IMG/VR virus record: IMGVR_UViG_3300030104_005071
Coordinates: 1-64,000 of that record
Reading direction: 5' to 3' (one strand)
DNA: 64,000 nt
Source: a virus
Every line of letters starts with the position of its first letter. The first letter of the stretch is position 1. Under the pieces are notes generated by a model. The model made no database searches, was not told the origin of the DNA, and was given only the letters and a program-made list of their open reading frames with translations. A program made the position numbers and the translations under genes. Shown piece by piece: positions 1 through 64,000 of the stretch.

Positions 1-1
1 T

Positions 2-658
2 CAGGTAAAACCAGGGCTGACTAAAGCGGCACAAAACGCCACAACCGTTCATGTATCAGAGGATATTGCAGAAAATGATATTCTTTGTGTGATCGGTATG
101 AGTGGTAGTTTTATGTCTGTTGCTAAGGCGGATTACTCGAATAAGTCGCATACGGGTCCATTTTATGTCGCTAATTACGCGGCTTCCGCAGATTATATTG
201 GACCTGTTGCTGTCGACGAAAAGATTGTTACCGCTAACACTAGTGTTGCATCTGGGGTCTTGGGCTCTGCGGTTCTTTTGGGTGATACTGCCGGTAAATT
301 AAGAGGCAATTATGGTACAGGTGGGTGGGCGAGTGCTACTGGAACCGCTGCCGTTCGTGCGGGCCCGAAAATGGGTACGGTCATTAAAGTTGGTGACGCC
401 GACAACGGTAAGATTTTGTTGCGTCCTTCAGATGCCGACACAAGCTGGGAAGGTGTAATTACGGCTAGTAGTGGTACGACCCTGACTGCTACCGGGTTTA
501 CTGCTAGTCACACCCAAGCAACAATAAGCACGCAATTTAAAACAAACAATGGTGGTCGACATGTACTCAGCGCCGTCATATCAGCCGGGACTCTCACGAT
601 TACTCTGAATGGTGCCCTGACCGGAGCGTCGACGCTTTGGTACAAAGTTAGCGTGTAG
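2..658 (+). CDS. C-terminal part of a virion decoration-like protein (5' end outside window)
   Basis: The frame is open from the first codon at the left edge, so the true start lies outside the window. About 218 residues are visible, rich in Gly, Ala, Ser, Thr and Val, with no charged clusters and alternating hydrophobic residues typical of beta-sheet phage structural proteins. Segments such as VDEKIVTANTSVASG and KVGDADNGKILLRPSDA resemble the repetitive small beta domains of capsid decoration proteins; this is inference from composition. It is followed at once by a terminator and faces the leftward virion block, so it ends a rightward unit. It may be a second decoration or fibre protein. 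No catalytic motif is seen. Confidence 0.6.
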   Translation, partial: QVKPGLTKAAQNATTVHVSEDIAENDILCVIGMSGSFMSVAKADYSNKSHTGPFYVANYAASADYIGPVAVDEKIVTANTSVASGVLGSAVLLGDTAGKLRGNYGTGGWASATGTAAVRAGPKMGTVIKVGDADNGKILLRPSDADTSWEGVITASSGTTLTATGFTASHTQATISTQFKTNNGGRHVLSAVISAGTLTITLNGALTGASTLWYKVSV

Positions 659-669
659 ACAAAAGAAAA

Positions 670-705
670 CCCCCGGTAGCTTAGGCCATCGGGGGTTTTT
701 TATTT
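670..705. terminator. Bidirectional rho-independent terminator between convergent virion units
   Basis: An 11-bp stem CCCCCGGTAGC/GCCATCGGGGG with one wobble and one mismatch closes a TTAG loop. It is preceded by an A-rich run and followed by a T run, so it can end transcription from both sides. It lies between the stop codons of two convergent genes, exactly where such an element is needed. Confidence 0.85.
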
Positions 706-1654
706 ATGAGTTACGGATCATATCAGCTTCGCGTTGACCCTCTCGCTTCAGTGCCTTCATCATTTCGTCGAATGATTTAGGGTTCCCACCTTCTGTAGCA
801 GCCGCTGCATCGGGCTTCATATTCATGAGCTTCATACCTTCGGGTACTGGCTCAGGCTCGGGTACGGGTTCTGGTTCTGGTTCCGGCTCAGGTTGAGGTG
901 TGGGGTAGATGCCGCGAGTCATCTTGATTGCTTGGTCGACCCCAAAGCCGCCCTTCCACGCCATGAGAAAAGCTTCGAAGGCTTCATCGTTTTCGTATAC
1001 GTCAGACGCATTGCTGATCATGTACTCTTCGATGTTTGTTACTTCTTGCTCGGTCAGTGCTTCTTCGAATTGATCGATGTGATATTGAAGCTCTCTGTGT
1101 TGAGCAATAGCTTGATCTCGTGCAGAGGTAGCCCTTTCAAGCTCAGAACCGTAAGATTGTTTAGACTTTTCGTGTTCCATTTCAGCGCGTTCACGAAGTG
1201 TTTCGAGTGCGGCTTTATGGGCGACTTTAAGGTTTTCAATCTCTCGTTGTTTTTCACGCATTGGGTCCACGTCTCCGTGAAGCCATTGCATTGCTTTTAG
1301 CTCGTGCTCTTTTGCTTTTTCGTATACCCTGTCAGCTTCTTTCCGTTGACGAGACAACTCATCAAACTTCTTTTGATACCCACGGGCCCAGTTTTGGTAC
1401 TTTGTTTCAAACCCGCGAAGCATCGAGCCACGCATATTTTCGTCGAGGCTGTTGAACCACTGCTCTTGCTTCAAGCTTTCAAGCTCCCCGTTCCAATCAA
1501 AGACCTCTGGTGCGGCCTCCAAGGGTGCCTCATTACTTTCTGCCTGTGCCGCTTCTACTGGCTCAGACGAAACCTCTGAGGGTTCTGACTCCGCAGATGT
1601 CTCCGCGACGTCAGTCTGCCCACCTTCAACAGCTTCGTTGTCCTCTTCCCACAT
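704..1654 (-). CDS. Putative capsid scaffolding-like coiled-coil protein
   Basis: 316 residues. Residues 1-50 are strongly acidic, about 80-215 form a long charged coiled coil (KFDELSRQRKEADRVYEKAK and following), then comes a Pro-Glu repeat tract near 255-275 and a short basic C-terminal helix ending in KREGQREADMIRNS. An acidic head, helical middle and small basic tail is the usual build of phage scaffolding proteins, whose basic tail binds the capsid protein; that function is inferred. It is the last gene of the leftward block that also holds portal and large terminase. The ATG has an AAGG-like site and lies 3 nt from the stop of the preceding gene. A tail chaperone or internal protein remains possible. 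Confidence 0.55.
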   Translation of the reverse strand: MWEEDNEAVEGGQTDVAETSAESEPSEVSSEPVEAAQAESNEAPLEAAPEVFDWNGELESLKQEQWFNSLDENMRGSMLRGFETKYQNWARGYQKKFDELSRQRKEADRVYEKAKEHELKAMQWLHGDVDPMREKQREIENLKVAHKAALETLRERAEMEHEKSKQSYGSELERATSARDQAIAQHRELQYHIDQFEEALTEQEVTNIEEYMISNASDVYENDEAFEAFLMAWKGGFGVDQAIKMTRGIYPTPQPEPEPEPEPVPEPEPVPEGMKLMNMKPDAAAATEGGNPKSFDEMMKALKREGQREADMIRNS

Positions 1655-1656
1655 AC

Positions 1657-2136
1657 TTACATACCTTCTGGCGGCATCATGTCACCTGGAGGCATCCCCA
1701 TTGGGCCCCCAGCCATTTGTTCTTCCGCAGGTGGCCCACCCATTGCACCGCCTTGACCACGGGCTGCGACCATCTCAAGCTGCATGAGAACGTCAAAATC
1801 TTCTGCAATCATATCGGCTAACTCTTGGGGCGTCTTGCCAGCAAGGTTAGGAATTTCTTGTGCTGCATCGTATAGAGATTGGGCTCTTTCTTCTGTCGCA
1901 CCAAGCTCTTCAGTAAGAGGCGAAAGGTCAATACCTTCAGTTGCTTCAGCTTCTTCAAGCTCACCTTCTTGTTGCTCCATAGCACCAGCTTCAGCCATGT
2001 CAGCCCCTTCCATTGCGTTTGGTGCGTCGGGAGCGCCTTCAGCCATAGCTTCTGCATCTGCTTGATCAAGCAGTTGCTTTAGTACGTCTTTTTGCTTTGC
2101 GTCTTCTTCGGGAGATACTGATTGTTCTTCGGCCAT
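1657..2136 (-). CDS. Acidic hypothetical virion-block protein, Met/Gly/Pro-rich tail
   Basis: 159 residues, not recognised. The N-terminal two thirds are acidic and helical (AEDAKQ to MAEAGAMEQQEGELEEAEAT), the middle carries a short folded stretch around EEIPNLAGKTPQELADMI, and the last 35 residues are a flexible Gly-Pro-Met tail. The composition echoes the N-terminus of the next, scaffold-like gene, so it could be a scaffold partner or an accessory of the capsid. An AGGA site precedes the ATG. Confidence 0.6.
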   Translation of the reverse strand: MAEEQSVSPEEDAKQKDVLKQLLDQADAEAMAEGAPDAPNAMEGADMAEAGAMEQQEGELEEAEATEGIDLSPLTEELGATEERAQSLYDAAQEIPNLAGKTPQELADMIAEDFDVLMQLEMVAARGQGGAMGGPPAEEQMAGGPMGMPPGDMMPPEGM

Positions 2137-2180
2137 GGAATCATCCTATTTACATAGCGGTAATATTACCACTAAGGTTA

Positions 2181-2435
2181 TTATTTTTGTTGTGTGTATT
2201 CCTGAAAAAGATCAGGTCTCATTAGTTCAAAAGCAGGATTGACTCCGATTGAACGAATAAATTTATTTGGTACGGTAATTCTTTCTCCACTAGCTCTATC
2301 TTCAATTACCTTCGCATCTCTAAGCGTATCGTCTTTCACTTCTCGTAGTGATCGATTTTTCTGGCCCGAGATTAAATTCGCGTATTCAACAAGCTCTACG
2401 TCAGATAGTAGGCTTCTTTGACTTGGGTCAGGCAT
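2181..2435 (-). CDS. Small hypothetical protein
   Basis: 84 residues, mixed charge, no recognisable domain. The sequence begins MPDPSQRSLLSDVELVEYA and contains a segment rich in Arg/Lys/Glu (REVKDDTLRDAKVIEDR). A clear AGGAG precedes the ATG. It lies between the 495-residue protein and the acidic protein in the leftward virion block, so a structural or assembly role is plausible but unsupported. Confidence 0.65.
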   Translation of the reverse strand: MPDPSQRSLLSDVELVEYANLISGQKNRSLREVKDDTLRDAKVIEDRASGERITVPNKFIRSIGVNPAFELMRPDLFQEYTQQK

Positions 2436-2444
2436 AACAACTCC

Positions 2445-3932
2445 TTAGAATCTACGACCTGGCCGACCCATTGCTGGTTCGGGTTCAGGTGCCTGCTCTT
2501 TTTGTTCTGGAAGGACAGTAGTGTCTAAGCCACGAGACTTTCTAATCCCTGTGACGTGGTCAAATGCTTCTTTCGACAGCACATCTTGATTAAACAAGGC
2601 TGATGCTAAAGGATAGTCGTCTTCTGCAAGTCGAATACGTGTAGCCTCGTTTAACTCTCGTGAGTCTAAAGGCTTATCCAGTAAGCGAGAAGCGTTACCT
2701 AAAGTATTTGCGAGTGGGATGTCGAATGTTCCTGTTCCCGGCTCTTTTCCGATTCCAGTTTCAAACATCATTTCGTATGGTCCTGCTAAGGCCAGCATAG
2801 CCAAATCTGTTGGGTCTGGAATAACCGTAGCCGCCGCAGCACCACTCTTAATTGCGCCTTTCATAAACTCGGGCCGTCTACGGACCAAGGTTTTCGCTAC
2901 CTGGCGCTGGTCTAAATACCTCTTAGCGTTGTCTAAGCCCATCTCGATTTTCTTACCGAAGTCATCTGCGACCATCTTTCGGTACTGATCTTCGAATTGA
3001 ATTCGTTTTGCTTCGTCGTATCTAGGCTTATTGGCCTGACGATTACGTTTATCCTTCTCATAAGCCTCGTCGAAAGCACGAACGTGTCGTTTCCCTGACT
3101 CTTGTGATACGTCATATTGTTTCATTCGAGCGGCCACTCTTTCGTCAAAAGAGCGCGAAGGATCATTGATAATTTTATCTAGTTCGCGCAATTCGTTAAC
3201 GGCCTGGAAATCACTGGACTGAAAATTAATAAAATCTTCAAGATAGGTACTCGGTTTTCCGTATTCTGTATTGAATCGAGCCATGCCTACTCTTCCTTCG
3301 GAACGACTCGTTCTATTAGGCGCTACTTCGTCTAAGATGTTGCCTAATGCGTCTATCCGTGCGGCCCTTTCTTTGGGGTCCATCGTTTTAACAACGTCTG
3401 GATTGTTGAGGTTTTCAAACTCTTGCATCAATGGCACGGTTCCCTCGGTAACGTAATCAAACAATTCCCCCAAATTCGGGTTCGACTTACCCGGCGTCTT
3501 CATGTGATCGCGAAAACGACTGCGGCCTTTGTAGTCCAATGGCTGATGTGCACCACTAGGCGCAAACTCAGGAACATACAAGTCTTGTGACTTTAACGCT
3601 GTCTGAACACGTCGTTTACCTGCGGAAGTTTCGCTTGCAGCCTGTCGTTGTTCGGGGCTACCAAACCCACCCTCTACCTCTGGAATGTCAGGGGGGTCTT
3701 GAGCGATAAAAGGTGACGGATCATCAACATCAGCTTCAAACAGAGCTTGTTGGAAGTCTAATTTTTGTTTGACCTTATCTGCGCCAAGTTTTGCGCCGTA
3801 GTATCCAGCGGCACCGGCAGAAGCACCGGCTGCACCAATCGCGGCAGCATCTGTAGCGTCCAGAGCTTGTGTCTGCTCCTTACGCTTCATCTCGTTGATT
3901 ATTTCTTGTGGTTCGTTGTTGCCTTTTTGCAT
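2445..3932 (-). CDS. Hypothetical virion-associated protein
   Basis: 495 residues. A Gly/Ala-rich segment at about 28-48 (AAAIGAAGASAGAAGYYGAK) could insert in or cross a membrane; the rest is hydrophilic and largely helical with many Arg and Asp residues, and a second Ala/Gly-rich patch occurs near 360-395. This pattern resembles ejected or minor capsid proteins, but no family is recognised. Its start codon overlaps the stop of the upstream gene as TAATG, making it part of a translationally coupled chain that starts at the portal. Confidence 0.65.
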   Translation of the reverse strand: MQKGNNEPQEIINEMKRKEQTQALDATDAAAIGAAGASAGAAGYYGAKLGADKVKQKLDFQQALFEADVDDPSPFIAQDPPDIPEVEGGFGSPEQRQAASETSAGKRRVQTALKSQDLYVPEFAPSGAHQPLDYKGRSRFRDHMKTPGKSNPNLGELFDYVTEGTVPLMQEFENLNNPDVVKTMDPKERAARIDALGNILDEVAPNRTSRSEGRVGMARFNTEYGKPSTYLEDFINFQSSDFQAVNELRELDKIINDPSRSFDERVAARMKQYDVSQESGKRHVRAFDEAYEKDKRNRQANKPRYDEAKRIQFEDQYRKMVADDFGKKIEMGLDNAKRYLDQRQVAKTLVRRRPEFMKGAIKSGAAAATVIPDPTDLAMLALAGPYEMMFETGIGKEPGTGTFDIPLANTLGNASRLLDKPLDSRELNEATRIRLAEDDYPLASALFNQDVLSKEAFDHVTGIRKSRGLDTTVLPEQKEQAPEPEPAMGRPGRRF

Positions 3933-4393
3933 TACTTATTTCCTACTAATTGTGCAGCACTTTTAGTTTCCTTGCGACCTTCAGCGGCAAGTCGCTTGTC
4001 ATGAGTAGAGATCTCTTTGAGAATCTTATCATTCAAGCCCTTAGCTTTCTTCCGTTGCCAGCTACCGTGCCTGATTGTATCAAGTCTTTCAGCTTTTTGT
4101 GAGGCACTTTCGCCTTCAATGTTGATTCGTTTGTTCGGGAATCGTTCTTGAATTGTAGCCATGCACCGATCGTAGTCTTCTTTGGTTTCGGCTTTGCCGA
4201 GAACGCCGAAGTCGACTGCGGCGAATGACCCTGGTCCTTGACCATGGATAGCGTAACGTAGTCCGCGAAAACTCATTTTCCGTTTGCTGCCGCACTCAGG
4301 GCAGTCTGGTGGTCCTTCTGAGGTACGATAGAACACCTCGTACTCAAAAAAGTCACACCCCGTACACTCGAGATTATTTTCTTTAAAGCTCAT
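3932..4393 (-). CDS. Zinc-ribbon protein
   Basis: 153 residues. The N-terminus holds CTGC and CPEC about 25 residues apart (C10/C13 and C33/C36), a classic rubredoxin-type zinc ribbon like that of FmdB-family regulators. The remainder is basic and helical with a Lys-rich tail. Such proteins usually bind nucleic acid or protein partners; in this setting it may assist head assembly or regulate late genes, which is inference. It overlaps both neighbours by ATGA/TAATG junctions. Confidence 0.7.
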   Translation of the reverse strand: MSFKENNLECTGCDFFEYEVFYRTSEGPPDCPECGSKRKMSFRGLRYAIHGQGPGSFAAVDFGVLGKAETKEDYDRCMATIQERFPNKRINIEGESASQKAERLDTIRHGSWQRKKAKGLNDKILKEISTHDKRLAAEGRKETKSAAQLVGNK

Positions 4394-4677
4394 CGTTTAC
4401 GTCGCCCCCCAAGCGGTATCGTGTACTTAACAGAAGCAGACTTTTCGTCGCCTATTGGATCAACATCAAACTTTAATGACCCCGCTGATCCAAGATTAAC
4501 CTTACCTTTGTAGATCTCTTTAAGAACGTCTTTTAGGGCTAGTTTTCGTTTCTTCAAAACTTCTGGAGCGATAGTGTTTTGAGTGTTGAACGGTTGAATA
4601 GTTTCTTCCGTTTCGTCCTCTTTTTCCTCGGTTTCTTCGTCCTCTTCCGCCTTTTTCTTTTTTTCTTCGTCGCTCAT
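4390..4677 (-). CDS. Small hypothetical protein with Glu/Lys-rich N-terminus
   Basis: 95 residues. Residues 1-28 are a run of Glu, Lys and Asp, probably disordered; residues 45-90 look folded (LKDVLKEIYKGKVNLGSAG, then beta strands) and the chain ends GGRRKR. No family recognised. ATGA overlaps on both sides tie its translation to its neighbours. Confidence 0.65.
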   Translation of the reverse strand: MSDEEKKKKAEEDEETEEKEDETEETIQPFNTQNTIAPEVLKKRKLALKDVLKEIYKGKVNLGSAGSLKFDVDPIGDEKSASVKYTIPLGGRRKR

Positions 4678-4889
4678 TTTTTCTTCCCTGATTTAATGGG
4701 GATTCGAAGATTCGTTGAAGCACTTAGTTGCTTACCGTTGGTGTACTCTTTTGGTAGCTTTGGTTCACCGGCAGGTAGGACATGAGTTGCTGGTGCTACT
4801 TCGACACCACGAATTTTCTTAAGCTTTTCGTGCAGAGTCGTTCGAAGTGCTTGCCGTTTTTGACCTGGACTAAAATCAGTAAGTTTCAT
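4674..4889 (-). CDS. Small basic hypothetical protein
   Basis: 71 residues, strongly basic (MKLTDFSPGQKRQALRTTLH, ending KSGKKK). No known domain. It is one of five consecutive short basic proteins downstream of the portal gene and overlaps both neighbours by an ATGA junction. DNA or capsid binding is a guess from charge alone. Confidence 0.65.
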   Translation of the reverse strand: MKLTDFSPGQKRQALRTTLHEKLKKIRGVEVAPATHVLPAGEPKLPKEYTNGKQLSASTNLRIPIKSGKKK

Positions 4890-5125
4890 CGTTTCTTTCC
4901 TTTGTGCAAACCGTGTTTGGCGTGTTGCTTTCCTTCTCGAGTAGCTTTTCTTTTAGCTCTTGTTGCCGCAGCTAATTTTGATCGTTTTGTTGCCTTAATG
5001 GTAGCTTCAGGAGCATAGACCTCACCAGTTGCTTTTGGTCCTTGAACACTGGGCTTACCAGAAGGTGTACGCCATTTTTGTTTTGTCCAAGTCTTTAGCG
5101 ACTGCTGTGGTTTCTTCAAAGCCAT
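4886..5125 (-). CDS. Small basic protein of a type common in marine phages
   Basis: 79 residues. The motif SLKTWTKQKWRTPSGKPS, followed by a basic helix and a His/Lys-rich tail, resembles a short conserved phage protein I recall from marine phages (a DUF5872-like group; the family number is from memory and unsure). High Lys/Arg content suggests nucleic acid binding. Start overlaps the previous stop as TAATG. Confidence 0.7.
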   Translation of the reverse strand: MALKKPQQSLKTWTKQKWRTPSGKPSVQGPKATGEVYAPEATIKATKRSKLAAATRAKRKATREGKQHAKHGLHKGKKR

Positions 5126-5310
5126 TAGTCTTTGTATCCCCCGCCAGCACGTTTGTAAGCGGCAGCAAGTAGTTGAGCTTTACGCGCTGACCATTGACCA
5201 GGTTTTCCACCCTTGCTTCCAGATTTAATCCGAGAGAATTGTTTCTTACGCATCGTAGGCTTGGTGTAATTACCTGCTTCGTTTACCTTACTTTTCTTTT
5301 TTTCGGCCAT
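5125..5310 (-). CDS. Small basic protein of a type common in marine phages
   Basis: 61 residues from MAEKKKSK. This start is chosen because its ATG overlaps the stop of the upstream gene (TAATG), matching all other junctions in the block; a start 15 codons earlier would run into that gene. The motif GQWSARKAQLLAAAYKRAGG plus the ending GYKD resembles a family seen beside portals in marine podovirus-like genomes. Function unknown; net charge is strongly positive. Confidence 0.72.
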   Translation of the reverse strand: MAEKKKSKVNEAGNYTKPTMRKKQFSRIKSGSKGGKPGQWSARKAQLLAAAYKRAGGGYKD

Positions 5311-5726
5311 TAGGCTGCTCCTGCCCAGATAATACAGACTCTTTGAGACGCACACTTAAAGTCCAAAGCAGAGCAGTATCCTAAGTCGCCCGCATTTACC
5401 GCAGCTTCGGGGTCACCTTCGTCTCCAATACCCATTTCAATGCACTCTTTCATACTGTCCGATGTGTCAAAAAAACTACAGTTACCGCAACGCATAGTCA
5501 TTACGTTTTCGACGGTGTCATTGAAACGATCAGCATAACGTTGCCAGAATTCTTGATTGCCTCCTTCGGCATCAAGTCCAGGATTAGCTGGCCCGTACTC
5601 TTTCGTGTCCAGTGCATTTTGACGATTGTCTAAGTTTAGCTCTACGTTTTGAGTAGCTGCTGGGCAGGAGTCAGACTTCTGTGCTCCACGTCTCATTTCG
5701 TCCATCATGTCGTCGTATTCAGCCAT
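5310..5726 (-). CDS. Cysteine-rich small protein, possible metal binding
   Basis: 138 residues from MAEYDD; the start overlaps the upstream stop, so the eight residues before it are excluded. The C-terminal half has CGNC, then C, C, C and C spaced through MKECIEMGIGDEGD, GYCSALDFKCASQRVC. This spacing resembles small cysteine proteins found near portals of marine phages and suggests a zinc or iron-sulphur site; that is inference. The N-terminal half is hydrophilic and acidic. Confidence 0.7.
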   Translation of the reverse strand: MAEYDDMMDEMRRGAQKSDSCPAATQNVELNLDNRQNALDTKEYGPANPGLDAEGGNQEFWQRYADRFNDTVENVMTMRCGNCSFFDTSDSMKECIEMGIGDEGDPEAAVNAGDLGYCSALDFKCASQRVCIIWAGAA

Positions 5727-6034
5727 TACCATTTCACCTTGTCTGCCCAATACGCAGCACTCAATTTTCCTTTAGCAATGTTCTTGCGGTGTCGAGACTT
5801 AAAGCTTTTGCGTTTCTTCTTCATGCGATCAGACTCGCCCGACTTTGGTTTACCTGCGGTGCTTGCGCCTTGCTCACCAAACCGAATCAACTTGAGTTGA
5901 CTGCCTTCTTGAGCCAGCACGATGTGACTTTTTGTTGGGTGTTTAGGTGTACGTTTAGGTTTATTCACGCCTTCAAGGTTGTGTTTCTTGAGTAAGGACG
6001 CTTTACGTATCTTATCGCGTTTAGATAGTGCCAT
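5726..6034 (-). CDS. Small basic protein, widespread marine-phage type
   Basis: 102 residues, highly basic. Features: HNLEGVNKPKRTPKHPTKSH, RFGEQGASTAGKPK, and a C-terminal KSFKSRHRKNIAKGKLSAAY block ending WADKVKW. I recognise this pattern as a recurrent protein directly downstream of portal genes in marine phages, where no function is established. It sits immediately after the portal with a TAATG overlap. Likely a virion or DNA-binding component. Confidence 0.75.
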   Translation of the reverse strand: MALSKRDKIRKASLLKKHNLEGVNKPKRTPKHPTKSHIVLAQEGSQLKLIRFGEQGASTAGKPKSGESDRMKKKRKSFKSRHRKNIAKGKLSAAYWADKVKW

Positions 6035-7821
6035 TACGCGTCACCGCTTCGAATGGGTGCGCCCCCACCCGCAGGTAATGCCGCTTCAGGTATAGGTATG
6101 TCGACGCCTGTTTTCTCTGCGATAGCATCTTTAAGTGCTTTGACTTGTTCGACGGGCATACTTTCCATAGCGGCAGCTAATTCAGCAGCTTTCTGAGCCT
6201 CAATGAATGGTTTACCACCAGCAGCGCCACCCATTGCGGCTTGTTGTTCTGCTTGTATCATTGCTTGTTGCGCCTCTGCTTCTTCTTGAGCCATAGCTTC
6301 AAGCTCAGCTTCAGGGATAATGATTCGTCTTGAGAGACCCATACCCGATATGATTTCTTCGGTAAGTTTCCGCATATCGACATTTGGATTCTCTGCGAGG
6401 AATGGAATCATCTGAAGCAGACTTTCGATCATTACGCTTGGGTTCTTTCGAAGTGGGTTGTATGACACCATTTCGAAGTCCATTTGGACATCTCTTAAGT
6501 CTTTGTGCGCCAATTCCGACCAGCGACGATCACCCGCGATACGAACGAGACGAGGTTCACGCATATACTTTTTACTGAGGTAAAAAGCTTTTCGCGCAAC
6601 GTCTTCGATGGCGTCGTTAAGGTGTCCTTCTCTTGTAGCGAGTCGGGTTCGCATTTGGGCGTCAATGATTGCCATTTCTGTTGCGGTTCGAGCACCGACA
6701 ACCTGTCCTCTGGCGGCTTCAGCAAGTGCTGAAATAAAAGCAGCATCGTCTTCCTGGCGGGCAACAAATTCTTGTACGCCTGCGGGGTTTTGTGGTTGGG
6801 GCATCTCGTAAAACAGAGTTGCCAATGTCCGTAAACTTTCACTGTTTGATGGGTTGATACCGATAAAAGACCCGGCGCTAGCTTCTACCGCTTTGTTCAA
6901 GTCTTCTTCGGTGATTCGACCTGAGTCGTAGAGTACTCGGGGAATCTGAAGATACGTGATTTGCTTCATGTGAGTGAGCAGATCATTAATTGTTTCTTGT
7001 TGCTTAAGAACAAGTTGTACTTCGCTGAGACCCAAACAATCAATACCCGACTGGTTGAGGCTGAACATTGAGTATGGAATGTAGTCAATCTTATCTTCGA
7101 ACACCACAGCATCAGCTTGCTTGACGTAGTGTTGAATCAATCCGCGTTCACGATCGTAGTATTCATAGATTGTCACCCATTGAAACGCATCACGGACTTG
7201 TTGTGTGTTGCTTTGTTGGGTTCTGTCCATCAACCATTTTGGGTATCGATCAGGTTCGACACTTTCGACTAATTCAGCTTTGTACAGACCAGAACGGACT
7301 CGTTCTTTAAACTCAGCAAACGGAATAACTGTAGCTTCAATCCAATATCGAATGTCGTCTGGATCTCTTGCTGTAAGGTCGAAGAATACCGTAGACGGGT
7401 TTACGGCACGAATAATTGGTACATCTCGTTTTGCGTCCCAACCAGTCTTAAAGATTCCGCGTTTACAAAGAACGGCGTCAATCAACGCCGTTGATGCTTT
7501 GCGTCGAAACTTGTTGTTTCTAAAGATGTACTCAAGTAGTCCAGTAATCGAGCCTGCGGCATCTTGCGATTTAGGTGTTCGTGCGACGGCAGCAACAGAT
7601 GGGTTGGGTCCAAGTAGGGCGCTTACAGCGGTATCAGCAATTGCGTAGATTAAATTCTTCGAACACAGAAAAGCATCCATCCGAGAAGAACCGAGATCTG
7701 AATCTGAGCTATTAAAGAAATCGCCACGGTAGTATCTACGCGCCTTGTCAAACTGAGTCTTCTCAGACCGTTTGTAATAGTCGAGATGACGATCAATCAA
7801 TTTTGATAGTTTGGATGACAT
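6034..7821 (-). CDS. Portal protein
   Basis: 595 residues, a typical length for podovirus-like portals. The protein forms the dodecameric ring at one capsid vertex through which DNA is packaged and ejected. The N-terminal part (DYYKRSEKTQFDKARRYYRG), the central beta wing with VNPSTVFFDLTARDPDDIRY, and the stem/clip-like helices (QLVLKQQETINDLLTHMKQI, then ATEMAIIDAQMRTRLATR) follow the portal pattern. The C-terminus (about 500-590) is Ala/Gln/Glu-rich and probably a barrel-like helix with a flexible tail. It lies two genes downstream of the large terminase and heads the chain of small overlapping genes. Confidence 0.9.
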   Translation of the reverse strand: MSSKLSKLIDRHLDYYKRSEKTQFDKARRYYRGDFFNSSDSDLGSSRMDAFLCSKNLIYAIADTAVSALLGPNPSVAAVARTPKSQDAAGSITGLLEYIFRNNKFRRKASTALIDAVLCKRGIFKTGWDAKRDVPIIRAVNPSTVFFDLTARDPDDIRYWIEATVIPFAEFKERVRSGLYKAELVESVEPDRYPKWLMDRTQQSNTQQVRDAFQWVTIYEYYDRERGLIQHYVKQADAVVFEDKIDYIPYSMFSLNQSGIDCLGLSEVQLVLKQQETINDLLTHMKQITYLQIPRVLYDSGRITEEDLNKAVEASAGSFIGINPSNSESLRTLATLFYEMPQPQNPAGVQEFVARQEDDAAFISALAEAARGQVVGARTATEMAIIDAQMRTRLATREGHLNDAIEDVARKAFYLSKKYMREPRLVRIAGDRRWSELAHKDLRDVQMDFEMVSYNPLRKNPSVMIESLLQMIPFLAENPNVDMRKLTEEIISGMGLSRRIIIPEAELEAMAQEEAEAQQAMIQAEQQAAMGGAAGGKPFIEAQKAAELAAAMESMPVEQVKALKDAIAEKTGVDIPIPEAALPAGGGAPIRSGDA

Positions 7822-7842
7822 ACCTAAACCTTGTGTCGATTA

Positions 7843-8127
7843 CTAATCTTTCTTCGTACCGTCTTTGTTAAAGAATCCACGAACCACAGCAGACTGATCG
7901 TAGACTTTCTGAAACTTCTCTAACGCTTCGCCCTCAAGTGGTATGCTAGTATCTCTCGCAGTCTTAGCTCCACCTTCTCTAATTTTGTCTTCGGCGTTTG
8001 CTAAAGGCTTAGCGTCTGCAACAACGTCACCTGTTTTGGGGGGTACTGTTTTCGGCTGAAAAGTGCTTCTGTCAGAATCCTTTTTAGCTGGCTCAGCCTT
8101 TGATTGTTGATCGTATGTGTTCGCCAT
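7843..8127 (-). CDS. Small hydrophilic protein between terminase and portal
   Basis: 94 residues from MANTYDQQ. This ATG has a GGAG site and starts 3 nt after the terminase stop; an earlier in-frame start would overlap terminase. The chain is Lys/Asp/Pro-rich, probably disordered up to residue 60, then folded around EGEALEKFQKVYDQSAVV. No family is recognised. Position suggests an assembly or head-completion role. Confidence 0.65.
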   Translation of the reverse strand: MANTYDQQSKAEPAKKDSDRSTFQPKTVPPKTGDVVADAKPLANAEDKIREGGAKTARDTSIPLEGEALEKFQKVYDQSAVVRGFFNKDGTKKD

Positions 8128-8129
8128 TA

Positions 8130-9779
8130 CTATCTCCAAGTTTGTGATGCGGGTGAGAACGGAGAGATCGCACCCTGTCGTTTTTTCCGCTTGTGATCGT
8201 CAAGCTGCCTGATTGTAACTTGTCCGATAGTATATGTGTTATCAGTTTCTTTTGCAGGCGCAGTAAATCGTCGTTTCGAAAGAATATCTGCTGCCATAAC
8301 AGCGGTTCGTGCCCTATCGAAGTGGTGAAGTATTCCATCTTCACCCCGTACACGCTTCTTTCTTGAACCATCGTAGTTGAGTAACTGATGTAGCGTTCCA
8401 CGACTTTGTATCTTTATGTCTTTTTCGCGGAGCATTTGTACAAGTCGGGCTTCAGATTCCTGAATTCTTTTTTGTGTCGCGTACCAACCAGGATGATTGC
8501 GATCAGTCCACAACAGGTTCCGTGTGCCTTGATCTTTCAAGATAGCAATACAGGCTGTTGCGTTAGACTCGACGGCCAATAACGCTTGGTTGTACCGTAG
8601 TTGAATCTGTTTAAGTCTTTGCGCAAACCTATCAGGCGTTTCTCGGTCTTCCCAGAATGCAACTTCTTTCCAGTCAATCGCGTCCCATACAGTGAGTGCT
8701 GACTTATCACCTGTGCTTCCAAAACCTGCTGGGTCAGCGGTAATTAAATACTGACGCCCTGGCTTTGGCCCTTCAAACTCGTGGCACCCCCACGCAGACA
8801 TTTCGGGGTCAGCCTTTGCCTCTGCCAACCAAGGCTTGAGCACATCGGCAGGCATTACTGGGTTCGTTGTTCCCAACCACCCATCGTACGGGTCTGACGG
8901 GTATTTGCATGAAAACAGTCTCGAGTCACCAACAAACTCTGTATTTAACCCCCGACGACGAAACGCAAGATTGTTCCTGTTCATCCCCTCGTGACGCTGC
9001 AAGTATTCTTTCTCCGTTACAGTAGGCTCAAAGTTTTCTACTATTTCTTGGCAGCTATCGTCTTCCCACCACTCCAAGAACAAAGGATGAAACCTACTGG
9101 TTCCCTCTAAGGCTGACCGCCACATTTGCTCGTGATGAGATCCGGCTCTACCTGGCGTGGACTCAAGAATAACTTTTGCATTAGGACGTTTGTTTACTGT
9201 GGGGAAAATGTTGATTGCTGCTTTACGCTGCCATTGTGCTTCACCGAATTCTGTGATGACAAGACGATCAATTGATCGACCAATTGCAGGAGATCTTCCG
9301 CCAGCCGTCAACACTTTAATTCCACCCCCGTGGATAAACTGCATTTGTGTCGCACCTGCTTTCTTGCCTGGAGTCAAAGGCATCTTTACGTCATCGGGTA
9401 AACGGTTGTACGCAAACAAAATACGCTCAAAAATATCTTCTGCTGTATCTTGTCGCTCTGCGATCAAAAGACCTTTGACACCGCTAAGGTACATACAGTC
9501 TCTAAGTAAAAGCATAACTGAGACGGTTGTGATCTTAGCCTGACGAAACTTGTTTACCATAAGCCAACGATTTTCGTCGTACGCTTTTAAGAGTTTCTTT
9601 TGCGTATGCGTAGGCTCCATGTAGCCTGTAGATTCATCTTCTCGGACAATTTGACACATTGAGACAAACGCATCGGGCGTAGCAAACATCGCTCGAATTT
9701 TGCCTTGATGTAGTCCTGGGGCTTCAGCAAACTTAGCGCCACCAGTTTTAGTATCTTCAGTTTCTTTTTCATTAGCCAT
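8130..9779 (-). CDS. terL: Terminase large subunit
   Basis: 549 residues. This is the ATP-driven motor and nuclease that packages DNA through the portal. The N-terminal ATPase has a Walker A variant around residues 77-85 (KFRQAKITT, with the K-x-R-Q form seen in many large terminases), a Walker B near 173-180 (VITEFGEA) and a coupling motif ESTPG at about 206. The C-terminal RNase H-like nuclease has likely metal ligands D349 (ITADPAGFGSTGDKS), E404 (VESN) and D488 (HHFDRARTAV). No small-subunit gene lies beside it; a TerS-like gene is at the far right end on the other strand. Confidence 0.92.
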   Translation of the reverse strand: MANEKETEDTKTGGAKFAEAPGLHQGKIRAMFATPDAFVSMCQIVREDESTGYMEPTHTQKKLLKAYDENRWLMVNKFRQAKITTVSVMLLLRDCMYLSGVKGLLIAERQDTAEDIFERILFAYNRLPDDVKMPLTPGKKAGATQMQFIHGGGIKVLTAGGRSPAIGRSIDRLVITEFGEAQWQRKAAINIFPTVNKRPNAKVILESTPGRAGSHHEQMWRSALEGTSRFHPLFLEWWEDDSCQEIVENFEPTVTEKEYLQRHEGMNRNNLAFRRRGLNTEFVGDSRLFSCKYPSDPYDGWLGTTNPVMPADVLKPWLAEAKADPEMSAWGCHEFEGPKPGRQYLITADPAGFGSTGDKSALTVWDAIDWKEVAFWEDRETPDRFAQRLKQIQLRYNQALLAVESNATACIAILKDQGTRNLLWTDRNHPGWYATQKRIQESEARLVQMLREKDIKIQSRGTLHQLLNYDGSRKKRVRGEDGILHHFDRARTAVMAADILSKRRFTAPAKETDNTYTIGQVTIRQLDDHKRKKRQGAISPFSPASQTWR

Positions 9780-9957
9780 ACGGTAACTTTATCATGTAAA
9801 GACTTTTTCGACGAAAGTGTTTGCACTTTTAGTTTCGATAATGTAAACCTTAAACACGCACCTAATATGCGGTTGGGTAGCCTTATATGGTCCAGCGGAA
9901 CGCACCAGGCAGGCGGTAAATCGTTTATTTTCTTCAATTACTTTATGTGAGAACAAT
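9780..9957. promoter_or_regulatory. Divergent control region with inverted repeat between terL and capsid gene
   Basis: The 178-bp gap separates the two divergent virion units and must carry promoters for both. At 9814-9829 there is an inverted repeat AAAGTG-TTTG-CACTTT, a plausible operator or RNA hairpin. A TTTACATGATAAAG stretch lies just ahead of terL on the minus strand, but I could not fix a convincing -35/-10 pair in either direction. Upstream of the capsid gene the only ribosome-site-like sequence is a weak GTGAGAA. Confidence 0.5.
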
Positions 9958-11013
9958 ATGACTATCAGTACTGAACTACTGAATACTACGTTCGCGGATC
10001 TTCGCGGACCTCTTGTAAACTCGTTTGTTCGTAGCAATGAGCTGTTCGAAGCACTTAACTCGAAAGCACGTATGCCAATGGAAGGCGGAACAAAGATTGA
10101 ACGTTCCTTTTCCGGTGGCGCTCCTGCTCGCGGTGTTGGTGTCTACGTCGGTGATGAGCTACTGAACATGACTCGTCGCCAACAAATTCGGAAGTTTGAG
10201 GTTGAGCCGCACCGTTTGGTTATGGCAATCAACATTCCCAAGCGTGAGCTTGCTCAAAACTCTGGTAAGTTGGCTATCATTCGTTTGATTGAGGAATATC
10301 CTCAGACATCAATGGAAGCTGCAAAGGCTGACCTTAACAAGTACCTTCTTACTGGTGCGAGTCGCGGTCTTGCTTTTAACACTTCTGAGCTTCAAGGCTT
10401 CTTGACTCTTAATGGTCAATTTGCTTCAGGTATCGGAACCGGTGTTCTTAACGGACTTCTGGATTTCGAAGCGCCTGGATCACAAGTTGATGTTGTTCAG
10501 GGTGTGAAGAAGAGTAGTAGCTACTTCCACTTCAACCAGTACAATGACATTGCGACTTGGACCAGTGAGGGTATGACGCAACTGCGTAAGACTTATCGTC
10601 AATGCTCTCACTACGCTGGCGGAATTGGTAAGGGTCCAGACATGATTTTCATGGATGATGACACCTACACCAACTTCGAAGACCAACGAAGTGAAAACGT
10701 TCGCGTAACACTTGTCGATGACAAGGTTGACAAGAGCAACACCCTTGGCCTTAGCCTGGGACTTGCTTCTGTTACATCTTCGATTGACTTGGATCGTTCA
10801 GACTTTACGGCTGCAACTGCTCCACGCGACGGTGTTACTTACATGCTCAACACGGATTATCTCGAATTCCCAATGCTTGAAGCTCCGAATGTCTCGGAAT
10901 TCAAGGAGCGGGTCGGTGATCAAGACGTGGTGACTGCAATCTTTGCCATGCAAGGTAACCTGATCTGCACCAAGTTAGTGGCGCAGGGATGTGTTACTGG
11001 CGGCGCGGCTTAA
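9958..11013 (+). CDS. Major capsid protein
   Basis: 351 residues. The sequence shows features of HK97-fold capsid proteins without a long pro-region: an N-terminal helix (TELLNTTFADLRGPLVNSFV), an extended-loop-like segment (GGTKIERSFSGGAPARGVGV), a helical P-domain-like spine (AAKADLNKYLLTGASRGLAF) and the beta-rich A domain with MIFMDDDTYTNFEDQ. The C-terminus reads VVTAIFAMQGNLICTKLVAQ, typical of these proteins. It opens the main rightward virion block and is followed by a decoration-like protein and a terminator, an arrangement that favours high expression of these two genes. Assignment rests on pattern and position. Confidence 0.85.
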   Translation: MTISTELLNTTFADLRGPLVNSFVRSNELFEALNSKARMPMEGGTKIERSFSGGAPARGVGVYVGDELLNMTRRQQIRKFEVEPHRLVMAINIPKRELAQNSGKLAIIRLIEEYPQTSMEAAKADLNKYLLTGASRGLAFNTSELQGFLTLNGQFASGIGTGVLNGLLDFEAPGSQVDVVQGVKKSSSYFHFNQYNDIATWTSEGMTQLRKTYRQCSHYAGGIGKGPDMIFMDDDTYTNFEDQRSENVRVTLVDDKVDKSNTLGLSLGLASVTSSIDLDRSDFTAATAPRDGVTYMLNTDYLEFPMLEAPNVSEFKERVGDQDVVTAIFAMQGNLICTKLVAQGCVTGGAA

Positions 11014-11024
11014 GGAGGTACATT

Positions 11025-11624
11025 ATGGCTGGATCATTTACTACTGGCGGTGACGTTAAAGCTGGCGCTCTCGCACAATCAGGCTTCTCGTCTGTCCACT
11101 CTTCTGAAGTGTACCCTCTGGGTACTCGTCGGACGCAGATGGCTGATGAGGTAGAGTCGGGTAAGACGGGCGCTATTGATGCGGGTACTGGTAATTCTGG
11201 TGTAGACCGGGATAAAAACTTTGCTCTCCTTATCGGGGATCGTAAGTGGGTATTCATCAAGTGTGCAGGCGTTGCAATTAAGAAGGGTGACGTTGTTAGC
11301 CGAGATTCGGGTACAGCGTTTACTGGTCGTCCTGCGGCGTCTAATGCCATTCTCAAACCTAAGCTTCTTGGGGTGGCAGATAATGCCATTGCAGTTGGCG
11401 AGTATGGTTGGGTTATCACTCAAGGTTGCGCTGTTGTCCGTTCGGATGCAGCCGGGGGCGGCAAGGCAATTGCTGCTCACGCTCTGATTGATACTGATGG
11501 CGGTGCTGGCGCGGGTGAAGTTGCCCTTGCCGCTGGTTCAGACTTGTCTGTTATCGGCGTCACGCTTGAGGCGGCTAATGCCACGTTAGCTGACTTTGTT
11601 CAGTGCTACGTTGATATTTCGTAG
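11025..11624 (+). CDS. Capsid decoration-like protein
   Basis: 199 residues from MAGSFTTGG. The start is chosen for the strong AAGGAGG site just upstream; an earlier in-frame start would overlap the capsid gene. The chain is Gly/Ala/Val-rich with a short beta domain (GDVVSRDSGTAF, then LLGVADNAIAVGEYGWVITQ), a layout typical of decoration or head-stabilising proteins that cap the capsid surface. It sits directly after the capsid gene and before a terminator, so it is probably made in similar amounts. Confidence 0.75.
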   Translation: MAGSFTTGGDVKAGALAQSGFSSVHSSEVYPLGTRRTQMADEVESGKTGAIDAGTGNSGVDRDKNFALLIGDRKWVFIKCAGVAIKKGDVVSRDSGTAFTGRPAASNAILKPKLLGVADNAIAVGEYGWVITQGCAVVRSDAAGGGKAIAAHALIDTDGGAGAGEVALAAGSDLSVIGVTLEAANATLADFVQCYVDIS

Positions 11625-11646
11625 CATTTGACTACGTGATACACTT

Positions 11647-11686
11647 AGGGGGCGTGGCTTTCGGGTCTCGCCCCCTTCGTCTTTTG
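11647..11686 (+). terminator. Rho-independent terminator after the capsid/decoration pair
   Basis: A perfect 8-bp stem AGGGGGCG/CGCCCCCT with a 14-nt loop is followed by TCGTCTTTT. The T run is imperfect and no clear promoter follows before the next gene, so this is probably a partial terminator that lets some transcripts through to the tail genes. Confidence 0.8.
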
Positions 11687-11694
11687 GAGGCTCT

Positions 11695-13497
11695 GTGAAC
11701 GTTTCTTTGGCTATGCTTCGTCGACAACTTTATGCCATGCGAGCTTGGGATTCGTCTGGTGAAACACAGGATCTACGTATTCGAGATTCTTTGAACGCAG
11801 CACTTGCGCGAATGGCTAGTGACGTTCCTCAAGCTTTGATTCCAGGTGAAGAGCATGTCGTGCTTAATCCTGATGTTGTTAGCACTGATTCAACTGTAGC
11901 TTCACGAGTTGTTTCTTTTAACAACGATAAGCGATTGCTTAAGTTTGTAGACACCGCAGGAAAGAGCATCGCAGATGCTGCAAGTTTGACAACATGGCGT
12001 CCGAAAGTAACGGGTGAGTGGGACGCAATTATGCATATCGAAGTAACGGATGCTGAAGGCCGTGTTCATCGACGCCAATGCTTAGAGTTTTTTACTTCTC
12101 AAGATACGACAGCCCAAGATCCAATTACACTCTACGCAGTTACCCTTGATCGCCCGTTTAATTATTTAATCTCAGCAAACAATCAAGGTGTGGGCGCGTT
12201 AGAATTTAGGCTTCACCAACCTGAGTTTTTTGTCGACGCTGATGTCATGGAGATTATGGAGCCTGCTCGCATTTTTGACAGTACGCGACAACAAGTTTGG
12301 AAGATAGATACCGCAGGTGCGGGTCGTCAGGACATGCTTGATTTTGAAGGTACGTCTGCGGGTAGACCTTATCGCTGTTGGAGAGGTCGTCATTTTCAGC
12401 TACCGGCTCCTACGGAAGCCCCTAAGATAATGGAGGCTAATGCGACGGTTAAGACCGTAACTACCCAACAGAGAGAGCTTGATGATAATAATAACGGTAA
12501 AATGGTCGAGGTAACGGAAACGTACACTGAGCCGTTAGCTGAAGCGTATAAGTGGTCTGATACATTAGGTCTTCGTCGAGGTAGGTGGGCTGTTCGTTAC
12601 ACTTATGTGATGGGTAGGAAGGATGAAGAGTGGCAGTTGGCCCCATCGGTCACTCCAGGTTCAGACACAGAACAAGATAGTTCGTATGGTCTTACTTGGT
12701 CCTATAAAAAAGGTTCAGTGTTGACTGGCGAGAACCAATACTCGGGTATTCACGACCCTCAGTTTGAGAGTGCTCCGTCGCCAGTAACAATTTTTGAGCA
12801 GAAAAAGAGTGGTCCTGCGGGAGCAATGATTATTTCGTCGACAAATATCGATGCGATGCAGGGTTTTGGTGACAGTGCTTACGAAAGATATGGTCGATCA
12901 GGTTACCGAATTCGTTACTATGTAGCTCATTTGGGTACAGATGAACGAGGTATCGGTCAATTTAATGATGTTGAAACCAATCAGAGGTTTCATCTGTTGT
13001 GCGAGGTTGAACCGACATTTGATATGGTGACAACGTTGTCGAGTGCGGGTACGGTTGTTCCCCCGGCGATTCTGTCGCTTGGTGAGGGTGATACCACAGC
13101 CGCAAGGTTTGTTTGGACTGGTAAGGAGCTTTACGATTATCATCGTCTTTTGCGCCACAGTACAGGTTACTATGCGTGGAAAGTTTTTCCCCACCAAGAT
13201 GCTCGATATGAATTAGATTTTCGGGTACTGAGATTTCCGAATAAGTATATTGATGATCAAGATACCGCTGCGATTCATCCTGAAGCAGTGCCGACGTTAA
13301 TCGAATTGGCGTTGTATTATGTGAGTCTGGTTGACGGTAACGACCAATTAAGTGCTCAAGCCCACATGGATCGATACCTACAATTGGTTCGAGTTTTCCG
13401 TGATCGATACGGTAATCCTGGAGGAATTGTCGAACCGACATCAATTTTAGGTTACTCTCACAGGCACCGTTACGGTACATTTAGTTCATCTGAATAA
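11695..13497 (+). CDS. Putative head-tail adaptor (neck) protein
   Basis: 600 residues, GTG start with a GGAGG site 5 nt ahead. The N-terminus (MLRRQLYAMRAWDSSG, then LNAALARMASDVPQALIPGEEHVVL) resembles the helical start of adaptor proteins that join portal to tail, and the C-terminal 100 residues (ELALYYVSLVDGNDQLSAQA, then LVRVFRDRYGN) form similar helices. Between these lies a long beta-rich insertion not usual in gp11-type adaptors. The place between capsid proteins and the nozzle protein fits an adaptor. The function is inferred from position and the helical ends. Confidence 0.5.
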   Translation: MNVSLAMLRRQLYAMRAWDSSGETQDLRIRDSLNAALARMASDVPQALIPGEEHVVLNPDVVSTDSTVASRVVSFNNDKRLLKFVDTAGKSIADAASLTTWRPKVTGEWDAIMHIEVTDAEGRVHRRQCLEFFTSQDTTAQDPITLYAVTLDRPFNYLISANNQGVGALEFRLHQPEFFVDADVMEIMEPARIFDSTRQQVWKIDTAGAGRQDMLDFEGTSAGRPYRCWRGRHFQLPAPTEAPKIMEANATVKTVTTQQRELDDNNNGKMVEVTETYTEPLAEAYKWSDTLGLRRGRWAVRYTYVMGRKDEEWQLAPSVTPGSDTEQDSSYGLTWSYKKGSVLTGENQYSGIHDPQFESAPSPVTIFEQKKSGPAGAMIISSTNIDAMQGFGDSAYERYGRSGYRIRYYVAHLGTDERGIGQFNDVETNQRFHLLCEVEPTFDMVTTLSSAGTVVPPAILSLGEGDTTAARFVWTGKELYDYHRLLRHSTGYYAWKVFPHQDARYELDFRVLRFPNKYIDDQDTAAIHPEAVPTLIELALYYVSLVDGNDQLSAQAHMDRYLQLVRVFRDRYGNPGGIVEPTSILGYSHRHRYGTFSSSE

Positions 13498-13513
13498 TTA
13501 GATAGAGGTTTTT

Positions 13514-14008
13514 ATGAGTAAATTGTTTTATCCGACGCTAACGTCCATTCCTCGCGTGAAAGTGGGTGACTTGATGTTTCGAATGACTCTTGTCAGTCAA
13601 TATGAAGAAGCCATGGTGGTAAGTATCTTGAGTGCTGACAAGACATCTGATCAGTGGAACGGTACGTTGATGACTAAGAACGGAATTGAGTTTGTTAATG
13701 GTGGCGTTGAGCATCGCTCGATTCATGATTGGATGCCTGTCGGTTGGGTCTTTGATGAGAGTAAGGTTGGTTGGATTCCACCTGAAGGTATTCTTAGGTC
13801 AGATGATGCAGAAGTTGAAGATCCTGTTGAGGCTGAAAGAGAAGCAGAAGTTGTAACTCTCGTGGTTCCGGCTCCTTGGGCAGAAGAGAAATACATGTCA
13901 TGGCGTTCTCGAGTGATTAAATCTCAGCCTGCTTTGAAGGGAACCGATGGAATCTATGATAAATTGTCTACAGCGTGGAAGCAGAAAGAGTATGCGATTA
14001 CACTCTAA
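13514..14008 (+). CDS. Hypothetical tail-region protein
   Basis: 164 residues, ATG with a GAGG site. N-terminal half is beta-like (MFRMTLVSQYEEAMVVSILS), the middle is acidic (DDAEVEDPVEAEREAEVVT) and the end is Trp/Lys-rich. Not recognised. Its place between the adaptor-like and nozzle-like genes suggests a neck or tail completion role. Confidence 0.65.
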   Translation: MSKLFYPTLTSIPRVKVGDLMFRMTLVSQYEEAMVVSILSADKTSDQWNGTLMTKNGIEFVNGGVEHRSIHDWMPVGWVFDESKVGWIPPEGILRSDDAEVEDPVEAEREAEVVTLVVPAPWAEEKYMSWRSRVIKSQPALKGTDGIYDKLSTAWKQKEYAITL

Positions 14009-14021
14009 ATGAGGTGATTCT

Positions 14022-16541
14022 GTGGGCGGTCCAACGGAGCAACAAACTAATACGGTCTTCATTCCACCTGGAGAGGGTCGACAAGCTTTTGCTCCGTCAC
14101 CGCTTGCATGGTTGGTGGAGAATATGGAAATTGGGGCCGATGGCACTCTGGAGAGTGTCGTCGGTCCATCTATTTTACGCATCAAACCTCAAGTTTTTGT
14201 ATCTTCTAGCGTACCTCCACCTCCAGGATCTCCACCGCTTGAGACAGAGGTTGACGCGTCGAGTGGTTCAATTGATGCTTTGAAGCTGCCTGATTTTTCT
14301 CCCGATTACGGTTACAAGTCGGGTCTACCGTTTAGTATTTTTTCGGCCCCTCTATTACGTGGTGGGGCGAATACCTTACTGTATCGAATTGGCTCTAAAT
14401 TGTATCGGTTTAACGGGGGTCAAAATGATGGTGATGACATATTGTTGTCGGGTATTTCGATTAACCCTGAATCGCGTAATTTAGATCAATACGTAGTTTA
14501 TGGTGATTCTATTGTTTTTTTCAACGGAATCGATCAACCTCAGATGATTTCTTATGATGGAATGGTGACTCCGTTAGGATTTGATCGTCCTGCTGCATCG
14601 CCTTCGGTGTCTTCTCCGAGTCAACCGGATTATGATGAGGTTACTAATTATTACCCAAATTCAATGGGTTATAGTTGGCAAGGTAGAATCGGTACTCCCG
14701 GCGATGAGCTTTCAGGTCAGAAAGCAGCTTTGCTTTCGGGTGCTTGGTATTATTACTTTCAGTACGAGGACATTAACGGAAACCTGTCTGAGTTTTCGGT
14801 TCCTAGCGATCCTGGTACGGTACACACAAATCAAGCCGATCCTATTGTTATTTTTGGTGTAAACAGACCTACTAAGGCTGAAGAGTTTGCAGAATCAAAC
14901 GCGACTCTTGTCTCATCCATGATCGGTGTGGCGAATGGATCGCTGGCTCCCAAGGGTATGCCTATGGGTGCTGAGATTGATGATCTGACTCGTCGTTTCT
15001 TGATTCGTTCACCGGGTGATTTACCTGAACACGCTGTTGCGACGAGAATTTTTCGGACGGCGGATACGTTTCATAAAGACTCGACACCAAGATTTTTGGC
15101 TCGTGTTCCAGGCGGGAAGCAGTTTGTTTTTGACGATAACTATTCTGACAGTGAGCTTGGATTTGAGTGGGATGAAACTGTTTCGGTTCCTGTGTTTAGG
15201 GCTGCTTGCGCCCATCAGGGTCGGTTAGTAATCGGTAATGTAGCGGGTGACCCAGGTATTGTTCGTCAGTCTCAGCCAGGGTTTCCAGGTACGTTTCTCA
15301 AGTCTGAGTATATCTACCCAGATAGTAACGGTTTAGAGATTACGGCGTTGCATTCGCATAATGGTAACCTAATTGCGTTTACCGAATCTTCAATTTATTT
15401 AATCGGCGATGACTTCATGTCACCTCAACCATTGTCTACTGGCATTGGTTGTATCGCACCAAAATCTATCCAATCTATGCGTGACGGCTCATTAATTTGG
15501 TTAGCTTCAGATGGATTTTATTCGCTTGGTGCTAACGGCGCTCTGGCTAAAGTTAGTGCTCCGATAGAGAAGATTATCGAGCAGGAAGTTAATCAGAGTC
15601 AGTTTTTTCGTGCCGTCTCTGCCATTGATCCTGATTCGGGTGAATACCGTTGTGCTCTGGCGAAAAAGGGCGAGTCACGCAATAAATTGATTTTGTGTTT
15701 TGACACTCAGTATTGGCGGCGTGTTGATTATGGTATTCAAATCGCGGATATGTGTGCCTTACGCGACCACACTAAAAAGGTTGTGTTTGTGGGAGCCGAT
15801 CCCCGAGAAGATTTTGCTATGGTTGGTCTTCGGAGGTACTGCAACATTTCTCGTGTGTTTGTCATGGGATGCCAGTCAACGGATTACTTCGGCCCACCAA
15901 GACGGATTCGTTATCGATCTGCGTGGTTGAGGTCGGGTGATTTTGGTTTGGTGCCGACTAATGTACGGAATCTGTACGTTGGTATGATTGATTCCTGGGT
16001 AGGTACGGCGACGATTAGATTATTTCGTAATGGTTCTTGGGAACCTATTGCAATCATGGACGATGTCTTACTTCATGGTCCCGATGATGAGTCAAATATT
16101 ATCGTTGATGTTGCGGGTAAGGCTACGGTTGGTGATGCTCGTGCGCGTCACCCCCGCGTTTTTTGGCGTCAGATACCCGTGGACATACAGAACGCTAACT
16201 CTTGGGCGTTTGAGATTGAGCTTACTGGTAGTCCGTCTCCGATATCATCTTCGGGTATTCGATCGAGTAGTAAGCCTATCGACATGGATAACCCGACACT
16301 ATCGGCTCGAGAACTTTATTCGGATCGAAATTTATTAAGCGTTACGAAAGAGTATCATGAGTGGAAAAAGCTGTATGGCGCTAATAGTCACATGGATTTT
16401 TGGTCTGCGTTTGACAGAGTTAGATTTAGCGACAAAGACTGGGAGTTAGGTCGACTTCGAATTCATGCGTTTGCTTTTGATGTCAGTATCGCAACTAAGG
16501 GTACGCCTCTCGGACGTGTTCCTTACCGACAGGATAAATAA
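14022..16541 (+). CDS. Tail nozzle-like beta-propeller protein
   Basis: 839 residues, GTG start. The C-terminal two thirds contain repeated blades with the pattern of phage nozzle or tail tubular B proteins: CAHQGRLVIGNVAGDPGIV, ALHSHNGNLIAFTESSIYLI, SMRDGSLIWLASDGFYSLG. In T7 and P22 such proteins (gp12, gp10) extend the tail below the portal and adaptor. The N-terminal 150 residues are Pro/Ser-rich with a small beta domain. It follows the adaptor-like gene, as in other podoviruses, and overlaps the next gene by one base (TAATG). Confidence 0.7.
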   Translation: MGGPTEQQTNTVFIPPGEGRQAFAPSPLAWLVENMEIGADGTLESVVGPSILRIKPQVFVSSSVPPPPGSPPLETEVDASSGSIDALKLPDFSPDYGYKSGLPFSIFSAPLLRGGANTLLYRIGSKLYRFNGGQNDGDDILLSGISINPESRNLDQYVVYGDSIVFFNGIDQPQMISYDGMVTPLGFDRPAASPSVSSPSQPDYDEVTNYYPNSMGYSWQGRIGTPGDELSGQKAALLSGAWYYYFQYEDINGNLSEFSVPSDPGTVHTNQADPIVIFGVNRPTKAEEFAESNATLVSSMIGVANGSLAPKGMPMGAEIDDLTRRFLIRSPGDLPEHAVATRIFRTADTFHKDSTPRFLARVPGGKQFVFDDNYSDSELGFEWDETVSVPVFRAACAHQGRLVIGNVAGDPGIVRQSQPGFPGTFLKSEYIYPDSNGLEITALHSHNGNLIAFTESSIYLIGDDFMSPQPLSTGIGCIAPKSIQSMRDGSLIWLASDGFYSLGANGALAKVSAPIEKIIEQEVNQSQFFRAVSAIDPDSGEYRCALAKKGESRNKLILCFDTQYWRRVDYGIQIADMCALRDHTKKVVFVGADPREDFAMVGLRRYCNISRVFVMGCQSTDYFGPPRRIRYRSAWLRSGDFGLVPTNVRNLYVGMIDSWVGTATIRLFRNGSWEPIAIMDDVLLHGPDDESNIIVDVAGKATVGDARARHPRVFWRQIPVDIQNANSWAFEIELTGSPSPISSSGIRSSSKPIDMDNPTLSARELYSDRNLLSVTKEYHEWKKLYGANSHMDFWSAFDRVRFSDKDWELGRLRIHAFAFDVSIATKGTPLGRVPYRQDK

Positions 16542-19153
16542 TGCCCCACATTTTCCCGAAAAGATTCCTTCGTACTCGTGACGTTGTTACCCCAGAAGGT
16601 TTGAATGGGGATTTGCATCCAACGTATGACGCTTTGTCGGGTCGACTTGATCGCACAAATTTCCACGCCGAAAACTTAAAAGGCAAAACTCGACCGCATC
16701 CAGATAGCTCCTTACCAGGCCCAACAGGTATGTGTATTTCTGAAGGCGCGTACTATAAGATTCACACGAATCAAATTGAGAGTAAGTATCGCTTTTACAC
16801 AATTCGAACGTCAGATGATTACCTTAAGCAGCCAAAACGAGTACCACCTAATTTTCTTAAGTTAGATGGAGCTACAACACGATGGACTCATGGTGGTACG
16901 GGTACGCCTTTTTATGACAGTCCGCCGTCTGTAATACCGAATAATGGTGCATGGTCAACGCTACAAAACGAGGATTTGACGGGTCCGCAGCAGTTAACAT
17001 TTACCACAGGTCAGTCTAAAATTTGGATCTCGGCTTACCTTCAGTATATTTGGCAGGGTTTTTATGAGGAAAAGTCACCGTATATTACCGGTGCGAGGCG
17101 GTGGAAGGGCATAGATAATTTAGGTATTCCTGAAGAGGGGGATTCATGGCTGGAAAAAGAGGGTTCGGTCAATAATAAATTAGCTTTTGAAGAAGCTTCC
17201 GTCTTAAATTTTCTTGGTCCCGCAGAAATTCATGAGCATTTAGCCACGTCAGGTACGGAAAACAAAACCGAAAACATCATAGAGTCTTCAGAACAGTATT
17301 CATTTCCTTTGAACGAACGCACTTTGTTTCGGGAAAGATCTAGTCCCAATGCTTGTGGGTTTCATCATATATCAAAAGGTTTTTTCCCGTCGCTTGTTCA
17401 GTTTGCGATTCGTGTCGATGGTAAGATTATTGAAGAGACTATTACAGGGAAAAAATTTCCGTTTGAAGAGTCGACCCACGGAATTAAAGTAACCGATAGT
17501 GTTCGAATAAAAGAAAGTGACGAGAAGGGAGAAACTGACGAGGATGAGTTGATTCGTGAATTCCTTCCTTTTTTCACAACTGAAAACACTGTTTTCGGTC
17601 AACGTTCGGCAACTGTTTCTTCGGCTTATGGAGATTCAGATGACTGTCGCCCAGGTCAGAAACTAAAATCTAGTCGTGCTGTAAGCTGCGGTCCTGAAGT
17701 TATGCCTATTCGTATTGGTGCGGTGGTTCAGGTGCAACCGGGAACGCACACGATCGAGATCGTAGCTCGTAGGTTACAACGAAAGAAAGGTAAGTTTCTT
17801 GCGGGTGATTTCGTAGGCGTATTCTCTCGTCGCATTATTGCTTTTGATCTACCAATAAATCCTCAGAGAAACGATAGTGATTCGGGGCTTCTTTTTAGCG
17901 GTGCTTTTGGTTCTGATGGTCCGGTAGGTGATGACATTCACGCGTTTAAGACTGAAGATACTTTGACGGCAAAAAATATTACCGGCTCGCGAGAAAAATT
18001 AGCTGACTCAGTTAATAATTTGAAGGAAACTAATCTCGACACTTCAGTTTTATCCAACGAGTATCTTCCAAGTAAGGTTACTTTTCATCGTTCAGTTATT
18101 ATCAACCCTGATTTACATGTCGGCGAATATAATGGAGCATACGAAGATCCTGAAAACAACTGTTGGGCGACTGCAATTTTTCCAGGGTTTGGCGGAAATC
18201 CTCGAATCGACAGCATTGTAGCTAATAGCGAAGATGGTTGGATTCAACCTGGAAGTTGGTTGGCGTCAAATCGAGCAGGTTGGTATCAACTTAGAAAGGT
18301 TCCTGGGGGTACGCACTCTACTTCTGATGACGGCGACATATTAGGTATCAGAACATCTGATACAGCGTCAACATACACTGAAGGTTCAACTCTTCGACCT
18401 GGTGAAGTAGCACTTGTTATGATGGATGTAGAGCTTCGTGGTATCGCCCCGATACATTCTTCAGAAGCTGATATGGTTTATGGTTCAGTTTCTTTAGGCT
18501 CTGACGGCTCAAAAATTGCGGACGAGTGGCGTAATTTTGGTAACTGGTTGATGACTGAACGTTACCTTGATTTATTTGCTTTATTCGCGATTGGTTACAA
18601 ACTTGATGGTGATTGGATTATCGGGTCACAGGCTACGCCTGCCTTAGTTAATTCGTACAATTGGACGAATCGATCAGCTTTCTACAACTCGGGCCCGAAA
18701 GCAAATATTCCTTTTGCGGCGACGATGGCAAAGTATAAAGCGCCGTGGGATGTTGACCCCGGTTGGGGTAGCTTTACTGAGGCAGAGAGAAAAGATTTAT
18801 TTCTCAACGAGTATAATGGACAAACTCCGAGACTATGGGGTCAGGGAGGTAATGTTCATCGAAGTAACTTAGGCATTAATATTCCTATTGTACAAGTCAT
18901 TGAAAATACGACGTCGACTACGCAGACGATCTCTGAATATGGTGGGTTTGTGTCTTCAATGGTTCCGAGTCATTGGACTCATGGTCACTCTCCCGACGAT
19001 CAACGTAAAATTACCGTAGGTCCTACCGGAGCGTCGACCGCCTATACTTTACCAGGTCACTGGGCTTCACCCGTGGGAGGCCGTAAAATTCTTTCTGGCG
19101 TCAAAGTATGGTTTGGTAAATCTCGGTTAACCGTGATTAAAACTTGGAAATGA
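16541..19153 (+). CDS. Large tail/virion structural protein
   Basis: 870 residues, beta-rich, no enzymatic motif. It starts with a helical anchor-like segment (TPEGLNGDLHPTYDALSGRL, then DRTNFHAENL), as seen at the N-termini of fibre-type proteins that bind the tail, and carries beta modules such as FAIRVDGKIIEETITGKKFP and VQPGTHTIEIVARRLQRKK. The next gene encodes a shorter protein with a similar late module. Likely a tail-associated fibre or spike component; exact role unknown. Confidence 0.6.
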   Translation: MPHIFPKRFLRTRDVVTPEGLNGDLHPTYDALSGRLDRTNFHAENLKGKTRPHPDSSLPGPTGMCISEGAYYKIHTNQIESKYRFYTIRTSDDYLKQPKRVPPNFLKLDGATTRWTHGGTGTPFYDSPPSVIPNNGAWSTLQNEDLTGPQQLTFTTGQSKIWISAYLQYIWQGFYEEKSPYITGARRWKGIDNLGIPEEGDSWLEKEGSVNNKLAFEEASVLNFLGPAEIHEHLATSGTENKTENIIESSEQYSFPLNERTLFRERSSPNACGFHHISKGFFPSLVQFAIRVDGKIIEETITGKKFPFEESTHGIKVTDSVRIKESDEKGETDEDELIREFLPFFTTENTVFGQRSATVSSAYGDSDDCRPGQKLKSSRAVSCGPEVMPIRIGAVVQVQPGTHTIEIVARRLQRKKGKFLAGDFVGVFSRRIIAFDLPINPQRNDSDSGLLFSGAFGSDGPVGDDIHAFKTEDTLTAKNITGSREKLADSVNNLKETNLDTSVLSNEYLPSKVTFHRSVIINPDLHVGEYNGAYEDPENNCWATAIFPGFGGNPRIDSIVANSEDGWIQPGSWLASNRAGWYQLRKVPGGTHSTSDDGDILGIRTSDTASTYTEGSTLRPGEVALVMMDVELRGIAPIHSSEADMVYGSVSLGSDGSKIADEWRNFGNWLMTERYLDLFALFAIGYKLDGDWIIGSQATPALVNSYNWTNRSAFYNSGPKANIPFAATMAKYKAPWDVDPGWGSFTEAERKDLFLNEYNGQTPRLWGQGGNVHRSNLGINIPIVQVIENTTSTTQTISEYGGFVSSMVPSHWTHGHSPDDQRKITVGPTGASTAYTLPGHWASPVGGRKILSGVKVWFGKSRLTVIKTWK

Positions 19154-19161
19154 GGTAACTA

Positions 19162-20187
19162 ATGCCCAGAATTACATTACCCCCACTACCTCGAAACGGC
19201 GACGATCTTTTACTACGTAAAGGTTTCAGCGACCCTGATGACCACTATACACGATCTACGTACGCTAGATTAAGATCACCTGATCCTAACAGTGGTTTGA
19301 TGTCGCAGGTAAACGGTCGTTTGGGCTTCAAAAACTTTAACGAAGCTACTGAGATTCAAGATTACCACATTCAACCTCGCCAAGCAGCTTTTTGCGGCTC
19401 TGAGGGTATGATGGGTACATCAACAATTTACGGTGACGGAGTTGCCGCAAATGCGCCTGGTTCAGAGGACGGCTACTTTACATTACCGGGTACTTCTTTT
19501 CGATGGTATCAACCATTCGATACTACGGTATCGTTAATGCAGTGGTCGTTTTTTATTAGCTTTAATACGTGGCGTGGAATTTATAAAGACATGGAAGGTG
19601 AGGTTCACGGAGAAGGTATCGAGACTCCGATTTATCTTCGATGTCGATTAGATGATAATGTCGTAGACTCAACTACTAGACGTCTGGGCCAAAACTTTTT
19701 TCACCCTCAGTCACCCGGAGCGATTGATAAGGATAATCAAACAGGTCCAGGCATAAGCACTCGCAAGTATCTTGAAGATACTTATGGTGGTAGTATGTTG
19801 GGGTTTCCTTCTGATTTAGACGAAGGTCTCGACGAGGACACTTCATGGTCTACGTATGAGTCTGCTTGGGATTTCTTAAGTCCAATTACAACAGCAAAGC
19901 CTGACACAAAGGGAAAAGATCAACGGGCTCGCGGCGGTAATCCTAAATACGTTCAAACTGAAGCTCATACGGGCGTTCATTTTGACTTTCATCATTCGAC
20001 TTCGTTGAGTAAGGGGTTTCACGAAATAAGTGTTGAAGCATCAATCGGTCAACCCAAAGGTGCGGGTGTGTACCTACAAAACTTAGGGCGGACTGACGTT
20101 ACAGGATTAACCGGTAGAGGTTATTTTAATCTTGTGGGTAAACTTAGTCTTGGTATTCGTAACGCTCGAGTATTAAACTTGCTATAA
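19162..20187 (+). CDS. Tail/virion structural protein, possible relative of preceding gene
   Basis: 341 residues, beta-rich. The order of elements (an SFFISFNTWRGIYKD strand set, LRCRLDDNVVDSTTRRLGQN, then SLSKGFHEISVEASIGQPKG) parallels segments of the 870-residue protein just upstream, suggesting a shortened paralogue; this is by eye only. GAGG site 6 nt before the ATG. Probably forms part of the same tail substructure. Confidence 0.6.
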   Translation: MPRITLPPLPRNGDDLLLRKGFSDPDDHYTRSTYARLRSPDPNSGLMSQVNGRLGFKNFNEATEIQDYHIQPRQAAFCGSEGMMGTSTIYGDGVAANAPGSEDGYFTLPGTSFRWYQPFDTTVSLMQWSFFISFNTWRGIYKDMEGEVHGEGIETPIYLRCRLDDNVVDSTTRRLGQNFFHPQSPGAIDKDNQTGPGISTRKYLEDTYGGSMLGFPSDLDEGLDEDTSWSTYESAWDFLSPITTAKPDTKGKDQRARGGNPKYVQTEAHTGVHFDFHHSTSLSKGFHEISVEASIGQPKGAGVYLQNLGRTDVTGLTGRGYFNLVGKLSLGIRNARVLNLL

Positions 20188-20188
20188 T
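20180..20188 (+). promoter_or_regulatory. Extended -10 promoter ahead of the internal-protein genes
   Basis: TGC-TATAAT is a perfect extended -10 element at the very end of the preceding gene, about 20 nt before the next start codon. No good -35 is visible, which is usual for this promoter class. It would boost the ejection-protein genes. Confidence 0.5.
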
Positions 20189-20208
20189 CGCAACTGTTTG
20201 AGGTTTAA

Positions 20209-21048
20209 ATGAACGTATTAATTCCAAAATTTAGCCCGCTTACTTGGTTGGGTTTTGTTGCGTTTTACATTCTTTGCCTACTTGAAGGTGGTGAGCCGAA
20301 TCCTGATTTTCTTCGTGCGGAGCTTCTTACTGCGGGTTTGTTGGCGGTTACTGCGGGAGCATCTATTTATGGTGCGGTGTCTGCGAATAATCGACAAAAA
20401 GATGCGTTGGCCCAACAAGAAAAAGCCATGCAGATGCAGAAAGAGGCCGAAGAGCGAAGGCGTAAGGATGTTCAAGAGGGTTTTGGTGATGAGCACAAAG
20501 CGGCATCTAAGCGTCTAAAAAAAGGCAAATATGGTATTAGTCGCGCCAAGAAACTAGAGGGTACTGAAGAAGCTGGTCGGGCATTGGCCGCAGCACAGAA
20601 AAGTACTCTGGCCGAGTATGAGCGTGGCGATGAGGGTCGTATTTTTTCTGGTCGTCGAGAGGCTGCAAAGCGTGATTTTGCTCGTGCCGCCCTTGGTGAC
20701 GCAGCCCAATATACATTGGGGCAAACAAGGCTCGGGGAAGAGATAGCAGAAAACCAACGACAGCGCGACATTGGAATCAAACAAAACTACACTTCTATGT
20801 TGGCTGGATTACCCCCTTCGGGGCTACCTGGTATGGCTTCATCTACCGCGCAGATGATGGCGGGCATGACCTCTCCGGGAGAGCGTGCGGCTCAACTGGG
20901 TATGCAGGGCATGACTGCGGCAGCACACATGGGTGCTTTTGACAAGAAAACGCCTGCGGCAACACCTGCGGCTGACACTCCTATTGACACTGCCGTTGCG
21001 GCTGACGTGGGTGCTCCAGCAGCAACACCGGCACCAGCAGCAGCATAG
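20209..21048 (+). CDS. Putative small internal (ejection) virion protein with membrane segments
   Basis: 279 residues. Residues 8-27 (FSPLTWLGFVAFYILCLLEG) and 38-60 (ELLTAGLLAVTAGASIYGAV) are hydrophobic and could span a membrane; they are followed by a long charged coiled coil (QQEKAMQMQKEAEERRRKDV and on) and an Ala/Pro-rich tail. A membrane-active small protein followed by two very large ones parallels T7 gp14-gp15-gp16, the proteins ejected into the cell to build the DNA conduit. GAGG site precedes the ATG. The assignment is by analogy of order and build. Confidence 0.55.
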   Translation: MNVLIPKFSPLTWLGFVAFYILCLLEGGEPNPDFLRAELLTAGLLAVTAGASIYGAVSANNRQKDALAQQEKAMQMQKEAEERRRKDVQEGFGDEHKAASKRLKKGKYGISRAKKLEGTEEAGRALAAAQKSTLAEYERGDEGRIFSGRREAAKRDFARAALGDAAQYTLGQTRLGEEIAENQRQRDIGIKQNYTSMLAGLPPSGLPGMASSTAQMMAGMTSPGERAAQLGMQGMTAAAHMGAFDKKTPAATPAADTPIDTAVAADVGAPAATPAPAAA

Positions 21049-21058
21049 AGGAATACTT

Positions 21059-24000
21059 ATGTCTACCTACAACATGGTTACGGTCGCAGCAGCGATTCAA
21101 AATCGTAAACGTCAGAACGAACTAAATGCAAAAGAGTTAGAGGCGTACGCTGTTTCAGCCGGGTTGCTTCAGCGATCTAAGGCAGTCGAAGGTATTGAGA
21201 GTAGACTTACTGCTGTACGCAAAGAAATGTACGTAATGAATGCGGACAAGCTGAAGCTCAAGCTTAAGTACTTTCAGGACAGAGATAATTTAGCCTACAA
21301 GATTCAAAAACTTAATCTTGAAGATCAGTGGAAACAAAGAGACATTATTGCTCGGGAAATAACAGATCATGCGAAAACGCAGAAAAAACTGCTCGAGGGA
21401 CTAAACGCCGAGGACAAGGAGGCTACCCGGCGATTAAACGGACTATTCGAGGGGAAGGTAAAAACTAGTACGAATAGGGCTATTGCAAGATTCAAGTCTC
21501 TTACAGATTTAGATCTTTCAACGGACTCAAAAGATTTACTCAATCCCGGCGTAAAAAAGGGTCACGCCAACTCGATGAAAATTTGGATGGATAAGATCAA
21601 TGCCGAGGTTCCAGGCAATCTACAAATTTTCAACACGAGTGGGCCATCGGGTGCGATTCTAAATTTAGACGAGCTTAAAGACGCGGATAATCCAGACAAT
21701 CCCCTGAGAAAAGCTGGTTTGAGTCGGGGATCAATTATCACTGCGTTTGAGCCCGCAGGCTCGAGTTTATTCGACCAGTACAACGAGCATCAAGAAAGTA
21801 GCTACAAAGCATTAGGAAAGGCTGAAGAGGCCATTAAGGATCTAGAGAGTAAAGCTGCTGCAATTCAGAATTCTAAAACTCCAGAAGAATTAAAAACTCA
21901 TTTGGATATTCGAGATGATTTAATCAAGCACGATGAAGTCTTTACGAAAGGCTCGGGTATTGACACAGCAAATCTGAACCAACTTACAGAAGAGCTTGCG
22001 CTATATGAATCTGCTCAGCGGTCTGAGAAGCGATTAGAAAAATTAGCCAACGAGCTTGTCCGAGAGCGACCAAGTGAGGCGGTTAAATTGCGCAATCAAA
22101 TGGCTCGTCGTATGTCGAGTCCTTATATTCGTGCGTGGGCTCGGGACAATGGATTCGATGAGCTTGGTCACGTCACGGTAGAAGACGGTAAATACGACCC
22201 AGCGAGCTATATCCCTGGACGTGACGACATGGCGGTTGTACGTGCGTTTAACCGTCAGGCTGGTCGTGGTGCAGGTCGGTACGGCTTTAAGAGCATTGGA
22301 AGCGGTGACATTGTTCAGGTGACCGTTGATGGTTCTCCCGTTGTGGGTGAGCGGTTGAAGTATCATGCAGGTGATCCTGTAGGTACGGTGCGAGTGATGA
22401 CGGAGACTGGTGAGGTCATCACGTTGGCTCCTGGAGATGTCGATCAAGTTGTTGTGATTGAGCGTAGACCTGATCGTGTGTCTCCATTGGTTAACCGGGC
22501 AAAGGGCCGCGCTTATCGTATGCAAGACCAGATTAGAGCGGCTAGAGAGCGAGCGGGCGTATCCGTACCGGGCTCAGAAGATAATGCGTTTATATCGGAG
22601 CAAGGTAACTATGTGATAGATAGCGATACGGGTCGCTATATCGATGAGCTTGAGCATAATCAAAAGTTAGATGAATTTATTGAGAATGATACGATTCAAG
22701 GAAAGGTCGTTGACGGTAAGCAGTACTTAGTCAAACAAATTGACGGTACAATGTTTGAGTTTGTGACGGCTGAAGACGGTACGTCACAGTTGATTCCTGT
22801 TGACATTGAAGACAAAAACTTACAGGCTCAGATTACAGCCGCACCTGCTCGTCGCGTGATCGGATCGTTTGCTGTTGAAGGCCAAGACGAGCCAGAGCGT
22901 CGACTGTTGAAACGAACGGATACCGATGTTGCGGGTTTAGACCTTATGTTTGAGCCTTTAATGGGCGAAGATGGCTACTCGGAGGAATCCGTAGCGTATT
23001 TTGAATCGGGCGAACAGCAGAAGCGGGCTGGCGTTTCGTTCGATGAGTTGGGCTACAAGGAAACAGATCAAAAGTTTAGTCCACTTGCCGGTCAAACGTA
23101 CAAGAACGAATACAGCGTTGGCGGTATGAAGTTTGTGGATCTGGACCAAGCTCCACCCTTACCACCTTCACCATCAGAGGGACTGACCGTACCGGGTAAA
23201 CCCGCAGATCAGCCGACAGGTATGCCAGGTATTACTGAGCAGATTGAAGAAGATGCAGCGAAGATGGGAGAACGCCCTGAAACACCAGAAGAAGTTTCAG
23301 GTCAACCAGTTGAACCAGAGCGTGTGGATAAGGGTGAAATAGAGGTTGACGAAGTTGCGATGCAATGGGACATGCAGGCAAAATTAAATGCAGCCAAAGG
23401 TGAGCCGCCCCCACCATTACCCGAAGGGTATGAGGTGGTTCAAGGTGAGGGTCTACGGAAGATCACGGAGCAACCAGAACCTACGCCGCAACAACCTCCA
23501 CCACCGCCCGCAGACGAACTCGACACCTCCGAGCTTGATTTAGAAGCAATCACGGGAACGCCGCAACAGTCACCTGCCCCGACGCCAACCCCTACGCCGA
23601 CTGTACCTACACTAATGTCCGACGATGAGTTGGAGGCTATCTCTGCCCCTGAGTCAGATGAGGACCGCAAGAAAAGAGAAGAAGAGCACGCTGCTCGAAT
23701 GGCACAGCTTCAGGCTCTGGGTGCTCGGGTTCAGGCTCGTCTCGATGAGAAAAAAGACAAGGGTAAGGGTAAGACGACTGAGCTTCCTGCTGACGCAGCA
23801 TCAATCTTAGAAGCAACACCTGAGAGTCAAGCGAAAGCTAAGAAAGAGGCTGAGAAAAAGAGCGGCAAATCCTTTAAACTATTGAATGAGCTACTTGTAG
23901 ATAGATCAAAAGATTCAGGTAACATTCTTTTGTCGGATAAATTTGATCTATATCTTGAAGCTTCTAAGGCAGAAGGTCTAACCGTACAGCAAGCGACTGA

Positions 24001-24628
24001 ACGATTAAGAACTTCGATGTCGAATTTTGAAGACGAGTCTGGTAAGCCGGTCCCACTTAAATTGGTTGATGGTGAAGTTGTACGAGTTGAGCCACCTACA
24101 ACCGACGAAGAAAAATCTCCAGAAGATCCGCTCGGCCAAAGATTAGAAGAAGTTGACGAGGAAGACGAGGTTGCGGCACAGGTTAGTGAGGTCGTAGGCG
24201 ATCCACCAGAGACTAAAGTTGCGCTTACGCCAGAGCAAGAAGCCGCAGAGAAAGCTGCCTCGATAGCACAATCGAAATCAGCCATAGAGGAAATGAAGGG
24301 TACTGACGCGGGTAGATTTACTTCGGCTGACGCCAAACGGAAAAGTGATGTTGCGGCGGCTACTTCAGCGTTGAGTTTCCTCGATGCTATGAGCGATGAC
24401 AAAGATAAGGACGCGGATACGGTTCAAGCAGAAGGTGACATGCCAACTGCTGGCATAGTACCAGGAAAGACTACGGCGGAATCCGTTAAACAAATGGATG
24501 ATATGCTGAAGCGAATGGAGAAGTTTAAGAAAGACGCTGATGCTAAGAGGGCGTCACAGCAAAGTTTTGAACAAGGGTTAGATACAATTGGCGATATTCA
24601 ACCAAGCACACCATCTAACCTACCTTAG
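21059..24628 (+). CDS. Large internal virion protein (gp15-like by position)
   Basis: 1189 residues from MSTYNMVTVAAA. The start is set by the GAGGA site after the upstream stop; earlier in-frame codons lie inside the preceding gene. Domains by eye: helical coiled-coil N-terminus to about 450, a mixed region to about 750, Pro-rich acidic linkers from about 690 to 900 (for example PTPQQPPPPPADE, PTPTPTPTVP), then further coiled-coil helices. No enzyme motif is seen. Size, helical build and place between a membrane-active protein and the transglycosylase-bearing giant suggest an ejection protein. Confidence 0.6.
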   Translation: MSTYNMVTVAAAIQNRKRQNELNAKELEAYAVSAGLLQRSKAVEGIESRLTAVRKEMYVMNADKLKLKLKYFQDRDNLAYKIQKLNLEDQWKQRDIIAREITDHAKTQKKLLEGLNAEDKEATRRLNGLFEGKVKTSTNRAIARFKSLTDLDLSTDSKDLLNPGVKKGHANSMKIWMDKINAEVPGNLQIFNTSGPSGAILNLDELKDADNPDNPLRKAGLSRGSIITAFEPAGSSLFDQYNEHQESSYKALGKAEEAIKDLESKAAAIQNSKTPEELKTHLDIRDDLIKHDEVFTKGSGIDTANLNQLTEELALYESAQRSEKRLEKLANELVRERPSEAVKLRNQMARRMSSPYIRAWARDNGFDELGHVTVEDGKYDPASYIPGRDDMAVVRAFNRQAGRGAGRYGFKSIGSGDIVQVTVDGSPVVGERLKYHAGDPVGTVRVMTETGEVITLAPGDVDQVVVIERRPDRVSPLVNRAKGRAYRMQDQIRAARERAGVSVPGSEDNAFISEQGNYVIDSDTGRYIDELEHNQKLDEFIENDTIQGKVVDGKQYLVKQIDGTMFEFVTAEDGTSQLIPVDIEDKNLQAQITAAPARRVIGSFAVEGQDEPERRLLKRTDTDVAGLDLMFEPLMGEDGYSEESVAYFESGEQQKRAGVSFDELGYKETDQKFSPLAGQTYKNEYSVGGMKFVDLDQAPPLPPSPSEGLTVPGKPADQPTGMPGITEQIEEDAAKMGERPETPEEVSGQPVEPERVDKGEIEVDEVAMQWDMQAKLNAAKGEPPPPLPEGYEVVQGEGLRKITEQPEPTPQQPPPPPADELDTSELDLEAITGTPQQSPAPTPTPTPTVPTLMSDDELEAISAPESDEDRKKREEEHAARMAQLQALGARVQARLDEKKDKGKGKTTELPADAASILEATPESQAKAKKEAEKKSGKSFKLLNELLVDRSKDSGNILLSDKFDLYLEASKAEGLTVQQATERLRTSMSNFEDESGKPVPLKLVDGEVVRVEPPTTDEEKSPEDPLGQRLEEVDEEDEVAAQVSEVVGDPPETKVALTPEQEAAEKAASIAQSKSAIEEMKGTDAGRFTSADAKRKSDVAAATSALSFLDAMSDDKDKDADTVQAEGDMPTAGIVPGKTTAESVKQMDDMLKRMEKFKKDADAKRASQQSFEQGLDTIGDIQPSTPSNLP

Positions 24629-24644
24629 ATAAAGGAATTTAATC

Positions 24645-25061
24645 ATGGCTGCTGGAAACAACCCAACAGAGACTTCGTACCAAGAATATAAAGAAAACAA
24701 ATTAAAAGAAGCTCAGGCGAAGAAAGATCATGAACCTTCGACAACAGATAAAGGTACGGCAGCGAAGAAACTAAAGGAACGCCGGAAGAAGTTTAAGTTT
24801 AAACTACCTAAAGTTGAGGGGTTAGATGAAGACCGGTCTGATGACGTGGCTTCTGCGATGTCTGTTTTTGCGGGTGGTACAGGTGGCTCAACTGGAGATT
24901 CGTCAGGTTCTCCGAGTGGTGCGAATCTGATGACTGTGGCGCAGGCGTTTCAAGATCGTAAAGACGAAAAAGAAGCTAGGGAGTTGGCACAAAAGAAAGC
25001 TCAAATACAAGCTGAAAGAGATGCAAAAATAGATGCCCTGCTGGATAAGTCATTAGCGTAA
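24645..25061 (+). CDS. Small charged virion-block protein
   Basis: 138 residues, Lys/Glu-rich at both ends with a Gly/Ser-rich linker in the middle (GGTGGSTGDSSGSPSG). The segment NLMTVAQAFQDRKDEKEARE resembles the MVTVAAAIQNRKRQNELNAK start of the 1189-residue protein upstream, hinting at a shared short interaction motif. No known family. Confidence 0.65.
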   Translation: MAAGNNPTETSYQEYKENKLKEAQAKKDHEPSTTDKGTAAKKLKERRKKFKFKLPKVEGLDEDRSDDVASAMSVFAGGTGGSTGDSSGSPSGANLMTVAQAFQDRKDEKEARELAQKKAQIQAERDAKIDALLDKSLA

Positions 25062-25079
25062 TAAGGTTTAGAGGTTTTT

Positions 25080-26207
25080 ATGTCGGGGCTTCCACCACCG
25101 CCAAAAGGATTGACTTGGTCATCGGCTAAAAGGTCAGTCAACGTTGCGAAACAAGTACCCGTTGTTCCTGAAACCGACGTTAGTGGTAGTGCGGAAGTTG
25201 TCTCGGTTGGTGCGCCTAAAACACCGATTGAAGTTGAACCGTCGCCCCCTCCACCACCGCCGCCACCACCTCCCGTCCAGGAGCCTGAGCCTGTTGAAAC
25301 AGCGACCGAGTCTACCGATGCGGCTCCGTATTTACCGCCACCGGTTTATTCTTCTGTAGGTGTGTTGGGTGGTCGAAAGACGTTTGGTTTTTTGCCTTCG
25401 ATATTAAGCCCAAGCCAGTCTCTACCAGGCGTTAAATCGACTGAGCAGCATCAAAAAGATCTTGAACGGCAGAGACTTACAACGACTCCCGAAGAAAGGT
25501 TAGCTCTAAAACGACAAGAGTATTTACGTTCTCGTGGCGCAACCAAAGCAAGTAAACTACGCGTTGAACCTACAGATCGATCAGATCTTGAAACATACGC
25601 ACTTGCTTCTAGGTTGGGTTTACCTAATAATTACCCGACGTTTGAGATTGATTCAGAAAGTGGTATGCCAGTAATGCGGTTAAATCCTAGCGGTAAGGTT
25701 ACGCCCGATAATCCTGAAGGTTTATTGGAGTTGGATCGGGGTCAATTTTTCGCGGGGTCGTATAGGACTAAAGAAGGTGAGAATTTCCCGTTAACGCCGA
25801 ATCTTATACGTGTTGGTATCGCAAAAATCGATAGAAGTATATCACCTCTAAAGCAAAAGATATTTGATATCGAGGATGAGTTGGGCGATGCTCAAAGAGT
25901 CATTGATGAAATGGATGAGATTAAAAATATTCCTCCTATGATTGTCGGCCTGCGGTTTACTGAGTACAAAAACGAGAAACCGTTTACGCCCCAGCAGAAA
26001 AAATTGGTTCAAAAATATATTCGTGAACACGATCAAGGTGGTCGATATTACGATACAGTTAGTTTTGATCAAGACTATAATGATATGCTTGATCGAATTG
26101 AACAACTCAAAGCTGAAAAAGCTGCTTTTACTGAAGCGCGTACACCCCGAGAAGCTGCTAAGGCTAGATTGGAATATCAGTTACACACATTGTTGAATCA
26201 GAAATAA
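25080..26207 (+). CDS. Proline-rich hypothetical virion protein
   Basis: 375 residues. Residues 55-80 are almost pure proline with flanking Pro-Glu, a stiff linker; the C-terminal half is helical (KIDRSISPLKQKIFDIEDEL to the end). GAGG site before the ATG. It lies among the internal-protein genes, so it is probably packaged in the virion. No catalytic motif seen. Confidence 0.65.
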   Translation: MSGLPPPPKGLTWSSAKRSVNVAKQVPVVPETDVSGSAEVVSVGAPKTPIEVEPSPPPPPPPPPPVQEPEPVETATESTDAAPYLPPPVYSSVGVLGGRKTFGFLPSILSPSQSLPGVKSTEQHQKDLERQRLTTTPEERLALKRQEYLRSRGATKASKLRVEPTDRSDLETYALASRLGLPNNYPTFEIDSESGMPVMRLNPSGKVTPDNPEGLLELDRGQFFAGSYRTKEGENFPLTPNLIRVGIAKIDRSISPLKQKIFDIEDELGDAQRVIDEMDEIKNIPPMIVGLRFTEYKNEKPFTPQQKKLVQKYIREHDQGGRYYDTVSFDQDYNDMLDRIEQLKAEKAAFTEARTPREAAKARLEYQLHTLLNQK

Positions 26208-26228
26208 TTTTTGGAGTCGAATACTGTC

Positions 26229-29200
26229 GTGGCTGAAACTGACACACCTGTAGAACCTGATCTCTCTGAAGCAACCGAGAGTATGTTGTCTTTACCGGCA
26301 GAAGGTGAAGACACTGAAATCGAAGAAGACAACATTGATTTAAAGCCATACACGTTGGCAGAAACAATTCGGACGCAGCGTGATTTAGCTTTTGCCCCTG
26401 ACATACCTAAAGAGCTACAGGGCAAATTTTTATCTGTACCTGAAATCGTAGAAGCTCATAGTCAGCGGCTCGGTATATCTAAACAAAGACTGAAGAGAGC
26501 GGCGGCGAATCAAGGTCTTGATTTGAGTGTTTTAATTACTGGAATCGGTAGTCAAGGTCGCGACGTTAATGACGTATTCAAAGAGCTAAAAGATTTGGGT
26601 ACGGTTGCTTTTGACCCACCCGAAACTCGCACCGATAAGATGAAGGAGTTTCGTCGCGCACGAATGACGGATCAACGTCAAGTCGACATTAACAAAATTG
26701 CGAACGCAAAAATCGATGCAGGAAAGGTAAAGTTTAATTTTAGTCCTGAAGAGCTTGCGGTAACTCGACCTCAAAAGACCGTTGACTTTAAGAAGATTAA
26801 AGATCTATCTAAGCGTCAGGCCGCAGTCGCAGAAATTGTGTATGACATGGGATCTGATACCGGTATGAGTCGTGATCAGATGGCGGCAATCTTAGCGAAT
26901 GGAATTGCTGAAAGCCGACTTGATCCTTTTGCGGAGTCTCCTGGTAGTGAGGATTCGCACGGTATCTGGCAGTTTAATCGCGGAGGTTCAGGTGAAGGTG
27001 TCGGGTTTACTGTAGAGCAGCTTCAAGATCCTAAGTTTCAGATGGAAAAAATCATTGCGGCCACAAAGGATCGTGATGAGCTTAAAGGATTTAGAGACAC
27101 TAACGCTGATGCAAACGAGCTTACAAAGCAGTTTATGATCCATTTTGAGAAACCTCAAAATCAATCAGAGACTAAGATCAAGCAACGCCAGTCTTATGTG
27201 GCTCAAGCACAAAGATTGCTAGATGAAGCCGAAAAGAATTCTCCGAAAGCCCAGCACATGGCTAAGGTCACAAAGGAAAAGAGCAAGCAGCTTAAGAGAA
27301 TCGTTAACGAAGGTAGTCGGGTAAAGTTTCGGGTAGGCACTGATAGAGAGGCCCCCGGCGGTGACGTTGCAAACGAGGTTGTTAAGCCTGGTTCAAAAGT
27401 CTACAAAGAGGTTGAAGACGAAGTTGAAATTCTTATCAATCCTGACAAGGCTCGTGAGAAGGGTGGTGACCCGAAACGTGCGAGGTTGATGCAGAATCTT
27501 TTGGCTAAATATCGTAGCGGTGACACATCAGACCAACTTCATAATTTGTTTGAAGAGGGCGCTTTTTACGATCTGTATTCTTCAGCGGTAAACTATGACG
27601 TAGATCTCGCAGCAAGTAAATTGGGCATCGATCCGAATGAATTTATGCTTAAAGCGAAAGATGCTCGATCGAAAGAAGGTCAAATTTGGAGGGAGATTCT
27701 ACGCAGTAACCGTGACCAGGCAGCAAAGTTTCAGACACTAAATAAGCTTGGTGTACCGGCGTTTGTGTCCTATGAGTTTATGGACCCAGACAACTGGATG
27801 GGTGAGCGTCGAACAGATTCAGACGACCCGTACTTGTCTCGTTGGTGGGACGCAACTTCGGGTAACCGTGTTGAGCTTGTGGGTTTGGACAAAGACAAAA
27901 TTCCTGTGTTTCGGGCGCAGCATCATTTAGCTTCTTTTGCGGACAAACTTGATTTGGTTTTGAGCATGGGGGCGGGAGCACTTGAGCGATCATTACGTGG
28001 ACCGGAAGACGAATCTCTCGGGGAAGCAATAAAAGAAGGTTCAATTGAAGGCATCAAAAATGCACGGAACCTGACTAAGTTTATGCTCTCGACTGAGGCG
28101 GCAAGAAGTAACGGTATTTCAGCGTTGGCTTTGGGTATGGTTGGTTTTGGTGGGGATATTCTTACACCTGACCCCACAATTGGTCTTGCAATGGTTGCGT
28201 CTTCGACTCGGAAAGCGGCTAAAAAAATTGCTCCGTTACTGAACAAAAGACACATTCCGAAAGCTTTAGATGACATGGACACCGTTGCGACGGAGATGAT
28301 CGAGTCTCAAAAGTTAATCGTACGGGCCAAAGAAGAATTTGCCGCAGGTAATATTGAGGCGGGTCAGAATCTTTTAGATCAAGCCAAAGAAGCTGCTCTT
28401 AAAGCTGAACGTGCTGAGCGTAATATTAAAAGCAAGCTTCCAAAACTTATGGAAGAAGTAGATCGTACTGACGGTGGTCTTGCTCGTGAGATTGCGAGAG
28501 ATACCCCAATTATTAAGGGTGGCAAAGAGTCTGATCAAGCTGCGAAAGAAATAGGGTTCTCTGACTTCGGTGTACGTAGAGATTTCGTTCATCCATCCTA
28601 TAATCGAATCGAGGCTCGCGGCGGCGGTGATTCCCAGATTGTCAGACGTTCTGAATTCTTTGATGTCAGCACAAAAATTGACAATCTTAAGGATCTTGCG
28701 ACACGGATAGAGGCAGGTGATGTGGGTAAAGCCTACACACCAGAAGTGCTTTCCGAGGCTCTTACACCGCTACAAAATACTTTTGCGACTATTCTTGCGG
28801 GTAGGGGTTTTTCAAAAGCCAAGAGCGCCAAGACACAATCACCTGAAGTTACGGACTCATTAATTAGTTTCTTCGACTTTTTAGGTAGCACTCGAACGGC
28901 TGAAATGATGGTTGAGGAACCTGAAAAGTTTCGGGCGACGGCTATGGATATGTTCAACCGAATTCCAACGCTGCCACGCAAAACCGAAATCTTTGGTGAT
29001 CTCGAAGGTGACATTACAAAGGCTCTCGACAAAGCAGCAAAAATTGCAGCGCGTTCAGACAAGGCTACCGAAGCTGCTGATTTATCGAAGACGCTAGTCG
29101 ATGTTACGGATGGTGTTGCCGGAATTGCAGAGTCTCGTGGCGCATCTCACGCCCTTGTTCGTGGCGCTATTGCCGGGGAACAAGGTGTCAAGATCAAACC

Positions 29201-32200
29201 TTCTATCCCTGACGTTGCAAGCCGCTACGACGAAATCGGCAACGACAAGATCTCCTTCACAGCCCTGGACTTCCGCAACGAGCTTGAGACTGCATTCCCC
29301 GCCCTCCGAGGCGACTCCGCAATGCACATTGCCCGCTACCTCGATGCTCGCTTAAAAGCCATCCACCGCGAAACAAACGAACCCGTTGAAATTATCTTCG
29401 AGACCCGCGAATTCAAAGACATCATCCCTAACCTCAAACGTAAGCAGTTGGCAGAAACCGGTGAAGAAGCTGCTGATGTACAGTTTTCGAAAGTGCTTGA
29501 TAGTGAAGGTCGAGACTACGGGTTTGAAAACATAACCACAAAAGAAATTCGAGATCTTATTGATGACTCTACGGATCTAGGTGCTGGTTTAGGCTTTAAG
29601 GTTGAAGATGGTGTCCTTTCAATTCGTGAAGTTGCCTTACCTGAAAATCTTCAGGGTAAAGGTATTGCGACAAAACTATACAAAGCTGCATTGCGCCGAG
29701 CAAAAGAAGCAGGCTTAAGTTTTACGAGTGATCAGAATCCAACCCCTGAAGTAGCTAAGATCTATGAACGTTTGATGGAAGAAGGCATACCTATTGAGGT
29801 AAAGACTGTTCGTGAGAGCGGTCGATTCGTTACCCGGTATACAATCTCAAGCGACAAACTGTCAAAAGTATCCGACGACTTACTTGAGTTTGTTGACGAA
29901 GCTAAGCAATTAGAAAATTACAAAAATCTTTGGTTACCTGATTTTGTCGAGGACGGACAAAAAACTGTTCGTGCCATGGAAGAGGCAACTAACGTCGAAG
30001 ACTTTATGCTCGAGATTAATCGGATATCTCGACATGAGCTTAACCAAGATCAGATGAGCGCCGTCACTAAGTGGTTATCTTCGAAGGGTATTAAAGTTGG
30101 GTTTCGCGGCTCACGTTTTGTTGCCGATGATCCTGCTGCGATACAGCAAGCAGAGGAAACTTTTGCTCGGGCGTTCGCTGAATATGTTGATGGTCAACCA
30201 CCACCAACAGAAAAGATCGAATCTGCTTTTGAGCGCGTGAAAGGTGCGTTGGTAGATCGATTTGCGTCAGCTAAGAATGCATCTGTTGACGGTGCTAAGT
30301 TTAATCCATCTGCTGAGATTGAAAAAGTTTTTGGTGACATGCTTGCAAATCAGCCTGCAAATTCTAAAAACGCACCAAAGATTTTTAGTATCATTAAGCG
30401 TGCTTTGATTGATGACTTACCGACAAACACGACACAAGAGTTTTTGGTTAGCATTGCAAAAGAGACAGACCGTATGGGTAATCCCATATCGGTAAAAGAA
30501 TTAAAGCAACGAATGGTACAGCTAGTTGAGCAATATAAAAAAGCTGACCCGTTAGACAGAAAAGATATTCGAATCGAGCTTCCTGCACCTGTGTCTCTTG
30601 GCGGCTTATTGTCTCCCACAGGACCAAAACAATCGTTTACTCTGGAAGAATTTAGTCGGGGAGCACTAAACTACGCTCAACGTAAACGGTTAATCGATAA
30701 TCCTGGGACGCGAAAGATTGCGTTAGAGAGTGATGTCTCTCCAATTAGAGAGCTTCAACCCACACAAATTATCGATCAGTATTTAAGTCAGTCTAACGTT
30801 GTAAAGAGGTTTATTGGCCGTACTTATTTAGGGTTTGACGCTCTCGAGGACATGCGGGATTTACCCCCAAAAGTCCGAGAAGCTATTATGGCCGGTACTC
30901 GTATGACACAGCAATCTATCGGTGATGCTGTTTCGCTGGTCTCTGATGGCGATTATTCTATGCTGCTACGGTACTTGACTGGTGATCCTACAGTTAAGCT
31001 GAGAACCGGTCGACAAGTATTCAGCGCGGGCCATGACTCTGTTTCTGATGGTTTCGAATCTTTCCGATCATACATTGAGAGTTTTGCTCTCGAAGACGCC
31101 ATGGGCTACAATCGTTTGGTTGAATATTTTGAGACGGGTAAAATTGGAAAGAAATCAGCAACCCAGTTTCCAGATGAAGTAGCGAAAGCAGCGAAGACAC
31201 TTATTCTTAATTCAAAAGGAAACAGGCTACTTAAAGATATATTTGGCTCACTTAAACCTGGTCATGTGATTGAAAGTGATTCAAACACGATTCGCCCTGA
31301 GCATTTAGAGATCATCGAGAACCTTTTTTACCACACGGGTAAAAGTCGACGGAAAAATGCTCAAGATGTTTTGACCCTATTCAGAGGTAGTTCGCGGCAG
31401 CAATTTGATTCGCTCTATAAAATGCTCGATGAAATGTATCCGATGAAGACGGCGAAGGATCATCCTGTGGCTAATCGTGTAGCTGTTTTATTCTCGGCTC
31501 ATGGTGCCGCGATGAAAGCTCGTAAGGAATGGGTTGATTTGGGTATTGCTGTTGACGCCAAAACAGCGGCTGATTTTAAGAAGTGGATTATTGGTGAGGG
31601 TTTAGACACGGACGCGGAAGCCGCGAAAGTAAAGCAAGCGTTTCAAGTTTTTGGTTACAACCCCAGGTTTATGGAAGCTCTGGAGTTAGACGGCTTTGGT
31701 GACGTTTGGGTTCCCGCAGCAGCCCGCAGAAAATTAGCTTTGGCTTTAGAGCAAGCAACTGATCCAACGATAAAATTAGATTTCGGTATGTTGGAGACAA
31801 TTGGTCAAGGTTTACGGGAGGCGAATATGAGTGCTGCTGCTGCGGCGTTTACTTTCCGTTACCTCAAGACGAAGATGGTTCGCGGTCATTTCTTGTTGAA
31901 GTCTCGGTATTTCTGGATGAACACAATGGATCACTTCAATCAGATGAGCCAGATTGTTGGTTTTAGACCTGCATTTATCTCATCTGTGAGATTAGTTCCT
32001 CAGTCGCTTGTGACAAACCCTTGGGTTCAGACAGCGTTGGTAGGTATTCAGAAAGCAGGCAAGGACGATGTAGGTGAGGTGATGCGGGGTGCGTTGTCTG
32101 CTGCTGGTGATGAAGGCGCTCGGTGGGCTTCAGCGTTGATGCGGGCATCTAAGTGGAACGGTTCTCTTGATGCGATGATGGAAGGTAGGGATGGTTTCGT

Positions 32201-33983
32201 GCTCGCAGGCGGTGTTCCTTATGCCTACAAGGATCTAAAGCGTATTGGCGTTGAAGAAGGTTTGGCTGCTTCGTTCCAGACAACGGAGTTGGGTACAAAG
32301 ATTCGACGAGTGGGCCAAATGTTTTTGAACAATTATGAGAAAAAAACAGGTCTGCGTCAATTGCTCGGGTACGCAGGCGCGGACATACCTCGCTGGTTCG
32401 CAAAGATGGCTGAAGATCTCGCTGAAGGTTGGAGTGAGCGCGAGCGTTTTGGTGCAATGCTTACGTTAGTCGAGATGGGTGTTGAGCCTCGGAAGGCTGC
32501 ACGCTTAGCAATTGACGCCCTATACGACTACGCAGGGTCGATGTCGAAGTTTGATCGGAATATGTTGGTTCAAATCTTCTTCCCGTTTTGGGCGTTCCAG
32601 AAAAACGCAAACCGTCAACTTGTTGATGTGTTGTTCAGTCCTCGAGGCGCGTACCGTTTGGGTGTCTTGCGTCGGTCGTACGAAAGACAGGGTGAGTTTT
32701 TCTCCGAGATGATGTACGAAGGCATGGTTGATCCGTTGGGCATCAACGTTGACATGATGGATGACAATGAGCTTGAAGCGTATGACGCTTTGAAAACTTC
32801 GTTAGAAGATTACTATGGTGTTCCGATTGCTCAGTTACCGGAAAATCTAAGGCGTTCGATTCGTATGGCTGTCACGGGTAGGTCTAGCGTATACGAGAAT
32901 GGCAAGCTTTATAAGATGGACGACGAGGCAAGGCGTGTTCAAGAATTGTCTTACGCTGACCCGAAAACGGGAAAAGTCATACCGCGATTCTACAAAGGAA
33001 GATATCCACGTTCGTTTGTTGAAAAGCCTTCACCCGCGACAATGCCTAAGTGGACAGGATCTCGTGATGCAGGGCTAATTCCCTACGCCGTAAATGAGCA
33101 GAACAAAATTTGGAACGACTTAATGAATGCGACCGATGGAACTAGTCGGACGTACACCGCAGTTATGTTTCCTGAGCAGAGCTACAAAGCTGCGGGTAAT
33201 TTCTTTATGTACCTAACAGCTACGTATTTTCATCTGGGTCGAGAGATTGCCACGAAAGTCGGACCCGAATATTTTATGGACCCAATTGATGAGGGTAGCG
33301 AGACTTACTCATGGTCGTACCCAATGATGGAGCTTTTGCGGCCTGAGAGTGCGCTTTTTGTTTCTGACGCAGCGGGGGCTACAGGACTCGATAAGAATCC
33401 GATGCCTTATCAATTAGCCCCAACCGCAGCTAACTTTTTGCGTCGGTTGGATTGGGAAATTTTACCCGTAGACGCAAAAGAAGATCCATTTAAGATGCGG
33501 TTAAGTCACAGTGAGTTTAAGCGTCGGATGGCTGCTGGCGACATTGAAGCAATTCCTGAAGACCCGTACCTCAATGGTGAGACTTTACTACCTCAAAATA
33601 ACTACTACCTACCAGGCGGTGTAGCAGCCTTTACAATGCAGCAATTGGTTCCAGGATTTGATCAAGTAAATACTATTCTTAAACAAATGGAAATGTCGCA
33701 GCCAGAAGAGCTTTCAGGTCTTCGTGGAGAGCTTCAAAGAGTCCTCCGAGTTTATGGTGTATTAGATACTCGAGATTTCTCACCGGAGAAAGTCGCTCGG
33801 AGTGGTGGTTATCAGAAGCTAGACGAAACTCGTGACCAGCAATTGTTAGAGATTAAAAAGAAACAAAACTTAAAGTATTTGAACCTTGATGATTTTGCGC
33901 GGCAGGAAGATGCTCGGGCGAAAGAAACTTTAGAGCGTTTGAAAAAACAAGATCCAGGTGACATGGAGATCGACCTGGAGTAA
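26229..33983 (+). CDS. Giant internal virion protein with lytic transglycosylase-like and GNAT-like domains
   Basis: 2584 residues from GTG; a TTG six codons upstream is an alternative, but GGAG at 26213 favours GTG even though spaced 12 nt. About residues 195-330 form a lysozyme-like fold with ANGIAESRLDPFA (likely catalytic E228) and DSHGIWQFN, typical of virion transglycosylases that open the cell wall during DNA entry (T7 gp16 carries one at its N-terminus). About 1120-1190 match a GNAT acetyltransferase core (REVALPENLQGKGIATKLYK, with the Q-G-K-G-I-A acetyl-CoA loop near 1142). Near 2095-2125, ALYDYAGSMSKFDRN then FPFWAFQKN is a motif I associate with giant phage ejection proteins. Part of the gene (29.2-29.44 kb) has different codon use. 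Confidence 0.8.
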   Translation: MAETDTPVEPDLSEATESMLSLPAEGEDTEIEEDNIDLKPYTLAETIRTQRDLAFAPDIPKELQGKFLSVPEIVEAHSQRLGISKQRLKRAAANQGLDLSVLITGIGSQGRDVNDVFKELKDLGTVAFDPPETRTDKMKEFRRARMTDQRQVDINKIANAKIDAGKVKFNFSPEELAVTRPQKTVDFKKIKDLSKRQAAVAEIVYDMGSDTGMSRDQMAAILANGIAESRLDPFAESPGSEDSHGIWQFNRGGSGEGVGFTVEQLQDPKFQMEKIIAATKDRDELKGFRDTNADANELTKQFMIHFEKPQNQSETKIKQRQSYVAQAQRLLDEAEKNSPKAQHMAKVTKEKSKQLKRIVNEGSRVKFRVGTDREAPGGDVANEVVKPGSKVYKEVEDEVEILINPDKAREKGGDPKRARLMQNLLAKYRSGDTSDQLHNLFEEGAFYDLYSSAVNYDVDLAASKLGIDPNEFMLKAKDARSKEGQIWREILRSNRDQAAKFQTLNKLGVPAFVSYEFMDPDNWMGERRTDSDDPYLSRWWDATSGNRVELVGLDKDKIPVFRAQHHLASFADKLDLVLSMGAGALERSLRGPEDESLGEAIKEGSIEGIKNARNLTKFMLSTEAARSNGISALALGMVGFGGDILTPDPTIGLAMVASSTRKAAKKIAPLLNKRHIPKALDDMDTVATEMIESQKLIVRAKEEFAAGNIEAGQNLLDQAKEAALKAERAERNIKSKLPKLMEEVDRTDGGLAREIARDTPIIKGGKESDQAAKEIGFSDFGVRRDFVHPSYNRIEARGGGDSQIVRRSEFFDVSTKIDNLKDLATRIEAGDVGKAYTPEVLSEALTPLQNTFATILAGRGFSKAKSAKTQSPEVTDSLISFFDFLGSTRTAEMMVEEPEKFRATAMDMFNRIPTLPRKTEIFGDLEGDITKALDKAAKIAARSDKATEAADLSKTLVDVTDGVAGIAESRGASHALVRGAIAGEQGVKIKPSIPDVASRYDEIGNDKISFTALDFRNELETAFPALRGDSAMHIARYLDARLKAIHRETNEPVEIIFETREFKDIIPNLKRKQLAETGEEAADVQFSKVLDSEGRDYGFENITTKEIRDLIDDSTDLGAGLGFKVEDGVLSIREVALPENLQGKGIATKLYKAALRRAKEAGLSFTSDQNPTPEVAKIYERLMEEGIPIEVKTVRESGRFVTRYTISSDKLSKVSDDLLEFVDEAKQLENYKNLWLPDFVEDGQKTVRAMEEATNVEDFMLEINRISRHELNQDQMSAVTKWLSSKGIKVGFRGSRFVADDPAAIQQAEETFARAFAEYVDGQPPPTEKIESAFERVKGALVDRFASAKNASVDGAKFNPSAEIEKVFGDMLANQPANSKNAPKIFSIIKRALIDDLPTNTTQEFLVSIAKETDRMGNPISVKELKQRMVQLVEQYKKADPLDRKDIRIELPAPVSLGGLLSPTGPKQSFTLEEFSRGALNYAQRKRLIDNPGTRKIALESDVSPIRELQPTQIIDQYLSQSNVVKRFIGRTYLGFDALEDMRDLPPKVREAIMAGTRMTQQSIGDAVSLVSDGDYSMLLRYLTGDPTVKLRTGRQVFSAGHDSVSDGFESFRSYIESFALEDAMGYNRLVEYFETGKIGKKSATQFPDEVAKAAKTLILNSKGNRLLKDIFGSLKPGHVIESDSNTIRPEHLEIIENLFYHTGKSRRKNAQDVLTLFRGSSRQQFDSLYKMLDEMYPMKTAKDHPVANRVAVLFSAHGAAMKARKEWVDLGIAVDAKTAADFKKWIIGEGLDTDAEAAKVKQAFQVFGYNPRFMEALELDGFGDVWVPAAARRKLALALEQATDPTIKLDFGMLETIGQGLREANMSAAAAAFTFRYLKTKMVRGHFLLKSRYFWMNTMDHFNQMSQIVGFRPAFISSVRLVPQSLVTNPWVQTALVGIQKAGKDDVGEVMRGALSAAGDEGARWASALMRASKWNGSLDAMMEGRDGFVLAGGVPYAYKDLKRIGVEEGLAASFQTTELGTKIRRVGQMFLNNYEKKTGLRQLLGYAGADIPRWFAKMAEDLAEGWSERERFGAMLTLVEMGVEPRKAARLAIDALYDYAGSMSKFDRNMLVQIFFPFWAFQKNANRQLVDVLFSPRGAYRLGVLRRSYERQGEFFSEMMYEGMVDPLGINVDMMDDNELEAYDALKTSLEDYYGVPIAQLPENLRRSIRMAVTGRSSVYENGKLYKMDDEARRVQELSYADPKTGKVIPRFYKGRYPRSFVEKPSPATMPKWTGSRDAGLIPYAVNEQNKIWNDLMNATDGTSRTYTAVMFPEQSYKAAGNFFMYLTATYFHLGREIATKVGPEYFMDPIDEGSETYSWSYPMMELLRPESALFVSDAAGATGLDKNPMPYQLAPTAANFLRRLDWEILPVDAKEDPFKMRLSHSEFKRRMAAGDIEAIPEDPYLNGETLLPQNNYYLPGGVAAFTMQQLVPGFDQVNTILKQMEMSQPEELSGLRGELQRVLRVYGVLDTRDFSPEKVARSGGYQKLDETRDQQLLEIKKKQNLKYLNLDDFARQEDARAKETLERLKKQDPGDMEIDLE

Positions 33984-33997
33984 AAAAGTGTTACAAT
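33970..33997 (+). promoter_or_regulatory. Promoter for fibre and lysis genes
   Basis: TCGACC, a 16-bp spacer and TACAAT with an extended TGT just before it lie at the end of the giant gene, 29 nt ahead of the next start codon. Good match to a sigma70 extended -10 promoter. It would drive the receptor-binding and lysis genes apart from the long upstream transcript. Confidence 0.55.
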
Positions 33998-34025
33998 GGA
34001 CGCAGCTTTGCGCCAGGAGCTATAG

Positions 34026-34457
34026 ATGATTAAGCAATTTACGAAGTACGGGTATTCGTACAGTCACAATGACACGATAACTACCACGTACAATAATACA
34101 GGTTTTGCAATTACTTCTGATGCGACTAACTCTCCATCAGCGGCATCTTTTCCGAACGATTGTTATATTGATTCTATCGAGCTTGAAGGTTCTGGAGTCG
34201 CCGCAGGAGAAAATGTAACCCTTTATCTCGCACGAGATTCTGCTGGAGCCGTACCAATCACAACGGATGCACTTCCAGGTGCAACGCAAGCGCCTACACT
34301 TCGGACTGGTAGTACTGGCGGCTATTCTTTTGCTGTGGGCAAGGATTACCACTTCGACTCAAGTGTGACAAACAGCACTTCGGGCACGCTGTATTTGTTT
34401 GCCAAAACGGCGGCAGGTGCCATAACGGCCAACATTAGAGTCAACTGGAGGTCGTAA
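34026..34457 (+). CDS. Small beta-rich virion protein
   Basis: 143 residues, Ser/Thr/Gly-rich, alternating beta pattern (YIDSIELEGSGVAAGENVTL, TSGTLYLFAKTAAGAITANI). The fold type resembles the four small proteins encoded at 38.1-39.8 kb, though sequence similarity is slight. It directly precedes the fibre gene with a TAATG overlap, so it may be an adaptor or head domain of the fibre. Confidence 0.6.
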   Translation: MIKQFTKYGYSYSHNDTITTTYNNTGFAITSDATNSPSAASFPNDCYIDSIELEGSGVAAGENVTLYLARDSAGAVPITTDALPGATQAPTLRTGSTGGYSFAVGKDYHFDSSVTNSTSGTLYLFAKTAAGAITANIRVNWRS

Positions 34458-36964
34458 TGGGTAGTAGCTCAAGCACGGTAGGAAATGTTTTTGATGCATC
34501 CGTTCAGGCTGACGCCGATGGAAAAGTCACAATTGAGGGTGACTTAGACGTAAAGGGAACTACAACCAGTATTGAAACGGTAAACCTTAAGGTAGAAGAT
34601 AAGCTGATTGAGCTTGGTAGCGGCGTTACCGGTTCACCAAGCGGTGACGGTGGCATTATTCTTGAACGTGGAAGCTCTGCGAACGCATCTTTGATCTGGG
34701 ACGAAACTGCTGACCGATGGGTTGTCTCAACCACCACCGCCACAGGTTCCAGTAGCGGTGACCTAACCCTTACTGATGCTGCCTTACAAGCTGCGGCTAT
34801 TGTCGCCTCCGGTGATATCTCCACTACCGGCGATATTATTCTCGACGATGGTGGATCGCTAAAAGAGGCTGGAGGCACCGAAGCGTTCACATTTGACGGG
34901 TCGGGTAACGTAACCAAGATTGGTGTTGACACCCAAACTCCCGGTCACTTTCTCAAGTGGAACGGTTCGAAGTGGCTCGCGTCGGCAGTTACCGGACAAG
35001 TTGCAGGTTCCGTTGCGGCAGACGACATCAGCACGGGCGATGCCGCAGTTACTATCGCAACCAGCGCGGGTAACATTACGATTGATGCTCAAGGCAATGA
35101 CACCGATATTATCTTTAAGGGTACGGACAACAATCAAGACACTACGTTTTTGACACTGGACGGCTCCGAAGCAGGTAAAGCTACTTTCAACGCAGAAGTT
35201 GTTGCCCCTTCTCTTGACATCAGTGGTGATGTTGACGTTGACGGGACACTCGAAGCCGATGCAATCACGGTGGGTGACGTTGCTCTCAACACTGTCATTG
35301 CTGGCGTCACAGTTACGAATGCGACGAACGCTACCAACGTTGCCGTCACGGATGAGTCTTCCGACACGACATGCTTTCCATTGTTTGCTACGGGCGCTAC
35401 GGGTAATCAAGCGCCTAAAAGTGGTAGCAACTTAACGTTCAACTCATCAAACGGTACGCTCGGCGCAACAGAGTTTTCGGGTGGTGGCTCGGCCATCACG
35501 GGGCTCGACGGCTCAAACATTGGATCTGGAACAGTCAACGCTGCGCGAATGGCTGCGGCTCAAACTGCGATTACATCGATCTCAAACAGCAGCCTTGTGG
35601 TTGGTCATGGCTCATCGCACGCAAACATCGATTTCAATACGGACAATGAGATCAACTTTGATATTGATGGTACGGCCCAGATTGTTCTCAAAGATGGTGT
35701 TCTTGAGCCTGTAACAGATGCCGATGTCGATCTTGGTTCATCTGCCAAGCAGTTTAAGGACGGTTTCTTTCACGGCACTTTGGAAGCAGATGCGATTGAG
35801 GTTAACGGTACGGCGCTTGCTACAGTCATTGCCGGAACAACAGTTACGAACGCAACCAATTCGGCTCATGTGCTTGTCACAGACAATGAAAGTACGAATG
35901 AAGAAAACCTGATTACGTTTGTTGAGGGTGCCACTTCAAGTACTGGTAACGTTGGCTTGGAGATGGACGGTCACCTGACCTACAATCCGAGCAGCGGTAC
36001 AGTCACGGCTACGGTCTTCAAGGGTAACATCGATGCCGTCGACGGAGACTTCGATGGCACACTTGAGGCTGACGCGATCACTGTGGGTGGCACCAACCTA
36101 CTGACCGGGGGAGTCGTCACCTCTCTTGGAACCATTACTCAAGACACGGTGACGTTTACATCGTCGGCCCAACTTGACCCACTGGTAATCATTCAGAACA
36201 CCGCAAATGATGCAGATGCTCCACGTCTTCGGTTTGTGAAAGATAAGGGTGCTGCTGGTGCCGATGCAGATGGTTGCGGTGAGATTGAGTTTTACGGTGA
36301 CGATGACCAACAACACAACATTATGTTTGCAAAGATTCGTGCAGAGGTAGCTGACGCATCAAATGATGCGGAAGGTGGACGCCTGATGCTTGGTGTTGCT
36401 ACCGAAGATGGCGAGTTTCAGAACGGACTCGTAATCGAAGACGGTAGCGAAGAGGATGAGATTGATGTCATCATCGGTAACGGAATCAACTCAGTAGTTA
36501 CCGCAAACGGATACTCAAAAGCACTAAACGGTTTTCTTGTGCCAGAGCAAAGGTCTGTACACATTGAAACACCGATGCTGGCTACAGCCGATCACACAGC
36601 AACAGGCATCACAACATTGATGACCGCGAGCGAAAACATTGCTCAAGGTGATTTGGTTTACGTGTCGGGTAATGGAACGATTGGTAAAGCGGACGCAAAC
36701 CTTATTGCTAAGGTGCCCGCGATTGGGTTGGCCGTGGCAGCTATCAATCAAAACGCTGCTGGAGCCGTGCTGCTTCGCGGAATGTGGCGCGATGACTCTT
36801 ACAATTTTACCGCTGGTAACCGCTTATTTCTTCACACAGACGGGACTGTGACGGCGACTGCCCCAAGCGGAAACAATGATGTCGCCCAAGCTGTGGGTGT
36901 AGCCCTTAGCGATGACGTTATCTACTTCAGCCCTGATATGACTCTGGTGGAGATTACTGCTTAA
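34457..36964 (+). CDS. Tail fibre-like protein with repeated modules
   Basis: 835 residues, almost entirely Asp/Gly/Thr/Asn/Ala-rich beta structure. The phrase GTLEADAI(T/E)V recurs near residues 260, 435 and 535, each time followed by a TVIAG(V/T)TVTNATN-type stretch or a variant; this is the repeat pattern of trimeric phage fibres. The N-terminus (TVGNVFDASVQADADGKVTI, then GDLDVKGTTTSIETVNLKVE) resembles the start of many marine phage fibres. It likely mediates host attachment. One-base overlaps (TAATG) join it to both neighbours. Confidence 0.75.
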   Translation: MGSSSSTVGNVFDASVQADADGKVTIEGDLDVKGTTTSIETVNLKVEDKLIELGSGVTGSPSGDGGIILERGSSANASLIWDETADRWVVSTTTATGSSSGDLTLTDAALQAAAIVASGDISTTGDIILDDGGSLKEAGGTEAFTFDGSGNVTKIGVDTQTPGHFLKWNGSKWLASAVTGQVAGSVAADDISTGDAAVTIATSAGNITIDAQGNDTDIIFKGTDNNQDTTFLTLDGSEAGKATFNAEVVAPSLDISGDVDVDGTLEADAITVGDVALNTVIAGVTVTNATNATNVAVTDESSDTTCFPLFATGATGNQAPKSGSNLTFNSSNGTLGATEFSGGGSAITGLDGSNIGSGTVNAARMAAAQTAITSISNSSLVVGHGSSHANIDFNTDNEINFDIDGTAQIVLKDGVLEPVTDADVDLGSSAKQFKDGFFHGTLEADAIEVNGTALATVIAGTTVTNATNSAHVLVTDNESTNEENLITFVEGATSSTGNVGLEMDGHLTYNPSSGTVTATVFKGNIDAVDGDFDGTLEADAITVGGTNLLTGGVVTSLGTITQDTVTFTSSAQLDPLVIIQNTANDADAPRLRFVKDKGAAGADADGCGEIEFYGDDDQQHNIMFAKIRAEVADASNDAEGGRLMLGVATEDGEFQNGLVIEDGSEEDEIDVIIGNGINSVVTANGYSKALNGFLVPEQRSVHIETPMLATADHTATGITTLMTASENIAQGDLVYVSGNGTIGKADANLIAKVPAIGLAVAAINQNAAGAVLLRGMWRDDSYNFTAGNRLFLHTDGTVTATAPSGNNDVAQAVGVALSDDVIYFSPDMTLVEITA

Positions 36965-38100
36965 TGGGTGACATTAGCCAAATAAACGATGTCGCTGCGG
37001 CGAATATCAGCCAGGTTAATGATGTTGCTAAGGCAAACATTAGTGAGGTGAACGATCAGGGTGTCGCCGCTTCTGGTCCTTCACGGTTGTTTATTGGTTT
37101 GGCCGATGCTCGTGTCGGTCAGGTTCCTATCGCAGATGTCGATGACGTAAATGATTGGAACGCCAATGTTTATTACGCACGAAATAACGATACTTGGGAT
37201 CTCACAGACATTGCAGTCGGAAAAGATGGCAGTGGAAATAAGATGTACGCAGCCGTAATTAACGCTAACAACCCAGAAATTATCTACGCCAGTGAGTCTG
37301 ATTTTTTAGCTAAAAACCAGTGGACAGAGGTCAACCTTACACTCAAGCAGCGCACACTTCTTTGGGGTAACGATGTTTGGGTCTCCACAGGAAACATGAC
37401 AGCGAGTGTTCAACACATCTATCGAAGTACAAATGGGTCAACCTGGAGCGAGGTTGATATTTCTGGGCTTGGTAATATTAGCTCTCTCTATGCAAACGGT
37501 ATCTACGCTCTCACATCAAACGGAAACGGTACGTGGTACATGGCGTGTAAGGGGGAGATTTACAAGAGCACTGATAATGCGTCTTCATGGTCTCTTGAGC
37601 ACACGGTAAGTAGTGTTGGCGACAGAATCTGGGATTTAGTTATTACCAACAACACTCTAGTGTGCCTGTATCAATCTGGGGGGCCTAAGCTGATCAGTGC
37701 GGCACTTAGTGATACTACTGACTGGAGCAGTGCTGTAAGTGTTACAGGTACAGACAACCTTTCTCTTGGGTCCACAGCCAAACGTATGGCTGCTGGAAAT
37801 GGGAGAGTTGTTGTTATCGACACTTCCAGGTCAGTAGGTTTTGATGTAAGCGGCAAAACCATTACTGCGCAGACCGATAGACTAACCCTCCCCGACGAAG
37901 GAAACCTAAACTGCATTTGCACCGATGGTGCAGGAACCTTTTGGACGGGCAGTGATGGCGGAAATACTGGAACCGATGGCGGTGACATTTGTCGTAGCAA
38001 CGATAATGGTGCGTCGTGGACTCGAACCGTTCATGGCATCGACGGAAATCAGACACGCAAGGTCGAAGGTATCGGCGTTGACCTTTATCTACCACTTTAA
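36964..38100 (+). CDS. Beta-propeller virion protein with Asp-box repeats and N-terminal 11-residue repeats
   Basis: 378 residues. Residues 3-34 hold three copies of an 11-residue repeat of the type NISQVNDVAKA, probably a triple-stranded or coiled attachment stalk. Then come at least three Asp-box blades: YRSTNGSTW (153-161), YKSTDNASSW (200-209) and CRSNDNGASW (343-352). Asp-box propellers often bind or cleave glycans (sialidases), but no sialidase catalytic residues are evident, so binding is more likely. Its place after the main fibre suggests a receptor-binding tip or spike. Confidence 0.65.
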   Translation: MGDISQINDVAAANISQVNDVAKANISEVNDQGVAASGPSRLFIGLADARVGQVPIADVDDVNDWNANVYYARNNDTWDLTDIAVGKDGSGNKMYAAVINANNPEIIYASESDFLAKNQWTEVNLTLKQRTLLWGNDVWVSTGNMTASVQHIYRSTNGSTWSEVDISGLGNISSLYANGIYALTSNGNGTWYMACKGEIYKSTDNASSWSLEHTVSSVGDRIWDLVITNNTLVCLYQSGGPKLISAALSDTTDWSSAVSVTGTDNLSLGSTAKRMAAGNGRVVVIDTSRSVGFDVSGKTITAQTDRLTLPDEGNLNCICTDGAGTFWTGSDGGNTGTDGGDICRSNDNGASWTRTVHGIDGNQTRKVEGIGVDLYLPL

Positions 38101-38109
38101 GGAAATGTG

Positions 38110-38502
38110 ATGAGTACTTATTTGAAAACAGCTAATTTAGACAGCAGCATTTTATCTTACAAGATTGTGGAAGATATTCGATTGGATCAAACAGCGATTA
38201 CTGATGTAACTCAGAGTGATGGTACGCTTTATTCGATCGAGATCGACGCAAGTGCGGCAAATCAAAATCAAACTCAGTATTTGAAGCTCAAATTGCAGAC
38301 GGGTGACGTTACTGTAGGAACAACACCCCCGGATATAATGATTGAGTGTGTTGCTCAGCAAATAACTACTGTTAACTTTCCTAGCGGCGTAGCATTCACT
38401 ACTTTGTCTGCGTGGTTGACGAGCAGTAATGCCGACGCGGCTACGACAAACACAGAAGCAGCGGCTGGACGATACACAATTGTTAGATTCGTGACTAACT
38501 AG
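38110..38502 (+). CDS. Small beta protein, paralogue 1 of 4
   Basis: 130 residues; the ATG is preferred over the GTG one codon earlier because of AAGGA spacing. Shared pattern with three genes nearby: an N-terminal beta strand set, then LYSIEIDAS, a polar turn, QYLKLKLQTGDV, a hydrophobic PxD/P turn, INFPSGVAFTTLSAWLTSSN and a final strand. I associate this pattern with short virion proteins of marine phages, often next to fibre genes. Function unknown; a fibre tip or decoration is likely. Confidence 0.7.
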   Translation: MSTYLKTANLDSSILSYKIVEDIRLDQTAITDVTQSDGTLYSIEIDASAANQNQTQYLKLKLQTGDVTVGTTPPDIMIECVAQQITTVNFPSGVAFTTLSAWLTSSNADAATTNTEAAAGRYTIVRFVTN

Positions 38503-38510
38503 GAGAAATT

Positions 38511-38903
38511 ATGTCATTAACAAAGGGAACAATTCCTCAGAGGTTAGCTGAAACTTTAATCCTCGATAAAACTGCGGACTCAACGCCGTCCAATAACGTT
38601 TTCGTGGGGGTAACTTTAGCGAATAAAATTTACTCCGTTAAAATTGATAACTCTGGAATTAATGCTGTGTCTTACGTGAAGGGACAGTTTGCGACTACGT
38701 ATACAACCAACAACAGTCCAATTGTTCGCTGGTATGCGCCAGCAAATTCGATCGTTGAGTACGTATTTCCAAAAGGTTGGCCTACTGGTGGCATGAGTAC
38801 AGGATTTAGCTTTATTGGTACGTCGACAGACGCTAGTACAGGTACTCAAGCAGATCCAATTTCACCGGGTATTCTCAAAGTAACTCTTCTCGCAGGAACA
38901 TAA
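38511..38903 (+). CDS. Small beta protein, paralogue 2 of 4
   Basis: 130 residues. Same framework as its neighbours: IYSVKIDNSGINAVSYVKGQ, then VRWYAPANSIVEYVFPKGWP, then GFSFIGTSTDAS. AGGAG precedes the ATG. It shares clearly more with the fourth copy (YVK, the P/V-W-x-APA segment and the FP-x-G turn) than with the first. Probably a virion surface protein. Confidence 0.7.
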   Translation: MSLTKGTIPQRLAETLILDKTADSTPSNNVFVGVTLANKIYSVKIDNSGINAVSYVKGQFATTYTTNNSPIVRWYAPANSIVEYVFPKGWPTGGMSTGFSFIGTSTDASTGTQADPISPGILKVTLLAGT

Positions 38904-38904
38904 G

Positions 38905-39096
38905 ATGAAAAATTTTATCAACTCTCTTTTTTGCTCGCAAAAACGAGTATCTTGGCGTCGACTTGCCGTGCTCGCTCTGGGCACCGGATTGTTGGCCGCT
39001 GGTCTTCTTAATTCTGAGCAATGGCTTTATCTTAGCCTTGCTTATATCGCTGGTGATTCTGCCGAAAAAGCGATGAGTGCGATCGCAAAGAAGTAG
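38905..39096 (+). CDS. Small two-segment membrane protein, holin candidate
   Basis: 63 residues: basic start (MKNFINSLFCSQKRVSWRR), hydrophobic segment 20-36 (LAVLALGTGLLAAGLL), polar NSEQ turn, second weaker segment 40-56 (WLYLSLAYIAGDSAEKA) and a basic tail. Length and topology fit a class II-type holin. It is inserted between paralogues 2 and 3 of the small beta proteins and about 1.5 kb ahead of the other lysis candidates. Function is inferred from build and place. Confidence 0.5.
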   Translation: MKNFINSLFCSQKRVSWRRLAVLALGTGLLAAGLLNSEQWLYLSLAYIAGDSAEKAMSAIAKK

Positions 39097-39103
39097 GTGA
39101 CGT

Positions 39104-39463
39104 GTGGCGATAGCTTTATCTAGCACAGGGTTTCAAGATGCCGTTGATTATAAAGTAATCGTCTGCACAGGGATTGATGCGATAACAGCCCAAACAAACG
39201 TGGCGAATACTTCGGGCACTTTGTATGGGATGATTATTGATTCAACAAATTCCTCGGATAATGTGACTCTCCACATATACGACTCCCAAGTTTCGTCTGT
39301 GGGTCAGCTTGCGGTCAAAGGAAAAGCTTCGTCGATTAAAACGTATTCGATTCCTCAAGGCTTTGCTTTTACTGAGTTAAAGTTTTACGTGAGCAAACTG
39401 AGTACAGCGGCGGATAATACAGCTTTTGCCGGAAGCGTTGATATTCGTTTAATCTGTGGGTAA
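39104..39463 (+). CDS. Small beta protein, paralogue 3 of 4
   Basis: 119 residues, GTG start with AGGTGA just ahead. Framework LYGMIIDSTNSSDNVTLHIY, then IKTYSIPQGFAFTELKFYVS, matches the shared plan of the cluster but is shorter and the most diverged. Likely a structural protein of the same group. Confidence 0.65.
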   Translation: MAIALSSTGFQDAVDYKVIVCTGIDAITAQTNVANTSGTLYGMIIDSTNSSDNVTLHIYDSQVSSVGQLAVKGKASSIKTYSIPQGFAFTELKFYVSKLSTAADNTAFAGSVDIRLICG

Positions 39464-39468
39464 AAGTC

Positions 39469-39849
39469 ATGGCAGTAACTAAAACAACTACGATTACATC
39501 TCTTGGAGGTAACCTCGTTGTTGACTTTACTGCGGACGCCACGTCTGAGAACAACGTTACGGGCAATACTTCAGGTTCTTTCTACCTAATTGAGATCGAT
39601 AACACAGCAAACTCGAATAGTTTAGCATACGTAAAAATACGGGATGCGGCATCGGCCACGCCGAATAATGCGAGCACAGGCATTCCTACGTGGCAGTTTG
39701 TTGCCCCTAAAGCGAGCAAAATTACGTACACTTTTCCTGAAGGTCAGGATTATGTCGCAGGTTTAAGTATGTGGTGCACTACAAATCCCGCACACCAAAA
39801 CACAAGCTCGCCAGGTAGTGCTGTAGTAGTAAAAATTATCTCGTCGTAG
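39469..39849 (+). CDS. Small beta protein, paralogue 4 of 4
   Basis: 126 residues. Contains FYLIEIDNTANSNSLAYVKI, RDAASATPNNAS, WQFVAPKASKITYTFPEGQD and GLSMWCTTNPA, the clearest form of the shared pattern. In other phages I recall this type as short proteins in the tail or fibre region. It abuts the lysis block. Confidence 0.7.
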   Translation: MAVTKTTTITSLGGNLVVDFTADATSENNVTGNTSGSFYLIEIDNTANSNSLAYVKIRDAASATPNNASTGIPTWQFVAPKASKITYTFPEGQDYVAGLSMWCTTNPAHQNTSSPGSAVVVKIISS

Positions 39850-39857
39850 GAAACAGG

Positions 39858-40253
39858 ATGGCTAAAATGGACCCCGTAACACTTACCGTAATCGCAGTTG
39901 TCGCATCTCTTGGTATGGGCTTCGGTGCTGGTTGGGGCCTTAAGCCCGACGCAGGCACAAAGGCTATTGAGGCGCAAACAGAGGCTATTAAGGAATTGAA
40001 CAGCGGTAACCAGGCGCTCGTCGACAAGGTGCAAGAAGTTGCCGTAGAAGAAGCAAAAAGAGAGACCGTAATCGCGGATAAACTTACGGATATGCCACCC
40101 CCCTGCGTCAAAGAAGTCGGCGGAGATCCTATGTCATTGCAATGTATGTGGGCTCTATGTATTAGAACGGGTGAAACAGATAAGCAACGATGTGAGCCGT
40201 CTAAGTTGACGGATAAGCTACTCGGGTCTTATAGTTATTCTGAGTCGCATTAA
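39858..40253 (+). CDS. Membrane-anchored coiled-coil protein, inner-spanin candidate
   Basis: 131 residues. One N-terminal membrane segment (VTLTVIAVVASLGMGFGAGW, about 7-26) is followed by a coiled coil (AIEAQTEAIKELNSGNQALV to about 75) and a Cys-rich C-terminal part with four cysteines. An N-terminal anchor plus periplasmic helix is the layout of Rz-type inner spanins that fuse the membranes at lysis. A lipoprotein partner nested within it is not seen. Function inferred. Confidence 0.5.
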   Translation: MAKMDPVTLTVIAVVASLGMGFGAGWGLKPDAGTKAIEAQTEAIKELNSGNQALVDKVQEVAVEEAKRETVIADKLTDMPPPCVKEVGGDPMSLQCMWALCIRTGETDKQRCEPSKLTDKLLGSYSYSESH

Positions 40254-40264
40254 TAGGGGGTATA

Positions 40265-40555
40265 ATGGATCTCAAAGATATGGTTGTACCTGGAATTACA
40301 ATTGTATTCGCCGCAGGTATTTCGTTTGCTTCTTTTGAGTCTGCTGCATCTGATGTGGATGACATTGAAAAACGCGTCACGGTTCTTGAGTCAGGGTCTG
40401 GGAAACAAGAGGTGGTCGATGTCAAGATTGAAGGCATTGAAAACCGTCTTGAAAAGATGGAAGACCTCATGGCTAAGATGCTTGAAGTGCAGCAACAGCA
40501 AGCCATTAACCAAGCCAAGATTTGCCAAGCTACCAACGCAGAATGTAGTCCGTAA
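40265..40555 (+). CDS. Small membrane or secreted coiled-coil protein in lysis block
   Basis: 96 residues. Residues 6-24 (MVVPGITIVFAAGISFASF) are hydrophobic and could be a signal or membrane anchor; 30-85 form a coiled coil (IEKRVTVLESGSG, then IENRLEKMEDLMAKMLEVQQ). Two cysteines lie near the end. It could pair with the preceding membrane-anchored protein. No family recognised. Confidence 0.55.
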   Translation: MDLKDMVVPGITIVFAAGISFASFESAASDVDDIEKRVTVLESGSGKQEVVDVKIEGIENRLEKMEDLMAKMLEVQQQQAINQAKICQATNAECSP

Positions 40556-40556
40556 T

Positions 40557-41132
40557 ATGCGTCCGTTCCTTCTCGATTATGTTGAGTCGTTAGGACATGC
40601 TGTATTTGAATCAGGTGACTATAATCTGAACATTATTGGTATTCGCAGCAAGGATCACAAGGCCAATAGCTTTGATGACCGCATTTGTGTCGTGTTTAGG
40701 GACGAACAAGGCTGGATTACCCGCACTTGGGAATGTACTACTGAGCCTGGTAAGTACTGGCTTGAGAACCCTACTCGCGTAGAAGGCACTGCTATACTTG
40801 TTCCCGGTCAGTACCGATCTGTTTGGAAGATCGACAAGCACCAGGGAAAGTACGATGCGCTCTGCCAAAGGAACGGCCCGGTCAAGACTTACAGGGACAG
40901 CAATAAAGACGACATTGTTGATCTTGATGTACAGTCTATTACTGAAGGCTATTATGGAATCAATATCCACAAAGCTGGATCAGCATCGACGCAAGTAGAC
41001 AAGTGGTCTGCTGGGTGTCAGGTTTTTAGTCACAGTAAGGACTTTGAAGAGTTTATGTCTATCTGCTACGCGGCAAGGGGGAAGTGGGGTAACAGCTTTA
41101 CCTATACGCTGATTGATGAACCGGAGCTTTAA
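40557..41132 (+). CDS. Putative cell-wall enzyme with H...SAGC motif (endolysin candidate)
   Basis: 191 residues from the ATG directly after the preceding stop; a longer frame exists but would overlap that gene fully. The sequence has YNLNIIGIRSKDHKANSFDD, then TTEPGKYWLENPTRVEGTAI, LVPGQYRSVWKIDKHQGKYD, GINIHKAG (H138) and WSAGCQVF (S151-A-G-C154). I recognise this as a recurrent phage protein. The H-x12-S-A-G-C spacing resembles the HG(T)...S-x-G-C active site of YkuD-type L,D-transpeptidases, suggesting a cysteine enzyme acting on peptidoglycan crosslinks; that is inference. It lies in the lysis block, and no other endolysin is visible. Confidence 0.6.
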   Translation: MRPFLLDYVESLGHAVFESGDYNLNIIGIRSKDHKANSFDDRICVVFRDEQGWITRTWECTTEPGKYWLENPTRVEGTAILVPGQYRSVWKIDKHQGKYDALCQRNGPVKTYRDSNKDDIVDLDVQSITEGYYGINIHKAGSASTQVDKWSAGCQVFSHSKDFEEFMSICYAARGKWGNSFTYTLIDEPEL

Positions 41133-41437
41133 TGGAAGCATTAATCGATTCATTATTAGCTGATGGTCATTTAGGAATCTTTGCTGCTTTTCTAATCTAT
41201 CAATTTGTCACGATGCAAAAGCGCCTCGATAAGTTGGTAGAAGGGTTTCAAGAACAACTAGACGACATTCGAAAGGAGTATGACGAGCGATCTGAAAAGA
41301 TGCGTGAGCGATATGATAAAGTCATCAAAGAGTACAGAGATACAAATGATTCTCAGTCCAAAGACTTTTTGATTACTCGAACAAAAGTACACAACGACAT
41401 TGTTTCGAAGCTCGATCGTTTGTTGGAAAAAGCCTAA
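41132..41437 (+). CDS. Small membrane coiled-coil protein, holin/spanin candidate
   Basis: 101 residues. A single N-terminal membrane segment (HLGIFAAFLIYQFVTM, about 13-28) is followed by a long charged coiled coil (KRLDKLVEGFQEQLDDIRKE to the end). The pattern resembles BhlA/UviB-type holins and also inner spanins. It overlaps the cell-wall enzyme gene by one base (TAATG) and ends the rightward late block. Confidence 0.55.
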   Translation: MEALIDSLLADGHLGIFAAFLIYQFVTMQKRLDKLVEGFQEQLDDIRKEYDERSEKMRERYDKVIKEYRDTNDSQSKDFLITRTKVHNDIVSKLDRLLEKA

Positions 41438-41504
41438 CCCCCCACCCACATCGTTACGCCCCTGTCCAGGGGGATAGCATGAGCGATTCCTACCGGGTGG
41501 GGGG
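41438..41504. terminator. Very GC-rich nested hairpin between convergent genes
   Basis: A perfect 10-bp outer stem CCCCCCACCC/GGGTGGGGGG (41438-41447 with 41495-41504) encloses a 47-nt loop that contains a second hairpin CCCCT-gtcc-AGGGG (41459-41472). It lies exactly between the stop codons of two convergent genes, so it probably ends transcription both ways. There is no T run on either side, so it is not a standard intrinsic terminator. Confidence 0.6.
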
Positions 41505-41508
41505 CCCG

Positions 41509-41820
41509 CTATTCTTCGTCATAAATAATTACACGATAAGATAAGTCTAACTCTTCGTGTTCTTGAAGCATGTTGCAACCCATCGCAACAAAAAGAAAAA
41601 ATGATTTCTCGTCCATATCTTTTGGTTTGGAATTTGTTGAAGTAGAGCAGCCCAAAGATGCTCGAATATCGTAAACCGAGCACACACCGATGGCTCTACC
41701 TTGGGCGTCAACGGAATCAATTAAGTAGTCGCAACGACCAGTTTCATCGTGAGGTAACTTAGAATCAATAATATCTAAGTGACGGCAACAAGCACCGCAC
41801 ATGGTACACGGAAACTTCAT
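41509..41820 (-). CDS. YkgJ-type cysteine cluster protein
   Basis: 103 residues. Begins MKFPCTMCGACCRHLD with the C-x2-C-x2-CC cluster, followed by GRCDYL, VCSVYDIRASLGC: this is the signature of the YkgJ/UPF0153 zinc- or iron-chelating family. Its role in phages is unknown; relatives are proposed to bind Fe-S or zinc. It is last in a short leftward operon with an XRE regulator, and its start overlaps the upstream stop by one base. Confidence 0.75.
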   Translation of the reverse strand: MKFPCTMCGACCRHLDIIDSKLPHDETGRCDYLIDSVDAQGRAIGVCSVYDIRASLGCSTSTNSKPKDMDEKSFFLFVAMGCNMLQEHEELDLSYRVIIYDEE

Positions 41821-42080
41821 TAGGCTTCAGGAATATCGTGATAGAACAAGTCAGCCGTGCGGTCTAAAAGATTCTCAGATGCCTCTGCGGGGTCATCACC
41901 GATGCCAACTGCAATACGCACACCACAAATAAATAGAGCGAAGCCACCATCAACTGTGCCGACTTCGACATCGTCGTAACCTAGATCTTCTAGGGCCAGT
42001 ATTAATTGTGCGCCGTTAATCACTACAGTATTGTGAATCTCTAGTTCTGCGTTGAAACTCATAACCGCATTGTAACTCAT
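41820..42080 (-). CDS. Small hypothetical protein coupled to the regulator
   Basis: 86 residues from MSYNAVM; this start forms an ATGA overlap with the regulator stop, so a longer upstream reading is rejected. Contains hydrophobic strands (GGFALFICGVRIAVGIG) and an acidic helix near the end. No family recognised. It is co-translated with the XRE protein and might modulate it. Confidence 0.65.
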   Translation of the reverse strand: MSYNAVMSFNAELEIHNTVVINGAQLILALEDLGYDDVEVGTVDGGFALFICGVRIAVGIGDDPAEASENLLDRTADLFYHDIPEA

Positions 42081-42385
42081 CTCTTCGCCCATCTCCCTGG
42101 ACCAGTCCGCGCATTTATACGTACACGCTCGCCAAGATCTACTAAACAGGCAACCCAAGCCTCGTAACGAACGGGTTCGTTAAATGATTTTTTTGTCGAA
42201 GACGAAAAAGCTTCAGATAATCCCTTCACAATTCTCATTGTCGGCAATCGTTGACCTGATTCGATTCGACTAATCTCTGCTTGAGTTAATCCAGACTCCC
42301 TGGCAAGGTCTGCCTGACTCCAATTTCTTGAGTCTCGATACTTTGCTATTGTCTTTGAAAATTGATTTACTAATTCAGGTGCCAT
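42077..42385 (-). CDS. XRE-family helix-turn-helix transcriptional regulator
   Basis: 102 residues from MAPELVNQFSK, chosen for a GGAG site 7 nt upstream. Residues 7-60 form a canonical HTH_3 domain: TIAKYRDSRNWSQADLARES, GLTQAEISRIESGQRLP. The C-terminal part is short and has no peptidase or dimer domain of the CI type. Divergent to the replication operon, with two copies of a CCGTTACG-type operator in the shared region, so it likely represses that operon and itself. Confidence 0.88.
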   Translation of the reverse strand: MAPELVNQFSKTIAKYRDSRNWSQADLARESGLTQAEISRIESGQRLPTMRIVKGLSEAFSSSTKKSFNEPVRYEAWVACLVDLGERVRINARTGPGRWAKR

Positions 42386-42398
42386 CACTACTCCAATA

Positions 42399-42469
42399 AC
42401 CGTTACGGTAGCACGATTAAACAGATAAATCAAGTAATAGTCTTGACGTAACGGTAAGTATACTATAAG
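42399..42469. promoter_or_regulatory. Divergent operator/promoter region of the regulator and replication genes
   Basis: Site 1 at 42399-42409 is the palindrome ACCGT-T-ACGGT, 14 nt before the regulator start. Site 2 at 42447-42458 is CGTAACGGTAAG, the same core in the other orientation. A rightward promoter TTGACG, 15-bp spacer, TATAAG (42443-42469) has site 2 inside its spacer, so a protein bound there would block polymerase. Binding by the adjacent XRE protein is inferred. Confidence 0.65.
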
Positions 42470-42489
42470 CTCCAATCAAAGAGGTCCAA

Positions 42490-44418
42490 ATGACAGGCCA
42501 ACCCGAATTAGAATACGTAATAAAGACATTCCAGAACGATGAGCAATTCATGGGCGAAGTTGAATCTTTGATTCCTGGTTGCATGGTTTACCTACGTCAA
42601 GGTAGCTCTCGTTGGGCGCGACTTAAAAACGCTAACCCCGATTACCTAAGCAATCGAGAAGAGTGGTTTATTAGAGCGCCACTTCACGGGGCATGGTTAG
42701 TCGAACGAATGTTGAACGCATCAGGTGTTCGCTATTGGTGTCAGGCAACTTCTGGTTCTATGCTTGTGCAGCCTTGGTCCAACAACGAAATAAAAAGAAG
42801 CGAGCTTGAGTCCGAAGGTAAAAGACTCATTGGTAAAGCCATAAACAGAAGAGAGATACGAAGCTACGTTGCAGATATTGCCACCCCGTACCAGTTTATG
42901 GGTGTCGCGTGGGCACATTCTCGACCATACGTCATGAATGTTTGGGCTTGCGGTTCAGGTAAGACTTTAGGTGCTTTGATGTCCGCAACATCGCGTGAGG
43001 GCGACATTGTCGTCGTTTGCCCCGCGAAGGCTCGTCATGTTTGGTGGAGTCAGGTCCAGGAATACACAAACATTAAGCCATTCAGGGTTAAACCAAAGGC
43101 TGAGATTAGGAAAAAAGACCAGACTTTCGAAGACTACGAACATGCTTGCCGAGAAACGGGGCAACGAAAGTTTGTTATCGTCGGCGCAGAATCTATTGCT
43201 GATAACGTAGACTTAATCAAAGCGATCGAGCCGTCTGTTGTAATCTTTGATGAGATTCATACGCATGGCAACAGCAAAAGGTGGAAGGCTGTACACAACG
43301 TAAACGGCACCATTCGTTTCGAGAAACGTAAGACGACTGCCAGCAACAACCCCAACTCAAAAGTTAATCGCCACGCACGCGCAGTATCCATCATGGAGGT
43401 GTCGCGCATCGCCAGCATTCAACTGCGCATTGGCTTGACAGCAACGCCGCTCGACGACGGTCGACCCCGACGCCTATGGTCACAACTGGACTTACTTGCT
43501 CCTGGCGGCTTCTCCCACAGCTACTCCAACTTTGCGCACCGTTACTGTTCCGCACGACCTGGAACCTACGGTGGTCTCGAAGATGGAGGTTCGTCCAACA
43601 TTGAAGAGTTAAAGGCCCGTTGCTCCTTTCTTGTCCATGAGGTTCCTTACAGCGAATCACATTCAAGTTTGCCTAGCACGCGGGTCCAGGTTGATTATCT
43701 GACAAACTCTGAGTTGAATCGTGCCGATAGGTTTAGCGACGACCAAACGTTTACTCAGGCGGTGCGACAAATAAACCGTGAAGTGGGTAAAACCAATGAC
43801 GGAAGAGAGCGCGTCGTTGAGGTGCGTCTTGCCGAGGCATGTAGCCGTAAACGTAAGTATGTGATTGAGGAAGCTATTGAGGGTCTAAAGGGCGGAGGTA
43901 AGGTGGTTATCTTCACCGCTCGTAGGCGAGAGACGGAGTTGTGGGCACATCAATTGCGTAATCAGTTGTCGAAGGGTGATGAGGCGCAGAAGGGTGTGCC
44001 CGTATGGATGGCTCATGGTGGCGTATCGGAAACAGAGCGCGACGAAATGGTTGATGCGTTCCGTAATAGCGACACTGCGTGTTGTCTGGTGGCTACAGGG
44101 CAGAGTGTGGGTACTGGTGTAGACGGTATGCAGACTGCAAACCTGGCTATTTTTGCGATGCTCCCTTGGAAGCCTGGTGACTTTGTCCAGTGGAAGGGTA
44201 GGTTCGACCGACTTGGTGGAAGTCCTACTTTGTTGAAGGTTGTTGTGGCTCAAGGCACCTATGACGAGCGAGTCGTACAGATTCTCGTTGATAAGTTTGG
44301 GCCGATTGAAACGTTCTTGAAAGCCGATGAGCTTGATGGATTGAGTGAAAAGCTTCTTGGTATGGAAGATGAAGAGGCGCTTGTAAGTAGCATTATTAGC
44401 AAGCTGGAAGTAGCATGA
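42490..44418 (+). CDS. SNF2-like superfamily 2 helicase
   Basis: 642 residues. ATP-dependent DNA translocase or helicase with the expected motifs in order: Walker A ACGSGKTL (153-160), motif Ia/b around VVVCPAKARHVWW, Walker B VIFDEIH (251-257), motif III GLTATP (315-320), motif V GQSVGTGVDG near 535 and motif VI QWKGRFDRLGG near 567. The N-terminal 130 residues are an unassigned domain. First gene of the replication block, preceded by a promoter with operator. A central stretch (43.29-43.57 kb) uses many more C-ending codons than the rest. GAGG site before the ATG. Confidence 0.88.
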   Translation: MTGQPELEYVIKTFQNDEQFMGEVESLIPGCMVYLRQGSSRWARLKNANPDYLSNREEWFIRAPLHGAWLVERMLNASGVRYWCQATSGSMLVQPWSNNEIKRSELESEGKRLIGKAINRREIRSYVADIATPYQFMGVAWAHSRPYVMNVWACGSGKTLGALMSATSREGDIVVVCPAKARHVWWSQVQEYTNIKPFRVKPKAEIRKKDQTFEDYEHACRETGQRKFVIVGAESIADNVDLIKAIEPSVVIFDEIHTHGNSKRWKAVHNVNGTIRFEKRKTTASNNPNSKVNRHARAVSIMEVSRIASIQLRIGLTATPLDDGRPRRLWSQLDLLAPGGFSHSYSNFAHRYCSARPGTYGGLEDGGSSNIEELKARCSFLVHEVPYSESHSSLPSTRVQVDYLTNSELNRADRFSDDQTFTQAVRQINREVGKTNDGRERVVEVRLAEACSRKRKYVIEEAIEGLKGGGKVVIFTARRRETELWAHQLRNQLSKGDEAQKGVPVWMAHGGVSETERDEMVDAFRNSDTACCLVATGQSVGTGVDGMQTANLAIFAMLPWKPGDFVQWKGRFDRLGGSPTLLKVVVAQGTYDERVVQILVDKFGPIETFLKADELDGLSEKLLGMEDEEALVSSIISKLEVA

Positions 44419-44960
44419 TTAAAGTCGAGTTTATTTGCGACGGCTGCGGGAAGTCCGAGACACAAGAATTTAAGGGTGTTTTTAGGTACATACCAATCAC
44501 ACCTCCTTGTTGGAATCGAGCTGCCGGTGTTCTCCGGTGTCCGAAATGTTTAAAGGCTAAGCGAGCTAAGAAAGATAGAACACACGCTGATCCGTTTTGG
44601 GTTTGTTCTGCTTGTTTTAGCACTGTAACTAACTCAACAAAGAAGAACGGATCACGTCACGTACAGCGTTTTAGAGACGAATTAAAAAGTCCGTACGCGC
44701 ATATAAAAGAGTTTGATCGATGGCCTGGATCTAGGTGCAAACCACCAAGAGACATATTTTTTTACGGGCCGTTTAAAGACCGACAAGTAATCGATAAGAT
44801 TATTTTTGAGGCTGTGCAGTGTCACATTAACAAACGTGAATCGAGAGGTTTTTCTCGGCGGGCTGATTGGACTGAAAAGCAAACCGCTGCATTACGAAAA
44901 GACCTTCATAGTTTACTCCTACAAAAAACTGATAACAGCAAGACCAAAGAGAGGTGTTAG
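44415..44960 (+). CDS. Zinc-ribbon protein
   Basis: 181 residues. Four CxxC-type pairs in the first 70 residues: ICDGCGK, RCPKCLK, VCSACFS, with further Cys at 32; the C-terminal half is basic and helical (RADWTEKQTAALRKDLHSLL). Probably a DNA- or RNA-binding zinc protein. ATGA overlap with the helicase suggests the two act together; a transcription or replication accessory role is inferred. Confidence 0.7.
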   Translation: MIKVEFICDGCGKSETQEFKGVFRYIPITPPCWNRAAGVLRCPKCLKAKRAKKDRTHADPFWVCSACFSTVTNSTKKNGSRHVQRFRDELKSPYAHIKEFDRWPGSRCKPPRDIFFYGPFKDRQVIDKIIFEAVQCHINKRESRGFSRRADWTEKQTAALRKDLHSLLLQKTDNSKTKERC

Positions 44961-44961
44961 C

Positions 44962-45150
44962 GTGAGCGAGTTTGAACGTATGTGCCGATTGGTGCATGTA
45001 GTCTACGAAGACATGATTGATGAGCATGAGCCTTATTTTGACGGGGATATTCGGAAAGACGATTGGAGTGAGGGGCTTCGAAATGATTTTCTCGAGCGAG
45101 TAGTCGAGTTGCTTCAGATTAAAATTAATGAATTTATGGGCGCGGCGTGA
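44962..45150 (+). CDS. Small acidic hypothetical protein
   Basis: 62 residues from GTG, set by a GAGAGG site right after the upstream stop; a longer open frame would overlap the zinc-ribbon gene. Acidic and helical (MIDEHEPYFDGDIRKDDWSE). It overlaps the nuclease gene (GTGA). Function unknown. Confidence 0.65.
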   Translation: MSEFERMCRLVHVVYEDMIDEHEPYFDGDIRKDDWSEGLRNDFLERVVELLQIKINEFMGAA

Positions 45151-46136
45151 GAAAGATTCTTATCGACGCAGGTCGATCATCTCGTGGGTGGTCTCGTATC
45201 GGAACCTTTTCTCGGTGTCCGCAGTTGTTTGCCTACGGCCAACGGCTCAACTTAGAAATGATCCCCGCTCACGCCTTGACTCGCGGTAGCATGGGCCACG
45301 TCATCCAGGCGCATCAACATGCAATCTGGGGAGCAGCTTCGGCTGAAGGTGTTTGGGTCGATGAGACATGGCACGATGACCCCACTGTGTTTCTCGATCC
45401 TGAAGAAGCCGTACAGATGTGGTGCGGCACCAATGGTGGGCATGAGCACCTTGATAGAATGCTTGAAACCTTTGAGCGATACATGGCTCAGCATCCTGAA
45501 CCTCCAGGCAACGTAATAAAAGTCGAGTACCCAGTAACTGCGGTGCTGGGGAACAAGGATAATCAATGGGGGTTATGGGTTGTTCACTTAGACGATACTA
45601 ATTTCGACCGCCGTACGTCAAAGGTAAAGGCTTGGGATGGCGGAATCATTGAGCCTACTCCGTTGAATTGTCCTGGTCACCCCGAATCTGGTGAAGCCTT
45701 GGTACTCACACGACGCCTCGACATGGTGACGAAAGAGAGGGGTGGCCGTACGTTTATATGGGATCACAAACACCAGGCACGGGTACAAGCCAACAAGAGT
45801 GTCGATGGTTACGCAATTGATGGTGGGTTTGCCGCATTTAGAATCATGGGTAAGCAGATGTACGGCAGTAACTTCGGTGGTCTCGGCCTTAATTTGATTC
45901 AGACACAGTCACCCTGGCGCGTAGCTCGGCCAATGGTTCCGGCGACACCACACAGGGACGCGCACTTTGCTCAGATGCTTTGGCGTGAAGAACATAGACT
46001 GGCGCGACTTGAGGTAGACTCGCCAACCTTTTGGGACTGGCCTAAAGTGCAGCATGAAACCTCATGCATCGGGCGGTATGGAGCTTGTCCTGGTATTAAG
46101 TTTTGCTTCTACGGCGATGCCGCGAAAACAATTTAG
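45147..46136 (+). CDS. PD-(D/E)XK exonuclease, Cas4/RecB-like
   Basis: 329 residues, GTG start overlapping the preceding stop. Features of the RecB/Cas4 nuclease family: SRIGTFSRCPQLFAYG near the N-terminus, GSMGHVIQAHQH (motif with His), RRLDMVTKERGGRTFIWDHK (catalytic Asp and Lys), and a C-terminal cysteine group CIGRYGACPGIKFC that with the N-terminal C27 could hold a 4Fe-4S cluster. It would resect DNA ends for recombination, in line with the Sak4-like ATPase and ssDNA-binding protein that follow. Confidence 0.75.
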   Translation: MRKILIDAGRSSRGWSRIGTFSRCPQLFAYGQRLNLEMIPAHALTRGSMGHVIQAHQHAIWGAASAEGVWVDETWHDDPTVFLDPEEAVQMWCGTNGGHEHLDRMLETFERYMAQHPEPPGNVIKVEYPVTAVLGNKDNQWGLWVVHLDDTNFDRRTSKVKAWDGGIIEPTPLNCPGHPESGEALVLTRRLDMVTKERGGRTFIWDHKHQARVQANKSVDGYAIDGGFAAFRIMGKQMYGSNFGGLGLNLIQTQSPWRVARPMVPATPHRDAHFAQMLWREEHRLARLEVDSPTFWDWPKVQHETSCIGRYGACPGIKFCFYGDAAKTI

Positions 46137-46144
46137 GAGAGACA

Positions 46145-47122
46145 ATGATTGAAGACAACGAACATCCTAGTGTGATGATTACCGTTTACGGTAAACCCAA
46201 ACAGAAGAAAACGAGTGATGCATTAGCTGCATTTCCAAGAGCGTTGTTCTTGGGTGTGCCTTCAGCGATCACATTGGTTGCACAGAACGAGTTGGGTTTT
46301 ACTCCATCGGTTCATTCGGATTCGCCTAAGAACCTGACCGAGCTTGTCAGTATGCTCAAAAGCTTTACTGAGTTAGATCCGGCTGAGTACGACGCATTGG
46401 TAATCGACGACACAAGTCACTTGTGCCAGCGTTCAATGGTTGAGTGGCAAGAGAGTGCGCCGATGGGACGAAGCGGGAAGAAAGATAAATTCTACCCGTA
46501 CCAACAATTAAGTCAGCACCTACTTGAGATTGCACATACAGCACGGTACTTAAACGTTCACCTGCTTATGAATTTTCACGAACGTACACCAGGAACAAAC
46601 GCTGAAGGACGGTTCTGCCCCGGCGGCCCAGATGTACCATCTCGGAACCAAGTAGAAACGTTACCGTCATGGTGTGACATCAATGTCCGTTCAATGCTTG
46701 ACCCAACATACCCAGATCCCTGGTTCCCAAGCATCTATTATTGCGACCCAACAAACCCTGAATGGGTGACGGGAGATCGAACCGGTACATGTTCTGCAAA
46801 GACACCGGGCAACTTGCGCGAGATTTTACGTGCCAGTAAGAGCAACTATCACTTGAGCCGACTTCCCGGTCTGGAATGGCAAGATGAGGTTGCAGAATCT
46901 GTAGCAAACGCTATGATTGAGGGTGCTGCTGTTCAGGATGCTATCCAGTCAGCAGTGTCAGGTCGGACTGACAATCGGTTGCATCTTCGTTGGGCGTGCC
47001 AGGATGGCATTGCGCGTGGCGTTTTGAGGCAGCAGAGTACCCAGTCTCTTTTTGATTTCTCGGAACCTGAAACAAACAAAGCTTCATCTCCGAGTCTTCC
47101 ACCACCACCACCAACTAACTAA
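46145..47122 (+). CDS. Sak4-like RecA-type ATPase with degenerate P-loop
   Basis: 325 residues from MIEDNEHP; AGGAGAGAC precedes the ATG and an earlier frame extension overlaps the nuclease gene. Walker A position reads GKPKQKKTS instead of G-x4-GK(T/S); Walker B is clear (YDALVIDDTSHL, about 87-98). Mid-protein NVHLLMNFHERTPGTNAEG matches sensor regions of phage single-domain RecA-like (Sak4) proteins, which promote annealing with a cognate ssDNA-binding protein. The C-terminus is Pro/Ser-rich. It is followed by just such an ssDNA-binding candidate. Confidence 0.7.
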   Translation: MIEDNEHPSVMITVYGKPKQKKTSDALAAFPRALFLGVPSAITLVAQNELGFTPSVHSDSPKNLTELVSMLKSFTELDPAEYDALVIDDTSHLCQRSMVEWQESAPMGRSGKKDKFYPYQQLSQHLLEIAHTARYLNVHLLMNFHERTPGTNAEGRFCPGGPDVPSRNQVETLPSWCDINVRSMLDPTYPDPWFPSIYYCDPTNPEWVTGDRTGTCSAKTPGNLREILRASKSNYHLSRLPGLEWQDEVAESVANAMIEGAAVQDAIQSAVSGRTDNRLHLRWACQDGIARGVLRQQSTQSLFDFSEPETNKASSPSLPPPPPTN

Positions 47123-47138
47123 ACAAAAAGGAGTCATT

Positions 47139-47714
47139 ATGACTATCAAAGTAGCAGGCAACGCGTTTCAAGGTATCAGTGCTCTTGGGTCTTCCGTACC
47201 CGAGGCAGGATTTTACGAGGTCAGTATCGTAAATCTCGAGCGTACTGGAAACGACAAGCCCACAACTCGTCGGGTTTACGTTCAATTCGAAAACGGATTT
47301 AAGATGTTTTCGTTCCTTAGCGTTCCATTCGACGACAATGGAAACATTCTCTCGGATCTAAGTGAGAAGCAAGTCCGTGGTCGCATGGCCGTCTTGCGTT
47401 CTATTCTTGAGTCGCTTGGCTACAGTGCCGCTGACATTGAGGGTGCCACTGAGATCAACACTGCCTGGTTCCTGACCAGCCAGAACCAAGGCCGCAAGGC
47501 TTTCGTTGAGTTTGTTCCTGGGCAGAAGGGTGTTCAGGGTTCTTACAACGAAATCGGAAAGTGGCTTACTAAGCAACAATTCGATGCGCTTAAGAAGTCT
47601 ACAAACGTAGCCAGCACCAACAGTGCGCCTGCCGTGTCTAACGGAGCACCCGTACCACCGGCTGGAGTTTCTTTGCCTCCACCTGCAAGCGCGGCTCAAG
47701 GCATCGTTAGCTAA
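47139..47714 (+). CDS. Putative single-stranded DNA-binding protein
   Basis: 191 residues from MTIKVAGNAF, start fixed by AAAAGGAG. An OB-like beta core (PEAGFYEVSIVNLERTGNDK, RVYVQFENGFKMFSFLSVPF) is followed by a conserved-looking helical part and a disordered Pro/Ala/Ser tail. This is the build of phage DUF669-like or Sak4-associated SSBs. Position between the Sak4-like ATPase and the polymerase supports the call. The acidic tip typical of bacterial SSB is missing. Confidence 0.65.
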   Translation: MTIKVAGNAFQGISALGSSVPEAGFYEVSIVNLERTGNDKPTTRRVYVQFENGFKMFSFLSVPFDDNGNILSDLSEKQVRGRMAVLRSILESLGYSAADIEGATEINTAWFLTSQNQGRKAFVEFVPGQKGVQGSYNEIGKWLTKQQFDALKKSTNVASTNSAPAVSNGAPVPPAGVSLPPPASAAQGIVS

Positions 47715-47735
47715 ACATAGACCAGGGAACCACCT

Positions 47736-50537
47736 GTGTCCCAAAGACCCGAGCAGGAAGGCATGTCGGGGGTCGAGATAGATGCCTTACTTTCTATGAA
47801 TAAGAATCCAAAACAATGTGGTGCCCGTTGCGATGAGTGTCCTCTCGGACCCAACGGCGCACTACAGAAAGATGAATGGCGTCCCGTCACTGGAGAGTTT
47901 CATCCAGGAGCAAAGATACTTGCACTGGGTGAAGCTCCACGCGCCGAAGATGTAAACAACGGTCGACCCATAATGGGTAGTGCTGCATCTGAGTGGGCCA
48001 GGTTTTTGAGTGCCGCAGGTATGAATCGATCGCACGTAGACTTGGATAACGTCATTGCCTGCAAGCCCCCTGGTAAGGAGGGTGGCGCGTGGAATCGAAT
48101 GGAGAAGTCGCTCGATCGCCTCAACAAGAAGCGTGTGGCGCAGGGGAAAGATCCATTACCCCATCCGGCTGAGTGCTGTAAGCCTCGCTTGGAATCTGTA
48201 CTAAACAAGTACGACAACTTCATTGCCTTCGGTAAGACTGCAACACGGGCCTTATCGAATCAATCGTCGAGCATACACGCCATGCGTGGTGGTCCAATGT
48301 ACATCGACGACAACTGGGTGTGGTCTTCTGAACCGACAACTAAGAAGATGTTGGCTACGTTCTCACCTCACTACGTAACGAGAGCCCCTAATTGGAGGCC
48401 CGTTATTGAGGCCGACATATCCAAAGCTAAGAGATGGTTCGACAACACACTGCGATGGATTGAACCTGAGTCACAGATGAACCCAACGCCTGAAGAGCTT
48501 GAGGCTTTTCTGGCACAGCCCGCACCATTCTGGGCTTACGACGTTGAGACTGACGGCATCGAACCCCTTGAGTGCAACCTACGCACCATTGCAATTGCCA
48601 TCCCCGATCTGGACGCCGAGGGCAAAGCTGCACGCTCCAACCCTATACACGTTTCAAAAGCTATCGGAGTTGGTCTACTCTCCACCGATGGCGTTACTCG
48701 CATCTACCCACCAGAAGACGAACGTCGCATTCGTGACATACTCTGCACCGCATTCACAGACGGTCGCGTTTGGGTGGGCCACAACGCAGGCTACTACGAT
48801 CGTATGGTGGTTGAGACGCAGTTTGGAGTCACACCAGAACCGCTTGTAGACACGCTCTTTCATGCCAGGTTTAGGTCACCTGACCTACCCAAAGGACTGA
48901 AGACGATTGGATCGGTGCTTACAGATGTCGAACGTTGGGAGACAACAGAAAAGGGTACGAAGATATCTACTGGTAGTCAAGATGACACAGAGCTTCTGAA
49001 GTACAACATCATCGATACAGTAGTGAACGCTCGAATTACGGTGCCGTTGATTGACGCAGCAGTGGAGGTCGGTGCTTTCAATGAATTGAATCGTGGGCTT
49101 AGGCCAAGTCACTGGCCTATTGAGAGGCCGTGGAATCTAAACGAAATAGACCACGCAACTCAAGAGATGTGCGTGGGTATGCACAAAGCAGGTATTTGGA
49201 TCGACCAGGAGCTACGTAGTTCACTTGAGTGTGAGTACGAGATATCTGTGAAGCGTAGACGTAAAGAGCTACAGAAACATGTAGACGCGGGTTTCAATCC
49301 TGGGAGCGTGGATCAGATTCGCAAGCTTCTTTACGATGATTGGAATCTGGGGATTCCGGCGTCGATGAGTGCCAATGAGTTTTATACCGAGACAGGTGCT
49401 CCAGGTACAGGTGACGCAGTAATACGCGGGCACCTTGCATCGGGTCAAATGAGTGAGCGCCAAGAAACATTTTTGAAGCAACTCCGGTTGTATCGTAGAG
49501 AGAAGAATAAGATTTTAGGTACTGTGTTGGTTCCGTTGAGACGTAGAAGTCAAGACTCAGATAAAGGATTGGTTCCTGAGGATGGTCGCGTAAGGTCCAC
49601 TTGGAATGCTCACGTTACCAGTGTCGGAAGACTATCAAGCTCTGGTCCTAATCTCCAGAACATCGGCAATCGAAAGGGTCAGGGAAGATTAAAGTCTATC
49701 TTTGCTGCCCCTCCAGGACGCATACTGGTGGGTGCTGACTTAGATCAAGCACACCTACGAATCACTGCTTGTTACTGGCAGATACCTCGACTGCTCGAAT
49801 GTTTTGACACGGGTAAAGATCCTCACAATCTACTGGCTTACGACATATTTGGTAACGATTTTAAGAATGCGAGTGGTTGGGGGCCAGATGGTTTTAGTCT
49901 AGATCGTAAGCCTACAGGTGGTGAAGCCAAAGCTATGCGTGATGTCATGAAGACATTTCGATACGCGTCAATTTATTGGGCTGACCCGATGACTGTATGG
50001 CAAGTGTTGACAAGCACAGAGACCGATGACGGTCGAATGCCATACCTAAAGTTTGAGCCAAGAGAGGTCAGACATTTTCACAATAAGTGGCTGAAAGCTG
50101 AGCCTGAATGGATGGACGCTTGGAACGATATGCGAGGCTTGTATAGTCGTCAGAAGTTTATGGAAGAGCCGATATTTAATCGACGCTCAGGCCCATTGTC
50201 TGACGGTAAGAAGAATGAAGTGGTTAACTTTCCGATTCTTGCGGCTGAATCTTCAATCATGAGACTCGCAGAACAAGCTGTGATCGGTGAGTTTCCGTTT
50301 GATTTTGCAGGTCGAGGTACTGGTATGATCCATCAATGCCACGACTCGATTGCAGTAGAGATACCCTTACCAGAAAACTTATCACCAGATTGGAAACCCG
50401 TTAAGGGAGAGCCATTACCCCCAGAGTTGGAAGTCGCGAGACGCACTGTTGAAGAGTGTATGACCGTGACTATCCCTGGCTGGGATGTTAGGATGACCGC
50501 AGAGGCTGAAGTCGGACGCAGCCTTAAAGACATATAG
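47736..50537 (+). CDS. Family A DNA polymerase fused to family 4-type uracil-DNA glycosylase
   Basis: 933 residues, GTG start. Residues about 20-240 are a UDG-like domain: Cys 32, 35, 109 and 148 match the four Fe-S ligands of family 4 UDGs (CDECPLG, NVIACKPPG, ECCKP), with GEAPRAED at 65-72 and RGG/SPH near 184-212. Then a 3'-5' exonuclease with D269/E271 (YDVETDG), N350/D355 (GHNAGYYD) and Y423/D427. The polymerase has motif A D668-L-D-Q, motif B R735 to Y744 and motif C H869-D870. A UDG-like N-terminus on a phage Pol A is known from SPO1. Motif A has DLDQAHLR rather than DYSQIELR. Confidence 0.9.
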   Translation: MSQRPEQEGMSGVEIDALLSMNKNPKQCGARCDECPLGPNGALQKDEWRPVTGEFHPGAKILALGEAPRAEDVNNGRPIMGSAASEWARFLSAAGMNRSHVDLDNVIACKPPGKEGGAWNRMEKSLDRLNKKRVAQGKDPLPHPAECCKPRLESVLNKYDNFIAFGKTATRALSNQSSSIHAMRGGPMYIDDNWVWSSEPTTKKMLATFSPHYVTRAPNWRPVIEADISKAKRWFDNTLRWIEPESQMNPTPEELEAFLAQPAPFWAYDVETDGIEPLECNLRTIAIAIPDLDAEGKAARSNPIHVSKAIGVGLLSTDGVTRIYPPEDERRIRDILCTAFTDGRVWVGHNAGYYDRMVVETQFGVTPEPLVDTLFHARFRSPDLPKGLKTIGSVLTDVERWETTEKGTKISTGSQDDTELLKYNIIDTVVNARITVPLIDAAVEVGAFNELNRGLRPSHWPIERPWNLNEIDHATQEMCVGMHKAGIWIDQELRSSLECEYEISVKRRRKELQKHVDAGFNPGSVDQIRKLLYDDWNLGIPASMSANEFYTETGAPGTGDAVIRGHLASGQMSERQETFLKQLRLYRREKNKILGTVLVPLRRRSQDSDKGLVPEDGRVRSTWNAHVTSVGRLSSSGPNLQNIGNRKGQGRLKSIFAAPPGRILVGADLDQAHLRITACYWQIPRLLECFDTGKDPHNLLAYDIFGNDFKNASGWGPDGFSLDRKPTGGEAKAMRDVMKTFRYASIYWADPMTVWQVLTSTETDDGRMPYLKFEPREVRHFHNKWLKAEPEWMDAWNDMRGLYSRQKFMEEPIFNRRSGPLSDGKKNEVVNFPILAAESSIMRLAEQAVIGEFPFDFAGRGTGMIHQCHDSIAVEIPLPENLSPDWKPVKGEPLPPELEVARRTVEECMTVTIPGWDVRMTAEAEVGRSLKDI

Positions 50538-50545
50538 GAGAGGAA

Positions 50546-50977
50546 ATGGAAACATCTAAATGGTTTCTGGCTCATTCTAAACAGGATGGGCTGGAAGATA
50601 TTGAGCAGTGGTGCGTGAAGATCGGTAGGTCTTTGGTCCAGGATGGCTGGGAAACTAAAGTCATTTCGGGTCGAGACGACTACGAGATTCGTGCAGCGGC
50701 ATTGGGAGGTTGGAAAGCCTGGTGCCGTGACGTACCACATGGGAAAGACTTTCAGGGTAATCCAATGTTTCACGGGGTAATCATACCTGTGTATTCAGAT
50801 AACGAAAACCCAACTGTCGGAAAAGCCACAGCAGATATTGTAGATGGCTTTATATCTGCGGGTAAGCACGTTTATACATGGTGTCCCGCAGATGAAGTAT
50901 TCCAAAAAGTATCTTCAATTGAAGTCTTACCAGAACAAGACTACCTTGCATGGGCACGGTTAGACTTTAGTTGTTGA
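50546..50977 (+). CDS. Hypothetical alpha/beta protein of replication block
   Basis: 143 residues. Begins METSKWFLAHSKQDG, with ISGRDDYEIRAAALGGWKAW and GVIIPVYSDNENPTVGKATA, DIVDGFISAGKHVYTW: alternating strands and helices like a Rossmann-type domain, perhaps distantly like nucleoside deoxyribosyltransferases, though I cannot confirm catalytic residues. AGGAG precedes the ATG. It ends where a new promoter begins. Confidence 0.6.
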   Translation: METSKWFLAHSKQDGLEDIEQWCVKIGRSLVQDGWETKVISGRDDYEIRAAALGGWKAWCRDVPHGKDFQGNPMFHGVIIPVYSDNENPTVGKATADIVDGFISAGKHVYTWCPADEVFQKVSSIEVLPEQDYLAWARLDFSC

Positions 50978-51000
50978 CACAGTGGTAAGACTGGTATAAC
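50974..51000 (+). promoter_or_regulatory. Promoter ahead of the SMC-like gene
   Basis: TTGACA, a 15-bp spacer and TATAAC with TG one base before it. The spacer contains GGTAAG at the same offset as in the promoter at 42443-42469, suggesting one shared promoter class or regulator. It overlaps the stop of the preceding gene and lies 34 nt before the next start, which has an AGGAGG site. Confidence 0.65.
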
Positions 51001-51033
51001 TTAACTTTGAATCAAGCGTAACTAGGAGGTTCT

Positions 51034-53043
51034 ATGTCTACGCGACCATACGTCGAGCACGTCTACAGTAATCTGAAGTCGCCTCGAACCAACGGAGATG
51101 CATGGGGCATCGACCTTGGACCCAAAACCCTACTTGTGGGGTCGAACACAAGCCACAAAAGCAGCGTGGTACAATCTATTGAGCTTGCAATTGCAGGATC
51201 TGCCGATGATGTAATCGGTCGTAGTATAGTATCCGATGCAGCTTTACTTTTAACACTTGCACCAGGAGATGAGCTTGGGGTTACGGCACGACTTAGTGAT
51301 GGCTCTACGGCAAACTACAACGCACGTAGGGAAGAAGGTAAAGTCAAGCGCCCTCAACATGATGGTCCAGGCTCGGATAGTTTGGTCCACCGCTCAGTTG
51401 CAGCGGCGTTGTCAGGATCAGCAACAACAGCACGTAAAGCCTTCCTGGAATGGTCAGGTGACAACGTTACCCGTGACGATGTCTTACTCAGTCTACCAGA
51501 AGAGTTACATAATAAATACGCAGACATCGCAAAGCATCGAGGTAAGAACCTGAACGAGACAAAGACTCTCATTGAGGTTTTGAATTACGCAAACTCCAGA
51601 TCGCGTGAGTTATCAAAAGAGGTCAAGGGTGCGGAGCTTATTCTTGAAAGCATCGGTGACTCGCTTGAGGCAAAACCTTCGGACGGTGATCTCGATAAGA
51701 TGCGGTTCGCTGTAGCTGAAGCAAAAGAGATCTTAGATGTTTCGATTGCTCAATCAAACGGTGGGCTCACTCTTGAAGCTAAGCAAAAGAAAGTAGTCGA
51801 GCTTACAGAGAAACGGGATGCCTGGATTGATTACAAAGCACAGGCAGAGCTTTCAATCAGAGATCTAAAGTCTCAACTACCGCACAAGGGTGAGAACGTT
51901 GACGGTGCTATTGCGATTGTTGATGTCGCTGTAAAGCATGAGCTAGACGTTTGCCCCGTCTGTAGTTCAAGTGTCGGCTTGGCTCACCTGAAAAATTGCC
52001 AAAGCTTCTACCAAGAACAAAGCAATACATGGGAAACGCAATCTCAGAAGTTGCTTGAGTCAATCAAAGCTGCGGAAGAAAGATCCGCAGGTTGTGACAA
52101 CAACATTGTTGCCCTTGACCATGAGCTTCGAGAGATTGAAGACACGGCGCTAACTAAAGTAGACTCTCGCGCATTACCTGTTTCCGAAGCACAGTATCGT
52201 TTGGAAGCTGCAATGAGTGCTCTGGGTAAGATGGAAACTGTGAACGATCGCTGGTCTGATTTGACTGGTGCTCAAGAACGGATTCAATCTTTCCGAGTCG
52301 ATCAGGAAAACTATCGGTCACTTCGAATTGCTTGTGAGCGTTCAATTGGATTCTTGCTCTCAGAACAAGCACGTACGTTTAGTCAGTTGGTTCAACGCTT
52401 CTTACCCGATGCATGGAAATTCAAGATTGAATTGGTAGACGGTGAACGCGAAGTATTCCGTATGGGCTTTGAGCGTAACGGTAGGCTGCACTGTGCTTTG
52501 TCAGGTGCCGAATGGGCAACGGTTATCACGGCTGTCAGTATGGCTGTGACGTCTCAAATGAATAAGGACAAGCCAGCCATTCTCATTCCGTACGATAGAG
52601 CCTGGGACACACGAACGCTATCCGCTGTGATGCGTGGGTTCCTTAGCTTTGACGGGCAAGTTGTTATCGCCAGTACGGTAAGACCTATGGGTCGACCGCC
52701 AAAGGGTTGGACGATCATCGATATGGATGAGGTCAGCAAAACTTGGGTGGAAGGTGAGAAGAAACCCGAAGAGCCTGAGCCGAAGAAGAAGCGTGTGAAG
52801 AAAACTCCTGAGCGTAGAAAAGTACGCAACGAAGGTGGACTAAGTGTCATTAGTCGAAGCGCACGTAAACTTCAGGAGATGGGCTACGCAATCTCTGATG
52901 TGCTCACGATGAGCAAGGAAACGGCGCAACATCTAATCAGCAACAACATCCAGCCTGAGCTTGTTGAAATCCAATCTGATGGTGGATTCAAGATAATCAA
53001 AGCTGAAAATGTGTTGCCGATCTCGTTGCCACCGAGTCCGTAG
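51034..53043 (+). CDS. SMC/Rad50-like ATPase with zinc hook
   Basis: 669 residues. N-terminal Walker A-like GSNTSHKSS (36-44), two coiled-coil arms around a CPVC zinc hook (307-310), a signature-like ALSGAEW near 487 and a Walker B-like PAILIPYDRAWD near 514-524 that lacks the usual D-E pair. After the head comes a 100-residue Lys-rich tail with its own small domain (VISRSARKLQEMGYAISDVL, a short helix-turn-helix-like unit). The size is far below cellular Rad50. It probably binds DNA ends with a nuclease; the nearest is the RecB-like enzyme. Strong AGGAGG site. Confidence 0.75.
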   Translation: MSTRPYVEHVYSNLKSPRTNGDAWGIDLGPKTLLVGSNTSHKSSVVQSIELAIAGSADDVIGRSIVSDAALLLTLAPGDELGVTARLSDGSTANYNARREEGKVKRPQHDGPGSDSLVHRSVAAALSGSATTARKAFLEWSGDNVTRDDVLLSLPEELHNKYADIAKHRGKNLNETKTLIEVLNYANSRSRELSKEVKGAELILESIGDSLEAKPSDGDLDKMRFAVAEAKEILDVSIAQSNGGLTLEAKQKKVVELTEKRDAWIDYKAQAELSIRDLKSQLPHKGENVDGAIAIVDVAVKHELDVCPVCSSSVGLAHLKNCQSFYQEQSNTWETQSQKLLESIKAAEERSAGCDNNIVALDHELREIEDTALTKVDSRALPVSEAQYRLEAAMSALGKMETVNDRWSDLTGAQERIQSFRVDQENYRSLRIACERSIGFLLSEQARTFSQLVQRFLPDAWKFKIELVDGEREVFRMGFERNGRLHCALSGAEWATVITAVSMAVTSQMNKDKPAILIPYDRAWDTRTLSAVMRGFLSFDGQVVIASTVRPMGRPPKGWTIIDMDEVSKTWVEGEKKPEEPEPKKKRVKKTPERRKVRNEGGLSVISRSARKLQEMGYAISDVLTMSKETAQHLISNNIQPELVEIQSDGGFKIIKAENVLPISLPPSP

Positions 53044-53047
53044 TAGG

Positions 53048-53130
53048 TGCTTGGAGCGGGAATCGAACCCGCACGGCTAGTCGCCGGGAGATTTTAAGTC
53101 TCCTGTGTCTACCGATTCCACCACCCAAGC
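53048..53130 (-). tRNA. tRNA-Leu (anticodon UAA)
   Basis: Reads 5' GCTTGGG acceptor strand, D-arm GTGGAATCGGTAGACAC, anticodon stem GGAGA/TCTCC with loop CTTAAAA (anticodon UAA), a long variable arm CGGCGACTAGCCG, T-arm GCGGG-TTCGATT-CCCGC and the pairing TCCAAGC with discriminator A. It is very like bacterial tRNA-Leu(UAA). The CCA end is not encoded (ACCT follows). It lies downstream of the H1-like gene on the same strand and would read UUA codons. Confidence 0.95.
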
Positions 53131-53137
53131 AAGGAGG

Positions 53138-53158
53138 CTGAGCACATTGAGTGCTCAG
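53138..53158 (-). terminator. Perfect hairpin between H1-like gene and tRNA
   Basis: CTGAGCAC-ATTGA-GTGCTCAG is a perfect 8-bp stem overlapping the stop codon of the H1-like gene. There is no T run in either direction, so it may be a processing or mRNA 3'-end stability element rather than a terminator, leaving the tRNA co-transcribed. Confidence 0.5.
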
Positions 53159-53508
53159 TCGACTTGTAACTTCACTACCTTGTAGCTGTGTACCTGGTGG
53201 AACCCGTAACCATCTACGAAATAAATCTGAGGCATCCGAGCACCTGTAGAAACCGTAGGTGCAGACTCAATAATCTTTATCGCTTCGTTGAAATCCTTGT
53301 CACCTTTGAAAGTAAAAGTCTTTTCGCCTGAGTTGCTGTGTAAGTACACGCGTCGGAATACTGCTTTCTCTGGTGCCTTTGGTTCAGGCGCAGCCTTCTT
53401 TGCGGGTGCTTTCTTAGGGGCAGCTTTCTTTGGTGCGGCCTTCTTCTTTGCAGGTGCTTTCTTTTTAGCGGCAGCTTTCGGTGCCGCAGTTTTCTTCGGT
53501 GTCGGCAT
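53155..53508 (-). CDS. Histone H1-like basic protein
   Basis: 117 residues from MPTPKKTAAPK, fixed by an AGGAGG site; an upstream extension has none. Residues 4-50 are Lys-Ala-Pro repeats of the AAPKKAPAKKA type, as in bacterial histone H1-like (Hc1/AlgP-type) proteins that coat DNA. The C-terminal 65 residues form a compact domain (VYLHSNSGEKTFTFKGDKDF, then a helix and two strands) I do not recognise. Likely a nucleoid or phage DNA-binding protein. Confidence 0.75.
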   Translation of the reverse strand: MPTPKKTAAPKAAAKKKAPAKKKAAPKKAAPKKAPAKKAAPEPKAPEKAVFRRVYLHSNSGEKTFTFKGDKDFNEAIKIIESAPTVSTGARMPQIYFVDGYGFHQVHSYKVVKLQVD

Positions 53509-53533
53509 GAGTCCTCCTATTGCCTTACAGGTA

Positions 53534-53589
53534 AGTATAACAGGGTGTGACAATTCGTGGTTTGACACGGGGTGGTGTGGCCCGATAGT
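53534..53589. promoter_or_regulatory. Divergent promoters for H1-like gene and DUF927-type gene
   Basis: Leftward: extended -10 TGT-TATACT (plus-strand AGTATAACA at 53534-53542), no clear -35. Rightward: TTGACA at 53562, 16-bp spacer, GATAGT at 53584. The two promoters lie back to back. GGTAAGTATA at the leftward -10 repeats a string found at the 42.45-kb promoter. Confidence 0.45.
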
Positions 53590-53684
53590 CTTGTTGGGTT
53601 GGTGGGTTGCGCCAGTTAAATTCATCTCGTTCTGAGGTGAATTGTTTTTGTTTGGAATTGATGTTGTTTATGTAGGTGGTTCAC

Positions 53685-55814
53685 ATGGAAGCAGATGGCA
53701 CGGTGGGGATGGAGAGCCCCGAAGGCCAAAGCAGAAACCCTGAAAGTGGTTCTGTTGTTGATCGGGCAGTTGAAATAATTCGTGGTTTAGTTGAGCGTTT
53801 AAACAATGGTGGTCGACCAGAACATCGAGCCGCCTGGGATTCAATGCATGATCCCGAAACCATCAACACCTTAGCTGAAGCCTGGTTACAGGATGAGGGT
53901 CGGCTGATCACAAGTATCGCCCTCATTGAAATGGTTCCGAGACAGGTTCAACGCGCAAGACAATTTAGGCGCACGATACAAACTCTTGCGAATGAAGTCC
54001 AAAGACGCAGGTCTGATCAGATCCTTGCGGATCTCGAAGAACAGTTGGGCGAACTACCCACGCTTGAGACCATGCTGGACGGTGGCGCTCCACCACCAGA
54101 GGTTGTCACTCGTCAGGTGCTATCAACGCTTCGGGCTCCACGAGGTTTCGAAGTTGACTTCAACGGCGTTTACCGATTGACCGCACAAGTTGACGGCACT
54201 ATCTCACGCACACGTATCGCCCTGGCTCCAATCTTCATCGCAGGGCGAACCATTGATGTTGTTAGCGGTGAAGCTAAACGTCTACTTGTTTGGCGTGGCG
54301 CAAGTGGTTGGCGATCACGGGTGGTCAACCGAAGAACCATTGTTGATGCCTCAAAGATTATTGCGTTGTCGAATCTAGATGCTCCCGTAAGCACGAACAA
54401 TACACTGCACATGGTGTCATACCTGGCAGAGTTTGATGCTGAGAACGCGCATAGGTTTCCGGTGGTTCAATCAGCTTCGTCGATGGGTTGGCAACCTAAT
54501 GGTGGATTCCTATTACCTGACATGTATTACTCAACAGATCAAAACGTGGGGCAAGACTTTGCACTGACGCCACCTTCAGGTCTTGAGACGTTGTCTGGTG
54601 GGTGGAAACCCAAAGGTACTTGGGGTGAATGGATAAGTGCGATGCAGTTGGTCGAAGACTTTCCATACATGTTTATTGCTGTGTATGCGAGTGCCGCTGC
54701 ACCATTACTGGAGGTGCTTCACATTCCAGGTTTTGTACTAGACTTTAGCGGTGAGACCAGTGGCGGAAAGACAACGGCATTGAGATTTGCAGCTTCAGTT
54801 TGGGGTCGCCCTGCTGAGTCGTATCCTACTGCTATGTATTCGTGGGACGCAACTAAGGTATGGATTGAGCGTACCAGTGGGTTTCTAAAGAACCTTCCAT
54901 TGGTCCTGGACGAAACTAAGCGAGCACGACACCCGCGAATTGTACGCGATGTGATCTATGACTTTTGCCAAGGCCAGGGTCGCGGTCGAGGTTCAGTCGA
55001 AGGAACCCGGCACACTGAGTCTTGGCGTTCTGTTTTGATTAGTAGCGGTGAGGGTGCGGCAACGTCGTTCTCTCAGGATGCAGGGACACGCGCCCGAGTC
55101 TTGTCGTTAAAGGGTAAGCCGTTGGGAGACGACGTTGTTGTGGGTTCGGCTGCTAGTGAGGAAGCACAGGCGCTGTTGGCTAAGAGCTATGGACATCTGG
55201 GGCGACACGTTGTGCAGTACCTGGTGGCGAACCGAGAGCGTTATTCGGATATTCGTGCGGTGTTTCAGGCGTCGAGGCAGAAGTATTCAGAGCTTGCTCA
55301 GAGTGCTGTGTCGCGTAGACATGCAGGTCACTTGGCTGTGCTCGAAGTGGCGGCGAGTATTGTACACAGTCTTGGTGTGCCGACACCTACAGTTGATCCG
55401 TTCACATGTTTGCTGGAGTCACAGGAGCAGGCGGGGCACGATGCAGACAGACCGTTATCTGCACTGCAAGATTTCCTGACTTGGTGTGCGACACACCAGA
55501 AAAGGTTTTGGGGTCGAGGCGAAAAGGATCGAGAAGGCAACACAAAAGCACCACCGCAAGGTTGGGTTGGCGCTTGGGAAGACAAGAACGATTGGGATTC
55601 TATCGCAGTGACAACCACTGGATTCAACGCATTGATGAAAGACTTAGGCCACGACCCCGACGAGATCATTACTCGCTGGAAGGACCGTGGCTGGTTGAGG
55701 TTGGGTGGAGGGAGTAAGCGCCCCAGGAGCAGAGTGATCCGCGTCGATGGGGCACCTACTCGATGCTATTGTATTGATCGGAACGCAGCCGATATGGCTA
55801 TTGAATCCGAGTGA
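53685..55814 (+). CDS. DUF927-type helicase/ATPase
   Basis: 709 residues from ATG with AGGTGG upstream; a GTG three codons earlier is possible. Residues about 160-330 match the DUF927 region (IDVVSGEAKRLLVWRGASGW, SSMGWQPNGGFLLPDM), then an AAA-like ATPase core with Walker A SGETSGGKTT (355-364) and Walker B LPLVLDETKRA (D409/E410), and SWRSVLISSGEG as sensor. Such proteins serve as replicative helicases of phages and mobile elements (for example the Cch group of SCCmec). N-terminal 150 residues could be a primase-like or dimer domain but no primase motif is seen. Last rightward gene of the block. Confidence 0.85.
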   Translation: MEADGTVGMESPEGQSRNPESGSVVDRAVEIIRGLVERLNNGGRPEHRAAWDSMHDPETINTLAEAWLQDEGRLITSIALIEMVPRQVQRARQFRRTIQTLANEVQRRRSDQILADLEEQLGELPTLETMLDGGAPPPEVVTRQVLSTLRAPRGFEVDFNGVYRLTAQVDGTISRTRIALAPIFIAGRTIDVVSGEAKRLLVWRGASGWRSRVVNRRTIVDASKIIALSNLDAPVSTNNTLHMVSYLAEFDAENAHRFPVVQSASSMGWQPNGGFLLPDMYYSTDQNVGQDFALTPPSGLETLSGGWKPKGTWGEWISAMQLVEDFPYMFIAVYASAAAPLLEVLHIPGFVLDFSGETSGGKTTALRFAASVWGRPAESYPTAMYSWDATKVWIERTSGFLKNLPLVLDETKRARHPRIVRDVIYDFCQGQGRGRGSVEGTRHTESWRSVLISSGEGAATSFSQDAGTRARVLSLKGKPLGDDVVVGSAASEEAQALLAKSYGHLGRHVVQYLVANRERYSDIRAVFQASRQKYSELAQSAVSRRHAGHLAVLEVAASIVHSLGVPTPTVDPFTCLLESQEQAGHDADRPLSALQDFLTWCATHQKRFWGRGEKDREGNTKAPPQGWVGAWEDKNDWDSIAVTTTGFNALMKDLGHDPDEIITRWKDRGWLRLGGGSKRPRSRVIRVDGAPTRCYCIDRNAADMAIESE

Positions 55815-55818
55815 TCGG

Positions 55819-56190
55819 CTAACCAGATGACTTTAAGTCCATCCACTTGACCAGTCCTCGGACGTGATCGGGTGTCATGTATTGAAAGACAGCGAATGCC
55901 CACAGCACATCGAAGTCAAACTCCAGATCAAACTTGTCTGTAAATAACGAATGGATTGCTTTGCATCGTTCGTGGCTCGGTACTGATTTACCTTTCAACC
56001 AACGACCGATCTCCACACCAGACGCGTGAACCCGATCGTGGTCTGATAAGAATTCATTCAACATGCGAGAAAACTCACGGTTCGACACAATCCGATCCTC
56101 ATCCACAAAAGCTTTGCGTCTTGCCTGGAAAAGTAAATTCTCAAATGCAAATGCGAATGGATAGTCGTCACGGTTTAGATCTTGAGTCAT
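55819..56190 (-). CDS. Putative helix-turn-helix protein
   Basis: 123 residues. The segment about 36-85 (SNREFSRMLNEFLSDHDRVH, then GVEIGRWLKGKSVPSHERC) looks like a divergent XRE-type HTH with the recognition helix around ASGVEIGRWLKG. The C-terminus is rich in Phe/Trp. It is last in the leftward small-gene block and could bind the CACTAC-GTAGTG palindromes a few hundred bases upstream; that link is inference. Confidence 0.6.
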   Translation of the reverse strand: MTQDLNRDDYPFAFAFENLLFQARRKAFVDEDRIVSNREFSRMLNEFLSDHDRVHASGVEIGRWLKGKSVPSHERCKAIHSLFTDKFDLEFDFDVLWAFAVFQYMTPDHVRGLVKWMDLKSSG

Positions 56191-56393
56191 TATTCACCTT
56201 CCCTTAGAATACGGAGACGACGCTTGGCTGCACGCTCAGCGCCATGTTTTGAGGTGTACGTGTTCTTGTACAGTATCTTGATTGCCGGGGCAGAAAGCCC
56301 GACATCATGATCCTCGTAGACTATGAGTGACCAGCATTTGTGTACGCCGTCACGCGGAGCACCATCGATCATTGTAATGAAGTAGTCGTACAT
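56190..56393 (-). CDS. Small hypothetical protein
   Basis: 67 residues, basic C-terminus (SKHGAERAAKRRLRILREGE). The N-terminal part has beta pattern (WSLIVYEDHDVGLSAPAIKI) as in small phage single-domain proteins. Overlaps both neighbours by TAATG. Function unknown. Confidence 0.65.
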   Translation of the reverse strand: MYDYFITMIDGAPRDGVHKCWSLIVYEDHDVGLSAPAIKILYKNTYTSKHGAERAAKRRLRILREGE

Positions 56394-56632
56394 TACTGAC
56401 CCCCCAACGCAATGACCTGGGCTTTGACGATCGCCGCTGTCACATCATCGTCTGCTGCCAACTCTTCACAAGCATCACACTCACCGCCCCAGTCACCGCC
56501 AACGATGTTGTCACAGTCTTCGTTGATACAAACTACGCACGCACATTCGTCGCTGCCACTAAGGTGGTATCTCTGATCACATTCACTACACGTCCTATAC
56601 CCGACGTTCCAGGCCATTCGGTCCCAGTCCAT
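56393..56632 (-). CDS. Double zinc-ribbon small protein
   Basis: 79 residues with five C-x2-C-like units: CSEC, CACVVC, CINEDC, CDAC. Acidic otherwise. Probably binds two zinc ions; target unknown. AGGAG site and the leader CTTTAAACAACAGGAG precede the ATG, shared with two other leftward genes. First gene of the last leftward operon, under a promoter at 56679-56707. Confidence 0.68.
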   Translation of the reverse strand: MDWDRMAWNVGYRTCSECDQRYHLSGSDECACVVCINEDCDNIVGGDWGGECDACEELAADDDVTAAIVKAQVIALGGQ

Positions 56633-56678
56633 ATTCTCTCCTGTTGTTTAAAGATGTGTGTCACTGCGACACTCTATG

Positions 56679-56734
56679 TTTTTACCGCAAATTGAATGTC
56701 GCGTCAAGGAATAATTCGACACTACCTGTAGTGT
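56679..56734 (-). promoter_or_regulatory. Promoter with upstream palindrome
   Basis: On the minus strand TTGACG (56702-56707), 17-bp spacer and TAAAAA (56679-56684). Twelve bases upstream of the -35 is the perfect palindrome ACACTAC-CT-GTAGTGT (56719-56734), which shares its arms with the palindrome at 56873-56886. Serves the three genes at 55.8-56.6 kb. Confidence 0.6.
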
Positions 56735-56785
56735 ATGATGTCGTTGGAGCACCTACAGAGTCGCGTAATCTATTTGAGAATCGCA

Positions 56786-56856
56786 ATAAAAAGCACCCGA
56801 CCAGTGGAGAGGTACTGATCGGGCGCAAGTTTTTGTTCGGACTGACCTCGGCGGTC
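56786..56856 (-). ncRNA. Candidate small RNA with its own promoter and terminator
   Basis: A promoter-like element lies directly upstream and a strong intrinsic terminator ends it about 71 nt later: stem CCCGACCAGT/ACTGATCGGG (one C-A mismatch) with flanking GC pairs, then TTTTT on the minus strand. A small 5' hairpin GACC-gccga-GGTC starts the transcript. No open reading frame of note lies within. This could also be a leader/attenuator for the genes to the left. Evidence is structural only. Confidence 0.5.
56788..56834. terminator. Bidirectional intrinsic terminator
   Basis: Hairpin 56796-56823 flanked by AAAAA on the left and TTTTT on the right, so it works on both strands. On the minus strand it ends the candidate small RNA and any read-through from the right. 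Confidence 0.8.
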
Positions 56857-56862
56857 GATCAA

Positions 56863-56892
56863 AGTTTAACCGCACTACATGTAGTGTGTCAA
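56863..56892 (-). promoter_or_regulatory. Promoter with palindromic operator in its spacer
   Basis: Minus-strand TTGACA (56887-56892), 18-bp spacer and TAAACT (56863-56868). The spacer is filled by the perfect 14-bp palindrome CACTACATGTAGTG (56873-56886), so a bound dimer would exclude polymerase. The same half-sites occur at 56719-56734. Confidence 0.6.
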
Positions 56893-56991
56893 ACCTTGGC
56901 GTCCACTACCAAAAATCCCTGCTCCCATGCAGATGTTTGTGGCGGCTCGAGTGGTCGACATAGGTGTGCCCCGAAGGATATCAAAGGAAGC

Positions 56992-57005
56992 GGGGCCGAA
57001 GCCCC
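56992..57005 (-). terminator. Intrinsic terminator hairpin with tetraloop
   Basis: On the minus strand GGGGC-TTCG-GCCCC follows the stop of the 74-residue gene and leads into GCTTCCTTTG. The UUCG loop is very stable. The T run is weak, so it may be only partly effective, with a second terminator 160 bp further on. The bases between it and the next promoter (56893-56991) hold nothing I can name. Confidence 0.7.
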
Positions 57006-57010
57006 TTTGG

Positions 57011-57235
57011 TTATGGTGTTGTTGGATCTACCTCCATGATGATTTCCCCGTTGTGCATCAAGGCTTCGTGAGCAGTTGTGGTTTCGCCCTGTATTAGTTC
57101 GGTGAAGCGCCATTGTTTGGCTGTGGTGGGTGCACCGGCAACTTCGAGGATTTCATTTGTGGACCACTCACGAGGATCGAAGTTTTGATCTTCGTCAGTG
57201 AGGTGTACGGTTAGTTGGATTGCCCAGGTTTTCAT
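57011..57235 (-). CDS. Small hypothetical protein
   Basis: 74 residues from MKTWAIQLTVHL; this ATG has a GGAA site and follows the stop of a 26-residue gene, so the longer frame is rejected. Beta-helix-beta pattern with a conserved-looking FTELIQGETTTAHEAL. Not recognised. Confidence 0.6.
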   Translation of the reverse strand: MKTWAIQLTVHLTDEDQNFDPREWSTNEILEVAGAPTTAKQWRFTELIQGETTTAHEALMHNGEIIMEVDPTTP

Positions 57236-57248
57236 AGTGTTTCCGTTG

Positions 57249-57329
57249 TTATTGAACGATGTAGGCACAGCCGTGCCAGAATAGAACGAACCAGACAAAG
57301 GCAGTTGCAAAGTCATACATGTCGTACAT
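57249..57329 (-). CDS. 26-residue hydrophobic peptide
   Basis: Reads MYDMYDFATAFVWFV then LFWHGCAYIVQ. Nearly the whole C-terminal part is hydrophobic and could cross a membrane. Its ATG overlaps the upstream stop (TGATG), as at many other junctions in this block, which is the main support for a real gene. Function unknown. Confidence 0.5.
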   Translation of the reverse strand: MYDMYDFATAFVWFVLFWHGCAYIVQ

Positions 57330-57475
57330 CAGAATGGAACCTCGTTGTAGTTGGTTTTGGTGATCCATGTTTCTGACGCAAGGAAGAAGCCTGGTCCGGC
57401 CTCGTCGTCGGATAGCATTTGGGGGATGACCCGTAGTAGTTCGTTGAGTTCAGCTAATGTTATAGGTACTGTCAT
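57329..57475 (-). CDS. Small hypothetical protein
   Basis: 48 residues from MTVPITLAEL, a TAATG overlap with the upstream stop. N-terminal helix (TLAELNELLRVIPQMLSDDE), then a short beta part. No family recognised. Confidence 0.55.
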   Translation of the reverse strand: MTVPITLAELNELLRVIPQMLSDDEAGPGFFLASETWITKTNYNEVPF

Positions 57476-58170
57476 TAATGTTGTAAGAATCCGATTATCG
57501 GAACCCCCTCGTGTGTTGTTGCATCGCAGAGACCGCACGTATTGCAGTCACGGCGTCCGACCTGGGCTGGGCATAATACAACTTTGCGCCCTTCGGGCGT
57601 TGTGTATTGTTCGCCGGACCATTCAGGCAGGTTTCGCAGTTGTGGTTTGTTTGCGCCTGGAGCTTTGCGGTCTGTGATGGTGACGGCTACGCGCCATCCG
57701 GCATCGACTGCGGTGTCGGCTTCGGCGAGGTTGTCGCATGACGCCATTGCGAGGCCACGTAGGTGTCGGCCTTTGGTTGCGAAGAAGTGCGTGTAAGCTA
57801 AGACGCCCTTTAATCCAGAGGCTTTGGCTTTGTGGTGCCACAAGGCGACCGTGTTCCTGTCAAATACGTTGGGGTCACCGCCCACTGCTGCACGTATGTA
57901 ACGGGCTGCACGACGCGCGTTGGCTAAAGCGTAGTCGAGCGTGTACTCGTCGGGGTGCCGACGCTCCCGTACACGCATTGACTGATGGGCACCCTGCGTT
58001 TGGCCCTGCCAATAGTAACAACCACCTCCCTTCCCAGTCTCTGGATCTTTACGACGCCACTTGCACCCAGTGCACGACGCTTCAGTTTGTTCTTTGGTTT
58101 CGCCAACATACCCTTGTGGTATATTGCCTGTTTTTGCATTGCCCGATGTGGGCCGCCATAACATTTTCAT
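57475..58170 (-). CDS. Cysteine-motif phage protein (DUF7227-like)
   Basis: 231 residues from MKMLWRPTSG, starting just after the upstream stop. Conserved-looking features: SCTGCKWRRKDPETG, GGCYYWQGQTQGAHQ, a central LKGVLAYTHFFATKGRHLRG, ASCDNLAEADTAVDAGWRVA, and C-terminal VLCPAQVGRRDCNTCGLC. This pattern recalls a group of phage and plasmid proteins that I remember as DUF7227; the number is from memory. The cysteines suggest a metal site. Function is not established. Confidence 0.7.
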   Translation of the reverse strand: MKMLWRPTSGNAKTGNIPQGYVGETKEQTEASCTGCKWRRKDPETGKGGGCYYWQGQTQGAHQSMRVRERRHPDEYTLDYALANARRAARYIRAAVGGDPNVFDRNTVALWHHKAKASGLKGVLAYTHFFATKGRHLRGLAMASCDNLAEADTAVDAGWRVAVTITDRKAPGANKPQLRNLPEWSGEQYTTPEGRKVVLCPAQVGRRDCNTCGLCDATTHEGVPIIGFLQH

Positions 58171-58174
58171 TGTA

Positions 58175-58561
58175 CTACCCGGAGCAGATGTCGTGGTAAC
58201 GAACGCGTGGTTGAGCGGATTTTGTTTTGTCGCAGTACTCGATTTCAAACAAAGCGTAATCGGATTCACGGACAGGTATTTGGGTTGACGCGTCGACGAA
58301 CGTGCTGTGTTTGTATGGGTTGTATGTCACTCGGGCGGTACTTAAGCGATTGACGTCGAGATCGACGTGACGCAACTGGTAACCACGGGCAAAGGCGTGT
58401 ACGTTTTTGCGTTTGTCGCGTCGAACCCGAGCCTGACCGCCTGGTTGCACGACCCATTTGACATTTTCCAATGCGAAACAGTCGACGTGATCAACCACTT
58501 TGCCGTTGTGGCGTACGCTGAAAAGTTTGCGCGTGAGGTTCCAATAGATTTCTACTTTCAT
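58175..58561 (-). CDS. Conserved phage protein with YNPYK motif
   Basis: 128 residues from MKVEIYWNLTRKLFSVRHNG, whose ATG overlaps the preceding stop (ATGA). Contains ALENVKWVVQPGGQARVRR, RKNVHAFARG and VTYNPYKHSTFVD, a set I associate with a recurrent phage family next to the DUF7227-like protein. Mostly beta, basic. Function unknown; likely acts with its neighbour. Confidence 0.7.
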   Translation of the reverse strand: MKVEIYWNLTRKLFSVRHNGKVVDHVDCFALENVKWVVQPGGQARVRRDKRKNVHAFARGYQLRHVDLDVNRLSTARVTYNPYKHSTFVDASTQIPVRESDYALFEIEYCDKTKSAQPRVRYHDICSG

Positions 58562-58719
58562 TTTATGTCTCTGAGGCAGTTGAGCCAGTGGTCGTGTTTG
58601 GTTGTGATGAGGTAGGTCCACAGTACGTCGACCTCGTGTTGCAGGTTGTCGCAGTCGTCGTCGATCAGTTCGTCGATGACCTCAACCTGGTCCAGAATTT
58701 TAGATAGGATTTGTTCCAT
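58558..58719 (-). CDS. Small acidic protein
   Basis: 53 residues: MEQILSKILDQVEVIDELI, then DDDCDNLQHEVDVLW and a basic end. Overlaps both neighbours (TGATG upstream, ATGA downstream), supporting translation although it is short. No family recognised. Confidence 0.65.
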   Translation of the reverse strand: MEQILSKILDQVEVIDELIDDDCDNLQHEVDVLWTYLITTKHDHWLNCLRDIK

Positions 58720-58874
58720 CACTTACTTCCATCGTCATTGAATTCTTCTGTTTTTAGAAGTGCGGCTCGTAGAAGATTCCAATCGATATCATTCATGGTT
58801 CCTCCGTCTTCGGATGCAATTAGTACGTGCTCGATTACAGAACGTAGGTATAAAATAGTTTGTGGTGGTGTCAT
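58719..58874 (-). CDS. Small hypothetical protein with possible internal start
   Basis: 51 residues, start overlapping the upstream stop as TAATG. Inside the gene GGAGGAACC precedes a second in-frame ATG (MNDIDWNLLRAALLK), so a 25-residue shorter form may be made too. Helical; unknown function. Confidence 0.6.
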   Translation of the reverse strand: MTPPQTILYLRSVIEHVLIASEDGGTMNDIDWNLLRAALLKTEEFNDDGSK

Positions 58875-59107
58875 TATTGATCTCTTTTGGTATTGATTAG
58901 GGCGGACACGTCGTCGTATGTCGGGCGTCCTCGACCGTTAGTGTGCCAAGGATCACCGAGATTTAAACAGGCTCCGTGTTCATCGAAGATATCGAAGAAC
59001 GAATCAGGGTCATCGGCTAACTCTTTGCCTTGCCAAGACAGAGTTACAAAGTAGTACTGACCGTTGATTATGTATCGGGCGATAGTTTCAGTATGACAGT
59101 TTCCCAT
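58874..59107 (-). CDS. Small hypothetical protein
   Basis: 77 residues from MGNCHTE; GGAGG six bases upstream decides this start over the GTG one codon earlier. Beta pattern at the N-terminus (ARYIINGQYYFVTLSWQGKE) and an acidic middle. Overlaps both neighbours. Unrecognised. Confidence 0.63.
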   Translation of the reverse strand: MGNCHTETIARYIINGQYYFVTLSWQGKELADDPDSFFDIFDEHGACLNLGDPWHTNGRGRPTYDDVSALINTKRDQ

Positions 59108-59490
59108 CACTCACCTCCCTTGGTTGGTATGATTACAGTGGAAACCCATTGGCCGTTAAGAGGTAGACCCACAATTGATTTCATGTCCACGGTCCATACA
59201 TCGGCACAATCTTTGGAGCACCATCCGTCCGCGTTCGACCAGAAAAGGTATGCTTTACCAGAGTCGTCGAACTCATCGAGATGGCTACCACTGAGCATTC
59301 GTTTGTGACGAATCATCCAACGCTTGACCGGTGTGGCTCGATGCGACTGGCACCCTGCACCTTCAATGCAGTACCACTCTCCATAGCCAGTACCACAACG
59401 GCGCATAGCTTCTACCATTACGTATCTGTCACCTTCTCTTCCGCAGTTTGCACATTGAAATTTGTCGTTCATATTAAACAAATTAGACAT
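59107..59490 (-). CDS. Zinc-binding small protein
   Basis: 127 residues. Cys pairs FQCANCGREGD and later WCSKDCADVW with CIEGAGC between them form a treble-clef or ribbon-like zinc site, as in many phage proteins of this kind. Function unknown. TGATG-type overlap with the next gene. Confidence 0.65.
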   Translation of the reverse strand: MSNLFNMNDKFQCANCGREGDRYVMVEAMRRCGTGYGEWYCIEGAGCQSHRATPVKRWMIRHKRMLSGSHLDEFDDSGKAYLFWSNADGWCSKDCADVWTVDMKSIVGLPLNGQWVSTVIIPTKGGE

Positions 59491-59726
59491 TATTTACCGT
59501 CCTTACATTCGTGGGGAGCATCGATGTGGTGTGACTCGTCGCAGTGTACGCATGTGGCCTGATCATCATTGCGGAACATGTTTAAGACACCATGCGCGTT
59601 ACACATTACGCGGTTCAATGAGCCATCATCGTCGCCATCGTATAGGTTTGGGTCGGATTCAAGGTAGTTGACCAGGAGTTGTAGAGCGTCGTACGCGCGT
59701 TGCAATTTGTAGATGTTGGTTTTCAT
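59490..59726 (-). CDS. Small hypothetical protein with C-terminal Cys/His cluster
   Basis: 78 residues from MKTNIYKLQRAYDALQLLVN; the longer frame would overlap the preceding gene. N-terminal helix, acidic loop DGDDDGS, then CVHCDESHHIDAPHEC, a compact Cys/His site likely to bind zinc. Unknown role. Confidence 0.65.
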   Translation of the reverse strand: MKTNIYKLQRAYDALQLLVNYLESDPNLYDGDDDGSLNRVMCNAHGVLNMFRNDDQATCVHCDESHHIDAPHECKDGK

Positions 59727-59737
59727 TATGCTGTCCG

Positions 59738-60109
59738 CTATTGATTGGGATCGGGGTTGAAACATGGCTCGGGTTTGCCGTAGCCATGCCAGTCGAGCAC
59801 ACGATCCCGCCAGTTTTTTGAGTACTCGGTGGTGGGTGCGTCGACCTGGGCCAGTAGTGATAGTGGGCACTCATGGTGACATGGGCCCATTGATTCATCG
59901 ATCGGTTTATATCCCCAGTCACCACCGTAAGATGACAGTTTGAACAGGCAGATAAACGATGGGCCTTGCTGGGGTTGAATGGCAAACCACAGGTGACGCC
60001 CATAGTTAGTGGCTTTACGGTCGATGAGCGTAAAACCGCCTGTGCTGTATTGGTTGACGAGGTCGTCGACTACGTCCTGGCGGCTGTAGTATCCAGAGAA
60101 TGTACCCAT
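59738..60109 (-). CDS. Conserved phage protein (DUF6927-like)
   Basis: 123 residues. Pattern GYYSRQDVVDDL, YGRHLWFAIQPQQGPSFICL, GGDWGYKPIDESMGPCHHEC, PLSLL recalls a phage family I remember as DUF6927 (number uncertain), with the W-G-Y-K and E-S-M-G-P core. AGGAG site within a CTTTAACCAACAGGAG leader shared with two other genes. Function unknown. Confidence 0.68.
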   Translation of the reverse strand: MGTFSGYYSRQDVVDDLVNQYSTGGFTLIDRKATNYGRHLWFAIQPQQGPSFICLFKLSSYGGDWGYKPIDESMGPCHHECPLSLLAQVDAPTTEYSKNWRDRVLDWHGYGKPEPCFNPDPNQ

Positions 60110-60255
60110 TGTGTGCTCCTGTTGGTTAAAGAAGGGGCGGTGCAGGTCGTCGTGCTGTGCGTAAGCGATTCACGTGGAACCCAAACGGCTCATGCATCCT
60201 GATTTGCTAACGGTGCCGCCACACCGTGGGGTTTTGATCAGTTCCCAATACTGAA
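60110..60255 (-). other. Intergenic spacer with hairpin, no clear gene
   Basis: Holds a 5-bp hairpin CGGTG-tggcgg-CACCG (minus strand) after the DUF932 gene, with no T run, and the CTTTAACCAACAGGAG leader of the next gene. No promoter could be fixed. A 23-codon frame at 60126-60197 is possible but unsupported. Confidence 0.4.
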
Positions 60256-61170
60256 TTACTTGGCTTCGCCGACGTCAATGTATTCGCGTACTTCCAGATT
60301 GAATTCAGGAATGTATGCGTCTTGGGCTGAGCCACCGGAGATGGCGATTGCCTTGGTGGCGTGATCAATTCCAGCGTAATGCTTGAATCGATTGATCGGT
60401 GCGGTGCGCTGACCGGTAGCCGTGACTGCTTGGTAAGCGGAGAACAAGTTGTTTCCGCCGTGGTCGTCATGTAGCTCGCCGTTATGGCACGCGTCCCAAT
60501 ACTTGAGACCAGCGGACATCTCGTTGATCTTCAGAAGACGACGACCAGTTAGGACGCCGAGGTAAGCGAAGAACAAATCGTTGGTCATTGGAATGTCGCG
60601 CCATTCCTCGATCATGCGTACGCGTTCAAGCACTGGGGTAATTGAATCGTTAGTCAATTCGTCTAACATGCGACCGAGTGTCGGGAACACATTGGTTGTG
60701 TGCTTTGCGCTGATCATGTGATCGGCAGAGAAACAACCGTTCGCGCAGATGAACGGTGCATGCCCGATGCCTGCCTGGTTGGATATGCTCTTGTCATAGC
60801 TGGAACGAAGTGCCAGTGTGAGAGCAAGTCCAGGTATCTCGGATTCGAATCCGATCATACCGAATAGCTGTGTGCCGGATTTGTTGAGGGCGTATGTCTC
60901 GAACGATGGATCACGGTCGAGCACGGTAGCCATTGAGTCACGAGCGCCATCGATGAACGATGCGTAAGGTACGGGTTGGTACGATACGTTGCCCGAGCTT
61001 TCACGGTACGTAGTATCGGGAACTTCGATCTGACATACATCATCGTATGTTGCACGGTATGCGTCAGGTGCGCCGATCAAACAGATCTGCTTGGATTTGA
61101 TTTCAGGTGGTGGAGCTACCCGAGCACGGGCGAGCGAGGTGTTAAGACGTTCGATTGATTGAGGTTGCAT
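60256..61170 (-). CDS. DUF932 protein
   Basis: 304 residues. The hallmark block ALTLALRSSYDKSISNQAGI, then PFICANGCFSADHMISAKHT and TNV matches the DUF932 family of phage and plasmid proteins. Further parts include an ELTNDSITPVLERVRMIEEW helix region and a C-terminal NLFSAYQAVTATGQRTAPIN. Family members are common in phages and conjugative plasmids; their function is unknown. Longest gene of the leftward small-gene block. Confidence 0.85.
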   Translation of the reverse strand: MQPQSIERLNTSLARARVAPPPEIKSKQICLIGAPDAYRATYDDVCQIEVPDTTYRESSGNVSYQPVPYASFIDGARDSMATVLDRDPSFETYALNKSGTQLFGMIGFESEIPGLALTLALRSSYDKSISNQAGIGHAPFICANGCFSADHMISAKHTTNVFPTLGRMLDELTNDSITPVLERVRMIEEWRDIPMTNDLFFAYLGVLTGRRLLKINEMSAGLKYWDACHNGELHDDHGGNNLFSAYQAVTATGQRTAPINRFKHYAGIDHATKAIAISGGSAQDAYIPEFNLEVREYIDVGEAK

Positions 61171-61442
61171 TAGTCTCTCCTGGGTGGTGGGGATGATGAC
61201 GGTTGATTGACATCGAAGTTGATTGAGAATGGATTGTGTGGTTGCTGTTCGGCAGCGTCTTGGATGACCATGCGAATCACGGACATCAAGCCGTCCAGGC
61301 GAAGCTGCTCTTCTTCGGAACAGTTTAGATATTCGGCCTGGTTTTTAGCGTGGGGATTGAGGTTGCATATTGCTCGGGCCCGTGCGGTGTCTGCAACTGC
61401 ACGGCGATATGCTTCGAGGTTGTCATTGATCATGTGAAACAT
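61170..61442 (-). CDS. Small hypothetical protein upstream of DUF932 gene
   Basis: 90 residues from MFHMINDNLEAYRRA; AAGGG six to seven bases ahead supports this ATG, which lies 20 nt inside the end of the upstream gene. Helical N-terminal two thirds, Pro/Ser-rich end. Overlaps the DUF932 start by one base. Unrecognised. Confidence 0.6.
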   Translation of the reverse strand: MFHMINDNLEAYRRAVADTARARAICNLNPHAKNQAEYLNCSEEEQLRLDGLMSVIRMVIQDAAEQQPHNPFSINFDVNQPSSSPPPRRD

Positions 61443-61761
61443 GGTGAGCCCTTTCGATGTGGATGAATATGTCTTCAATCGTACAAAGGTTATTGTCGAT
61501 TGCTTGTTGGAGGATTTCGCGATGACTTAATGTTTCGTCGTAGGTAGCGAATTCCCGGATATCAAATTGATGTACCGAGGTGGGGTCGCCCCATGAATCG
61601 AGACCGTCGTAGTTTAGGGTGTACCAATAAGTCAGACGGTTGTCTGACTCATGGTTTTTGTAGCAGTGGTACACGCGGATCGTTTGGTGAATGGGTGTTG
61701 GACCAATCTTGTAGCAGACGAATGCTAACTCTGGGTTGATCCATTCCGTACGCCAAGGCAT
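61423..61761 (-). CDS. Hypothetical protein
   Basis: 112 residues, beta-rich with several Tyr/Trp (LTYWYTLNYDGLDSWGDPTS) and a helical end. Overlaps the upstream gene by one base (TAATG). No family recognised. Confidence 0.65.
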   Translation of the reverse strand: MPWRTEWINPELAFVCYKIGPTPIHQTIRVYHCYKNHESDNRLTYWYTLNYDGLDSWGDPTSVHQFDIREFATYDETLSHREILQQAIDNNLCTIEDIFIHIERAHHVSHDQ

Positions 61762-61985
61762 TAGCTGGGCTCTTCATCGCGGGTTGCAAGAACCTCACGA
61801 CTTTCTTTGATGAGCCACTTGAGTTCATCGTGAGTGAGGCTGATGAGCCAAGGCACATCGACAGTTATTTGAGCTTCGCAATCGAAGTCCTGGACTTCGC
61901 ATGAGACGTACTCGTCTTGTACTGTGATGTCGACATTGGCTGCATCGACGTAGACTTCTTGTGTCCATTGTATCTGAGTGATCAT
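61761..61985 (-). CDS. Small acidic hypothetical protein
   Basis: 74 residues. The first half consists of short strands with acidic residues (VYVDAANVDITVQDEYVSCE), the second is a helix (LTHDELKWLIKESREVLATR). Acidic beta proteins of this size in phages are sometimes DNA mimics or anti-defence proteins, but nothing specific supports that here. Confidence 0.63.
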   Translation of the reverse strand: MITQIQWTQEVYVDAANVDITVQDEYVSCEVQDFDCEAQITVDVPWLISLTHDELKWLIKESREVLATRDEEPS

Positions 61986-61994
61986 GATTAAATC

Positions 61995-62201
61995 CTAATG
62001 TGCGCGGAAGTTGTAATAGAATCGAGGCGAGTGATTGAAATCGAGCGTCCCGCGCTGACCATCTGATCGACGCGTGACGATAACGAGTGGTGCCAAGAAG
62101 CTTTCAACAGAGAAGTCACGTTGAAGTTCGGTGGTGTTCCATACATCACCATGAATGTCTGTTAGCTTTTGGCGTTCGGTTGCTTTGTCGAGAAGCATCA
62201 T
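61995..62201 (-). CDS. Small hypothetical protein
   Basis: 68 residues. ATGs at 62201 and 62198 are both possible; the first overlaps the upstream stop. Mixed alpha/beta, ends in RFYYNFRAH. Not recognised. Confidence 0.6.
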   Translation of the reverse strand: MMLLDKATERQKLTDIHGDVWNTTELQRDFSVESFLAPLVIVTRRSDGQRGTLDFNHSPRFYYNFRAH

Positions 62202-62647
62202 TCACCTCCTGTTACGAGCCTGAGACCTTTCTCAGTTTCGAGGTTGTCGTAGACATCGATGTCCTCAAGAGTGACGAGGCCGTCAAATTTGGTACTGCCT
62301 GAACGTGCAATCTCACGGTAGGGCATGATGTCATTGAGCCGTTGTTCGAATTTAGACTGGCCGTTCTTGACCTCGAATCGACCTTTACGAATGTCGTCCA
62401 GGTCGGTGAGCAACCGGTCATACGTGACATCGTTGATGCGGTCGAGTAGATATCGAACGATGTGAGCAGAGCCTCCATCGTTACGACGATTGCTGACGCC
62501 GGGTTCACCTTTCTTGAGTTGTCCCTCAATGGTGACGGTCATCTTGATTGGGTATGTACCCGCGTCAAGATCGTTGGTAAGTGCGTCAGCGTTCTTACCG
62601 TTGTTGAATTTACGAAGGGTTTCTAAGTACATTGCTGGAACCTGCAT
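62198..62647 (-). CDS. Hypothetical early protein
   Basis: 149 residues. Contains DAGTYPIKMTVTIEGQLKKG, a Ser/Asn/Gly loop, and a long helix VRYLLDRINDVTYDRLLTDL. It is the first gene after a strong promoter with operator and carries the CTTTAAACAACAGGAG leader, so it may be among the earliest products. No family recognised. Confidence 0.65.
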   Translation of the reverse strand: MQVPAMYLETLRKFNNGKNADALTNDLDAGTYPIKMTVTIEGQLKKGEPGVSNRRNDGGSAHIVRYLLDRINDVTYDRLLTDLDDIRKGRFEVKNGQSKFEQRLNDIMPYREIARSGSTKFDGLVTLEDIDVYDNLETEKGLRLVTGGE

Positions 62648-62677
62648 GGTTTCTCCTGTTGTTTAAAGTACTGGGTT

Positions 62678-62706
62678 AGTATACCGCAGTGGTATAATGA
62701 TGTAAA
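62678..62706 (-). promoter_or_regulatory. Early leftward promoter with inverted repeat operator
   Basis: Minus-strand TTTACA (62701-62706), 17-bp spacer, TATACT (62678-62683). An inverted repeat TATACC-gcagt-GGTATA (62680-62696) covers the spacer and -10. On the plus strand TGG-TATAAT is an extended -10 element that could fire rightward. Best sigma70 match in the window. Confidence 0.7.
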
Positions 62707-62719
62707 GAGTAATTTGAGA

Positions 62720-63058
62720 TTACCACCAAGATGTGTAGTAAATCTTTTTGTTGGAGTCGAGAGCTTTGCGAGCGACGTGTATGAAGTCCCAAGTGTCGAC
62801 CATTTGTTGTTCGGTTGTGTGTCCGAAAAAGAATCCAGTTGTTTCTGGAAGACCTTCAAGTTTTACTGCGGTTTCCAAAGTGTTGATGTCATCTTCGGAA
62901 AGATATAAACGTTCGCAGTTAAATTCGGCTGTGTTTCCTCGTGCATAGAATAGTGCGGCCATGAAGCCTTCGAGGTTGGCGTGTTTACGGAAGTAGTAAA
63001 GTTCTGTGTCTTCCTGGTCGGGTGGTTCTTCAGCGAATAGATATTGATCAAGTCCCAT
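62720..63058 (-). CDS. Conserved phage protein starting MGLDQYL (function unknown)
   Basis: 112 residues. MGLDQYLFAEEP, ELYYFRKHANLEGFMAALFY, then LEGLPETTGFFFG and a final YYTSWW match a widespread family of short phage and bacterial proteins that start MGLD and end in a Trp pair; members are often mis-annotated as phosphoglycerate kinase-like. No activity is established. GGAG site precedes the ATG. Confidence 0.75.
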   Translation of the reverse strand: MGLDQYLFAEEPPDQEDTELYYFRKHANLEGFMAALFYARGNTAEFNCERLYLSEDDINTLETAVKLEGLPETTGFFFGHTTEQQMVDTWDFIHVARKALDSNKKIYYTSWW

Positions 63059-63103
63059 TGGTATCTCCTATTGGGTGTGTGGTTGATAGGTCCGATATGA
63101 GGA

Positions 63104-63265
63104 TCAGATTAAGTAGACGTCGAGCAAGTGACCCCACTGATCGCCGACTTGCTTTTGTACAAGGTGCACTGCAACCGCTGCATTCTCTGCGTCGATCTCT
63201 TTGTACCGTGGACGGCCTTCTTCGACGGTTGCATAAATGACGTGGTATTTTCTCGCTGGTGCCAT
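63104..63265 (-). CDS. Small hypothetical protein
   Basis: 53 residues from MAPARKYHVI; TTGGAG fixes this start over one ten codons earlier. A beta-helix-beta element (YHVIYATVEEGRPRYKEIDA, ENAAVAVHLVQKQVGD) like other single-domain early phage proteins. Last leftward gene before the repeat array. Confidence 0.6.
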   Translation of the reverse strand: MAPARKYHVIYATVEEGRPRYKEIDAENAAVAVHLVQKQVGDQWGHLLDVYLI

Positions 63266-63347
63266 GTTGTCTCCAAGGATGACTGCGCAACACACACCTC
63301 ATAAGCATCACGGGACGCTGATAGTATCTGTGTCGTTGGGGTTGGCT

Positions 63348-63698
63348 GTAACGTTACGACCTGGTGTTACGCGAGAACGCAGGTTGTACCGTGTGTATAG
63401 AGTTTAGAGTTGGTTAGCGTAACACTCTGTAACGCTTGGTGTGTTACGCTATATGGTAGGTTGAACCAACTGAATGACCAGGTGTAACACTGTAACACCG
63501 ATTTGGTGGATAGCATATACATATAGGATTGTGATGTGTGTCAATGGGTAATTGAATTACTCACTTAACAACTTTACTCACGCGCTACGTATATGTAGTA
63601 GAAAAAGAGTGTTACAGTGTTACACTTTAATATAGTATAGATAGAACCTATGATATGCCGTAACACTGGGAGTGTTACACTGTGTTACAGAGTGTTAC
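63348..63698. repeat. Array of GTGTTAC heptamers in both orientations (iteron-like)
   Basis: Eleven exact copies of GTGTTAC or its complement GTAACAC start at 63364, 63419, 63441, 63484, 63492, 63609, 63617, 63660, 63672, 63682 and 63692, plus variants GTAACGTTAC at 63348 and GTAACGC at 63429. The last three are spaced exactly 10 bp, one helical turn; two pairs are 8 bp apart. An A+T-rich stretch (63575-63655) lies within. Located in the 470-bp gap between the leftward block and the TerS-like gene. Candidate packaging site or replication origin. Confidence 0.85.
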
Positions 63699-63736
63699 AG
63701 GTTGTTGAATAAAGAAGTGTGGGGTAATGTGGGTAT

Positions 63737-64000
63737 ATGGAAGACGATGTTGAGTTGCCCCGTGTGCCCGTTCCTGCTGCCGAAGGGTTGCAGGTGATAC
63801 CGCGTACTGTGGTTCCAGCCGGTGAGGCTGAAGTGGTTGCTATGCTTGCTGAACAAGCACGGTTCGATGGTAACGATCGGATGCGTGATGTAGCTAAACA
63901 GCTTTTAGGAGCTGGGTATACAGTAGCTACTGCTGCAAGACGTTTAGGAATCCGCCCAACAACTGTGTGGGGCTGGTCAAAAGAACCTGACTTTGTAGAG
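63737..64000 (+). CDS. Terminase small subunit-like protein (N-terminal part, runs off window)
   Basis: 88 residues visible; no stop before the edge. An in-frame stop just upstream makes this ATG the only early start; the ribosome site is weak (GTGGGTAT). Residues about 49-85 form a helix-turn-helix (DVAKQLLGAGYTVATAARRL, GIRPTTVWGWSKEPDF) of the type that begins many phage small terminases, which bind the packaging site. The repeat array directly upstream is a natural target. A transcription regulator is an alternative. Confidence 0.6.
   Translation, partial: MEDDVELPRVPVPAAEGLQVIPRTVVPAGEAEVVAMLAEQARFDGNDRMRDVAKQLLGAGYTVATAARRLGIRPTTVWGWSKEPDFVE

Follow-up and report, generated by a model that had tools for sequence, protein, structure and literature searches.

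A mirror-symmetric GTTAC array in a phage genome as a probable replication origin of the SaPI/PICI kind

In the window, that is, the whole stretch of 64,000 nucleotides analysed here, an array of GTGTTAC sites next to a TerS-like gene is very probably (about 0.88 by our estimate, from sequence comparisons) the theta-type replication origin of the phage, of the kind found in SaPIs and PICIs, and would be bound by the phage's own DUF927 initiator. Until now this layout had been described from small phage-parasite islands alone; here it was encountered in many full-size phages.

The window comprises bases 1 to 64000 of a record of 65,342 bp, which is classed as linear in IMG/VR; a search of the record for a terminal overlap or terminal repeat found none. 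A P22/SU10-like portal and the terminase large subunit are encoded on the minus strand, and the family A DNA polymerase, specified at 47736-50537, carries a fused UDG-like domain. A single ORF of 2590 codons with a TTG start occupies 26211-33983 in the late-gene region. No match was obtained when the nucleotide sequence was searched against annotated phages, nor when the TerS-like protein was searched among them.

In the 64-kb window, GTGTTAC was counted 17 times, compared to a mean of 7.4 in shuffled sequences, none of which (0/100) reached 17. Eleven exact copies in both orientations are located within 63364-63698, as the initial annotation had counted for about 350 bp, while the highest count per 335 bp in 100 Markov-1 genomes was three; the enrichment proposed there as a check is present. 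For the GTTAC core, the window mean is 0.77 per 350 bp and the array contains 13. The next densest stretch has five; it lies at 10705-10997, where the major head protein gene ends, and includes three GTGTTAC copies in 293 bp. The spacings noted before also agree with the positions: three sites follow each other in 10-bp steps (63672, 63682, 63692) and two pairs in 8-bp steps (63484/63492 and 63609/63617). The A+T-rich segment described inside the array corresponds to 63499-63608, 110 bp with a GC content of 35% versus 47% for the window, which places it in the lowest 1.6% of all 110-bp windows. The features are listed below.

53676-55814, plus strand: DUF927 primase/helicase with C-terminal HTH_56 domain, candidate initiator (profile and PDB matches)
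63348-63357, no strand: GTAACGTTAC, two GTTAC cores placed back to back, at the left edge (seen in the sequence)
63364-63370, plus strand: GTGTTAC site, outermost on the left, not part of the dyad
63419-63425, minus strand: GTGTTAC site, mirrors 63682-63688
63429-63433, minus strand: degenerate site with GTAAC core, mirrors the core of 63672-63678
63441-63447, plus strand: inverted single site, mirrors 63660-63666
63484-63498, minus strand: inner left pair GTAACACTGTAACAC, 8-bp spacing, near-invariant in 10 relatives
63499-63608, no strand: A+T-rich centre, 65% A+T, proposed melting and helicase-loading region
63548-63560: small inverted repeat GTAATTGAATTAC, no more than half a base off the dyad centre
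63609-63623, plus strand: inner right pair GTGTTACAGTGTTAC, 8-bp spacing
63660-63666, minus strand: inverted single site; its start is 43 bp past that of the inner pair's outer site
63672-63698, plus strand: outer right tandem, three sites 10 bp apart (63672, 63682, 63692)
63737-64000, continuing to 64276 of the record, plus strand: TerS-like HTH gene (179 aa), neighbour of the array, judged to be outside the element

The dyad symmetry of the array went unnoticed in the initial annotation. Four inverted GTGTTAC pairs (63419 minus/63682 plus, 63441 plus/63660 minus, 63484 minus/63617 plus, 63492 minus/63609 plus) are all centred on 63553.5, and a fifth, degenerate pair (GTAAC at 63429, GTTAC at 63674) shares this centre, giving five pairs for the GTTAC core. 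Four pairs on one centre are expected with a probability of about 2e-5 when 11 oriented sites are placed freely at random, and of 8e-5 when the tandem blocks are kept intact (8 of 100,000 trials). Outward from the centre, each half-unit has an inner pair at 8-bp spacing and, 43 bp further, a single inverted site, followed by outer sites about one helical turn apart, at 12, 22, and 32 bp past the inverted site. In an alignment of ten arrays from the window family, sites and spacing are kept, whereas the outer flanks vary, as does a large part of the centre. A stable hairpin was not found at the dyad centre of the window (z -0.15), whereas in three relatives, L067, L062, and L066, a central hairpin is clear (z -6.0, -2.6, and -3.3). 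There, the centre of the dyad contains a strong inverted repeat, such as AATGGGTTTAG...CTAAACCCATT (L067 5932-6041; L062 9328-9437; L066 4191-4299). A central hairpin as a required element was therefore rejected.

The candidate initiator is related to pathogenicity-island and Cch helicases of solved structure. Its HTH_56 domain carries the label 'Cch helix turn helix', and sequence matches were obtained to PDB entry 8tch, 'Pathogenicity island protein' (E 2e-31), which we take to be SaPIbov1 Rep, and to 5dgk, 'Active helicase' (E 2e-16), presumably Cch. By these protein matches, Rep of the SaPIbov1 type and the SCC helicase Cch are of the same DUF927 kind as the window protein. SaPI origins are situated directly downstream of rep, whereas the array of the window is 7.8 kb away from the DUF927 gene. 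In SaPIs, it is through its C-terminal domain that Rep binds the iterons (PMC7581432). An AlphaFold model of the window protein had a mean pLDDT of 51, too poor to judge the DNA-binding domain.

The link between initiator and array was examined independently of the repeated word in eight phage records picked solely by DUF927 protein similarity, with the window protein and that of L126 as queries. In seven of the eight, a dense GTTAC array is present just after the DUF927 gene, with 6, 9, 6, 12, 10, 7, and 8 copies within 350-400 bp past the stop codon, compared to at most 1-3 per 350 bp elsewhere in the fetched DNA. Since L204 and L210 are near-identical, six of these seven phages are independent. 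In most of them an A+T-rich segment is surrounded by pairs with a spacing of about 8-9 bp, and an inverted site follows about 41-43 bp outward. Cultured phages are among them, THSA-485A of Thermoanaerobacterium, Jekyll of Roseburia, phiRg507T2 of Ruminococcus, and AC844P1 of Anaerostipes, for which no published origin annotation was found. Like the window, they have GTTAC arrays around an A+T-rich centre, in most cases with inner pairs about 8-9 bp apart, but their arrays follow the DUF927 gene directly and the bases beside the GTTAC core are different. In the eighth phage, Faecalibacterium phage FP_Epona (L207 3840-4180), a similar array after the DUF927 primase/helicase gene is built from the word GTTTCACC/GGTGAAAC, which suggests that the word of the array may change with the initiator.

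Origins of PICIs are located immediately 3' of the initiator gene and invariably consist of two sets of iterons on either side of an A+T-rich region, an organisation reported as common to no other known replicon; a rep-ori segment of EcCICFT073 supports plasmid maintenance (Fillol-Salom et al., PMC6092414). For comparison, the EcCICFT073 rep gene and the downstream gap were taken from E. coli CFT073. The gap contains 11 copies of GGTAGA, and five inverted pairs are centred on 4123.5, which was not reached in any of 100,000 random placements. Its half-unit consists of a pair 9 bp apart, an inverted site 46 bp on, and further sites at 22, 33, and 42 bp; several GTTAC arrays have nearly equal half-units, for example L155 (8; 43; 23, 34, 42) and L161 (8; 41; 23, 34, 43). 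EcCICFT073 and the window share a short word repeated many times in two sets around a centre, an exact dyad, similar half-unit spacing, and an initiator of the primase-helicase type. They differ in the word, in the initiator, which is D5-type in EcCICFT073 and DUF927 in the window, and in the polarity of the half-units about the centre, which is opposite in the phage arrays. Moreover, the EcCICFT073 origin is directly 3' of rep, whereas in the window, a full-size phage, the array lies beside terS at a distance of 7.8 kb from the initiator gene.

Iteron origins of phage lambda and of plasmids also have initiator repeats next to an A+T-rich unwinding region. These are direct repeats on one side, in contrast to the two mirrored sets of the window, and a loader is needed for DnaB, whereas the window phage encodes its own helicase.

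Judged by the features of PICI and SaPI origins, the array has the mirror symmetry and half-unit spacing of the tested PICI origin, with reversed half-unit polarity, and the phage encodes a helicase of the Rep/Cch/D5 kind with a predicted C-terminal DNA-binding domain (DUF927 plus HTH_56). An origin immediately 3' of the initiator gene is seen in most other array loci and in the seven DUF927 phages; in the window it is not. Because the candidate origin is not beside its initiator gene, it would represent a variant of the PICI/SaPI type and not a plain member. In this respect the window array is unusual among its kind, the initiator gene adjoining the array in other families. Within the window family, the DUF927 plus HTH_56 protein is encoded by the window and five further array-bearing members, at distances of 7.8 kb (window), about 3 kb (G022), and 5.4 kb (G034) from the array. 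No GTTAC was found near 55.8 kb, after the DUF927 gene of the window.

IMG/VR was scanned for the inner core, defined as two inverted pairs separated by 90-120 bp. The scan revealed 31 loci with the same wider geometry in several unrelated phage families; by our own estimate, about 0.01 chance matches are expected. A looser scan of genome contigs gave 114 hits. Many of these are palindromes of Prevotella/Bacteroidaceae, several per genome and partly located between ordinary chromosomal genes, which probably represent a different repeat and were set aside. The remaining loci include Cyanobium, Vulcanococcus, Nodosilinea, Leucobacter, Bifidobacterium, and Clostridia. In most cases examined, the large genes near arrays specify initiator-type proteins: DUF927 with or without HTH_56, VapE, D5_N/PriCT_2/DUF5906 with Prim-Pol, zinc-ribbon primase-helicases, DUF5906 with Toprim, or PriCT_1. 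With HMMs built from initiators neighbouring arrays, an initiator-like ORF was detected within the fetched DNA of 48 loci including the window. Outside the window family, the 3' end of the initiator gene faces the array in 37 of the 45 loci with an initiator, with about 50-160 bp between the stop codon and the inner pair; six loci, the D5 group, have the array upstream of the initiator gene instead. The outer sites of 26 array loci, taken together, show a phasing of about 11 bp (0/2000 simulations). The non-DUF927 families were retrieved by the GTTAC pattern, and their use of GTTAC is therefore selected; the DUF927 phages are the only set unselected for the word.

Some hits from these searches have features of their own. 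The intergenic palindromic GGTTACATGGTTAC elements of Prevotella/Bacteroidales have fixed sites at about +/-48, 56, 65, and 71 bp, occur up to five times per genome, often between ordinary chromosomal genes, and in some cases adjoin the gene for a conserved, functionally unassigned protein of about 490 aa (L084, L087, L091, L097, L102, L104, L106, L110, L113, L114, L119, L121, L122, L124, L135-L137, L141, L144, L148, L150, L152, L156-L158, L160, and L162). They may constitute a family of chromosomal repeats to which a related protein binds. In two Leucobacter species, the array core is present (L138 5616-5748; L139 1556-1686), in L138 about 320 bp from a gene that by eye is ComM/YifB-like, and no initiator was recognised within the fetched DNA of either locus.

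The initial annotation had preferred a packaging site (pac/cos) to an iteron replication origin, and the gene next to the array on the right indeed resembles small terminases (PHROG 2538, E 4e-7). A packaging initiation site of the pac/cosB type, bound by the adjacent TerS-like protein, would account for the position of the array directly before this gene in three family members (window, L064, and L078); a diverged array also directly adjoins terS in a more distant relative (L025, 63% identity), and in several other families terS is within a few kb. Among 23 loci found with the TerS-like protein, however, six contain the same array with nearly equal spacing 2.4-3.5 kb from terS, and in G002 the array (39727-39866) and terS (near 51336-51869) are separated by about 11.5 kb. 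The array is therefore independent of terS. Linkage to terS is broken in most relatives, the TerS proteins of array-bearing phages belong to unrelated families (PHROGs 2538, 51, 57, and 309), it is the initiator gene that consistently adjoins the array outside the window family, and arrays are present at loci chosen by DUF927 alone. Across the family the array follows its own geometry and not terS, and the packaging reading, rejected on this linkage, is highly improbable. Very unlikely, too, is an operator array through which a repressor or activator controls divergent transcription of the leftward block of small genes and of terS to the right. The array of the window does lie between a leftward gene and the rightward terS, with the last tandem sites just upstream of the latter, but in L008 and L009 it is flanked by genes of the same orientation, so that it is not a divergent-promoter region in general, and this reading was rejected. 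It also leaves the exact dyad, the A+T-rich centre of 90-110 bp, and the position after initiator genes unexplained. Local effects on transcription could coexist with an origin function.

Least credible, to the point of being almost negligible, is a partition (centromere) site for a ParB-like protein. One weak array (L074 11445-11583), which adjoins terS and terL, is near ORFs that by eye resemble ParA, ParB, and an antirepressor, with no initiator seen nearby. This locus has just six GTTAC cores, however, ParA or ParB were not recognised among the part of the window proteins that was scanned, and other families have initiators instead of Par genes beside the array. The replication origin, named as the alternative in the initial annotation, is strongly supported by the dyad, the neighbouring initiators, the DUF927 phages, and the match to PICI origins. 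The statement that no phage site with GTGTTAC had been described fits the searchable literature, which does not include the SaPI origin papers, but the architecture itself is already known from PICIs (PMC6092414).

By analogy with SaPI/PICI-type initiators, the C-terminal HTH_56 domain of the DUF927 primase-helicase would bind the sites on each side of the centre, with GTTAC as the inferred target. Two helicase assemblies may then form, facing each other across the A+T-rich centre, and melt it, upon which bidirectional replication could start with the family A DNA polymerase.

It is an even question whether a single origin code, consisting of GTTAC half-sites, exact dyad symmetry, and phasing at about 11 bp, is common to different families of initiator helicases (DUF927, VapE, D5/DUF5906, and zinc-ribbon/Toprim) in phages of many bacterial phyla, so that phages and satellites would use one origin architecture with partly interchangeable words. 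The same layout in full-size phages of many hosts, where the GTTAC core is shared and the mirror geometry strict, would provide a simple rule for locating the origins of uncultured phages. It would also offer a protein-DNA pair open to testing, GTTAC and the C-terminal domain of the DUF927 protein, and connect the replication of phages with that of their satellites.
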